From assembly GCF_018448905.1 (NCBI RefSeq), contig NZ_RCWA01000039.1, forward strand, positions 1 to 40,641: DNA of 40,641 nucleotides, in the 5' to 3' direction. The DNA comes from Photorhabdus heterorhabditis. GTDB taxonomy: Bacteria; Pseudomonadota; Gammaproteobacteria; Enterobacterales; Enterobacteriaceae. Both the position numbers and the translations under genes were made by a program. This document shows, piece by piece, positions 1 to 40,641 of the stretch (position 1 is the stretch's first letter; every line of letters begins with the position of its first letter). The notes beneath the pieces are model-generated. The model had not been told where the DNA came from. It ran no database searches and saw nothing but the letters and a program-made list of their open reading frames with translations.

Positions 1-1
1 A

Positions 2-64
2 CGTACTGCAAACGAAACCCGCCCCCGCAATATCGCCTTTAACTACATAGTGAGAGCAGCATAA
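2..64 (+). CDS. Phage tail fibre protein, C-terminal end only
   Basis: Only the last 20 codons and stop of a gene entering from the left. The frame reads RTANETRPRNIAFNYIVRAA then stop, nearly identical to the C-terminus of the tail-fibre pseudogene ending at 9643 (ETRPRNIAFNYIVRAA). This is the usual end of a tail-collar fibre protein. The stop overlaps the start of the next gene by one base (TAATG), the normal fibre/assembly-chaperone coupling in tailed phages and tailocins. Nothing can be said about the rest of the protein. Confidence 0.75.
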   Translation, partial: RTANETRPRNIAFNYIVRAA

Positions 65-690
65 TGACAGAACAGAAATACTCTTTAGAACATGAAACCG
101 CTGTATTGGGTAAAGATGGATTAGCCACTCAAGCAGGCTGGATAAAGGTTTATCACTCAAATCAAATCACGAGAGAGTTCACAAACTCTGATATTGAATA
201 TCTCATGCTGGGTGTCAGTGTATCAGCCGGGGCTTATCCCGATGCGCCAGAACTTCCTCAATCTCATGATGTAGCCGTTCGCCGCAGTGAAGATAAACGC
301 TGTTGGGAAATCGTGCCTGACTACCGGGGTAAAGTGGCTTATGACACATTGACGCGGGCGGCTATTGAGATAACTGAAATCGGCGAGTTACCCGATACTC
401 TCACATTCAAAAAGCCTGATACTGATTACGACAAATGGGACGGAAAAGGCTGGGTCGTTGATAAAGACTTGCTCAAAGCACATCAGATAAACGAAGCGAA
501 GCAGCAACAAGCAACACTGTTACAGCAAGCAAATAACACGATAGAGTTGATACAAGACTCTGTTGACTTAGAGATTGCGACAGATGCAGATAAAGAAGCA
601 TTACTCGAATGGAGAAAATACAGAGTACTACTCACTCGTGTAGACGTGAACCAAGCGCCTGATGTTGAGTGGCCACCAGCGCCGAAGTGA
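64..690 (+). CDS. Tail fibre assembly protein (Tfa-like)
   Basis: A 208-residue protein beginning MTEQKYSLEHE. Its C-terminal third is a Gln/Asn-rich helix followed by LEWRKYRVLLTRVDV and ending in VEWPPAPK, the hallmark end of the caudoviral tail fibre assembly chaperone family (lambda/Mu Tfa type). Such proteins help trimerise or cap the C-terminus of the receptor-binding fibre. Its start overlaps the stop of the upstream fibre gene by one base, so the two are probably translationally coupled. A decayed second copy lies at 9643-9782. It appears intact, and belongs to a prophage remnant or phage-tail-like bacteriocin cluster extending left of the window. The family assignment is firm; whether the parent element is functional is unknown. 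Confidence 0.85.
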   Translation: MTEQKYSLEHETAVLGKDGLATQAGWIKVYHSNQITREFTNSDIEYLMLGVSVSAGAYPDAPELPQSHDVAVRRSEDKRCWEIVPDYRGKVAYDTLTRAAIEITEIGELPDTLTFKKPDTDYDKWDGKGWVVDKDLLKAHQINEAKQQQATLLQQANNTIELIQDSVDLEIATDADKEALLEWRKYRVLLTRVDVNQAPDVEWPPAPK

Positions 691-1024
691 TGGGACATAT
701 ATGGGACGGGTATCGCAGGGTAAGCCAAAGCAACAACAGGTAACCTTGGGTAAGATGGAGTGTGTGAGCACTGATAAATGCGGTAATTTGTTGATTTAAA
801 AAGTGGTTCTACTCTCTTCTAAGCCGTAGGTCACAGGTTCGAATCCTGTAGGGCGCGCCATCTCCAAGTATCCAAACGTCTTTTGAAGTCTACAAATTCC
901 TTAAAAAACAAAAAAATCAAGAAACTACAATCTATCGATGTCTACTAGAGTATGTTGAAATCCACAGATCTCTGGGGGCATAATAGGGGGCATTGTTAGG
1001 TTCAATCAAAATGAATGCTCCCAA
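691..1024. other. Intergenic junction between tail module and integrase
   Basis: A 334-base stretch without a protein gene. It contains the tRNA-Arg 3' fragment at 816-860 and, to its right, AT-rich DNA that presumably holds the integrase promoter. No convincing -35/-10 pair was picked by eye. Confidence 0.5.
816..860 (+). repeat. 3' fragment of tRNA-Arg(UCU), probable att scar
   Basis: The sequence runs from the anticodon loop (CTTCTAAG, anticodon TCT) through a T-arm whose stem still pairs (ACAGG and CCTGT around TTCGAAT) to an acceptor end GGGCGC plus GCCA. It agrees closely with the 3' half of enterobacterial argU as I remember it. The 5' half is absent: the bases before CTTCTAA do not pair with the GCCGT on the other side, and no GCGCCC acceptor strand precedes it. 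It is therefore not a working tRNA gene but the kind of 3' tRNA duplication left by a tyrosine integrase. A P4-type integrase starts 164 bases downstream. Confidence 0.75.
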
Positions 1025-2239
1025 ATGAAGTTGACAGCCAGACAGATAGAGACCGCGAAGCCCAAAGACAAATCGTACAAACTCTCCGATGGTGGGGGCA
1101 TGTACTTAGAAATTTTCCCGAATGGTTCCAAATGTTGGCGGCAAAAATATCGTTTTGCTGGCAAAGAAAAGCGATTGGCATTTGGTACTTATCCCACCGT
1201 AACTTTGGCAGAAGCCAGAAACAAAAGAGAAGACGCCAAGAAAATATTGGCAAATGGCGATGATCCAGGGCTAGTCAAAAGGCAGGAAAAAAGGGAAAAG
1301 GCTCTCATCGTAAATAATAGCTTTGAGAAAATTGCCCTTGAGTGGCACGCTTGCAAGGCTCCTAACTGGTCAAAGGGATACGCAGATGATCTTTTAGAAG
1401 GCTTCACAAAAGATATTTTCCCTTATATCGGTAAACACGCTATCACCGATATCAATTCCTTAGACATGCTCACCGTCCTGCGTAAAATGGAACAACGCGG
1501 CGTTCTTGATAAGTTGAAAAAGATCAGACAGGCATGTAATCAAGTTTTCAGATACGCAATTGTCACGGGAAGAGCAGAATATAATCCTGCGGCTGAACTG
1601 GTTGGCGTATTAGCGACACCAAAAGCCAAGCATTTCCCACATTTGAATGTTGATGAATTACCTGCATTTTTACAGGCGCTTTCCCTCTATAGTGGAAGTA
1701 AAATTACTCAAATCGCTACCAAATTACTTTTACTTACCGGATTAAGAACAATAGAGCTACGAGCCTCTACTTGGACAGAAATTGATTTAGACAAAGCAAT
1801 TTGGGAAATCCCACAAGAGCGCATGAAAATGCGTCGGCCTCATATTGTTCCGCTTTCTGAGCAAGCTTTGGCTTTGCTGAGAGAGTTGGAAGCGATCACA
1901 GGCCGATTTAACTTTGCTTTTCATGGTAGGAATGACGTAGGCAAGCCAATGAGTGAAGCCGCCATTAATCAGGTTCTTAAGCGTATAGGTTATGATGGAA
2001 GGGCAACAGGCCACGGATTCCGCCATACAATGAGTACAATTTTGCATGAACAAGGCTATAGCTCTGCATGGATTGAAACACAGCTTGCACATGTTGATAA
2101 GAACAGTATTCGGGGAACTTACAATCACGCTCAATATCTGGATGGTCGTAGGGAAATGCTGCAATGGTATGCGGATTATATGGATATGTTGGAGCGAGGT
2201 GAAAATGTGTTGATCGGAAAATTTGGCAAAAGGGCGTAG
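1025..2239 (+). CDS. P4-type tyrosine-recombinase integrase
   Basis: A 404-residue site-specific recombinase that would integrate or excise a genomic island at a tRNA gene. The N-terminus (MKLTARQIETAKPKDKSYKLSDGGGM and the following GKEKRLAFGTYP) is the DUF4102/P4-integrase arm-binding domain. A SAM-like core-binding domain follows at about residues 100-200, and the catalytic domain fills the last 200. Visible catalytic elements are the first Arg in TGLRTIE, the HGFRHT box, the LAHVDKNS His and the Tyr in GTYNHAQY. Length is typical of the family and no interruption is seen. The nearby tRNA-Arg 3' fragment is its likely attachment site. It is the first gene of the accessory block that includes hxsDBCA, although the far att site was not found. 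Confidence 0.93.
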   Translation: MKLTARQIETAKPKDKSYKLSDGGGMYLEIFPNGSKCWRQKYRFAGKEKRLAFGTYPTVTLAEARNKREDAKKILANGDDPGLVKRQEKREKALIVNNSFEKIALEWHACKAPNWSKGYADDLLEGFTKDIFPYIGKHAITDINSLDMLTVLRKMEQRGVLDKLKKIRQACNQVFRYAIVTGRAEYNPAAELVGVLATPKAKHFPHLNVDELPAFLQALSLYSGSKITQIATKLLLLTGLRTIELRASTWTEIDLDKAIWEIPQERMKMRRPHIVPLSEQALALLRELEAITGRFNFAFHGRNDVGKPMSEAAINQVLKRIGYDGRATGHGFRHTMSTILHEQGYSSAWIETQLAHVDKNSIRGTYNHAQYLDGRREMLQWYADYMDMLERGENVLIGKFGKRA

Positions 2240-2298
2240 TGGATAAGTTCCATATGTTAATCTGTATTAACTGAACATTTTAGGATGGCTTTTGAACA

Positions 2299-2925
2299 AT
2301 GCTGATGAATGAATATTGCTGTTTAAATTGGTTTGATATCGATAAATATGAAGAATATGTTCATTCCTTAAACCATGAACAATGGTTTCTGGCTTTGAAA
2401 ATACGGCATGAATATTGGAATTTTCCCACAAAAATAAAAGAATTACGTTCTTTCTATAAGGAAAAAAACTATAGGTCAGATATTATTGATGACAAGGTTG
2501 AAAAATATAATCAATTTATCAATGATATTGAAATTAAAACTGTTTTATCTCTTGATTATTTAAATTATAACAAAGAATTTCTTCGTGAATATATGGAGTT
2601 GCCATTACATACGATGAGTGATGTTGATCTCCAGTTTACCGCTCATCAGCATTCCATTGGTGATTTATCATCTGATGAATTCATACATAAGGTTCTCATT
2701 GAGAAAGACGAAAATTATGTTAATGACAACGTTATTACTTATAAAGGAACCGAAGATAGCCGCTCTGAATGGTATCTTAGTGTTAATCTGGCTGCAAAAG
2801 ATGATGTGCTTTATCAGGCATTCAAACAATTTTTAGCTGAAGAAAGACGTAAAAAGAATATCTTCCCAAGAAAAGATATCTCTGAGATTGAGATTAAGAA
2901 ATTTATTAATCTTAGATTACTATAA
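2299..2925 (+). CDS. Hypothetical protein, possibly DUF6387-like
   Basis: A 208-residue protein, AT-rich at DNA level and probably cytosolic since no signal peptide or membrane segment is visible. The N-terminal pattern (NWFDIDKYEEY, then a Trp and ALKIRHEYW) reminds me of DUF6387, a family often found next to P4-type integrases in enterobacteria; that is a memory-based impression, not a search result. The C-terminal half is charged and helical. It begins 59 bases after the integrase stop, in the same orientation. Neither of the two alternative Met codons at the start (MLM) has a strong Shine-Dalgarno sequence. Function is unknown. Confidence 0.6.
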   Translation: MLMNEYCCLNWFDIDKYEEYVHSLNHEQWFLALKIRHEYWNFPTKIKELRSFYKEKNYRSDIIDDKVEKYNQFINDIEIKTVLSLDYLNYNKEFLREYMELPLHTMSDVDLQFTAHQHSIGDLSSDEFIHKVLIEKDENYVNDNVITYKGTEDSRSEWYLSVNLAAKDDVLYQAFKQFLAEERRKKNIFPRKDISEIEIKKFINLRLL

Positions 2926-3356
2926 TCATCATACAACACATAGCAACGAAGGTGAGTGTCACTGAAGCCCATGTTCTTTGTTCTATAAAGCTCTAAAAAA
3001 ATCGTTTCTGCCAACCTCATATTTTCTTCATAAACAGCATGTTATCAGTAAGCTACATCGAGTTTTCTCACTTTAACACCGCAAAAAACGATAAGATTAG
3101 ATGACAAATTATTCATTATATTTTTTAAATATATCTTCATGGCTTATCAATTTTGGTAAAAAAAATTTACATCTGAAAATATAGTGATTAATATTCCTTC
3201 AATGAGAATCATCCGTAAAATCGCTTTGAAAAAAAATTATTAGAAAACAGTTGATTGTGTTTTTTTTTCATTTTTAATGTTTTAAACAAGCACGACGCTT
3301 TATTAAAAAAGTTTAATCCAAGTAGATTGGAAGATTTACTCGTATATTTTGAGGTA
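2926..3356. other. AT-rich intergenic region before the hxs operon
   Basis: About 430 bases with strong A/T runs and no believable gene. It presumably carries the hxs operon promoter, but many A/T hexamers could serve and none stands out. A short A/T palindrome occurs near 3120-3135. Nothing else is recognised. Confidence 0.5.
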
Positions 3357-3635
3357 ATGACTTTGATTAAAAACATAAGAAAAACAGCATGTTCAGAATG
3401 GGTCATTAGAAACAGCCTTTACTGGATGAGTGCCTATAGCCGTTGGAAGCTGGATGAGTATGATGACTATTGGATCGTGTCCTTCGATACTTATAGTGGA
3501 GAGGTTGAGTTCGAATTCGAACGACTTCTCAACGACTATAAGCTTCGAGAAAGACTCCAGAGCCAGACAGAGCAGGTCAGGAATTCGATCATCGAGAATG
3601 TCCTCAAAAGCATTGATTCGAGACTTGCTCAATGA
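3357..3635 (+). CDS. hxsD: His-Xaa-Ser system protein HxsD
   Basis: A 92-residue small protein of the His-Xaa-Ser system. The core SEWVIRNSLYWMSAYSRW, the strand-like YWIVSFDTYSGEVEFEFE and the C-terminal QVRNSIIENVLKSIDSRL follow the layout I know for HxsD: an xxVIxxAxYWxS-type start, then a short sheet, then a helix with RNxII. No enzymatic motif is present; family members are thought to assist the two radical SAM enzymes, but this is not demonstrated. I chose the ATG at 3357 because family proteins are about 90-100 residues and GAGG lies just before it. The same frame is open back to an ATG at 3255 (126 residues), whose leader is low-complexity. Its stop overlaps the hxsB start (ATGA). Confidence 0.8.
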   Translation: MTLIKNIRKTACSEWVIRNSLYWMSAYSRWKLDEYDDYWIVSFDTYSGEVEFEFERLLNDYKLRERLQSQTEQVRNSIIENVLKSIDSRLAQ

Positions 3636-5026
3636 ACACCATGCCGTTTAACTTTGACCGGTTGAATGATGGCAAAATCTTCATTAGCAACCTGGCGGGC
3701 TTCCATAACTTCGTAGAAGACGAAGAGCTGCGACTTCTTTCTCAAAACCGTTTCCCTAGCGATCATCCGTCCTCTGCAAAATTGGAAGGGCGACTGTTTA
3801 TAACAGGGGATTCTACTCAAGCTTTAGCCAAAGCTTCATTAAGTTCTGGTTTCGCTAAACGATTGATGAATGAGTTGGCTGTCAGACCTATCTTTATGAT
3901 CGTTCCAACACTGAGGTGCGACCATACCTGTAAGTATTGTCAGGTCAGTAGAGCAGCGGTTGGGGCGAATGGTTACGACTTGGACCCTGCACTGATCCCT
4001 GAAATCGTCAGTGTTATTAAGAAACTTGGAACAACCCCATATAAAATTGAGATTCAGGGAGGAGAACCTCTCCTTAGGTTTGATCTTGTTCAGAGGATAT
4101 ATGACGAATGCCAAAGTTTACTTGGGCATGATGCCTTTGAAATGGTGATCGCAACTAGCCTGTCGCTTCTGGATGCTTCGATCATTGACTGGGTGAAAGA
4201 TCGGAACATTACATTTTCTGTTTCCCTCGATGGTAAGGAAGATGTTCACAATAAAAATCGAATTTTGACCGGAGCAAAAGCCCATTCTAAGGTGGTCGCA
4301 GGAATCCAGACTATCCGTGATGAACTTGGTCCAAGTCGTGTAGCAACAGTAACTACCGTAACCAAAGAACTGACTGCTGATCCTGCCTCAATAGTTGAAG
4401 CTCACTTGTCGTTAGGTCTGAAGGATATGTTTATCAGACCTGTTAGTCCCTATGGTTTTGCTCACAAGCAAAGTTGTACGTTTTCGATGCCAGAGTATTT
4501 TGAATTTTATGATCAACTAATGCAGGAAATCCTCTGGCAGAACCAGGAGGGAATCCCTGTAGTTGAGCATTCAGCCGCGATACACCTTAAACGTATCTTC
4601 AATCCGGGCTTTAGCGGTTATGCAGACTTGAAATCACCGAGTGGGGTGGTGCTCAACTGTATCCTTTTCAACTATGACGGTAGGGCGTATGGTAGTGATG
4701 AAAGCCGTATGCTTCAGAAAGCAAATCCAGAAGCGGATTTCAGTGCAGGGAATTTCTCATCACTGTCTTTCAGTAGCAATGAATATTATCAATCTTCGTT
4801 AGTATCATCATTCAACTTCGCCATGCCTGGCTGTGACACCTGTGCTTATCAGCCTTTCTGCGGGTCTGATCCCTGCCAGAGCATAAGTGTTCATGGAGAA
4901 CCAGTAGGTGACAAAAGTCGGTCTACCTTTTGCCATTACCACAAAGGAATGTTCCGTTATTTGTTAAACGAGATTTCCAAGGATGGAGCGATGGCAAAAA
5001 TGCTCAAAGGCTGGGCTTATGTCTGA
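3632..5026 (+). CDS. hxsB: His-Xaa-Ser system radical SAM maturase HxsB
   Basis: A 464-residue radical SAM enzyme predicted to modify the His-Xaa-Ser peptide HxsA. The [4Fe-4S]/SAM motif CDHTCKYC (Cys96, Cys100, Cys103) lies in the sequence IVPTLRCDHTCKYCQVSR; the GGEPLLR segment near residue 145 is the family's SAM-binding GGE motif. The C-terminal quarter has a SPASM-like cysteine set (MPGCDTCAYQPFCGSDPC and later FCHYH) for auxiliary iron-sulfur clusters. About 90 residues precede the barrel, as in other HxsB proteins. It starts within the hxsD stop (ATGA overlap) and overlaps hxsC, so the operon is translationally coupled. The chemistry is not known to me; peptide cross-linking by SPASM radical SAM enzymes is the nearest analogy. 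Confidence 0.93.
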   Translation: MNTMPFNFDRLNDGKIFISNLAGFHNFVEDEELRLLSQNRFPSDHPSSAKLEGRLFITGDSTQALAKASLSSGFAKRLMNELAVRPIFMIVPTLRCDHTCKYCQVSRAAVGANGYDLDPALIPEIVSVIKKLGTTPYKIEIQGGEPLLRFDLVQRIYDECQSLLGHDAFEMVIATSLSLLDASIIDWVKDRNITFSVSLDGKEDVHNKNRILTGAKAHSKVVAGIQTIRDELGPSRVATVTTVTKELTADPASIVEAHLSLGLKDMFIRPVSPYGFAHKQSCTFSMPEYFEFYDQLMQEILWQNQEGIPVVEHSAAIHLKRIFNPGFSGYADLKSPSGVVLNCILFNYDGRAYGSDESRMLQKANPEADFSAGNFSSLSFSSNEYYQSSLVSSFNFAMPGCDTCAYQPFCGSDPCQSISVHGEPVGDKSRSTFCHYHKGMFRYLLNEISKDGAMAKMLKGWAYV

Positions 5027-6131
5027 GGTGTTGAGAAACGATATTTTTCACTTTTCATCTGAAGAGATTGTTCAGCGGGGGTTCTATCGTCTTTGTAAGT
5101 ATAAGCCAGTGAATCCGCAGTTTTACCTTCCAAACCTCTTAATCAAGGAAAATCTCGATGATTCGAGTAATCCTCCTTATTACTTAGGTTCAGTGTGTAG
5201 TAAGCAGTTATACGATTCGATTGAAGATGGAGATATTGGGATAGTTAATAATGGCAATATGATCAGGGTTATCCTGTCTCGTAAAGCCAACCACAATACT
5301 GTTCTAGTTACAGAGAGATGTAATAACCTTTGCCTTTTCTGTTCTCAACCTCCAAAAACAGGAAATGATGATTGGTTACTCAACCAGTCTGCACTTGCCA
5401 TAGCCTCCTTCGCTTTAGATGGAGTGGTAGGGGTAAGCGGTGGGGAGCCTCTTTTGTATGGGGATGATTTTCTAAACTTCCTCGATTTCATCATAGAAAA
5501 CTCGCCTGAAACTTCTCTGCATATTTTGACTAACGGACGAAAATTTTCAGATGCAAGCTTTGCAGAGAAGATTAAAGATCGATGCGAAAAGCTTAAGATA
5601 ACCTTTGGAATTCCACTTTACTCATCCAGGCAAGCGGTACATGACCAGTTAGTAGGTAGTAAAGGAGCATTTGACGAAACGGTAAGAGGACTCATAAATG
5701 CCGGAAATTCTGGCATTAACATTGAACTAAGGATCATTCCTACTCAAGATAACCATAACGAACTAAACGAAATAGTTGAGTTTTCAGGGAGGGTTTTCTC
5801 AAATATCAACCAGATATCACTCATGGGACTGGAGTCGATTGGTTGGGCAAGAAAAAACTGGTCAGCGATTTTCATTGAGCATGAAAGTTATACTGATAGT
5901 CTGCTATCTGCCATTGATAGTGCTCACAGATGTGGTATCCCTCTGGCCATATTTAATTTTCCTCTTTGTCATTTACCCAGAAAGGCGTGGAGAATAGCTA
6001 CACAATCAATCTCTGACTGGAAAAATTTTTACCCAAAAGAATGTGATGAATGCACTCAGAAATCTTCCTGTGCTGGTTATTTCAGTTCATCAAAAGGCCG
6101 TTTTCATCAACCTCCGAGTCCAATTAAATGA
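5019..6131 (+). CDS. hxsC: His-Xaa-Ser system radical SAM maturase HxsC
   Basis: A 370-residue second radical SAM enzyme of the system. The cluster motif CNNLCLFC (Cys101, Cys105, Cys108) follows VLVTER, and VSGGEPLLYG gives the SAM-binding GGEP. The C-terminus holds CDECTQKSSC, a reduced auxiliary cysteine set. The N-terminal 95 residues form the HxsC-specific leader domain. I placed the start at 5019 (MSEVLR), which has AAAGG eight bases upstream and overlaps the hxsB stop by 8 bases; an in-frame ATG at 4983 has no usable spacing. Its stop overlaps the hxsA ATG. Two separate radical SAM enzymes acting on one small repeat protein is the defining oddity of this system. Confidence 0.92.
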   Translation: MSEVLRNDIFHFSSEEIVQRGFYRLCKYKPVNPQFYLPNLLIKENLDDSSNPPYYLGSVCSKQLYDSIEDGDIGIVNNGNMIRVILSRKANHNTVLVTERCNNLCLFCSQPPKTGNDDWLLNQSALAIASFALDGVVGVSGGEPLLYGDDFLNFLDFIIENSPETSLHILTNGRKFSDASFAEKIKDRCEKLKITFGIPLYSSRQAVHDQLVGSKGAFDETVRGLINAGNSGINIELRIIPTQDNHNELNEIVEFSGRVFSNINQISLMGLESIGWARKNWSAIFIEHESYTDSLLSAIDSAHRCGIPLAIFNFPLCHLPRKAWRIATQSISDWKNFYPKECDECTQKSSCAGYFSSSKGRFHQPPSPIK

Positions 6132-6751
6132 AAAAATTCAATTTTGCTGCATTACTTCCGGGATTTCTTGCACTCAATAACTCCGTTTGGGCAAGTGATT
6201 CTTCTACTGGAGCGAGTGAGCTACCTGGCATGACACTTAACGAGCATGATTTGGTGATAGCTCCATTGAATACAGAAGTTCCGTTCTACATTGCTGGGCA
6301 TCGTAGTCACAGTTCACACCGTAGCCATAGTTCTCACAGGTCATCATCAGGCGGTGGTTATTATGGAGGTAGTGCTCCTTACTATCCAAAAAAATATAGC
6401 TCACCAAGTTCATCTGATAACTCGAGCTCAGGTTCTTCATCTTCTTCAGTCCGTTCTCTTCGTTCAAACAGTCACAACAATTCTTCCACAACTAACTCAT
6501 CAAGCATCACTGGAGTAGACAGATCATCAAATGATTTAGTTTCAGATTCAGAAAAGCGTAAAAGACTCATTATGCGGGTTCAGTTCGCATTGCTTGATAA
6601 AGGATTTTACAATGGAACAATCGATGGAAAGATGGGACCCTTAACACGGTTAGCTTTAAGAACATATCGTGTTGAGAATGGATTGCCTTCTCCTACAACC
6701 GAAACTTTGGATACTCAAATACTTAATTCACTGGGTATTCTTGCTCGTTGA
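6128..6751 (+). CDS. hxsA: His-Xaa-Ser repeat protein HxsA (modified substrate)
   Basis: A 207-residue predicted exported protein. Residues 1-22 form a Sec-type signal peptide (MKKFN, hydrophobic core, cleavage near VWA-SD). Residues 58-72 are five perfect tandem His-Xaa-Ser tripeptides (HRS, HSS, HRS, HSS, HRS), followed by a Gly/Tyr patch and a long Ser/Asn-rich linker to about residue 135. The last 65 residues (RVQFALLDKGFYNGTIDGKMGPLTRLALRTY) resemble a PG_binding_1 peptidoglycan-binding fold. This is the expected substrate of HxsB and HxsC, with the His-Xaa-Ser stretch as the likely modified site and the C-terminus anchoring it in the cell envelope. Start and hxsC stop overlap (ATGA). 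The function of the mature product is unknown. Confidence 0.92.
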   Translation: MKKFNFAALLPGFLALNNSVWASDSSTGASELPGMTLNEHDLVIAPLNTEVPFYIAGHRSHSSHRSHSSHRSSSGGGYYGGSAPYYPKKYSSPSSSDNSSSGSSSSSVRSLRSNSHNNSSTTNSSSITGVDRSSNDLVSDSEKRKRLIMRVQFALLDKGFYNGTIDGKMGPLTRLALRTYRVENGLPSPTTETLDTQILNSLGILAR

Positions 6752-6774
6752 TTCTTAAAGAAGGATAAGTATTT

Positions 6775-8385
6775 ATGGTTAACACATACAATATTTATAG
6801 ATTTCGCATTTCTAATCTTAAAAAACTGATTGATAAAGCCATTTCAGTTGGACTGATCAAACAAAAGGAAAAAGATATTGATGATTATAAAATGTGTTTT
6901 TACTTTTCTAAAGGATTAGAGGGGAGTCCAATATGGTGGTGGGAAACGTATAGGCAGTTTTTTGATGAGGCAGTGGATGAACCTAAAAATAAATTTTATT
7001 ATGGTTTGCTTATTTGTATAAAAAATATCAAAAACCCTGATTTTGGATTTGCAATAACACTTGGTAAGTCTCATTTTTATGTTAATAAGTTTATCGAACG
7101 GAACTTTGGTATTGAGTTAGCTATCAGGATTGCGAACGAAGAAACTATCTTGCTAAAGAAAAGCACGTATTTTTCTGGATCAAAAAAGCAAGAGATATCG
7201 TCATATAAAAATTTCATAAAAGATAGTTATGAACCGGGAGAATCAGTAGACCATTTGAAATTAAAAGCTACGGACAAGGATGTTTGGGGAGCGAAAAATA
7301 TTATCTTTGCTGATTCCATCCAAATGGATATTGATAAAAAACCAGAAGAGTTAGCACATATTTTTGATAAGATAATATTGGCAATGGCGGATACGCAAAG
7401 CATCCGCCTTCCAAAAAGAGAGATGGTGACTGATGAGGAATTAACATTAAACTTAGATTGTGTGCTATTTGATTATTTAAAGCGAAATGATGCTTCTCTT
7501 CGATTAGAAGAGTTCCAAGTTTATGGTGTTAACTTTTGTTTTAGCTTTACAGAATATAATTATAAAATTGCAACAAAGATTGGTAGGAAACATCTTCTTA
7601 AAGAAGAACTCGGCAATTCTATCAGTATTGAAGCTATATCCAAATACGTTAAAGCATATCCTAAAATAAAATCTTTAAATGACTTAGTAATCACATTTGA
7701 CATAGAGGATAAAGGCAGTAAGTTTACGAGGCCACTTAAGGAAATTTTAGATATATATATCCAGAGCGGTGATGTTCACTATTTTCTAAGTAATGGTGAT
7801 TGGTGTTGTTTTAATCAACCTTTTTTGAGCTATTTAAGGGACTCTCTAAACAATATTGATTTAAAGATCCAAGATCCTTTAGATGAAAATGATTATTTGG
7901 AATGGCTTTCAGTCAAAAAGGATAAGATCGAAAAAGGAGAGTATGTTGAAAACAAATTAACTTACAGGGAATATTATTTTAATGAGAAGAAATCGAATGA
8001 AGAAGGCTATGAATTGTTAGATAGAGAGCTAACGCTAATAAATTCTATTGAAAATAAAAAGAAGAAATATAAGCTTGAAATTGCTGATTTATATAAAGAT
8101 GGGGAAATAATTTCTGTGAAAATCTCTGCTAAAGATAAAGAGCTAATTTACAACATTGAGCAGTCGAAGGATGCACTGGAATTGATCCTAAATGGGGGGG
8201 TTAAAAGTGATAAGGAAATTAAATATGCATCTCTTTGGTTCGTATTTGAACAGGATATTAAACGGATAACTGAAAAAAACTCTATTCAATTCTTACTGGC
8301 TTTACAGTCATGGAAAAAACTTGTTGAACATTATTCAATTACTCCTAGGATCTATTTTTCAAAGCATATTAACTTTAAAAACTAA
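6775..8385 (+). CDS. TIGR04141/DUF6119-like sporadically distributed protein
   Basis: A 536-residue soluble protein, visibly AT-richer and more Lys/Ile-rich than its neighbours. The segment from about residue 75 to 195 (FGFAITLGKSHFYVNKFIERNFGIELAIRIANEE, then SSYKNF, then ADSIQMDID) matches my memory of the TIGR04141/DUF6119 'sporadically distributed' family, whose members share a long region around a G-x-x-H/F...FGxxxAxR pattern. No catalytic motif, signal peptide or membrane helix is evident. The patchy distribution of the family suggests a mobile, possibly defence-related role, which is inference only. It starts 23 bases after the hxsA stop with AAGGA upstream, so it could be read from the same transcript, though its base composition argues for a separate origin. 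Confidence 0.7.
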   Translation: MVNTYNIYRFRISNLKKLIDKAISVGLIKQKEKDIDDYKMCFYFSKGLEGSPIWWWETYRQFFDEAVDEPKNKFYYGLLICIKNIKNPDFGFAITLGKSHFYVNKFIERNFGIELAIRIANEETILLKKSTYFSGSKKQEISSYKNFIKDSYEPGESVDHLKLKATDKDVWGAKNIIFADSIQMDIDKKPEELAHIFDKIILAMADTQSIRLPKREMVTDEELTLNLDCVLFDYLKRNDASLRLEEFQVYGVNFCFSFTEYNYKIATKIGRKHLLKEELGNSISIEAISKYVKAYPKIKSLNDLVITFDIEDKGSKFTRPLKEILDIYIQSGDVHYFLSNGDWCCFNQPFLSYLRDSLNNIDLKIQDPLDENDYLEWLSVKKDKIEKGEYVENKLTYREYYFNEKKSNEEGYELLDRELTLINSIENKKKKYKLEIADLYKDGEIISVKISAKDKELIYNIEQSKDALELILNGGVKSDKEIKYASLWFVFEQDIKRITEKNSIQFLLALQSWKKLVEHYSITPRIYFSKHINFKN

Positions 8386-8776
8386 ATTGCATTTTCTATA
8401 CAGGCAAGATGTTTATCTTAATATTCATTATCCTGAAAATAACCAAATCTACTTATATCATAGAAAAGCACTGCAATAATATTAATTTCGCCCGAGCTAC
8501 AAGAACAGTGGGCGAGAGTGTCTTTTACTGAGCAGTCAATATGTTCTCATAAAACGAAAGTCAGGATTTACTTAAATGTGAGATGATTTTGCTCAATAAT
8601 ACTGTTAATAAGTGCCCGTCAGTGGTCGAGTACTTATTCTGAGTTTTCAGGGCGGTAATCAAGCATAAAATACTCCTGCTAGAGAAAAAGTCACTCAAAG
8701 TGAAGGCTTATATAATTAATGATGTTGCACTTATTATGTGAATCTATCAACATTATTTAATTTTAGGAGAAAGTGT
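8386..8776. other. Intergenic region before tail-fibre pseudogene
   Basis: About 390 bases with no gene. The last 30 bases before 8777 (TTATTTAATTTTAGGAGA) match the upstream region of the inverted tail-fibre gene at 11538, so the homology between the two cassettes begins before the start codon. A weak CGCCC/GGGCG stem occurs near 8489-8514. Nothing else is recognised. Confidence 0.5.
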
Positions 8777-9643
8777 ATGAGTCACAAGAATGATTTTAAG
8801 GCTTTTTCTATTAGTAATAATGCGAATGTAATAAGCCAGGGGAAATATGAAGAAAACCAGAGTTTGCAGACTGGATTTCCACCGGATAATGTTTCTACTC
8901 ATTTGTTAAATAAAGTATTGCGTCAAGCATCAACCATATCATCTGTCGTAGCTGAGTTTATTGCAACATGATCTGACAATGATGTTTTGGATGATGGAAA
9001 TATAGCCAGTCTCACCGGTCAATTAAATAAAGCTTTAGAGCAAAAAATTACAACAGATATTCCCAGTGCTTCATTAACACAAAAAGGTGTTGTCCAACTG
9101 ACAAATGTGATTGGCAATAGCGACACATTGGCGGTTACACAAAAGCTTATTCAGGAGGTAATAAGTTCATTACGTGAATATACCCGTGAAGAGATAGATA
9201 ATAGGATTAACATAGCCAGTGAAGTTCCTATCGGTTCTCCTATTCCATGGCTGTTGCCCCATCCACCTATTGGCTATTTCACTTGTAACGGTTCAGCTTT
9301 TAATAAATTACAGTACCCAAAATTAGCTGAAGCTTATCCTGATGGGAGATTACCCGATTTAAGAGATGAGTTTATCCGCGGATGGGATGATGGGCGTGGC
9401 ATCGATATTGGACGTAATCTATTGAGTACTCAGGCTGATGCGTTTAAAAGGCACAATCACAGTATTTCGACTACTAATAGCCCGAGTAAAACTCTTGAGG
9501 ATACAGACCCCGTGCGTGGTAGTCTGATTGGAGGAGCTAGCTATCGAGGGGGTTTAGGGGAAAGAAAGTCTATTGGAATGAATGGTGAGCACGAAACCCG
9601 TCCCCGCAATATTGCCTTTAATTACATAGTAAGAGCAGCATAA
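8777..9643 (+). pseudogene. Tail fibre protein gene with in-frame nonsense codon
   Basis: A 288-codon fibre gene interrupted by TGA at 8969-8971 (codon 65). The first 64 codons (MSHKNDFKAFSISNNANV...VVAEFIAT) and the frame after the stop (SDNDVLDDGNIASLTGQLNKALEQK...) align continuously with the intact minus-strand fibre protein, where the equivalent position reads ETQSGNDVLDDG, so a substitution rather than a frameshift broke it. The second half has a phage tail-collar domain (GSPIPWLLPHPPIGYFTCNGSAF) and ends like the fibre at 2-64. AGGAGA precedes the ATG. Downstream reinitiation (ATG at 8987) could give a headless fibre, but a normal product is unlikely without readthrough. Confidence 0.85.
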
Positions 9644-9782
9644 TGACTGAACAAAAATATGCTTATTGAAAGCCCAAAAAACACAAGAAGCAACTTTACC
9701 GGAATGGAAGTAATACAGAGTATTACTAAGCAAGGTAGATATTTTACAAGCTACTAATGTTGGATGGCCGGGGATGCCAAAA
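9643..9782 (+). pseudogene. Remnant of tail fibre assembly gene
   Basis: It begins at the TAATG junction after the fibre pseudogene as MTEQKYAY then TGA. Further on, the frame EATLPEWK-stop-YRVLLSKVDILQATNVGWPGMPK aligns with the last third of the intact Tfa-like protein (LEWRKYRVLLTRVDVNQAPDVEWPPAPK). The central ~130 codons are deleted and there are two in-frame stops. It is a clearly dead copy of the gene at 64-690. Confidence 0.8.
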
Positions 9783-9811
9783 GTAAGAATAGGGAATTGT
9801 GGGCTGTTGTC

Positions 9812-9845
9812 TGCCAAGTGAAATAATGTGATTTTTCACTTGGCA
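9812..9845. terminator. Perfect 12-bp hairpin between convergent tail-fibre genes
   Basis: Arms 9812-9823 (TGCCAAGTGAAA) and 9834-9845 (TTTCACTTGGCA) are perfect complements around a 10-base loop. It lies between the plus-strand fibre/tfa remnants and the minus-strand fibre gene that ends at 9964. There is no long T-run on either side, so it may be a weak bidirectional terminator or an mRNA 3'-end stabiliser. Confidence 0.45.
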
Positions 9846-9935
9846 TTATATCAATGAGAATGTTTATTGCTTTATTGGTAATACATATTTACACAGCTTT
9901 TATTTCTCCTGGAGAGGAATACCGAGATTCTATTA

Positions 9936-9953
9936 CAGGGCTATATAGCCCTG
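9936..9953. terminator. 18-bp perfect palindrome just past the fibre stop
   Basis: CAGGGCTATATAGCCCTG is its own reverse complement and sits 11 bases beyond the stop codon of the minus-strand fibre gene (9964). The position suggests a transcript-end hairpin; no T-run follows on the minus strand. A DNA-binding palindrome is an alternative. Confidence 0.4.
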
Positions 9954-9963
9954 ATTGCCATTA

Positions 9964-11538
9964 TTATGGTTTTTCAGGTGCTTGCACACGAACATTGATC
10001 ATTCTTCCGTCTGGAATATCGCATAGTTCACCATCATTGTAATAAACGATTTCTCCTATGGCAGTTATGCTTTTGACGCGCTTGTTTTGAGCAAACTCTG
10101 GCGCGTCGGTATTTTGACGATGATAACATTCGATAGTTATATCGCCGCTGGATGTGTCTACCGATTCGCGAACCCAAATAAGATTTAACCCGTTGCTGTC
10201 TGCTGGAACGACAGTGCCACCGTGAATTCCCCATGCTCCATCTTTGGCAAAACCGTTGCAGCCGCTGATACGATATTTCCCGGTATCTACACGCTTAACA
10301 GTCATTCCTTCAGCTTCGCAGGTTAACTCGTAAGTTCCGTCTGGATGAATATCTACAACTGGGCTGGCTTTTCTAAGAATGCCGTTAGCGTCAGGGTGTG
10401 CGTTTTTGTCTGTCCAAAGTCGGCTAACTTTTGTATTTCCGCCCCCATCATTTCCGTGGATAAAGCTAATACCGGCATAGTCATAATGCGCGACAAATCC
10501 TGCCCATATGTCATGCATTCTGGTTATATAGCCGCCTGACCATGGATAGCCAATACCATGATCCCCGTTAAATCTGAATGAATGACCGCCCTGCGGCAAT
10601 GATTTTATCCATGCTGTAAAATCAGTTATATTCGCTTGAGTCACATATTTTGGTTGGATAAATTCAGATCCTTCGGATTTTGCATATGCTCCGATATCCG
10701 CCGCAGTTGGTTTATGTTTTGTTGTGTAAATATAAGTCCAATCTTCCTCAAAACCATAACTATCACGGGCAGAGCGATAAGCAATTCCGCCATTTCTGTA
10801 TTGCACTTTCAATTGAAAAGCGGGGCAACTTCCAATGCCGTTATTGAAATGAGCGATATGCGAAGAATCTATTCCAGGGTTCAGCAAATCATATAACCCT
10901 GTGTTTGCGTTCCAGGGGACTTGATTATTAACAGTGTATCTTTCTGTTAATCCGAGCTTAAATGCTCCCACATCCCCGGCATTCAGAATGACATCTCCGG
11001 TCAACGCCTTGCCGTTAATTTTTCTACTATTCGGCACGGCATTCTTGGCCTGATTCACCGTTTCCGTTAATCCGATATTTTTCACAAACGCATTTTTATC
11101 AGGAATGTCTGCGCCATTTTGGTTTTTTGCCAATTTGTTGTTAGCATTCTCATTGACATCAGAAACAAGTTTCTGAGTGACTGCAAGTGAATTACTGTTG
11201 CCGGTTTTGTCTGTGAGTTGAACTATTCCTTTTTGAGTTAATGAAGCACTGGGAACTTCTGTTGCGATCTTTTGTTCTAAGGCTTTATTTAATTGAGTAG
11301 TGAGTTTGACTATATTTCCATCATCCAGAACATCATTGCCAGATTGTGTCTCTATAAAATTAGCTACGACAGATGATATGGTTGATGACTGACGTAATAC
11401 CTTATTTAACACATGAGTGGTAATATGCTCTGGAGGAAACCCAGTTTTCAAACTTTGTTCTTCTTCATATCTTTCTTGGCTTACTACATTTGCATTATTG
11501 CTAATAGAAAAAGCCTTAAAATCATTCTTCGTACTCAT
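9964..11538 (-). CDS. Phage tail fibre protein, intact, inverted orientation
   Basis: A 524-residue receptor-binding fibre. Residues 1-130 (MSTKNDFKAFSISNNANVVSQ... to SLAVTQKLV) match the plus-strand fibre pseudogene and include the SLTQKGIVQLT repeat typical of tail-fibre shafts. Residues ~130-290 continue the shaft (KINGKALTGDVILNAGDVGAF; AADIGAYA). The last ~230 residues form an unrelated tip, ending in a CNGFAKDGAWGIHGG-type segment seen in enterobacterial phage fibres. A good ribosome site (GAGGAG) precedes the ATG. No assembly gene follows it. Its convergent arrangement with a fibre gene sharing the same 5' end looks like a fibre-switching module. The gene may encode a prophage or R-type tailocin fibre; the parent element is not in the window. 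Confidence 0.85.
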   Translation of the reverse strand: MSTKNDFKAFSISNNANVVSQERYEEEQSLKTGFPPEHITTHVLNKVLRQSSTISSVVANFIETQSGNDVLDDGNIVKLTTQLNKALEQKIATEVPSASLTQKGIVQLTDKTGNSNSLAVTQKLVSDVNENANNKLAKNQNGADIPDKNAFVKNIGLTETVNQAKNAVPNSRKINGKALTGDVILNAGDVGAFKLGLTERYTVNNQVPWNANTGLYDLLNPGIDSSHIAHFNNGIGSCPAFQLKVQYRNGGIAYRSARDSYGFEEDWTYIYTTKHKPTAADIGAYAKSEGSEFIQPKYVTQANITDFTAWIKSLPQGGHSFRFNGDHGIGYPWSGGYITRMHDIWAGFVAHYDYAGISFIHGNDGGGNTKVSRLWTDKNAHPDANGILRKASPVVDIHPDGTYELTCEAEGMTVKRVDTGKYRISGCNGFAKDGAWGIHGGTVVPADSNGLNLIWVRESVDTSSGDITIECYHRQNTDAPEFAQNKRVKSITAIGEIVYYNDGELCDIPDGRMINVRVQAPEKP

Positions 11539-12102
11539 ATACTCTCCTCAAATTAAATAATGCCGTTTTATGGTAAATGTATTAAATTATTATGAAAGTA
11601 ACTCTCTGAGATGCACGTTAATGACAGTTTAGTTCGAAGTGAGAATAATGAAATGTTCTTATAACTTAGATGGTTAACTATTTTTGTATAATTGGTGTAA
11701 ATAAATTATTTAATATTTTTAAACCAGAAATATATCTAAGCTATTTATATTTTGTATGGATATTTAGTAAGGTAAAATATATTGAATTTGTTCTAAGTAA
11801 TATGTTTTTTATATCATTTCACTCTGTTTTATGCGTATTATGTGTTGGTGAAAAAATAAATCAGTTTATACGTAACTTATAATCGATAAAAAATTATATA
11901 CCCGTCATCTTTCAAGCTGCTGCTTGAAAGATGACGGGTATATTTATTCACTGTTGTTCGGTTTTCTTTTATTTATAATCCGGCGAGGCACAGCTCTATG
12001 TTAAAAACATATTCTGTATCAGGTGAACGTCCATGGTCAATAGTATGGCAATTTGGTGGGCTGGTGAAATAATGGCTTATAAAACCAGCTGGTTACTGCT
12101 AA
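11539..12102. other. AT-rich non-coding region with palindromic repeat
   Basis: About 560 bases. The left part is very AT-rich and contains only an implausible short plus-strand ORF (11670-11882). The palindrome at 11896-11943 is described separately. The 11944-12102 part has several stops in all frames and no recognisable gene remnant. Confidence 0.45.
11896..11943. repeat. Perfect 22-bp inverted repeat, Photorhabdus-type repeat ends
   Basis: Arm 11896-11917 (ATATACCCGTCATCTTTCAA plus GC) is exactly complementary to 11922-11943, with a 4-base TGCT loop. The arm is the same sequence that starts the complex repeat at 25140 (TATACCCGTCATCTTTCAAG). It therefore looks like two repeat ends brought together with the interior lost, not an ordinary terminator, although it could stop transcription coming from atoDA. 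Confidence 0.8.
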
Positions 12103-12768
12103 TTATGCGCCGTTCTCTTGTACCGGAATAGGCATAACTTTGAGGTCATGCGCAATGCTAAATTCTGCTTCAGTTTTTTCCCGCAGAACTTCTGGTGTGA
12201 CGTTTGGTGCATGTTCTTTCAGGATTAACTGGCCTTGTTCAAAGTAGAAGACGCCCAGTTCAGTGACAATCATGCTGACTTTGTTGATGGCGGTAAGTGG
12301 CAGAGTACATTGCTTGACAATCTTTGCAGAACCATCTTTGGTACAGTGTTCCATTGCAATGATCACTTTGCGGGCACCCGTGACAAGATCCATGGCGCCC
12401 CCCATGCCGGAGACCATTTTTCCCGGTATTGTCCAGCTCGCCAGATTGGCATGCTGGTCAACTTGAAGAGCGCCCAAAACACAGGTGTTTACGTGACCAC
12501 CTCGGATCAGAGCAAAAGAGAAGGCACTATCAAACATGGAGGCTCCGGGCCGAATGCCACAGGGTTTTCCACCGGCGTTAACCAGATTGGGGTGGATTTC
12601 TGTAATGGGACCCAAGCCGAGAAAACCGTTTTCTGATTGGAGGGTAACATGAATATTATCGGGCAGATAGTTCACGACTTGCGTGGGAATGCCAATGCCA
12701 AGGTTGACAACGTCGCCGTCTTGTAGTTCGAGAGCAACGCGGTGGGCAATAAGTTGTTTAGCATTCAT
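12103..12768 (-). CDS. atoA: Acetoacetate/3-oxoacid CoA-transferase subunit B
   Basis: A 221-residue beta subunit of a family I CoA-transferase, which moves CoA from acetyl- or succinyl-CoA to a short-chain 3-oxoacid such as acetoacetate. The N-terminus ([31 protein letters not shown]) and the [10 protein letters not shown] loop carrying the catalytic Glu are diagnostic, as is [14 protein letters not shown]. Its start overlaps the 3' end of atoD by 11 bases, so the two subunits are co-translated. No atoE or atoB follows, unlike the E. coli atoDAEB operon. Substrate preference cannot be read from sequence alone. Confidence 0.92.
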
Positions 12769-13429
12769 TATTGTTTTCTCCTGGATAAACGATGTAGTCG
12801 ATCAGTGCACCAGGTGTGATAACGCAATCCGGTGCAATTTCTCCCACTTCAACTAGCGCATCCGGCTCAACCAGCGTGACGTCAGCAGCCAGAGCGATCA
12901 AAGGGTTAAAATTCCGCGCGCTTAATTGGTAGGTCAAGTTACCATGATAGTCGGCAATATGGGCTTGAATGAGTGCTAGATCGGCGCGCAGTGGCAGTTC
13001 CAGCAAATAGTCTGTTCCATTGAGGGTTATTTTTTGTTTTCCATCTTCTACAACCGTACCCACTCCAGTAGGGGTCAAGAATCCGCCTAAACCTGCTCCG
13101 CCACAGCGAATACGTTCAATCAACGTCCCCTGAGGAACCAGTTCCACTTCTAGTTCTCCAGCAATCATTTTGTGTCCGGTTTCTGGGTTAGTACCAATAT
13201 GTGAGACGATGACTTTTTTCACCCTGTCATTCGTCACAAGAAGACCAATACCCATGCCGATGTGACCAGTATCGTTGGCAATGAGGGTCAGATCTTTTAC
13301 ACCGGAGTTTAGTAATGCGGAGACTAACCGGGGAGGTGTCCCTATGCCCATAAAACCGCCTATCATGATAGTCATGCCATCATAAAAATGCTTTGTGGCT
13401 TGCTGGATGCTAATGCATTTATTTTTCAT
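12758..13429 (-). CDS. atoD: Acetoacetate/3-oxoacid CoA-transferase subunit A
   Basis: A 223-residue alpha subunit of the CoA-transferase heterodimer. Family features include the Gly-rich [21 protein letters not shown] segment, [12 protein letters not shown], and the ENNNEC-type end that runs into atoA. AGGGAA is present upstream of the ATG. The truncated atoC remnant ends only 10 bases before it, so the regulatory gene was probably once complete and upstream as part of an ato cluster. In E. coli atoDAEB is activated by AtoC with sigma-54; with AtoC broken here the control of these genes must differ or have been lost. Confidence 0.92.
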
Positions 13430-13439
13430 ATTTATTCCC

Positions 13440-13994
13440 TTATATGATGTACAGAAGCTGACTTATATGACGAAATTCTCCTCTTTCCACCATAGCAGTC
13501 AGATTACGGTTGGTTGCTGCAATCAAGCGAATGTCGGTTTTAATAGTCTGGTTGCCGCCTAGGCGTTCAAATTCTTTTTCTTGTAATACACGCAGTAGTT
13601 TGGCTTGTAAGTTAGGTGGCATCTCGCCAACTTCATCCAGCAACAGAATGCCCTGATTGGCGCGTTCAAACAGACCCTGACGTTGTATCTGTGCGCCAGT
13701 AAAGGCCCCTTTTTCATGGCCGAACAGTTCACTTTCCAGTAAAGATTTAGGTAAAGCTCCACAGTTGATTTTGATGAACGGTCTTTTAGCCCGTGGGCTG
13801 TTGTAATGAATGGCTTTAGCGATTAGTTCTTTACCGGTGCCACTTTCGCTGGTGATCAATACCCTCGCATGGCTGCGGGCAATTTTCGCTGTATCTCGGC
13901 ACAAGGCCATCATTTTGGGGCTGTTAGTCAAGATCCGCTCCCAGCCGTAGCTATCGGAAAGGGCACGGTGTCGTTGATTGACTTCCTGCTTCAT
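13440..13994 (-). pseudogene. atoC: Truncated AtoC-type sigma-54 activator (AAA+ core only)
   Basis: 184 residues very close to the central region of E. coli Ato[25 protein letters not shown], Walker [18 protein letters not shown], the sigma-54 contact loop [11 protein letters not shown], Walker [12 protein letters not shown] and [10 protein letters not shown]. Both ends are missing. The protein begins in the linker after where the ~120-residue receiver domain should be, and stops at [13 protein letters not shown], where AtoC continues with the arginine-finger region, the rest of the AAA+ fold and the Fis-type DNA-binding domain. A strong GGAGG site stands before the ATG at 13994. Without DNA-binding and receiver parts it cannot act as AtoC. 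I treat it as a pseudogene, with residual expression possible. Confidence 0.85.
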
Positions 13995-14173
13995 CAATTA
14001 GCCTCCGAAAAACCTCGCCGTTCAGAGTAAGGGGAAAGCGGTGATTGGGAGTATAGAAAGTGTTGTTGAGCAGGAGCAAGGGCGAAAATGGGTAAGTGTG
14101 AAGGGCTTCTAATGGGTTTGATTAACTCTAGCCTTATAGGTGTATGGTGCCGGGATAATTTGGTAATGCTGAG

Positions 14174-14203
14174 AGGTACGACATGGTATTTTATGTCGTA
14201 CCT
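14174..14203. terminator. 11-bp perfect hairpin after the relic gene
   Basis: Arms 14174-14184 (AGGTACGACAT) and 14193-14203 (ATGTCGTACCT) pair perfectly around an 8-base loop, 13 bases past the stop of the minus-strand relic. No strong T-run is present. It was probably the transcript end of the former gene. Confidence 0.45.
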
Positions 14204-14215
14204 TTAATCTATTTG

Positions 14216-14474
14216 CTAAGGTAATTGTAGGTCAGGATTTCTAAGAGAAATAGTTATAGTTCCGACATGATTACCGTTGCGGATATCTTTTCCATAATTA
14301 AAATCAAAATATTTCATCTGGTCTACGGTTTCTACTACCTTTCCGTTGATGGCTGTGAAATTCTTACGCAACATGGTATTCAGACCATAAGCATTAGCAT
14401 CTTTTGGTGCAACATCAATGACGGCTTTTCCTGTATTTTTTCCCCTTTAGCCATGAATATGAATGTTGGATAAA
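14216..14474 (-). pseudogene. Frameshifted 3' relic of an unidentified gene
   Basis: The minus strand reads GKAVIDVAPKDANAYGLNTM, then an RKNFTAINGKVVETVDQMKYFDF-like continuation, and ends ISLRNPDLQLP-stop at 14216. The composition is protein-like over about 70 codons. Upstream, a PTFIFMAKGEK stretch continues in a different frame across an A-rich run (near 14433-14445), so a frameshift separates the two parts, and no start is found. I do not recognise the family. The overlapping 68-codon plus-strand ORF is best read as its shadow. Confidence 0.5.
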
Positions 14475-14540
14475 ATGTTAGGAATTTAGTGGTAAAGGAT
14501 GGAACTTTAGCTATATTTAACCATTAACAATATATGATAA

Positions 14541-14663
14541 ATGACAGGTATATGTCGTGTTGCTCATGGACCAGTTGTTGAGAATGGTACTCGGTTTTTC
14601 CCATATTCTAAGGTATCACAGCTCGTTAACTGCGATGGTTATTTAAAGACTTATAGATGTTAA
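14541..14663 (+). CDS. Doubtful 40-residue ORF or fragment
   Basis: ATG to TAA encodes MTGICRVAHGPVVENGTRFF and continues to a YLKTYRC end. The composition looks protein-like but there is no Shine-Dalgarno sequence and no known family. It may be a fragment of a lost gene. Low confidence. Confidence 0.15.
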   Translation: MTGICRVAHGPVVENGTRFFPYSKVSQLVNCDGYLKTYRC

Positions 14664-15075
14664 CTTTATTTTCATTAATTTCAGGCTACGGATTGTAGCT
14701 TGATTAGGGTGTTATGGAAAAATTGGAAATTCAAATCAGTGCCGTAATCTTGGCAAATAGAGATTGTGGATAAAAATTTTTTATAATTAGTTAGTTATGG
14801 CTATGGTAAAGCCGAAATTTAAGATAAAGGGGAACACTAATAGAAAAAATAAAAGAAATTAAAACTTGCTAATGGTCAATAAATGTGAGTTAATAGCGTC
14901 ACTGGTTTGGAAGTACAGACCTATTTATGAAAAAGAAAGTTAAAGCAGTTCACCATTTAGCGTTATCCCTGATACCTCTTCATTGCGAATTCCTTCTAAT
15001 TAGTACCCATAAGTAAAACTGAAAAACAGACCTCATACGCCTCGTGGCAACTTAATAAAATTAAAGGAAAACGTT

Positions 15076-15291
15076 ATGTCTAATGCAATGACTGGTTCAG
15101 TAAAATGGTTTAATAACGATAAAGGTTTTGGATTTATTTCTCCAAAAGATGGTAGTAAGGATGTTTTTGTCCATTATTCTGCAATTCAGAGCAATAATTT
15201 CAAAACACTAGAAGAAGGTCAGGAAGTTTCATTCTCTATTGAGAATGGTGCTAAAGGCCCAGCAGCAGTAAATGTTATCGTATTATCCTGA
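15076..15291 (+). CDS. Cold-shock protein, CspA/CspE family
   Basis: A 71-residue single cold-shock domain protein that binds single-stranded RNA/DNA and melts mRNA structure at low temperature. RNP1 (KGFGFIS) and RNP2 (VFVHYSAI) are complete, with the usual [15 protein letters not shown] start and a GPAAVNV C-terminus. AAAGGA lies before the ATG. About 200 bases of AT-rich leader precede it, in keeping with the long 5' untranslated regions of cold-inducible csp genes, but no cold-box was identified. A clear terminator follows. Which paralogue (cspA, B, C, D or E) it is cannot be decided by eye. Confidence 0.95.
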
Positions 15292-15375
15292 TTTGACTTA
15301 GTTGCTTGAATCCATTAGCGACTTTACGATAGCGATGAAGGTGATATCCTGAGCAGTTAAAGTTGTTAATAAGTT

Positions 15376-15402
15376 AAAACCCGCTTGATTGCGGGTTTTT
15401 TG
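15376..15402 (+). terminator. Rho-independent terminator of the cold-shock gene
   Basis: Stem AAAACCCGC (15376-15384), 6-base loop, GCGGGTTTT (15391-15399), continuing into a T-run. A textbook intrinsic terminator about 85 bases after the csp stop; the A-rich 5' arm may also let it work weakly in the other direction. Confidence 0.9.
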
Positions 15403-15702
15403 TTGGTGGTAGCCGTATTTTATTTGATTTTCTGTTCGGCTTTTTCGTATTGGCTGTTTAAATAGAAACTAGAGGATTAACATGGAATCGTCTTTTCTGA
15501 CTTCCAATTAAAGGTGCTTTCACCTTTAGAGTGAACTCCTGTCTAGCCCTTCCGCAGTGTTGTAAAACTCTCTTTAAAACGTACTAACCTCATTTTTGTG
15601 TATGTTTCAGAAATAACGAATCTGACGTGTTTGGTGGTAATGAGTTCATGGATTATCGCGTTGAAAATGGTTGTTTGTGAATCTATCAAGGTGACAAAAT
15701 CA
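15403..15702. other. Intergenic region between csp and the end of the sct operon
   Basis: 300 bases without a gene. It contains an 8-bp hairpin TAAAGGTG (15509-15516) / CACCTTTA (15521-15528) with a 4-base loop, followed on the minus strand by a short A/T stretch; this may terminate the sctB-L transcript. Nothing else is seen. Confidence 0.45.
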
Positions 15703-16320
15703 TTAACTTTTCCATTTGCTATTAATCGCGGACATGAGCGCGTCGAGCTGGCTATCTAAGCTGGCATCAATGATCCCCACTTCTGTTTCTAGAATACAAC
15801 CGCCCTGATCGAGGCGATCATCAGCAGTAACTTCCAAGTAGCCAATTTCAGGAAAGTCTTTATGTACTCGAGATATCTGTTCGCGCACTGTTGCGGCCTG
15901 TTCAGGATTAACACGTAGGATGACCTGTTTTTGGTTGCTGACTAATGAAAGCGCTTCTCGAACCACCTGTAAGGTAAGGGAAATTTGATCGTAATTCTTC
16001 AGGATCTTTCGTACAGCCTGTAATACCACGTCGCTCATTTGTTGCTCAATTTGCCGGTAGTATTGCTGGCATTGCAATTGAGTTTGATGAATCAGGCTAG
16101 CTTGTTCTGCACGAGCGGCATCAATTCCTGCCTGCCAACCCAGCTCTTTTTGCTGTTCATAAACTGTTTGAGCCTCTCGTTCAATTTCTCTCGCTTGGGC
16201 ACGGGCGGCATCAAGCAATGATTCGGCACTGAGACAGGTCTGATAGTCTGCTTTACGTAGTATCAGAAGTTCAGGAGATAGTTGAAGGTGTTCTTTTGTT
16301 ATTTTAATAAAAGGTAACAT
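15703..16320 (-). CDS. sctL: T3SS stator protein SctL (YscL/PscL)
   Basis: A 205-residue FliH-like cytosolic protein linking the ATPase SctN to the sorting platform (SctK/SctQ). The N-terminus (MLPFIKITKEHLQLSPELLILRKADY) matches YscL. The Ala/Glu/Gln-rich middle at about residues 35-95 is the elongated helical dimer region (AARAQAREIEREAQ), and the C-terminal domain (DDRLDQGGCILETEVGIIDASLDSQL) is the conserved FliH/YscL ATPase-binding end. It is the last gene of the exsD-yscB...sctL operon and overlaps the sctK stop by 22 bases. Length and motif order are normal. Confidence 0.95.
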   Translation of the reverse strand: MLPFIKITKEHLQLSPELLILRKADYQTCLSAESLLDAARAQAREIEREAQTVYEQQKELGWQAGIDAARAEQASLIHQTQLQCQQYYRQIEQQMSDVVLQAVRKILKNYDQISLTLQVVREALSLVSNQKQVILRVNPEQAATVREQISRVHKDFPEIGYLEVTADDRLDQGGCILETEVGIIDASLDSQLDALMSAINSKWKS

Positions 16321-16925
16321 TCTATATTCACTTGTTTAGCTAATTTGAGACACAATGCTTGTGCCAATGGTCGTTCGGTCTGATTGACCGGCCAGTCTGG
16401 GAGGTTTTCATGGAGAGGAAGCCGCAGGTTCAGACATTTAACGAAGTCAGCGGGAAGGGGACTTATTGCCATTAGCCAGAACTGTAGCGCGCTGGTACGA
16501 AAATAGTTCGCAGTAATTGTAGGCGGTAATGGACGTTGCCAACCAGGCGGCCAGTTGCCGATGATGATATCGAGGTACTTTAAGCAAAAATGATGTCCCT
16601 CTCTCCCGAGTGAGTCATGCAAGTGGCGAAGTTCTGTCGCCAGCAGGCAATGGCGAATAGCTTGTCCATGAAGTAAGGCTCCCAGCCAGGTAAGAATCTG
16701 CTCTAGATAGGATTGCTTTAATAGGGCGATATTTCCCAACCGGGTCGGAAATTCATAGTCCACATTCAGATCAAATTGAGTCAACAACAGCCTATTGATC
16801 CTAGGAGAGCTACGCCATTCAGGAAGGGAGGACAAGACTGAAAGCCATTCTGGTGGCAGATGGTCAGAATGAATATAGCTGGCAGGGCAGAATCGGAACT
16901 GGTAGGGGGTTAATTCTGTTGCCAT
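16299..16925 (-). CDS. sctK: T3SS sorting platform protein SctK (YscK/PscK)
   Basis: A 208-residue adaptor that connects the inner-membrane ring protein SctD to SctQ in the sorting platform. It agrees with YscK throughout: YQFRFCPASYIHSDHLP at the start, LLHGQAIRHCLLATEL in the middle, WPPGWQRPLPPTI, and the QTERPLAQALCLKLAKQV end. I set the start at the ATG at 16925, which overlaps the sctJ stop (TAATG) and has AAGGTG upstream, rather than an upstream in-frame ATG inside sctJ at 16949. Confidence 0.93.
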   Translation of the reverse strand: MATELTPYQFRFCPASYIHSDHLPPEWLSVLSSLPEWRSSPRINRLLLTQFDLNVDYEFPTRLGNIALLKQSYLEQILTWLGALLHGQAIRHCLLATELRHLHDSLGREGHHFCLKYLDIIIGNWPPGWQRPLPPTITANYFRTSALQFWLMAISPLPADFVKCLNLRLPLHENLPDWPVNQTERPLAQALCLKLAKQVNIECYLLLK

Positions 16926-17662
16926 TATTGCACCTTGCTTCGGTGCCACAGGAACTGAGCTAAATTGCTGATAAATAGCAAGGCTAATAATAAAACCAAA
17001 AGCCCAACCAAGCGCCCCTGTGATTCTTCAGTGACTTGGATAGAGAATAAAGTCGTGTACCTTGGTGCTAATGGTACTTGACGCACGCCAGCCGCAGGAA
17101 CTAATACGACGCTGATACGATCATAACTCAGCCCTTCAATGCTGTTATTGACCAATTGCTTTATCTGGGGGATGTAAGTGTCCAGTTGAACGTCAGCCGC
17201 GTGTTTGATGAACACGGAAGAAGAGGCCGGTGATAATTTTTTACCCAGTCTGTCTTGCTCCTCCGGTAAAACCACATGTACTCGTGCCACGAGTACTCCA
17301 TCGATCTCCGAAAGTGTTCGGGCAATTTCCTGTGCTTTGGCAAAGTTGAGCCGAGCGCGTTCTTCTACCGGGGAGGAGATAAGGCCATCTTTGGGGAAGA
17401 CATCCTGTAGAGAGGAAAAGTTTTCTCGTGGATACCCTTTACTCTTGAGCACCTCAACAGCTTGTGCGACATCAGATTCTTCAACTAACAATTTGATATT
17501 GCCATCTTTATCTGGCTGCTTATCAGAGGAAATGCCCGCTTCCCTGAGCAAGGCTAACATTTCGTTGCCTTCTTTTTGGCTAACTCCGGTGTAGAGTTCG
17601 ATTTTACAGCCAGTTAGCATCAGGACAGCGAGCATAACGCAGATTATATAGGGTTTCTTCAC
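16925..17662 (-). CDS. sctJ: T3SS inner-membrane ring lipoprotein SctJ (YscJ/PscJ)
   Basis: A 245-residue lipoprotein forming the inner periplasmic ring of the basal body. It has a signal peptide with lipobox LTGC (Cys19), the ring-building motif after [20 protein letters not shown], and a C-terminal transmembrane helix at roughly residues 217-238 ([20 protein letters not shown]). It is clearly in the YscJ/FliF family and of normal length. It lies between sctI and sctK in the operon, with a 6-base gap after sctI. Confidence 0.96.
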
Positions 17663-17668
17663 AACTCC

Positions 17669-18007
17669 TCACTGGGCTTTCATTAGAGTTTCAACGTTTT
17701 GATTGAGTCGTCCTACCGTTTTGGCAATCAGCTCTTCTTGCAGGGTGATGCGCATCAGAGACCACTGCATTTGCATCAGGCTATTGGGATCACTGCCAGG
17801 GATAGCTAGCTGTGTTTCCAGTTCTTGTTTAGCTTGAGTAATCTGTTGTTTGAGCTGACCCAATTCACTGATCAGGTTGTTTTCAATTCCCTGATTTTGA
17901 TTGGACATAGCAAGTTCAAAACGGGCAATATTTTCGGCACTGGCCTGAGGTGTGTTGAGTTCATCCAGGTTGGTTATCAGTGTCTCGCTTATTTGTGGTA
18001 GGTCCAT
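17669..18007 (-). CDS. sctI: T3SS inner rod protein SctI (YscI/PscI)
   Basis: A 112-residue early secreted protein that forms the inner rod/needle adaptor beneath the needle. The C-terminal amphipathic part (SLMQMQWSLMRITLQEELIAKTVGRLNQNVETLMKAQ) is the conserved YscI/PrgJ polymerisation helix. Its ATG overlaps the upstream yscH stop by one base. Size matches YscI (about 115 residues). Confidence 0.93.
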   Translation of the reverse strand: MDLPQISETLITNLDELNTPQASAENIARFELAMSNQNQGIENNLISELGQLKQQITQAKQELETQLAIPGSDPNSLMQMQWSLMRITLQEELIAKTVGRLNQNVETLMKAQ

Positions 18008-18573
18008 TATTCCTCCAAATCGAGTTTGTGTGAGTTTCGTAGCAGGTTATCCATCATACCGTTACGGGGGATCAGTGTTTTTAACTCACGTTGGATTAGG
18101 TCATTCAGGTACTCATTACCTGCTAACGGTTCAATTTTACCCAGTACCTTGAGAAGTACGGTTTCCTGTTGGCGGCCTGTAGGCGCGAATTCACGAACAA
18201 TTGCTCTGAGTTCTGGTATATCTAGGGATGGGTTGACGGGCAATGCCAAGCCACCAAACTGCGACCACAAGCGTTCTTGGACAGGGGTAGTAAGTTTGGC
18301 CTCTAACTGGGCATGTTGCGAAGGTTGGCTTTCAGGCGATAAGGTCTGATACCACTGCCAGATAGTTTTACGCTGTGTCGTTGAATCGAAGTCGCCTAAG
18401 ACAGTTTCCAGCGGTTCGCCCTGAATCCAGCGTTGCTGCCGCTCTTTCAGCATTTGCTGATCGGGCAGGATTTCCAGTGCTTGCTCGAAGCTGTGTTGAT
18501 GCCCAGAGCTGACCGGAGTCTGTGTCGTTGGTTGCGACACGGTGTTATAGGATGACCCTTCTATCCTATTCAT
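18007..18573 (-). CDS. yscH: Secreted T3SS protein YscH/YopR-like
   Basis: A 188-residue homologue of YscH (secreted as YopR) and PscH. The folded core is visible in [20 protein letters not shown], then the [20 protein letters not shown] segment. The N-terminal 25 residues are Ser/Thr/Gln-rich and unstructured, as in type III secretion signals. In Yersinia YopR affects needle assembly and substrate timing; the same is assumed here. It overlaps yscG by 8 bases and sctI by 1 base. Confidence 0.88.
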
Positions 18574-18919
18574 GAGTCAGTTGTTCCCGCATGCCGTCAA
18601 CAAAGGAGAGCAATTGTGGATCGTCACTGCCCGCCATTCGCGTCAGCCTTTGTTCCAGAGCTGATGCCAGCCCCAGACGCCACTCACACAAAGCTAACCA
18701 AGGTTCGAGGCCAGACCAGGGAAGGTCCCGGCCAAAATCCAGAGCCTGTTGATATTTACCTTGGTTCGTCAAAGAAGAGAGCCGAATCAGGCTTGCTGCT
18801 TCTTGTCCTTCATCGCTTGACATCAGCCAATCGGCAATAATGTTGGCTTCGTTATGGCAGTGATGACCGCTTCCAACCAGAGCAATATCTGCCAGTAACC
18901 CTTTGAGTGAACGTGTCAT
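18566..18919 (-). CDS. yscG: Needle chaperone YscG/PscG-like
   Basis: A 117-residue TPR-like helical chaperone that, together with YscE, holds the needle subunit SctF as a soluble heterotrimer in the cytoplasm. The sequence fits YscG/PscG in size and pattern ([40 protein letters not shown]; a hydrophobic concave helix set). It sits directly after sctF with a 2-base gap, as in Yersinia and Pseudomonas. Confidence 0.92.
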
Positions 18920-18921
18920 GA

Positions 18922-19176
18922 TTAGATCTTCTGTAATATACCCTGCATCAGGTCTTTCATAGACCGGGTGACAGTAGAATTAATGTTGTAGATTACCGAC
19001 CACTTGTTAATCTTGTGTTGCAATTCAGCCAGCAACGCGGGGTTATCAGGGCCGCTATTAAGAGCGGTGATTGCATTACTAACGTCGGTGTTAGCTGTGT
19101 TGGCTTGGGTACTAAGCTTTTCAGCAACCTGATCGAGTGTATTGACTGTGCCTGTGTGTTCAAAAATTTTAGCCAT
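18922..19176 (-). CDS. sctF: T3SS needle subunit SctF (YscF/PscF)
   Basis: An 84-residue needle monomer that polymerises into the hollow extracellular needle. The helix-turn-helix is obvious: the first helix includes [19 protein letters not shown], the turn is [14 protein letters not shown] (the conserved P-x-x-P-type loop), and the C-terminal helix is [18 protein letters not shown], essential for assembly. It overlaps the yscE 3' end by 8 bases. Its chaperones are encoded on either side. Confidence 0.97.
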
Positions 19177-19381
19177 GATGGCCCCCTTCTGTTGTGTTAA
19201 GTATTGTCATTGCAGCTTGGATGGCATCAGCTTCCAACTGCCACTGTTGGTATTCTTGTACCGAACCTCCACGTCTCAAGCGTTGTTTGATATCGTTTAG
19301 CGCCTGAGAGAGGCGGTGTTGTATTTCGTTGACATAATCGGGATCAGCACCGAACAGTCGGGCCTCCAGGGATGTCATCAT
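19169..19381 (-). CDS. yscE: Needle co-chaperone YscE/PscE-like
   Basis: A 70-residue two-helix protein (LEARLFGADPDYVNEIQHRL; GGSVQEYQQWQLEADAIQAA) matching YscE/PscE in size and operon place. It partners with YscG to keep SctF from polymerising early. Its start overlaps the sctD stop (ATGA). Two adjacent Met codons at the start make the exact first residue uncertain by one. Confidence 0.9.
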   Translation of the reverse strand: MMTSLEARLFGADPDYVNEIQHRLSQALNDIKQRLRRGGSVQEYQQWQLEADAIQAAMTILNTTEGGHHG

Positions 19382-20649
19382 AAAGCGGGGCTCCTGTTAA
19401 GTTTGATGATAAATTGCTGTTCACCTTTGATAATGACAATGGCATCGTTGCGGATTGCTTCGATCCTTAAACCATTTTCTGTCGTTGCTCCAACCGGGTA
19501 ACGCAGGTTATTTTTTAGTACCACATAGGGTACGCGTCCCAAGGAAACTGCTCGGACATCGAAGTTCAGTTCATCATGGCGGGAGAGCCGGTTGTTATTC
19601 AGTAATACCAGAGCTGGCCGGTTACCGAACTCTTGTTGAAATACTTGCTGTAAGCGGTAGAAGCTGTGAGTTTGGTGTTCATCCAATTGACCTGTGAACT
19701 CGATACGATCACTTTTATCCTGATAGGTTAGTGTGCTGGGTAAATCATGTTTAGCCAGTAGCGTATGTAGTCTCTTGAGATGGCTACCGGTTTGCATCGT
19801 CTGGTTTTCTATGCCAAGCAATCCAGGAACGTCGCGTTTAAGCAGTGATTCGATGTCATTCCAGTTCTGGTCAGCATCAGTTAATTCTCCGGTAAGGCGA
19901 ATCCAACCAGGTTGTTTGCTATTGCTGCTTTGGATGTGGGTATAACCTAATTTCTGTAAGATGAAATCTACTCCCTGAAGTAATTCTTCCATAGTACGTA
20001 ACTCTAGGCGGTAATTAAGAGGGTGAGTATCAAGATATTGTTGCAGTACCAGCCGATGGTGGTTGCGGTCCACATAACCCTTTATCAGTAGAGGCCCGTT
20101 ATTAGGTGTCATTTGTACACTAACTTGACGATAGGCTGAGTCGTCATTAAGAAAACGGCGTAGTTCTTGCTCGGCTATACCATTGGACGTGTTGCTTCTT
20201 TTCCATCCTTCATGCCCAAGTAGAGCCAGAAAACCGAGTGCCAGTACCAAACAGGATACCAACATCCAGCCGGCGACTCGGTTGCGATTTTGTCGGGCGG
20301 GGTGCTGGTATGGGGTTGTCACTGGCTCGGCAAGTTGGTTTGGGAAGGTATGTTGTTGGTCACAGAAAGCCCATAGCAATGGGCCTGCTTCCTGACGGGC
20401 CAGCGCTTGCAATAAGGCACCCGGCGACAACGGTTCGCCGTTCTGATTTGGTGGTGCTTCACCAGCCCATTCCAACAGACGGATTGCGTCTGGTTCTACT
20501 TCTAAGATGAGATGCACAGGGGCAACATCCTCATCTACCAGGACGATGTCTGCTTGTAGAGGGTCGGAGCCGATGGTTAGACGTCCTTCAGCTAAATTGA
20601 CCTCAATACTTTTATTTAGCCCGCGGTAAAAGCGAATTTTCCAACTCAT
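19378..20649 (-). CDS. sctD: T3SS inner-membrane ring protein SctD (YscD/PscD)
   Basis: A 423-residue bitopic protein forming the outer of the two inner-membrane rings. The cytosolic N-terminal part ([22 protein letters not shown]...[15 protein letters not shown]) is the FHA-like domain contacting SctK. A single transmembrane helix spans about residues 125-145 ([20 protein letters not shown]), and the periplasmic remainder is a chain of ring-building/BON-like modules ending in QQFIIKLN. It overlaps both neighbours by 4 bases. Length and topology are normal. Confidence 0.95.
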
Positions 20650-22496
20650 CTGCTCGCCTTATTTTGTGCACGAACGCACCAATTATCCTTAAGTGAACAT
20701 TGTTGTTCGATGATTCTCCATCCATAAACTTTGCCCATTCGGCATGAGGCCAGAAATGAGCTTTTACCTGCTTGCCGTAACGTTTCTTGTACTTGACGGG
20801 CAGGGGATAATGGTTGGCATTGTGCACTACTTAGTGCTTTACTCAGAGAAATGCTCTGATTAGAGATATCTTGTGTTGCCAGTAATCCGGTACGTAGATC
20901 CTGACCGTTACCCAAAGCCAGATAATTAGCTATTCCGCTATCAATTAGTCGTGGTTCAATAATGAACAATCGTACTGATCGTCTGACCTGTTCAGTGGTA
21001 GTGCGGAACAAGACACCCAAGTAGGGGATGTCGCCTAAGAATGGTACTTTGCGTACAGTTTCACTCATCTCATCACGGTAGATCCCGCCGATTAGCAGGC
21101 TTTGACCATGCCCAACCCGGGCAACTGTATCGACAATGGTTCGGTTAATTGTAGGAATGCTACCTAAGCCTGAACTATTGGGTTTCTGGTTACCATCTTC
21201 AATGTGTAGATTTAAACTGATTTCAGGGGCATCTCCTATTTTGACGACTCTGGGCGTCATGCGTAGCATGGTGCCATAGGTAAGACTCTTAAGTTCAGCC
21301 ACCCGCTCACCTTCAACTTTTACGTAATAGGTTTCATTGTGGTCAATGACTGCCTGGGTGTTCTCCTGAGTGAGAAGTGTCGGGCGGGAAACTACCTGAG
21401 CACTGCCTTTGCTTTCTAACAAGGTTATTTTGGCCAGTAAATAATCCAGGCCACGGCGGTCGACTAAACTACCCAATGCAGTTGAACTGGGGCTTTCGCT
21501 TTTTCCTCCGCTCTTCTCTCTTTCCCTAGCTGAGGTTGTAATATCAATCACATGACGTGGACCGGTGTTGATGCCTACCTGCCAGTCGACACCCAACTCT
21601 GAGAGATTGTCCGCGTTGATGTCAACGATGGAAAGGGCAACTTCAATACGAGCTAATGGTTTATCCAGTGCATTGATTAAATGCGCATACATGGACATCC
21701 TTTCAGGATTGTCTCGTACAATGATTGCATTTAAAGCGGGTTCTGCTTGTATGACAGCACGGCTTGAATGGTTTCCTCCCATAGATGATGACTTTTCACC
21801 AGTGACAGTAGTGACATTGGCATCACTAAGCAGGCGGGAGAGGATGGTGGCTATACCCGGAGCTTCAATATTGGTATCACGATACTGGATCTTGCGATCG
21901 ACAACTGAAGCGTATTTAAGTGGGAACATTTCTATGGTTAATGCGCCCGTTTTTTCGCTACGTAATAGTGACTGTTGTTCTAATGCAGAAGCGGTCTGAT
22001 CGACCAGTTCAAGATAGCGGGGAGGGCCAGATACGTAAACTAGTTGGTTGGTTGAGTCAGGGCGCCAACCAAAGCGTGATTCCCAGATGCCAGCACGTAT
22101 TAATACCTGCTTTAATTCTGCTGCGTTGGTCTGTTCAAGCTTAAAGAGACGCGATTGTATTTCGCTATTTTTGAATACATAAAGCACACTTCCATCGTAG
22201 TACCAGACCAGATTGTAGAGAGAAGATAAATGTTGCAGGAATGCCTGAGGACTATCTTGCTCAAAATGACCGCTAACCTGATCAGTCACTTTATCACTGA
22301 CAATCACTGATGCTTCATAGTTAGCACCAAAATTAACCAGCACATCCCGTAGGCTTTCTCCTTTAGCCAGATAGTTATAAGGTGTGGGCAACCAGTCTAG
22401 ATCCTGGCTAAATGCAGAGGGGAGCATCATTCCGCTGATACTTAATGACAACAGTAAGAAACGGCATATCCGTTGGAACTGCTTCATGGCTGCCAT
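20646..22496 (-). CDS. sctC: T3SS outer-membrane secretin SctC (YscC/PscC)
   Basis: About 616 residues, forming the outer-membrane ring through which the needle passes. It has a signal peptide ([20 protein letters not shown]), N0/N1 domains ([35 protein letters not shown]), then a secretin core with [28 protein letters not shown] and [15 protein letters not shown], the classic secretin signature. The start is ambiguous. ATG 22496 has CAGG before it; ATG 22487 overlaps the yscB stop as ATGA; an upstream ATG at 22511 lies deeper inside yscB and lacks a ribosome site. No separate pilotin is encoded nearby. Confidence 0.95.
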
Positions 22497-22906
22497 ATTA
22501 CCTGTTTCCATGGTGGGGCAGATGGCGTTTCTGGTAATAAAATCATTACCTGTTCCAGTAGGTCGATATGCATGGCTATCATCTGTTCCAGTATTTGAAC
22601 ATCCAGATTGTCAGGATCAAGACGTGCTTCCAGAATAAGATTCTCTGATTCATCCAGGACGAGTGCTTGAGGAGCATAGCGTCCCCAGTGAGTGACTTGT
22701 TGAAGTAATATTTTTAGTAATTCAGCGCTTGTCGGATCTTTTAGGTTATGACGCCAGTTTAGCGGACTGGATAACACAAGTTCGGTTCCCTGTTGGCGAA
22801 GGAACAGGTTGTAGTTATCAATGTGCAGATGGTAGTGTCCTTGTCTGTCGGAAACAAAAGGCTTATGGCCTAAGTGATTGGCCAAATGATTGAGTAGAGT
22901 TTGCAT
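22484..22906 (-). CDS. yscB: Class I chaperone YscB/PscB-like
   Basis: A 140-residue acidic chaperone ([20 protein letters not shown] start; strand [13 protein letters not shown]; helical end [11 protein letters not shown]-type) matching YscB. In Yersinia YscB pairs with SycN to bind the gatekeeper YopN and block early Yop export. A SycN homologue is encoded at 36890 and the gatekeeper at 35759, so the whole trio is present. It follows exsD by 15 bases. Confidence 0.88.
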
Positions 22907-22921
22907 GTTTCCTCTGAATAA

Positions 22922-23758
22922 TTAGGCTATCGTCGATTGCCAGTAAAAATTGTCCTGTGGTAAACATAAAGCCTGGGCACAAAGCCATTGTTGCAAATGG
23001 TTGGCCGCCTCGGAGTCACATTCTACGGCCGCTAACCAAGCCCAACATGATGACAATGCTTTGGGTACTGGCATAAAAGCCATCAGGTTGCCGTCGGTCT
23101 GGAGTGCATCTAGCCCAGTAAACCAATTTGGCCATGCTTCGCGGGCTTGGGTTTCAATTGTAACTAGCTGTTTTTCTAGCTGTTGCTTGCGTTGGTTAAG
23201 CTCTGTTTGCAAGGATATAACCTCTTGCTGATGTCGTTCCCGATATTGTGATGGTACGTTTTCAGCTTGCTGCCAAAAATGTGCTTTAGCACGTAATTGC
23301 CGTTCTTGAATCTGTAACTGTTCAAGTTCGGTGAACCAGAGTTCAATCTCTGGTTCTAGCAGGCAGAGCCACCAGTTAAATAGTGGCTGTAGTACCCAGT
23401 GCTGTAAAAGACATTTGTCGGCTAGGTTAATGTGGTCGCCCAGTACTTTATTCCAGTCGCATTCTGGTTGCGTAGCTGCTCTGATGAGTTGTTGTAGTTC
23501 ATCACGTCTCAAAATTTGCCCACAATTTAATCTTCGGCGAAACCAGACCGATTTCACCAAGCTTTCCAGACGGTGTCTTGGTAGGAGACGTTGTAATAAA
23601 ACAGACTGCTGGCTATTGATAATGTCAGCAGTCTGACACTGAGCTGCCTGTGATTTTCCGAGTAATTGATCCCGGCGCGGAATCCCAGACTGCATGACAG
23701 AGATTTTGCGACCAAGAAACATGCTGGTTCGAGTCTGATTATGGTCTTGCTGGCTCAT
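22922..23758 (-). CDS. exsD: ExsD-like anti-activator of ExsA
   Basis: A 278-residue protein similar to Pseudomonas ExsD along its length: FLGRKISVMQSG at the start, SVLLQRLLPRHRLESL, the WVLQPLFNWWLCLLEPEI segment, a long coiled-coil middle (about residues 140-205) and AWPNWFTGLDAL, ending DNFYWQSTIA. ExsD binds ExsA and prevents it from activating T3SS promoters until ExsC releases it when secretion starts. It is the first gene of the long operon through sctL and has its own ExsA-type promoter in the 114-base gap after exsA, so it is part of a negative feedback loop. The partners ExsC and ExsE are not in this window. Confidence 0.92.
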   Translation of the reverse strand: MSQQDHNQTRTSMFLGRKISVMQSGIPRRDQLLGKSQAAQCQTADIINSQQSVLLQRLLPRHRLESLVKSVWFRRRLNCGQILRRDELQQLIRAATQPECDWNKVLGDHINLADKCLLQHWVLQPLFNWWLCLLEPEIELWFTELEQLQIQERQLRAKAHFWQQAENVPSQYRERHQQEVISLQTELNQRKQQLEKQLVTIETQAREAWPNWFTGLDALQTDGNLMAFMPVPKALSSCWAWLAAVECDSEAANHLQQWLCAQALCLPQDNFYWQSTIA

Positions 23759-23812
23759 GCTATGCTCATCTTGCTGCTAGTCACTTTTGTCGATTAAATT
23801 AGGAATGGCCTT

Positions 23813-23863
23813 ATTTTATCTGTCAGGCCAATGGTTAACTTGTAAAAAACGTCAGATTATTTT
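23813..23863 (-). promoter_or_regulatory. Predicted ExsA-dependent promoter of exsD-yscB-sctC...L
   Basis: On the minus strand, 23863-23839 reads AAAATAATCTGACG... then a T-run and ACAAG. It fits the ExsA consensus as I recall it (A-rich block, G-x-C at positions 11-13, TGnnA-type block at 20-24) with about five mismatches; the second block is TA rather than TG. A TAAAAT -10 hexamer (23818-23813) follows after exactly 21 bp, the unusual spacing reported for ExsA-dependent promoters. Confidence 0.6.
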
Positions 23864-23872
23864 AGCCAATCG

Positions 23873-24691
23873 TTACTCTTTGCCATATCTGGCCCGACTG
23901 GGGGTACAATCAAAGCGCCGTCGGTAGCTTTGAGTAAAGTAGGATTGACTGGAGAATCCAGCTTCCATAGAGATATCAACAATACTCATTTCGCTATTGA
24001 GGAGTAGCTGATGTGCATAAAGAATACGGCGCTCACTGATCCAGGCCCGTGGTGATATTCCGTATACAGAACGAAACAGCTCTTTGAAAGTGGTTAATCC
24101 CATACCGAATTCTTTCGCAAATTCGCTGAGTTTCCACTCTTTGAGGTAGTGATTTTCCATAAAACTTTGCAGACGTTCTACTTGGCGATTGCTTAGTTGT
24201 CGTAACACTGACATGAGCAAAGTACCTTGCTCCCCAAATGCTAACAACAATAGCAATTCTTCTGTTCTTAGTTGACCCAAGGCTGGAGGGTAATCATGAG
24301 CCAATAGATCAACCAGTCCGTGAATACTTTGAGATAATAGAGGGGATGAGGTAAATGTAATTAATTCGGGCATTGGCACATTGTGTCGTTCGACTTCACT
24401 AAGTAGAGTACCAAAACGTTGCAGAAAACCGTGAAGAAAAGTTGTACTCAGAGGCAACCAGAGTACCTTACAGGTATTACTACGAGTTTTTGCTGCATAA
24501 CTGCCACGACGAACAAAAAGCAGCTCGTTGCGGGAGATATCGTAGGTATTGGTACTGTCCTGCCATGTCATTTCACCTTCGAGCAGGATATATATCCCTT
24601 CCTGATGATGTTCTATAACGTTGAAGGCAGGCATGCTACTCTGGAATAGAGTGATATCCATTCCTTTCCCTGATGTTATGATGCCGTTCAT
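23873..24691 (-). CDS. exsA: AraC-family T3SS master activator ExsA (LcrF/VirF)
   Basis: A 272-residue transcription activator of T3SS genes. The N-terminal part (about 1-165) is the ExsD-binding/self-association domain (GIYILLEGEMTWQDS; FVRRGSY). The C-terminal ~100 residues carry two helix-turn-helix motifs: LSEFAKEFGMGLTTFKELFR with YGISPRAWISERR, then MSIVDISMEAGFSSQSYFTQ with the AraC signature end YRRRFDCTPSRAR. AGGA precedes the ATG. In Pseudomonas exsA ends the exsCEBA operon; here exsC, exsE and exsB are not beside it and 1.2 kb of non-coding DNA lies upstream. No ExsA site was found upstream of exsA itself. Confidence 0.95.
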   Translation of the reverse strand: MNGIITSGKGMDITLFQSSMPAFNVIEHHQEGIYILLEGEMTWQDSTNTYDISRNELLFVRRGSYAAKTRSNTCKVLWLPLSTTFLHGFLQRFGTLLSEVERHNVPMPELITFTSSPLLSQSIHGLVDLLAHDYPPALGQLRTEELLLLLAFGEQGTLLMSVLRQLSNRQVERLQSFMENHYLKEWKLSEFAKEFGMGLTTFKELFRSVYGISPRAWISERRILYAHQLLLNSEMSIVDISMEAGFSSQSYFTQSYRRRFDCTPSRARYGKE

Positions 24692-25139
24692 TTTATTGTC
24701 CTGGATCTATTGGTGTTGTCTTAAAAAAATATAAATCACGTTATTTTTATTGATATTAACTATATGTTTTCTTTAATTTTACTACCTGTAATAGACAGGA
24801 AGAATAATTTTGCATACTTAAATTGGATAGTGAATTGTAATGCCTTTTGATTAAAATAGTTTTTCTTTTGGTGGGTTTACTATCCCTACCTAAATAATAG
24901 TATTATTTTTACGTTTTATAAACGATAGATAAAAAGTGATAAATTTTTATTCATAATAACAAGTACCTATAGATTTAGTATTCTTAGCGTTTATCTCAGT
25001 AAGTGTGAATTGTTGCATACCGTTTTTTTGAATGACATTCTTATGTATGAGTAGTAAACACTGCTCAGATTTGCATTGTTATTACATTAAAACAACGCAG
25101 CAAATAAATAAGATAACCTAATGGATAAGCAGTTAGTCA

Positions 25140-25391
25140 TATACCCGTCATCTTTCAAGTTGCCTCTTTGTTGGCGGCACTCACTCACCCTGGTCACAGA
25201 GTTATCTATACCCTTCATCTTTCAAGCTGCTGCTTTGTTGGCTGCGTTCACTTACCCCAGTCACATAGTTATCTATGCTCCTGGGGATGCGTTCTCTTGC
25301 CGCCGCACTGCAACTTGAAATCTATTGGGTATATGCTCCCGGGGATTCGTTCCCTTGCCGTCGCGATGCATCTTGAAATCCATTAGGTATA
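25140..25391. repeat. Nested Photorhabdus-type palindromic repeat (MITE-like)
   Basis: Two left-type units start at 25140 and 25207 (TATACCCGTCATCTTTCAAG and TATACCCTTCATCTTTCAAG), each running through a TTTGTTGGC...CACTCACCC or TTCACTTACCC segment to GTTATCTAT. Two right-type units follow (about 25275-25333 and 25334-25391), each with GCTCC(T/C)GGGGAT, CTTGCCG and ending CTTGAAATC...GGTATA. The right end is an imperfect inverted copy of the left end, so a ~126-bp terminal-inverted-repeat element seems to have duplicated its halves. It is non-coding; the two short ORFs crossing it are artefacts. Confidence 0.8.
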
Positions 25392-25790
25392 AACTGAGTT
25401 TTTATCCAGACTTAAATTTTCTCCTTTTTATTTCAAATGATGTATAAATAATTCAGAATATGTCAATTATTGTAATGATTAGCTGAATGTTATTGATTAA
25501 AAGATACAAAATCAGTATAAAATGAAACTTAATAGCTCAAATAGTCCTCGCATAATAATAGATCATTTGATAAGAAATTCAAATTTGGTTTGAACGATTT
25601 GATTGATAAATAAAAATAAGAAATCAACCCAAGCGCATTGAATTGTTTATTTTAATATCGTTTAAAGAATACTACGCCATCATTGGTAATTTTTATTAAA
25701 TTTATTGTTTTATCTTAAACTTATTGTTTTATCTCAAACTTATTGTAATTATACAATTTGGTAACGATAGCCTGAGTCATTTTTGTTTGC

Positions 25791-25828
25791 ATTGAGCATT
25801 GGGAAATACTTTAACGCCAATGCTCAAT
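25791..25828. terminator. 12-bp perfect hairpin at end of the exoU operon
   Basis: ATTGAGCATTGG (25791-25802) pairs exactly with CCAATGCTCAAT (25817-25828) around a 14-base loop, about 50 bases beyond the stop of the chaperone gene. There is no clean T-run on the minus strand, so it may be a weak terminator or mRNA end protector. Confidence 0.45.
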
Positions 25829-25877
25829 TCATATTATATTATGTTTACTGTATTCACGGTGGTGATGTTTATCTGAA

Positions 25878-26276
25878 TTAAACAAACATCATCTCCGTTG
25901 GTTTAGTAATGTCGTCGTCAGGTGGATTTAATATAGGACTTAGGGCTTGGTGACCATCAAGTAATTTATGATAAGCAGAATCACATTCGTCTTCTGTTGC
26001 TTCTGTGGAAAGGGGCAGCCATAGTAGCAAATCCCCGGCAACATCAGCAGTGAGCCGTACAGGGTATAAAGTTGAAAAGGGATTGTTCACTTGCAATAAT
26101 TGCAGCATAACGCCTTGCAGAACTTTACCTGGATAATCACCTAATTTCACTGCTAGCAAATAATTCTCATCAAACCGTTCTAGCAGGACATCGGGAGCTT
26201 GTTTGTTTTTGATACACAGCGTTTCTCCCGCTACAGGCAACTCTAGTTGATATTTTTTTAACCATTCTTGTAACAT
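25878..26276 (-). CDS. spcU: ExoU chaperone, SpcU-like
   Basis: A 132-residue acidic class I T3SS chaperone (MLQEWLKKYQLELPVAGETL; ENYLLAVKLGDYPG; LTADVAGDLLLWLPLS; long helix DECDSAYHKLLDGHQAL). It begins 10 bases after the exoU stop with AGGA upstream, the same effector-then-chaperone order as exoU-spcU in Pseudomonas aeruginosa. Its role would be to bind the ExoU N-terminus, keep it secretion-competent and guide it to the T3SS. Assignment rests on size, fold-like pattern and position more than on a single motif. Confidence 0.85.
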   Translation of the reverse strand: MLQEWLKKYQLELPVAGETLCIKNKQAPDVLLERFDENYLLAVKLGDYPGKVLQGVMLQLLQVNNPFSTLYPVRLTADVAGDLLLWLPLSTEATEDECDSAYHKLLDGHQALSPILNPPDDDITKPTEMMFV

Positions 26277-26285
26277 ATATTATTC

Positions 26286-28316
26286 CTATGCCGTTTTGAT
26301 CATCCAGGCTTTAGCCAGTTCTACCGTTGTTGAAGAGAACGGTTTTTTCCAAGGTTTCATTCTTGCTCCATAGTTATCCGCCAGTTCTGTGAGAGCTTGA
26401 TTGACTTGCTCGGCGGTTGTTGCTCTGGCAAGGCTATGTTCGACTTTACGTAATAGTGCGATATTAGAGGCCGGTTGTCCCATTCGGAATAATGATGGAT
26501 AAACGACTTCACGTGTAATATTCAACGCAATATTAGCGACATCTCTGCGTCTTGCTTCTGTCAGTGCTTGTCCTAATACAGGGGAGTCAATTTTTTCCCC
26601 TGCACTGGCACTGAGTAATCGTTGGAATATTGGGTTATCGCTCTGATTCAATTCGCCAGCAATCCATGCTTTACGCTCAGGTGTCGTCGCTAAGGCATCC
26701 AGTTTCTGCAATGTAGATTGCATGAATGGGGTCATGGTTAACTGATGATCGTTCTCTTCACTGATAATCACAGCCGCTAATTCAGACAGGAATTCCCGGG
26801 CTTCAGCACGGAATTGCGCAATGTCTGAGGTTGCTTCTCGGGATTGTGCCGTAACAGCTGAGAACATTTCATCATCCAGAGATAGTAATGCTTGTTCCAG
26901 GTTATCAAAACGGTGCTGTTCTGTTTGTTTTTCCCGATTCTGCAAGTGTTCTGTTACTGTGGAACTCAGCTTTTCTTGTAGGTGGTTTTTTATCTCGCCG
27001 CTCATGGTGAAATTCAACGTTCCGCTGAGCGTATTGCTAAAATCACCCATCTCTGTTTTTAGCGGGACTGTGACGGTTTGTTCTTTGTACGTTTTCAGAT
27101 CCTTGACCTGTAATGCACTTCTGGCGGTTACAGGTGCACCGACGATCCAATCTACTATTGTGGAGCCAAGGCTACCTTTGGCTGGTACATGTACCTTCTC
27201 TCCTTCAAATTCCAGGATCAGATTATCATTTTGCCGAATAGGAGAGTGTTGATGATGTGGGTTGATCATCTCAGGGACCGGTACGTTTAACATCACACCG
27301 CCGTCTTGGAATTGGGTAATTTCTTGTTCTGTCTGGAAAGGTTGGCTGTGCTCTTCAGGTTTGGAAAATACGATGGGGAAAGAGCCTGAAATATGGGCAG
27401 CACGCGCAATTTCCATGTATGGGGTGAGCGTTGAGCTGAAAACGACCATTTGTGGTTTACCATCAAACATTGCGGTTCCGGTAATATTCAGTGATTTTAT
27501 TTCGGGAATGTGTTTACTCAGAATATCCAAATCTTTAAATGTTACTCCTCCCCCATTGCTGAGCCGATCACGGATGGACGTAATGTCAGGTTTATTGGAA
27601 AGTTCTGGGTGGGCTGCTATCTGCTTTAGCATTGATTTAGCGGATTCCTGGCGGATAACTTTTTCCAGTGGTATAGCTTTGGACTGTATACGCGGAAGCA
27701 GCTTATAAAGTAGGTCAACCAGCTTTCCTAGTGCGCCAAAAGGACCCGCAAACTGTTTACCGGAGCGGGTGATAGGGGGCGAGTTTGATTGTGTCTTGCT
27801 GTTGGGTTTATCTAACAAGGAAATTAGGTCCATTTCATCAGAAAGTTTTTTAAAGCCTGCCGCATTCATACCCGATGCCAATAGTGCGGCAGTAATCCCG
27901 CCCGCAGAAGAACCTGACATGGTACGGATGCCTTTTAACATTCCCTGCTCTTCTAAGGCTTTGATAGCTCCGGGATAGGCGGCGCCTTTAGCTCCTCCTC
28001 CACTGAGTACCAGGCTAGTTAATGGCGGGCGATTCAACTCCAGGCTGACACTACCATTTTCAAATTGTTTTAACGTAATGTGTCGTTTTCCAGCATCTTC
28101 TGCCATAACAGTGGCGTTGCCCCGTGCGGCTGGAGACTGGATTAGGTTACGAACGGCCGTCTCGGCTGGGAGACGTAAAGTTGCCGCTGCACTTTTCAAA
28201 GCATTGGTGAGACTTTGAACTACGGGGTCTTTGGTAACGTTTGTTGGAGACGTATAATTTTTTGTTGCTTCATGAGCAGGAGAAGATATTTTTAAAGGAT
28301 TAATTTGAATTTGCAT
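26286..28316 (-). CDS. exoU: ExoU-like patatin phospholipase T3SS effector
   Basis: A 676-residue cytotoxic effector (Pseudomonas ExoU is 687). Residues ~1-90 are a disordered, Ser/Thr/Pro/Lys-rich secretion and chaperone-binding region. The patatin domain follows: oxyanion loop GGGAKG (106-111), nucleophile elbow GSSAG with Ser137, and catalytic Asp338 in QDGGVMLN; the intervening region is about the same length as in ExoU (Ser142/Asp344). The ~300-residue C-terminus corresponds to ExoU's membrane-targeting, ubiquitin-activated region. ExoU hydrolyses host membrane phospholipids after injection, killing the cell. All catalytic parts are present, so it is probably active. It has its own ExsA-type promoter and sits between two structural operons. 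Confidence 0.92.
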   Translation of the reverse strand: MQIQINPLKISSPAHEATKNYTSPTNVTKDPVVQSLTNALKSAAATLRLPAETAVRNLIQSPAARGNATVMAEDAGKRHITLKQFENGSVSLELNRPPLTSLVLSGGGAKGAAYPGAIKALEEQGMLKGIRTMSGSSAGGITAALLASGMNAAGFKKLSDEMDLISLLDKPNSKTQSNSPPITRSGKQFAGPFGALGKLVDLLYKLLPRIQSKAIPLEKVIRQESAKSMLKQIAAHPELSNKPDITSIRDRLSNGGGVTFKDLDILSKHIPEIKSLNITGTAMFDGKPQMVVFSSTLTPYMEIARAAHISGSFPIVFSKPEEHSQPFQTEQEITQFQDGGVMLNVPVPEMINPHHQHSPIRQNDNLILEFEGEKVHVPAKGSLGSTIVDWIVGAPVTARSALQVKDLKTYKEQTVTVPLKTEMGDFSNTLSGTLNFTMSGEIKNHLQEKLSSTVTEHLQNREKQTEQHRFDNLEQALLSLDDEMFSAVTAQSREATSDIAQFRAEAREFLSELAAVIISEENDHQLTMTPFMQSTLQKLDALATTPERKAWIAGELNQSDNPIFQRLLSASAGEKIDSPVLGQALTEARRRDVANIALNITREVVYPSLFRMGQPASNIALLRKVEHSLARATTAEQVNQALTELADNYGARMKPWKKPFSSTTVELAKAWMIKTA

Positions 28317-28348
28317 CTTTAGATACTCTCCAAAAGAATTTTAGAGAG

Positions 28349-28399
28349 ATACTAATGCAAGACACGCAAATCGTTTTACGTAATTAGTCGAGTTTTTAT
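28349..28399 (-). promoter_or_regulatory. Predicted ExsA-dependent promoter of exoU-spcU
   Basis: The minus strand 28399-28375 reads ATAAAAACTCGACT..., with the A-rich block, GAC at positions 11-13 and a GTAA block at 21-24 of the ExsA consensus, but about seven mismatches. The TAGTAT hexamer (28354-28349) follows after 21 bp, identical spacing to the other three sites. The mRNA start would be about 25 bases before the exoU ATG. This is the weakest of the four sites. Confidence 0.45.
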
Positions 28400-28568
28400 C
28401 AAGTTGCTTCGTCGCTTAAAAGAAAAGTGGTTTAACAAGCTATAAATTGAACAAACCTTAAATAAATAGAGTTGCCGACGATGATCGAAACATAGTGAAC
28501 ATTTACCTGTGGTGTTATCAGTATGGACGGTTTTGCATTATCAAAAGTCTAATAATATATGGAGAAGG

Positions 28569-29624
28569 TTATAATTCAGGAGAGCGATCCTGCCATTGAT
28601 CTAACCAGCGTAGAACTTCGGCGGTGGCTTGGATCAGATCAGCTGGAATATAGTGGTCGATGAGACCATCTTGATAAAGTGCCCGTGCGAGAGGGATTCG
28701 CTGTAATACGGGGATACCTTCTTCCTCGGCAATACGCCGGACCTGTAGGGCTTGGGCATCGGTAAACTTGAGCGTGATGAGAGGTAAAGGTGTTTCTCCT
28801 TTCTTATAACGGATACCGATGGCTAGGTGAGTTGGGTTAGCAATTATCACTGATGAATTCTTGACGCTGGCGCGCATATTGCTTGATTGTAATTCCTGGT
28901 GAAACTGGCGCCGTTTACTTTTGATCTCTGGGCTGCCTTCACTTTCTTTATATTCCCGTTTAATCTCGTCTTTGCTCATTCTGAGCTGTTTAATATGTTG
29001 GTAATGTTCGAAGGCATAATCGGCAATAGAAATGATAATAAACCCGATACCGCATACAGTCATTAGCTGGGTTAACATCATACCAAGTACCGGAATAATA
29101 CATCTTAACCCGCATTCCGGTAGGTTTAGTAGCCCCTGTAGATTACCTGCCAGAGTAACCCAGATTAGGGTACAGAGTAGACCTACTTTGAGTATTGATT
29201 TGACGAATTCTACCAGGCTCTTGATAGAAAAAATTCTCTTGGCACCTTCGACAGGGTTGATTTTTTTAATATCAGGTTTGATTGAATTTCCACTCAGCAG
29301 GAAACCGTATTGAGCGAAGTGTGATACCAGCGATAATGAAACGGAAACGCTCAAAATTGGCAGGCAAAGGTAGACCAGTTCCTGCATCAGGTTTTCAACG
29401 ACATGATTGAGGGCTTGGGGGAAGGGTTTCTCCAGCAGGTTAGTAGGAATCAACATCAGTTTACTCAGATGTTCCAGATAGTAATCAGACATAACCATTA
29501 TCATACCAATCAGTCCCAGGATTAAGGAGGTAGATACTACTTCAGCACTCTTGATTACTTGGCCTTTTTTGCGGGCATCTCTGAGTTTCTTGGGCGTAGG
29601 TTTTTCAGTTTTCTCTCCACTCAT
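28569..29624 (-). CDS. sctU: T3SS switch protein SctU (YscU/PscU)
   Basis: A 351-residue export-apparatus protein that switches substrate specificity from needle to effectors. It opens MSGEKTEKPTPKKLRDARKKG, has four transmembrane helices between about residues 30 and 200, and a cytosolic domain with the autocleavage motif NPTH (Asn263-Pro264-Thr265-His266), followed by TEEEGIPV-like RIAEEEGIPVLQRIPLARAL. Everything needed for self-cleavage is present. It is the last gene of the sctN-U operon and overlaps sctT by 4 bases. ExoU has been placed just downstream of it. Confidence 0.96.
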   Translation of the reverse strand: MSGEKTEKPTPKKLRDARKKGQVIKSAEVVSTSLILGLIGMIMVMSDYYLEHLSKLMLIPTNLLEKPFPQALNHVVENLMQELVYLCLPILSVSVSLSLVSHFAQYGFLLSGNSIKPDIKKINPVEGAKRIFSIKSLVEFVKSILKVGLLCTLIWVTLAGNLQGLLNLPECGLRCIIPVLGMMLTQLMTVCGIGFIIISIADYAFEHYQHIKQLRMSKDEIKREYKESEGSPEIKSKRRQFHQELQSSNMRASVKNSSVIIANPTHLAIGIRYKKGETPLPLITLKFTDAQALQVRRIAEEEGIPVLQRIPLARALYQDGLIDHYIPADLIQATAEVLRWLDQWQDRSPEL

Positions 29625-30409
29625 GGGACCTCCAGGATCGGGGTTAACATGTTCAAAGGAGAGAGGGTTAACAGCACCTTATCATAGGCATGGTGCATCA
29701 GTAACCAGATATAGATAACCAGTAGCAGACTGGCAATTGCACTCTTGATCGGCATTGCTAACACGAAAACATTGAGAGAGGGAGCAAAACGGCTAATCAA
29801 TGCCAATCCAAATTCTGCCAGAAACATGGCAATTAACAGGGGGGCAGCCATCAAGGCGCAAAGTTGTAGCAGATAACTGAACTGACCATAGAAAAAACTG
29901 ATCCACTGGTTGGTGATTTGGGGGAAGAACTGGGCTACCGGCCAACTGTTATAGCTCTGAAATAGGGCACTAAGTAGACTAAGAAAAGCACCGCCGGAGA
30001 AAAAAAGTGTGATCAGAGTTTGAGTTAATAACAGACCGGTAGGTGAAGTTTGGCTTCCAAGGGAAGGGTTAAGTACTGAAGCCATTGCTGCTCCCCGCTG
30101 GTTATCCACAATAAAACCTGTGGCTTCCATGGCCCAAAATGGGATAGAAGCGATAAAGCCGATTAGTGAGCCAAGCAAGACTTCTTTGCCAAGCAGCATC
30201 ATCAATTCCAGGCTGCCAAAAGTGGGCAGGGCGCTACCGGCTATCGTTGGGTAAACATAAAGGGCCAGTGAGCAAGCTACACTGTTACGAATCATTCCAC
30301 CTCCCAGCATCTGTTTGCTGAGGACAGGGAATATCACGAAACAACTCATAATGCGTGGTAACAGCAGGGTATAGGCAAGTATGTGTTGCTGAAGCTCTTG
30401 TAGCGTCAT
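29621..30409 (-). CDS. sctT: T3SS export apparatus protein SctT (YscT/PscT)
   Basis: A 262-residue FliR-family membrane protein with about six hydrophobic segments (TLLLPRIMSCFVIFPVLSKQ at the start; LVIYIWLLMHH near the end). Conserved FliR/YscT stretches include LLGSLIGFIASIPFWAMEATGFIVDNQRG and the TGLLLTQTLITLFF region. It forms the core export gate with SctR and SctS. ATGA overlap with the upstream sctS. Confidence 0.95.
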   Translation of the reverse strand: MTLQELQQHILAYTLLLPRIMSCFVIFPVLSKQMLGGGMIRNSVACSLALYVYPTIAGSALPTFGSLELMMLLGKEVLLGSLIGFIASIPFWAMEATGFIVDNQRGAAMASVLNPSLGSQTSPTGLLLTQTLITLFFSGGAFLSLLSALFQSYNSWPVAQFFPQITNQWISFFYGQFSYLLQLCALMAAPLLIAMFLAEFGLALISRFAPSLNVFVLAMPIKSAIASLLLVIYIWLLMHHAYDKVLLTLSPLNMLTPILEVP

Positions 30410-30672
30410 TTGATCAATGGCACCTTGAGAAAGGCCATGTTGGCGAAGCTGTAGAGCTCGTTGCCAAGCCAGGTAGCAGTGGCAAATAGAGTGATGATGA
30501 CCGCAATTAATTTGATGACAAAACCTAATGTTTGTTCTTGTATTTGGGTGAGTGCTTGGATCAGAGAAACCAGTGTTCCCACTGCGGCAGCCATCAGTAC
30601 AGGTGGCAGGGAAAGGATTAACACTAACCAGAGAGATTGACTGGTGAAATGTAGAATGTCAGCGTTACTCAT
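30406..30672 (-). CDS. sctS: T3SS export apparatus protein SctS (YscS/PscS)
   Basis: An 88-residue FliQ-family protein with two transmembrane hairpin helices (LWLVLILSLPPVLMAAAVGTLVSL and VIKLIAVIITLFATATWLG) joined by the conserved polar turn IQALTQIQEQTLGF. It is part of the SctRST export gate. It starts 2 bases after the sctR stop. Confidence 0.96.
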   Translation of the reverse strand: MSNADILHFTSQSLWLVLILSLPPVLMAAAVGTLVSLIQALTQIQEQTLGFVIKLIAVIITLFATATWLGNELYSFANMAFLKVPLIK

Positions 30673-30674
30673 AT

Positions 30675-31328
30675 TTAACTTCCATAACTGATGACAAGGC
30701 CGTGTGTCAGGCGTGTCCAGCCATCAAGCAGGACAAATAGTAGTAACTTGAAAGGAAGAGAAATGGTCATGGGAGAAACCATCATCATTCCCATTGCGAG
30801 CAGAATATTAGAAATAATGAGATCGATCGCAATAAATGGCAAATAAAGAAGAAACCCAATTTCAAATGCTCGGGTTAACTCACTGACGGTAAAGGCTGGT
30901 AGTAAGATTAGCAGGCTGTCTGGTTCTAGCCGGTCTGCGTATTGGCTTGGCCAAATTTGTCGGGTGCTATCGATAAAGAAAGTGCGTTCACTGGGCTTAA
31001 TATGTTGTTTGAGAAAGTTCCGATAAGGCGCCATGCCCTCTTCCAGGAATTTTTCTACTGATTGTGCGTTGCTAAATGAAACTTCGTTCTGACGCAGGTA
31101 ATCCTGAGTAGCAAACCCCACAGGAGCCATCACGTAGATAGTGAGGATAATTGCCAGCCCATACATAGCCATGTTGGGCGGGATTTGTTGTACTCCCAAG
31201 GCATTACGTAATAAGGAAAATACCACACTCAGTTTGAGAAAAGAGGTGGCCATCACGGCAATAAAAGGGAGCAGTGATAGTAGTGCAAGTCCGATGATGA
31301 GATCTAGCTCGTCCGGTAGCTGGATCAT
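30675..31328 (-). CDS. sctR: T3SS export apparatus protein SctR (YscR/PscR)
   Basis: A 217-residue FliP-family protein. Signature stretches are MATSFLKLSVVFSLLRNALGVQQIPPN near the start and the LPFIAIDLIISNILLAMGMMM region with PMTISLPFKLLLFVLLDGW. Four transmembrane helices flank a periplasmic part (about residues 75-130). It forms the pentameric centre of the export gate. Its ATG overlaps the sctQ stop (ATGA). Confidence 0.96.
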   Translation of the reverse strand: MIQLPDELDLIIGLALLSLLPFIAVMATSFLKLSVVFSLLRNALGVQQIPPNMAMYGLAIILTIYVMAPVGFATQDYLRQNEVSFSNAQSVEKFLEEGMAPYRNFLKQHIKPSERTFFIDSTRQIWPSQYADRLEPDSLLILLPAFTVSELTRAFEIGFLLYLPFIAIDLIISNILLAMGMMMVSPMTISLPFKLLLFVLLDGWTRLTHGLVISYGS

Positions 31329-31603
31329 GATTCTTTTTCCATGGCAAGGTGCTCAACTCTTATTCCCAAACGTCCCTGAATATCCACTAGCCTTCCTGAG
31401 CCGAGGCATTTTTGGTTGACGAGAATACGCACTTCGCCATCTGGCGGGATACCAAGATCAAGTAATGAACCGGGTTGTAGACTGGTAAGTGTATGCAAAT
31501 CAATAATCTGGCGACCTACTTCGAAACTGACATGAACCTCTAAGCTGTCTAAGTCCGTTACTGACGAAGTGTTGCTGGGACTGTCAGGAGAGGGTGTGTG
31601 CAT
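31325..31603 (-). CDS. Probable internally initiated SctQ-C (SpoA domain)
   Basis: In frame with sctQ, an ATG at 31603 (MHTPSPDS...) begins just before the last SpoA domain and would give a 92-residue protein. GGAG at 31616-31613 precedes it by 9 bases, a usable ribosome site inside the gene. In Yersinia, YscQ makes such a C-terminal product from an internal start and it is needed for secretion. The same arrangement here is a prediction from motif and position. Confidence 0.65.
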   Translation of the reverse strand: MHTPSPDSPSNTSSVTDLDSLEVHVSFEVGRQIIDLHTLTSLQPGSLLDLGIPPDGEVRILVNQKCLGSGRLVDIQGRLGIRVEHLAMEKES

Positions 31604-32254
31604 AGTGATTAACTCCAGTTTATATTCATGATATTTAAAGTAGGCCCAGGGGCGCCCTTCCAGGTACCCTAACAGAGGAGTATCTGGTTGCAGCTGGGGG
31701 GACAATAGCAGTACATCCCCAGATTCCAGGGTGCGAAATTCGTTCAAGGTCAGGTTTATTGCTCCCCATTGTAGAGAAAGTAGTAATGGAATGGTCAGGT
31801 ATTCGCCCGGTTGACGTTTTGGCAATATGGCAAGTAAGGGAGAGGGTTCTGGTAACCAGAGCGGTAATGTGGCACCTTGCCGTTCAAAGCGCAATAGTAA
31901 GCAGATTGACAAAGAGGGAGCCGATGTGGTACGCAGTGCTGACCATGATAGATCGGATAGCATCTTACTCTGGTGTTCCAGTAGTGATAGCAGTAGATCC
32001 TGAGGAAGTGAGGATAAGTCCGCTTGTTGCAGCTCAGGAGTAAGCCACAGGCTCAGTTCAGCTGCATGGCAATAAAAACAGAATGTATGCCCTTTCCAAT
32101 GGGCAAGTAGTACTCTGTCCAATGTTTGCGGGGGAGAGACGACATCCAGGGAGAGGTGACCATTAGCCCAGCTAAATTGTTGCTGATGACGACTCAAGGT
32201 TTGACGCACGGTCAATTCTTCCAGTGAGACTTTGGGTAAGGTCAGGTTATTCAT
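31325..32254 (-). CDS. sctQ: T3SS cytosolic ring protein SctQ (YscQ/PscQ)
   Basis: A 309-residue sorting-platform protein that recruits substrates and links SctK and SctL. The C-terminal ~80 residues form a SpoA domain (LEVHVSFEVGRQIIDLHTL; GSLLDLGIPPDGEVRILVN; GRLVDIQGRLGIRVE), and a first SpoA-like domain precedes it. I start it at the ATG at 32254, which overlaps the sctP stop (ATGA); an in-frame ATG at 32269 lies inside sctP. An internal start for the free C-terminal domain is listed separately. Confidence 0.94.
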   Translation of the reverse strand: MNNLTLPKVSLEELTVRQTLSRHQQQFSWANGHLSLDVVSPPQTLDRVLLAHWKGHTFCFYCHAAELSLWLTPELQQADLSSLPQDLLLSLLEHQSKMLSDLSWSALRTTSAPSLSICLLLRFERQGATLPLWLPEPSPLLAILPKRQPGEYLTIPLLLSLQWGAINLTLNEFRTLESGDVLLLSPQLQPDTPLLGYLEGRPWAYFKYHEYKLELITMHTPSPDSPSNTSSVTDLDSLEVHVSFEVGRQIIDLHTLTSLQPGSLLDLGIPPDGEVRILVNQKCLGSGRLVDIQGRLGIRVEHLAMEKES

Positions 32255-33729
32255 ACATCGTCTTCCCATTCTTCATATATGTTGCGACGTTGGCGTGAAC
32301 CATGCTCGCTATCCGTTTGAGAGGGAAGAGAGAGTTCGATCGTTTGTGTTGGATAAAGGAGCTGTAAACGTTCAAGCAACTCAAAGCGTGCCTGCTTCAG
32401 TAGTTGTTGGGTTGTCGGATTCGCCAGAATCTCTATTTGAAGTTTGCCATTCTCGTTGGTTAGTTGGATCTCAAGAGCGCCTAGGTTAGGCAGTGTCAGA
32501 TGTAATGTCGTCGGATGTGGATGTCGTGTTAGTTCTATACTAATCTCTATACCCAGTTTATCAATCAGCGCCGCTAAAAGGGGAGAAGAGGCTGAGGCTG
32601 CTTGCATCGTAGCTAGTATGCGCTCTCCTGGCAGGAGTTGTGTTTGTGGCAAGAAAAGCCCTTTCCCATCTGATTCGTTAGGGTAAGAGGGCTGAGTGTC
32701 AGATTCTGTTGGCTTCGACGCCGACAGAGGGGGCATCTCTAATTCGTTGAGGAGCTTGCTTTCTGCAATACCAAGTTCATTGGGATGGTAGATAGGTATA
32801 GGTAAAGTCAGATCTGCTTGCTGGCGAGGAATTACCCTTTGTTGTGTGTCTGGTCGTGTGGATATATCAGGTGTTGTCCGAGTCGCCGGGTAGTCTGTCG
32901 GTTTATTGTTTGGGTCTTCCCATACAGGGATAGCTACCGTGTCAGGATAAGAAGTAATCGTAGAGGTGATATCGACCAGTTCTAGATCAGAAATGGGTTG
33001 GGTGTTCTGGTTTGTCTGACGCGTAGGGAGATCAGGTATTGCCAGAGAGCCTGTCCATTTATGTGTCAGAGATTGTTTTATTTCAATCGTGATTTCATTG
33101 AGGTGATGAACAGATGCCGATAGATTTTCTTTCTGATCCAGTTCAGCTTGCCAGTAGCTAGAGTTTATATCACCTCCTTGAGAGAGGGTTGGTGCATCAC
33201 GGTTTAGCCGTGGCTGGAGAGTCGTTTGCTGTGTATCTGGTTGGGTGGCGAATATGTTTGGCGTTGTTTTAGTCATTGGATAATGTGCTGGTTCACCGTT
33301 TGCGTCTTTCTGTACAGCTATGGTGTTTCTCTGTTTGTGTTCAATGATTGTCTCCGCAGGGGGAGAAACAAATGTTGGTAAGATTTCCCTCTGATTTGGG
33401 CTAGCCTGGCTCTCTTCTCTATTATTATGTGAAACGGGAGAGATACTATGGTGTGGCTGTGGTAAAGAATGTATACCCGGGTCATTGGTTGTTAGGTGCA
33501 TGGAGTCGAATGAAGAAAGTTCCTCATTTGAGTCATCCGTGGAATGCAAATTCGCTGTTCTGTTATTTGTCTTCGTGTCATTTAACGATTGTTCCGACCG
33601 TGGTGGTGTTGGCTGACGTGTGTGTGAGGTGATAGCCAGCTCGAAACGGCGTTGCAAGTCTGCGTCTGCCGCCACGGAGGACTCTGGGAGGGAGGATACA
33701 CCTTTGCCGATAGCTGTCAGTGGGTTCAT
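32251..33729 (-). CDS. sctP: Needle-length regulator SctP (YscP/PscP)
   Basis: A 492-residue secreted molecular ruler that sets needle length and triggers the SctU switch. The long central part is Pro/Thr/Asn/Gln-rich and contains a repeated ~35-residue motif (YPMTKTTPNIFATQPDTQQ, about residues 155-190 of this start; YPATRTTPDISTRPDTQQ, about 280-315). The last ~120 residues (LLAALIDKLGIEISIELTRH...LPNLGALEIQLTNENGKLQI...LLERLQLLYP) form the T3S4 switch domain. I chose the ATG at 33729 (MNPLTAIGKG), 11 bases after the sctO stop; an upstream ATG at 33795 would overlap sctO by 56 bases. Confidence 0.9.
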   Translation of the reverse strand: MNPLTAIGKGVSSLPESSVAADADLQRRFELAITSHTRQPTPPRSEQSLNDTKTNNRTANLHSTDDSNEELSSFDSMHLTTNDPGIHSLPQPHHSISPVSHNNREESQASPNQREILPTFVSPPAETIIEHKQRNTIAVQKDANGEPAHYPMTKTTPNIFATQPDTQQTTLQPRLNRDAPTLSQGGDINSSYWQAELDQKENLSASVHHLNEITIEIKQSLTHKWTGSLAIPDLPTRQTNQNTQPISDLELVDITSTITSYPDTVAIPVWEDPNNKPTDYPATRTTPDISTRPDTQQRVIPRQQADLTLPIPIYHPNELGIAESKLLNELEMPPLSASKPTESDTQPSYPNESDGKGLFLPQTQLLPGERILATMQAASASSPLLAALIDKLGIEISIELTRHPHPTTLHLTLPNLGALEIQLTNENGKLQIEILANPTTQQLLKQARFELLERLQLLYPTQTIELSLPSQTDSEHGSRQRRNIYEEWEDDV

Positions 33730-33739
33730 GCTTTCTGTT

Positions 33740-34201
33740 TTATACTCTTTCTTGACGATGGAACTCTTCTTGTTCCAGCTCTTCCTGGTATTCACTTTGG
33801 ATACGGAGCGCTTCTTGTTTCTGGCGACTCAATTCATTAAATTTTTCTTGTTGACGGCGTGCGTGGTGCAATACGCGTTGGCACTCTTGTAATTGGTGGA
33901 ACTCTAGCTCCACTTGTTCGAGTATTTCAGCGATTTTCTTCTCCAGTTGCGCTTCATTTTCGCGCAACTGGGCAACTTGTTGCTGCCAACGCTCAAGCCC
34001 TTTGCGGTCAATGGGTTTGCCTTGACACAGTTTAAAAAGACGTTGTTCTTCTTTTATTCGCCACTGATAGTAATCTTGTACGTTTTGCAAGGCTTGTTGG
34101 TGTCGCTGATGAGCCGTTTGAAGCTTCATTTGTTGCAGTGACAGATATTGTTCAGCGCGTTTGACACGTAACGCTTTTATACGTTGTAAGCGATCAATCA
34201 T
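33740..34201 (-). CDS. sctO: T3SS stalk protein SctO (YscO/PscO)
   Basis: A 153-residue FliJ-like protein that is almost entirely charged coiled coil (RLQRIKALRVKRAEQYLSLQ to the RQEKFNELSRQKQEAL end), very rich in Gln, Glu, Arg and Lys. It forms the central stalk of the SctN ATPase and escorts chaperones. Its ATG overlaps the sctN stop by one base (TAATG). Recognition rests on place, size and coiled-coil form, as usual for this fast-evolving family. Confidence 0.92.
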   Translation of the reverse strand: MIDRLQRIKALRVKRAEQYLSLQQMKLQTAHQRHQQALQNVQDYYQWRIKEEQRLFKLCQGKPIDRKGLERWQQQVAQLRENEAQLEKKIAEILEQVELEFHQLQECQRVLHHARRQQEKFNELSRQKQEALRIQSEYQEELEQEEFHRQERV

Positions 34202-35523
34202 TATTTCGTTATCTGTTGTAAGAGCGCCAGAGTTTGCGGCAGATCACTTGGCTCATGAGTACCTTGACGCAACCAACCACGTATTGCTTCAATATGCGCA
34301 ATAGCGTTGTCGGCAACAGGATCTTGCCCTTTTTGGTACTCCCCAATCTGGAGCAGAAGTTCAACCTCTTCATATTTAGCTAGCCAGTGGCGTAACAGGT
34401 TGGCCTGAGCTTGGTGCGCGGGGGTGATAATTTGATTCATCACCCTGCTAGCCGAACGTAATACATCAATGGCCGGGTAGTGATTAGCAGCGGCCAACTT
34501 GCGTGACAGAATAATGTGGCCGTCTAGGATAGAACGAGTTTCATCTGCCACAGGTTCTGTCATGTCATCCCCTTCTACCAATACAGTATAAAGGGCTGTA
34601 ATCGAACCTTTGTCAGATTGACCCGCACGTTCCATTAACCGTGGTAAGGCCGCGAAGACTGATGGAGGATATCCTCGTCGGGTTGGTGGTTCACCTGCCG
34701 CCAGACCTATTTCTCGTTGAGCGCGGGCGAAACGGGTCACGGAATCCATCAATAGTAGTACTCGTTTGCCCTGATCGCGGAAATATTCGGCGATTGACGT
34801 GGCTACGAATCCTGCCTTAGCCCTCTCCATTGCTGGGCGATCTGAGGTAGCTACTACTAGCACTGAGCGTTTTAATCCCTCTTCGCCCAGATCCGATTCG
34901 ATGAATTCTCGTACTTCTCGACCTCGTTCACCGATGAGTGCTAGCACGGTAACATCAACTTCGGCATTACGAATCAATGTAGATAACAGCGTACTTTTTC
35001 CACCACCCGCAGCGGCAAAAATCCCCATACGTTGCCCTTCACCACAGGTTAGCAAGCCATCAATAGCTCTGATTCCAAGTGAGAGCGGGTGTTCAATCCG
35101 TTTACGACTCATTGGTGCTGGAGCGTCTCGATAAACTGGATACCAAGTTTGTGGCTCTGGTAATTGGCCGCCAGAAAATGGGTTACCCAATCCGTCAAGG
35201 ACTTGTCCTAATAGATAATCACCAACTCCAACTTGATGCATAGCACCAGTTGGACTCACTTCTGTATTCGAAGAGATACCAAACATCTCACCAAGTGGTG
35301 TCAACAGAGCTTGATGTTGCTGGAAACCGATAACCTCCGCCAAGAGCGACAATGTGTTATCAGGATTGCGCAGGTGACAAAGCTCACCTATCCGTACACC
35401 AGGAATGACAGCTTTGAGCAGGGTGCCTGTAACCTGGGTAACTCTACCGCGAATCTGAATCAGTCGACATTCCCTAATGGCGTGGTGCATTTGGCCAGGA
35501 ATGTGGTCTAGGGAAAGCTTCAT
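34201..35523 (-). CDS. sctN: T3SS ATPase SctN (YscN/PscN)
   Basis: A 440-residue F1-type hexameric ATPase that strips chaperones and unfolds substrates at the export gate. Walker A is [17 protein letters not shown] (about residues 167-183), the family stretch [16 protein letters not shown] follows, Walker B is [27 protein letters not shown]-like, and [23 protein letters not shown] precedes the C-terminal domain. Length equals YscN. It is the first gene of the sctN-O-P-Q-R-S-T-U operon and is preceded by a near-perfect ExsA-type promoter. Confidence 0.97.
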
Positions 35524-35552
35524 AGTCGTTATATGTAATCTTTACTACCAAC

Positions 35553-35603
35553 ACTATAAAGTAGGGAATGAAAGAAGGATTACAGTCTGAGTCGGGAGTT
35601 TTT
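35553..35603 (-). promoter_or_regulatory. Predicted ExsA-dependent promoter of sctN-U
   Basis: On the minus strand 35603-35579, AAAAACTCCCGACTCAGACT followed by GTAAT matches every position of the ExsA consensus I recall (A-tract 1-5, G-r-C at 11-13, CTGTAA at 19-24). A TATAGT -10 (35558-35553) follows after 21 bp. The start would be about 20-25 bases before the sctN ATG. Confidence 0.78.
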
Positions 35604-35671
35604 AGAAAATGGTTGTAGTTGACATGACGATTCCCCAATCGCTTTAGGGGCAGTTTCTGGCGGATTTTGCT

Positions 35672-35722
35672 AAAAATTCACGACTGATTTTGGCATAGAC
35701 ACTGGGTTGGTATCTTTATAAT
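35672..35722 (+). promoter_or_regulatory. Predicted ExsA-dependent promoter of sctW-lcrR
   Basis: The plus strand 35672-35696 reads AAAAATTCACGACTGATTTT then GGCAT: A-tract, GAC at positions 11-13, TTG at 19-21; three mismatches to the consensus I recall. TATAAT at 35717-35722 lies 21 bp after the TTGGCA block. It is divergent from the sctN promoter, 68 bp away. Confidence 0.75.
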
Positions 35723-35758
35723 TTGTCCATTATTAACTCTGATATGACAGGTTAAACC

Positions 35759-36628
35759 GTGGGTATTATCCAAAATCATCTTCATTCGATGACTTTGCCA
35801 GAACCTGATGCCGGGATTGCAGCACAACAGAGACCGGAGGTCGGTCAGTTTCAGGGAGAAAAAGCGGTGCTGGTAGCTGCATCCCAATCTTTTGCTGATG
35901 CAGCTGAAGAACTTACCTTTGCATTTTCGGAACGTAAGGATATGCCGCTCTCCAGACGTAAGGTTAGTGATGGGCATGCCCGGGTGAGGGAAATTGAGGC
36001 ATTGGTAAGTGAATATTTTCAGAAGATACCGGATTTAGAGCGTCAACAAAAGATCAAGTCATTGATCTCTCACTTAAATAACGGTCAACTGGTTAATATT
36101 TCTCAGCTACAAGCTTACCTAGAGAGTTTCTCTGAAGAGGTGAGTGAGCAATTTTATGCGTTAAGTCAAGCCCGCGAAGCGTTAACAGGTAAGCCAGAAG
36201 CACGCGCTATATTGACATTGATTGAACATGAATTGTCACGTTTAGCACAAGAGCAAGGTGTAGCTATTGAATTAGGTGCTCACATTACTCCTGATGCGAC
36301 AATAGCGGCTCAAGATGGAGTGGGTGAATTGCAGGCATTGCGTAATATCTATCGTGATGCAGTTATGGATTATCAAGGGTTATCGGCTGCTTGGCGGGAT
36401 ATCCAGTCCCATTTCAAGTGTAGTTCTGTGATGGATGTGACCGGGTTTATCATGAAAGCCTTGAGTGCTGATCTGGACAGCCAACCGCGGCACCTTGATC
36501 CTGTGAAGCTGGAGCGCGTGATGAGTGACATGCATAAGCTCCGTTTGCTTAACAGTTTGTCAGTTCAGGTTGAGCAGTTGTGGAAAAGCGTGATCGAAGG
36601 GGAAAGTCATGGCATACGGGCCTTCTGA
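35759..36628 (+). CDS. sctW: T3SS gatekeeper SctW (YopN/PopN)
   Basis: A 289-residue gatekeeper that plugs export of translocators and effectors before host contact. The coil-rich middle (EELTFAFSERKDMPLSRR; ILTLIEHELSRLAQEQG; ALRNIYRDAVMDYQGL) fits the YopN/MxiC/InvE family, with the SycN/YscB-binding N-terminus before it. The start is GTG at 35759 with ACAGG seven bases upstream; an ATG at 35789 is possible. The C-terminal part found as one chain in InvE/MxiC is encoded separately as tyeA, whose start overlaps this gene by 20 bases, the Yersinia/Pseudomonas arrangement. Confidence 0.94.
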   Translation: MGIIQNHLHSMTLPEPDAGIAAQQRPEVGQFQGEKAVLVAASQSFADAAEELTFAFSERKDMPLSRRKVSDGHARVREIEALVSEYFQKIPDLERQQKIKSLISHLNNGQLVNISQLQAYLESFSEEVSEQFYALSQAREALTGKPEARAILTLIEHELSRLAQEQGVAIELGAHITPDATIAAQDGVGELQALRNIYRDAVMDYQGLSAAWRDIQSHFKCSSVMDVTGFIMKALSADLDSQPRHLDPVKLERVMSDMHKLRLLNSLSVQVEQLWKSVIEGESHGIRAF

Positions 36629-36893
36629 CCTTATGGGAGATGTTGTTTCCTTGGTCGAGAAACGCTGGGCCAATGTGCGGGATGTTGAAATGCTCTGTCA
36701 TGCTTTAGGGTTGCAGGATAGCCAAACTCAAATTCATTTCTACCGGGAATTGAAACGATTGATTCGGCTGATTCCGGTGGAAGTGTTTAGTGATGAGGAA
36801 CAGCGCCAAAACCTGCTTAATTCTTGTCAATCGGCACTTGATACGGCAATTGAGAGCGAAGATGAATTGTGGTCAGGAGAAGGAACATCATGA
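36609..36893 (+). CDS. tyeA: Gatekeeper partner TyeA (Pcr1)
   Basis: A 94-residue helical protein that binds the C-terminus of the gatekeeper SctW and completes the secretion block. The sequence DLMGDVVSLVEKRWANVRDVE and the HFYRELKRLIRLIPVEVF segment match TyeA. Its ATG lies inside the sctW 3' end (20-base overlap), and in Yersinia a frameshift at this junction can yield a YopN-TyeA fusion; I did not look for slippery bases beyond noting the overlap. Confidence 0.93.
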   Translation: MAYGPSDLMGDVVSLVEKRWANVRDVEMLCHALGLQDSQTQIHFYRELKRLIRLIPVEVFSDEEQRQNLLNSCQSALDTAIESEDELWSGEGTS

Positions 36894-37261
36894 ACTGGGT
36901 AGAGCCACAATTGCTTCAATTTTGTCAGGATTTGGGTGTGGAAATGTCTGATGCTTCCAGTCCTTTGATCCAAATAGATTTTGAGTACTCTGGCACGTTA
37001 CAGATTGAGCGTTATGGTGAGTTATTAACGCTTTGGCTGGCCCGTGAAATCCCTTGGCATCAGGGGGGCGACGTGATGGTTAAGGCAATGTCGCTTACTT
37101 TTAGCGGGCTGGGGCCTGAATTGCCTCTGCGTTGTGGCTGGTTGGGGGATGATCGTCTGTTATTGTTTGTTACATTAGATGAACGGTGCATAACGCTGCC
37201 TTTGCTGCATCAGGCATTTTGCTCTTTATTAAGGGTACAGCGTGAGGTGCTCGCTTCGTGA
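36890..37261 (+). CDS. sycN: SycN-type chaperone of SctW (Pcr2)
   Basis: A 123-residue class I chaperone that pairs with the YscB-like protein to bind SctW. MNWVEPQLLQFCQDLGVEMS and the LLLFVTLDERCITLPLLHQAF segment are nearly those of Yersinia SycN. I chose ATG 36890, which overlaps the tyeA stop (ATGA); the frame is open upstream to 36869 but that start would sit deeper in tyeA. Confidence 0.93.
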   Translation: MNWVEPQLLQFCQDLGVEMSDASSPLIQIDFEYSGTLQIERYGELLTLWLAREIPWHQGGDVMVKAMSLTFSGLGPELPLRCGWLGDDRLLLFVTLDERCITLPLLHQAFCSLLRVQREVLAS

Positions 37262-37623
37262 GTAGAATCGCTTCCGCCCATATAGGAATTGAGCAACTGA
37301 CGGCGATCAGCCGGGAAGAGATAGCAGTTGGTTTGCCCGAACGCTATGCGTTATTGCCTGATGGTCAATCCGTTGAGACCCATTCTGCACGTCTTTATCC
37401 AGCTAACAAAGCTGATCAGGCTTTACTGGCCTTTGCTTGCCCAAAAGATGGATTTCATTCTCTGTTGCGTCCGCAGGACTTCCGTCAGGCTGTCAGTAGC
37501 CTGCGAGCGACTTTACAACAAGGTGATGATATTAGGGTACGGAATGCCGTTTCCTTGTTGGAAAATATGAATCAAGATGAACAGTTGTTGCAGATGGCTC
37601 TGCATCTGTTACACAAGGTATGA
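37258..37623 (+). CDS. sctX: T3SS export protein SctX (YscX/Pcr3)
   Basis: A 121-residue secreted early component found only in the Ysc-type T3SS. AHIGIEQLTAISREEIAVGL and the LPERYALLPDGQSVE segment, and the [11 protein letters not shown] end, match YscX. It interacts with SctY and SctV and is needed for early export. The start is GTG at 37258, overlapping the sycN stop (GTGA). Confidence 0.92.
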   Translation: MSRIASAHIGIEQLTAISREEIAVGLPERYALLPDGQSVETHSARLYPANKADQALLAFACPKDGFHSLLRPQDFRQAVSSLRATLQQGDDIRVRNAVSLLENMNQDEQLLQMALHLLHKV

Positions 37624-37955
37624 CCATGACTCTCAGTTCTAAACAGCAGAGCGCTTTGCTACTGCTAGGTTGGCTTCAACTCCAGTACGGTCATCCTGAA
37701 CGAGCTCGCATTTTGTTGGATGCGTTGCTGGCTTTACATCCTGAGCATCAAGAAGGACGTCGAGCTTTGGTAGTTTCATTACTTAAGCTGCAACGGGGAG
37801 GTGTGGCAAAAGAGCATTGTACGCTCTTACAGGAGCAGGGAGAACAAGGTGCAGCCCTCTGGCTTTGTGTCAGCCGAGCCTGCCAACAAGAGGGAGATTT
37901 GGAAGAGGCTCGTAGTGCTTATCAGCGTTATCTCTCCCAAGGGACGCCACTGTGA
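37620..37955 (+). CDS. sctY: SctX chaperone SctY (YscY/Pcr4)
   Basis: A 111-residue TPR-type protein ([40 protein letters not shown]) that binds SctX and the SctV cytosolic ring. It overlaps sctX (ATGA) and sctV (GTGA). Two Met codons, two residues apart, make the exact start uncertain. Confidence 0.92.
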
Positions 37956-40075
37956 ATCGTGGGTTTGAGTTATTAAGTCTGCTCGGCGAGCGTAAAGATA
38001 TTATGCTAGCAATATTGTTGCTGGCTGTTGTCTTCATGATGGTGTTGCCACTTCCTCCTGTCCTGCTTGACATTTTGATCGCCATTAATATGACTATCTC
38101 TGTCGTGCTAATGATGATGGCGGTCTATATAAATTCACCTTTGCAATTTTCTGCTTTCCCGGCAGTTTTGTTGGTAACAACGCTGTTTCGCTTGGCGCTT
38201 TCAGTGAGTACCACCCGAATGATCCTTTTGCAGGCTGATGCCGGGAAGATTGTTTATACCTTTGGTAATTTTGTTGTTGGTGGAAATTTGATAGTAGGGA
38301 TAGTGATCTTCCTGATTATCACTATCGTACAATTCATCGTCATAACCAAAGGTTCGGAACGTGTGGCTGAGGTCAGCGCCCGCTTTTCCCTTGATGCTAT
38401 GCCCGGTAAGCAGATGAGCATTGACGGAGATATGCGTGCTGGAGTGATTGACGTCAATGAAGCTAGGGAGAGGCGCAGCATTATCGAAAAAGAGAGCCAG
38501 ATGTTTGGTTCAATGGATGGCGCAATGAAATTTGTTAAGGGTGATGCTATTGCTAGTCTCCTCATCATCTTTGTCAACATCTTGGGGGGAATAACTATAG
38601 GTGTTACTCAGAAGGGGATGACAGCTTCTGAGGCATTGCAACTCTACGCTATTTTGACCGTTGGTGATGGCATGGTTGCTCAGGTTCCGGCACTGCTGAT
38701 TGCTATCACAGCGGGTATCATTGTTACTCGGGTTTCATCGGAAGATTCCTTGGATCTGGGTAATGAGATTGGCGAGCAGATCATTGCTCAACCTAAGGCG
38801 CTGCTGATTGGTGGTGTTTTATTGGTATTGTTTGGACTTATTCCCGGGTTCCCTACATTAACCTTTTTGATGCTTGCACTGGTGGTGACTGGTGGAGGCT
38901 ATTTTTTGTTCCAACGTCAGCGGCAAGTCAACGCTAGCCAGCAAACTGACCTTCCTAGTTTGTTAGCTCAAGGGGCGGGGGCTCCGGCTGCTAAACCTAA
39001 ATCTAAGCCTAAGATCGGTAGTAAGGCCAAAGGTGGGAAACTTAGTGAGAAAGAGGAATTCGCTATGACGGTTCCTTTACTTATTGATGTGGATGCTGGG
39101 TTACAAGCTGAGCTGGAAGCTATTTCGCTTAATGATGAATTAATACGGGTACGACGCGCGCTCTATTTAGACTTGGGAGTCCCATTTCCAGGTATCCATT
39201 TACGCTTTAATGAGGGTATGAAGGAAGGAGAGTACCTGATCCAACTACAAGAGGTACCTGTTGCCCGTGGTCGGTTGCGTTTGGCACATTTGCTGGTACA
39301 GGAACCGGTCAGTCAGTTGGAATTGTTGGCTATTCCCTATGAGGAAGGAGAGCCGTTGTTACCGAATCAACCTACTTTGTGGGTAGCTGAAGCACACCAA
39401 GAGCGTTTATCTAAGTCTGGATTGGCGGTTTTATCAATGTCTCAGGTAATAACTTGGCATTTGTCACATGTGTTGCGGGAATATGCGGAAGATTTTATTG
39501 GTGTTCAGGAAACCCGTTATCTTTTGGAGCAGATGGAAGGCAGCTATGGTGAGTTGGTCAAGGAGGCTATGCGCATAATCCCACTGCAACGGATGACAGA
39601 GATACTACAACGACTGGTAGGAGAGGATATCTCTATTCGCAATACACGTGCGATTCTCGAAGCCATGGTGGTATGGGGGCAAAAGGAGAAAGATGTGGTG
39701 CAATTGACGGAGTATATTCGTAGTAGCCTCAAACGTTACATTTGTTACAAATACGCTAACGGCAATAACATTCTGCCTGCTTATCTGCTGGACCAACAGG
39801 TAGAAGAACAGATCCGGGGAGGAATTCGCCAGACGAGTGCAGGGAGTTATTTGGCGCTGGACCCGGCGGTGACTCAAAGTTTCCTTGAACAGATGAAGAA
39901 AACTGTAGGCGATTTAACGCAGATGCAGAATAAGCCAGTGTTGATCGTATCAATGGATATTCGTCGCTATGTACGTAAGTTAATTGAGGGTGATCACCAT
40001 GGTTTACCAGTCCTTTCATACCAAGAGTTGACTCAACAGATTAATATTCAGCCTCTTGGTAGGGTTTGTCTATGA
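37952..40075 (+). CDS. sctV: T3SS export gate SctV (LcrD/PcrD)
   Basis: A 707-residue FlhA/LcrD-family protein forming the nonameric export gate. About eight transmembrane helices span the first 320 residues, with the conserved cytosolic FHIPEP-like region [21 protein letters not shown] (about residue 147) and [19 protein letters not shown] Lys/Gly/Ala-rich linker (about 350-370) joins it to the large cytosolic domain ([18 protein letters not shown] to the end). The start is GTG at 37952 overlapping the sctY stop (GTGA). Nothing is missing compared with LcrD. Confidence 0.97.
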
Positions 40076-40548
40076 ATCATGATCCGCTTACCCCGTGGTT
40101 TGAAGCGCACGGTTATTCGGTGCTACCTCACTGTATGGGGAATAGCTCAATTCCTCTTGGCTGGCGTGTGCGGTGTGAAGGCTGTGAAATTGCCTGGCGC
40201 TATGATGCACCGAGGGTTTGGATCATTATGTTGCGCCGAACCCGGCAACGCCAGGGACTTGCTAATCCATTTGCTCCTCTTTATCTATTGGCAAAAGTGA
40301 CTATGGAAATGCTTGGGCCGGGTAGTTGGCTTTATGGTCAAGTTAATACCTTGGTTGATTCACCCCTTAATGACGAATGTTTGGCTCGATTTTATCACCG
40401 CTGGGCAGGAGCGAGAGAGGTAACACCTGGCTGGTTCGAGTTAGAAGTTAGCAAAAACCGCCGTAAACCCTTGCCCAGTGCGGGCGGGGATATAAGGCGA
40501 AAAGCCCAAAGGGCTTTAGGTCTGGCTACTCCAACGTATCCTGACTGA
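40072..40548 (+). CDS. lcrR: LcrR/PcrR-like T3SS protein
   Basis: A 158-residue cytosolic protein ([45 protein letters not shown]-like [19 protein letters not shown]) matching LcrR, a Ysc-type T3SS protein of poorly defined function linked to regulation and LcrG levels in Yersinia. The ATG at 40072 overlaps the sctV stop (ATGA). In Yersinia and Pseudomonas lcrG/pcrG follows at once; here a transposon gene begins instead. Confidence 0.88.
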
Positions 40549-40558
40549 ATTGATATCT

Positions 40559-40573
40559 GCCTGTAAAACAGGC
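40559..40573. other. Small hairpin before tnpB: IS end or terminator
   Basis: GCCTGT (40559-40564), AAA, ACAGGC (40568-40573) is a perfect short stem-loop 11 bases after the lcrR stop and 35 bases before the tnpB start. Subterminal hairpins of this sort mark the ends of IS200/IS605 elements; an lcrR terminator is the alternative. Confidence 0.4.
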
Positions 40574-40607
40574 TAAAATGAATGCACTTTATCAATGAGC
40601 GCTGAAT

Positions 40608-40641
40608 ATGTTAAGAGCGACCAAAGTCCGCATCTACCCCA
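40608..40641 (+). mobile_element. tnpB: Start of an IS200/IS605-family tnpB (cut by window end)
   Basis: Only 11 codons are visible: MLRATKVRIYP. This is the standard N-terminus of TnpB/OrfB proteins of IS605-type elements (RAxKxRIYPT), RNA-guided nucleases ancestral to Cas12. It lies in the T3SS locus right after lcrR. Whether the gene is complete, and whether a tnpA is present, cannot be seen. Confidence 0.75.

Follow-up and report, generated by a model that had tools for sequence, protein, structure and literature searches.

A mobile His-Xaa-Ser cassette in Photorhabdus heterorhabditis with a 3' exchange slot that often holds defence genes

What is made by two paired radical SAM enzymes and a protein with a run of His-Xaa-Ser units, and why are their genes found where they are in Photorhabdus heterorhabditis? 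The window analysed here, a stretch of 40,641 nucleotides, contains an intact hxsD-B-C-A operon at 3357–6751 on the forward strand, and all four products score above curated NCBIfam cut-offs in HMM searches (Table 1). The D/B and C/A junctions are ATGA overlaps. The B/C overlap is eight bases when hxsC is started at the ATG at 5019, as annotated in E. coli relatives; the longest hxsC ORF opens at 4983. A sequence-only reading had reported a complete operon with paired radical SAM enzymes, and its coordinates, strand and content hold, as do the ATGA overlaps and, given the start at 5019, the eight-base one. The families to which it pointed (TIGR03976, TIGR03977, TIGR03978 and TIGR03979) were all matched above cut-off. 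Its suggestion of an undescribed system does not stand, because NCBI already has names for the four genes, and other Enterobacterales, plasmids and a phage also carry the set. The operon is a member of the His-Xaa-Ser system (TIGR03976–TIGR03979), with which it shares the four genes, the motifs, the repeat and the gene order, D-B-C-A as in its relatives; the operon itself shows no difference from that system. The founding paper of the system is reportedly that of Haft and Basu. Within Photorhabdus the set is accessory, as had been proposed, with hxs in two of 13 genomes of the genus (the window's own counted).

Table 1. Features of the hxs operon and its surroundings in the window
Feature	Position	Strand	Description or support
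Copy of tRNA-Arg(tct) 3' end, 46 bp	816..861	+	Probable attachment-site remnant; 100% identity to intact tRNA gene
Tyrosine integrase	1025..2239	+	PF13356, PF22022 and PF00589, each above cut-off
DUF6387 gene, between integrase and hxs	2299..2925	+	PF19924 34.2 bits, cut-off 28.9
hxsD	3357..3635	+	92-aa accessory protein; TIGR03976 96.4 bits, cut-off 50
hxsB	3632..5026	+	Radical SAM maturase; TIGR03978 555.6 bits, cut-off 370
HxsB CX3CX2C (4Fe-4S/SAM) motif, CDHTCKYC	3917..3940	+	Translation, conservation
hxsC	5019..6131	+	Second radical SAM maturase; TIGR03977 404 bits, cut-off 267.9
HxsC CX3CX2C motif, CNNLCLFC	5319..5342	+	Translation, conservation
hxsA	6128..6751	+	Putative substrate protein; TIGR03979 176.5 bits, cut-off 121.65
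Five tandem His-Xaa-Ser units, HxsA residues 58-72	6299..6343	+	Reads HRSHSSHRSHSSHRS
Peptidoglycan-binding-like domain of HxsA, about residues 147-205	6566..6742	+	PF01471 match at residues 150-189
DUF6119/TIGR04141 gene, 23 bp 3' of hxsA	6775..8385	+	PF19614 74.7 bits, TIGR04141 68.8 bits; both above cut-off

Both radical SAM motifs named earlier were found, and none of their cysteines varies across 52 HxsB and 53 HxsC sequences. The HxsB alignment, which omits L056 with its HxsB split into two ORFs, retains C96, C100, C103, C401, C404 and C410 in all 52 sequences and C434 in 98%; we take the C-terminal cysteines to be SPASM-like. In HxsC the invariant positions are C113, C117, C120, C329, C354, C357 and C363 (numbered from the 4983 start). 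The solved chains closest by sequence are 5wgg, presumably CteB, for HxsB (E = 6.7e-08) and SkfB (6efn) for HxsC (E = 3.2e-06). CteB and SkfB are thioether-forming maturases. The AF2 model of HxsD (pLDDT 92) consists of a beta-alpha-beta-beta arrangement followed by a single long helix, an order of elements that differs from the winged-helix, PqqD-type RiPP recognition element. Fold searches with this model gave no more than generic KH and ferredoxin-like matches, and no PqqD chain is among the matches listed.

HxsA consists of a signal-peptide-like N-terminus (recognised by eye), the HxS core and a peptidoglycan-binding-like C-terminal domain. The five units run uninterrupted through residues 58-72, as first read. 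In 47 HxsA (L136 omitted from the 48) each His and each Ser of the five units reaches at least 97% conservation, and four of the five Xaa positions (59, 65, 68 and 71) fall below that level. Across the repeats Xaa is R in 140 units, S in 108, Y in 2 and A in 2. All 48 HMM-detected HxsA carry a single run of exactly five (n = 36) or six units (n = 12). The repeat is due to neither chance nor DNA slippage, since shuffling HxsA 200,000 times never produced (HxS)5, and at the DNA level the 48 repeats take 36 distinct forms, with a mixture of codons for both His and Ser. No Cys occurs from 40 residues before the repeat through to the C-terminus in any of the 48 proteins, L136 included. In the C-terminal part PF01471 matches at 21.8 bits, slightly below its 23-bit cut-off, and V151, Q152, A154, L155, G163, I165, D166 and G167 of this region are at least 97% conserved in the 47. 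In five loci (L097, L117, L123, L133 and L134) the HMM-detected HxsA is replaced by short HxS proteins or ORFs that have no long C-terminal domain.

The earlier reading ended at hxsA and so lacked the DUF6119/TIGR04141 gene, the integrase with its tRNA-Arg remnant, and the link to defence genes. The integrase is presumably of the P4 type, and the intact tRNA-Arg(tct) gene that matches the remnant lies elsewhere in this genome, on contig C16. No convincing direct repeats that could serve as attachment sites were found flanking the island, and promoter and terminator scans gave sites no more numerous than in shuffles. The model of the DUF6119 protein has a mean pLDDT of 58.

Beyond the window, DNA matches to hxs occur in 153 of 5,426 complete E. 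coli genomes, and HxsB matches in 419 plasmid records, mostly from Klebsiella. The 69 loci collected reduce to 53 at 99% HxsB identity, 48 of them with an HMM-detected HxsA. It is found on mobilizable islands, in P2-like prophages (judged from gene content), on conjugative plasmids and in a Leptospira phage, among others. hxs is a mobile unit of four genes, carried as cargo. Its constant part is hxsD-B-C-A only, and no exporter, peptidase or immunity gene belongs to it. Two of the islands, L094 and L148, are located at ssrA together with relaxase and recombinase genes, the site also occupied by the defence islands of the E. coli tmRNA hotspot (hotspot 9), whose contents are described as including integrative mobilizable elements; 'radical SAM' has no occurrences in the main text of that paper (PMC10121019). 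On the Klebsiella plasmid L096 the cassette lies beside heat-resistance and iron-citrate genes with no annotated defence neighbour, and the P2-like prophages L149 and L150 likewise carry it without one. The same E. coli island also exists without hxs, either holding a pair of NACHT and RelA/SpoT genes (L146) or shortened by insertion sequences; these two genes were left out of known defence because neither has a PADLOC match at 1e-20.

Nineteen of 48 distinct loci, among them that of the window, have a DUF6119/TIGR04141 gene 15–72 bp after hxsA on the same strand; elsewhere the position is taken by Gabija, Qat, PDC-S06, SIR2, PDC-S19 or DRT genes. Closely related hxs cassettes have differing 3' partners. 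The 3' side of hxs is an exchange slot, often occupied by defence genes, in which partners have been swapped. PADLOC searches took in, on either side of hxs, the first three ORFs of 80 aa or more, and from these the proteins that reach 150 aa. At E ≤ 1e-50, at least 18 of 124 downstream proteins were matched, in 13 of 53 loci (L035, L038, L042, L044, L050, L054, L058, L061, L115, L133, L137, L138 and L143); this is a lower bound, from the best 25 of 61 families. Upstream, seven families correspond to four of 78 proteins, or to five if two PDC-S20 families match separate proteins. Elsewhere in the host genomes none of 118 proteins was matched (a draw of 120 from the 277 ORFs in 20 regions placed arbitrarily, less two long ones). 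Compared with the upstream side, the downstream side holds a weak excess (p = 0.04, rising to 0.11 if the PDC-S20 matches upstream come from separate proteins), and these tallies count proteins from related islands that are not independent. Among 392 genomes, hxsB occurs in 18 and DUF6119 in 11; seven genomes hold both, with the two adjacent, where chance would give 0.5 such shared genomes. PADLOC has no model of its own for HxsD, HxsB, HxsC or HxsA, and in a search with known defence models the sole matches were weak ones to viperin, by the two radical SAM proteins (28.2 bits at most). Residence among defence genes, one criterion by which anti-phage systems are recognised, is seen for the hxs loci.

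The best explanation of the whole, to which we give a probability of about 40%, is that HxsA is a cross-linked protein held in the wall, encoded beside a 3' defence slot and used in exclusion. The 3' edge of hxs would recruit intracellular defence genes, DUF6119 in the window. Alternatively, and this too may well be the case while falling short of even odds, hxs is a neutral neighbour with an unrelated function (envelope, stress or metal handling), and the conserved end of hxsA serves as a homology anchor for swaps of the next gene. On a tree of HxsB from 38 loci, those in which HxsD and HxsA were both hit (L056 and L097 excluded), partner labels change 20 times against a mean of 22.5 for shuffled labels, with as low a value in 13 of 200 shuffles. 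For this tree, DUF6119 groups a and b were assigned by clusters, scores and start sequences, and the 'other' group includes L116 and L131, in which remnants of partner genes are visible by eye. Such near-random changes fit a shared cargo slot no less well than a functional link. The neutral reading is also favoured by the several loci with no recognised defence partner, by the presence of defence genes upstream as well, and by the hxs-less version of the E. coli island with its NACHT and RelA/SpoT genes or its IS-reduced form. However, DUF6119 is unusually near to hxsA and co-directional with it, it is strongly tied to hxs (seven of the 11 genomes that have it), and downstream matches exceed upstream ones, though weakly.

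Returning to the cross-linked, wall-held protein, HxsA is very likely modified by the four-gene set, and the repeats are very probably the site. HxsB and HxsC would act in the cytosol on the five units, with HxsD as a small accessory protein. Thioethers, the product of the maturases nearest to HxsB and HxsC by sequence among solved chains (5wgg; SkfB 6efn), were considered and ruled out: unlike the substrates of these enzymes and of sactipeptide and ranthipeptide systems, HxsA has no Cys in its repeat and C-terminal part in 48 of 48 proteins, so thioethers are impossible there. The closer analogy is with triceptides, made by the three-residue cyclophane-forming radical SAM enzymes (3-CyFE) MscB, HaaB and YhhB, which share with Hxs an aromatic residue at i, a partner at i+2 and extra C-terminal cysteines in the radical SAM enzyme. 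The H-x-S repeat with its fixed His and Ser has this substrate pattern. Radical SAM enzymes are described in PMC11002830 as bonding C4 of Phe to Cbeta of Ser, and C2 of His to Cbeta of Ala or Arg, between residues i and i+2. By this analogy the modification is tentatively a cross-link rather than another change, and the likeliest product would be a row of short rings, each joining a His ring to the beta-carbon of Ser(i+2). Hxs differs from triceptides in having two paired enzymes and HxsD, and in keeping a large C-terminal domain on HxsA; among the best 25 of 63 families HxsB is also below the cut-off of every cyclophane-maturase model, and far under those for YhhB (51.2 of 445 bits) and AmcB (45.7 of 425 bits). 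A less probable outcome is that the repeat Ser is oxidised to formylglycine or otherwise altered, as by anaerobic sulfatase maturases, or that residues are epimerised, with no bond between His and Ser. Ser is kept in each unit, and the anaerobic sulfatase maturase model does match HxsB residues 94-448, though at 51.3 bits against a cut-off of 349. However, His is conserved too, at a fixed spacing of two, which suggests that both residues take part.

The cross-linked HxsA would then be exported and held in the cell wall via its peptidoglycan-binding-like domain, and both export and retention are probable; the earlier claim of export is supported by the N-terminus, as judged by eye only, and the PF01471 score slightly under its cut-off and the short HxS proteins of five loci count against this part. 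The likeliest use would be as a layer at the wall that makes entry harder for phage or for competing mobile DNA. Such a defence or exclusion role, argued from location only, is in itself rather unlikely. HxsA could instead be a His-rich metal-binding protein of the periplasm or wall, in which modification tunes the binding of copper, zinc or nickel. Five fixed His in a row, the iron-citrate genes near hxs on plasmid L096, and a copper-binding ribosomal peptide with His-to-butyrine crosslinks (so described in the title of PMC10206099) are compatible with this. It seems improbable, however, as the annotation around hxs shows no neighbouring metal gene in the five E. coli islands examined, and simple metal binding requires neither the fixed Ser nor the fixed number of units. 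A secreted peptide antibiotic, as the RiPP-like combination of radical SAM enzymes and a repeat substrate might suggest, is very improbable given a constant cassette without exporter, peptidase or immunity gene and a wall-binding-like domain on HxsA.

A bolder form of the wall-held exclusion reading is a modular immunity locus, in which the hxsDBCA wall protein would be the outer barrier or sensor, the swapped gene (DUF6119, Gabija, Qat, SIR2, PDC-S06 or DRT) the inner layer, and DUF6119 an unrecognised effector; we regard this as speculative and unlikely. We know of no earlier defence system based on a post-translationally cross-linked envelope protein.

PMC9062424 names HxsB as one of the larger annotated clusters in the group of radical SAM enzymes that modify peptides. 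No product, chemistry or role of the His-Xaa-Ser system was found in the accessible portions of the literature searched, in line with the earlier view of the chemistry as unestablished. The accessible portions of the papers naming the system do not mention the defence slot, and searches for DUF6119, TIGR04141, the Hxs TIGR families and His-Xaa-Ser in defense islands gave nothing relevant. The family was already named by NCBI; what is new here is the mobile hxs cassette with a 3' exchange slot that often holds defence genes. A core of strictly five or six Cys-free units shortens the list of chemistries and should give a clean mass signature. The slot provides a concrete hypothesis for the biology of hxs, and makes DUF6119 a candidate defence gene. 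Since conjugative plasmids, most of them from Klebsiella, carry the cassette, a role in the envelope or in exclusion, if true, would affect phage sensitivity and plasmid traffic in that genus.

The stretch at 3357-6751 of the window is an intact hxsD-B-C-A operon. The sequence-only reading had called it complete, and HMM searches bear this out, with all four proteins scoring over the curated cut-offs. The gene overlaps that it described are also present (ATGA at hxsD/hxsB and at hxsC/hxsA, and 8 bases at hxsB/hxsC if hxsC starts at 5019), as are the five contiguous His-Xaa-Ser units at residues 58-72 of HxsA. Its further proposal of an undescribed system does not hold, as the operon is real and of a known kind. 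The available portion of one source (PMC9062424) names the Hxs maturases after Haft and Basu, without chemistry, and two others, as far as accessible, mention His-Xaa-Ser among island genes (PMC8446631, PMC6537148).

Features of the window and of compared genomic loci (L numbers)
Feature	Position	Locus	Remark
Tail-fibre-like/tail-fibre-assembly genes	1-690 and 8738-11538	window	many related copies in 13/13 genus genomes
tRNA-Arg(tct) 3'-end copy, 46 bp, exact	816-861	window	probable attachment-site remnant; intact tRNA on another contig
Tyrosine integrase	1025-2239	window	adjoins tRNA-Arg(tct) 3'-end copy
DUF6119/TIGR04141	6775-8385 (+)	window	23 bp after hxsA
cspA thermoregulator RNA	14901-15327	window	200 bits
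GajA+GajB	next after hxsA	L035, L058, L061	
QatABCD	next after hxsA	L038	
PDC-S06	next after hxsA	L044, L050	
SIR2-domain protein	137 bp after hxsA	L120	
SIR2-domain protein, PDC-S65	310 bp after hxsA	L137	
PDC-S19	320 bp after hxsA	L054	
OLD/AriA-like ATPase	166 bp after hxsA	L138	
DRT class II reverse transcriptase	few genes past hxsA	L143	
AbiLi	few genes past hxsA	L133	
NACHT + RelA/SpoT pair	9047-12057	L146	E. coli island region holding hxs elsewhere; no PADLOC match at 1e-20

The integrase beside the tRNA 3'-end copy is as expected for an integrated element. Block 3079-8443 recurs at 95.7% identity in a genome taken as P. asymbiotica from its HxsB match (G773, L207), and in a further genome of the genus (G774, L206) the right-hand tail-fibre flank is present without hxs. 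Counting the window's own genome, hxsB is found in 2/13 genomes of the genus, 18/392 of the family and 5/369 of a class sample. In E. coli, 153 of 5,426 genomes carry hxs DNA, all of it chromosomal (143 with at least 80% query coverage). In some of the E. coli loci read, hxs shares an island, at ssrA or another site, with genes for relaxase, recombinase and ParB-like proteins; in others it lies in what are P2-like prophages by gene content. The tmRNA locus has been described as a hotspot for defence genes in E. coli, and integrative mobilizable elements can reside there (PMC10121019); the main text of that paper contains no occurrence of radical SAM. HxsB also has matches in 419 plasmid records (326 with an identity of at least 60%); 322 come from Klebsiella, and 332 of the full 419 are classed as conjugative. 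On one Klebsiella conjugative plasmid (L096) hxs is flanked by a heat-resistance cluster and fec iron-citrate genes, with no defence partner annotated.

The gene following hxsA varies. Of 48 distinct hxsA loci, 19 have DUF6119/TIGR04141 as the next gene, on the same strand and at a gap of 15-72 bp (median 20). Its copy in L047 is broken, and in L042 and L115 it is followed by MkoC and a type IV restriction enzyme. Recognised defence genes are absent behind hxsA in, for example, L037, L041, L043, L096 and L119. At E<=1e-50, PADLOC recognises at least 18 of the 124 proteins downstream of hxs (13/53 loci) and 4 or 5 of the 78 upstream; of 118 arbitrarily chosen host proteins it recognises none. 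The downstream excess is clear against arbitrary proteins (p 4e-06), but against upstream proteins p is 0.04 or 0.11 (for 4 or 5 matches), so the one-sidedness is weak. DUF6119 has no PADLOC match and thus contributes nothing to these tallies. Among 392 family genomes it occurs in 11, hxsB in 18 and both in 7, adjacent in all 7, where an overlap of 0.5 is expected (p 3.5e-08, kinship of the genomes ignored). At three of five DUF6119 sites lacking hxs (L185-L189) the gene adjoins a dGTPase or stands close to GajA/GajB, which makes it a candidate defence gene independent of hxs.

Mapped on an HxsB tree with 38 sequences, the partner label changes 20 times (shuffled mean 22.5; as low in 13/200). 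Sister HxsB have unlike partners in L049/L054 and L046/L115 (both 98% identical) and in L035/L124 (95%), and remnants of partner genes were seen by eye after hxsA in L116 and L131. The cassette thus stays stable as the gene that follows it is exchanged. Such exchange fits a slot used by hitchhiking genes and a modular system equally well, and we therefore keep the probability of a defence role at about 0.3. In our searches of the open-access literature, mostly at title level, no paper was seen to connect Hxs or DUF6119 with defence.

By eye, a palindrome, CCGCTTTAAAGCGG, lies upstream of hxsD in L045, L046, L047, L061, L095, L115, L120, L148 and L151; in L049 and L054 both arms are altered, giving CCGTTTTAAAACGG. 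It is a possible operator or hairpin and was not seen by eye in the window's own hxsD leader. The hxsB of Providencia stuartii (L056) is broken into two ORFs, and its neighbours are open.

HMM-recognised HxsA is present in 48 of the 53 distinct loci, and in all 48 the longest His-Xaa-Ser run is single and uninterrupted, with 5 units in 36 and 6 in 12. The run of five did not arise in 200,000 shuffles of HxsA. Across the repeats Xaa is R (140), S (108), Y (2) or A (2). In an alignment of 47 HxsA, conservation is at least 97% at each His and Ser of the five units and also at S62, which is Xaa in unit two; Xaa 59, 65, 68 and 71 fall outside this set. The repeats are written by 36 different DNA strings with mixed codons, so selection operates at the protein level. 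The C-terminal domain has a conserved peptidoglycan-binding-like motif (47 aligned; PF01471 at 21.8 bits, under the cut-off of 23), and a putative signal peptide was seen by eye only. The other five loci carry a shorter HxS protein or ORF, so the long wall domain is not universal. That of a Leptospira phage (L097) has 99 aa and lacks the long domain; those of L117 and L123 have 105-106 aa with C-terminal repeats. The phage gene order is hxsA-D-B-C.

The CX3CX2C cluster-binding cysteines of HxsB (n=52) and HxsC (n=53) are invariant or nearly so, as are further C-terminal cysteines (401, 404, 410 and 434 in HxsB; 329, 354, 357 and 363 in HxsC). The closest solved chains are 5wgg for HxsB (6.7e-08), which we take to be CteB, and SkfB for HxsC (3.2e-06), both presumably thioether maturases. 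In all 48 HxsA the stretch from 40 residues ahead of the repeat through the C-terminus is free of cysteine, so another outcome is needed. Triceptide links span residues i and i+2; among the radical SAM enzymes covered by a review, MscB links Phe C4 to the Ser beta-carbon, HaaB and ScaB His C2 to the Ala beta-carbon, and YhhB His C2 to the Arg beta-carbon (PMC11002830). The His-Xaa-Ser unit combines these precedents, from which we infer, by analogy, that a His(i)-Ser(i+2) link may form in each unit. Among the matches listed, HxsB falls far under the cut-offs of cyclophane-maturase models. HxsD is predicted (pLDDT 92) as beta-alpha-beta-beta plus a long helix, and fold searches gave generic matches only.

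What is new and testable here is the tight association of hxs with a slot in which defence genes are exchanged, along with a shorter list of possible chemistries for the system.
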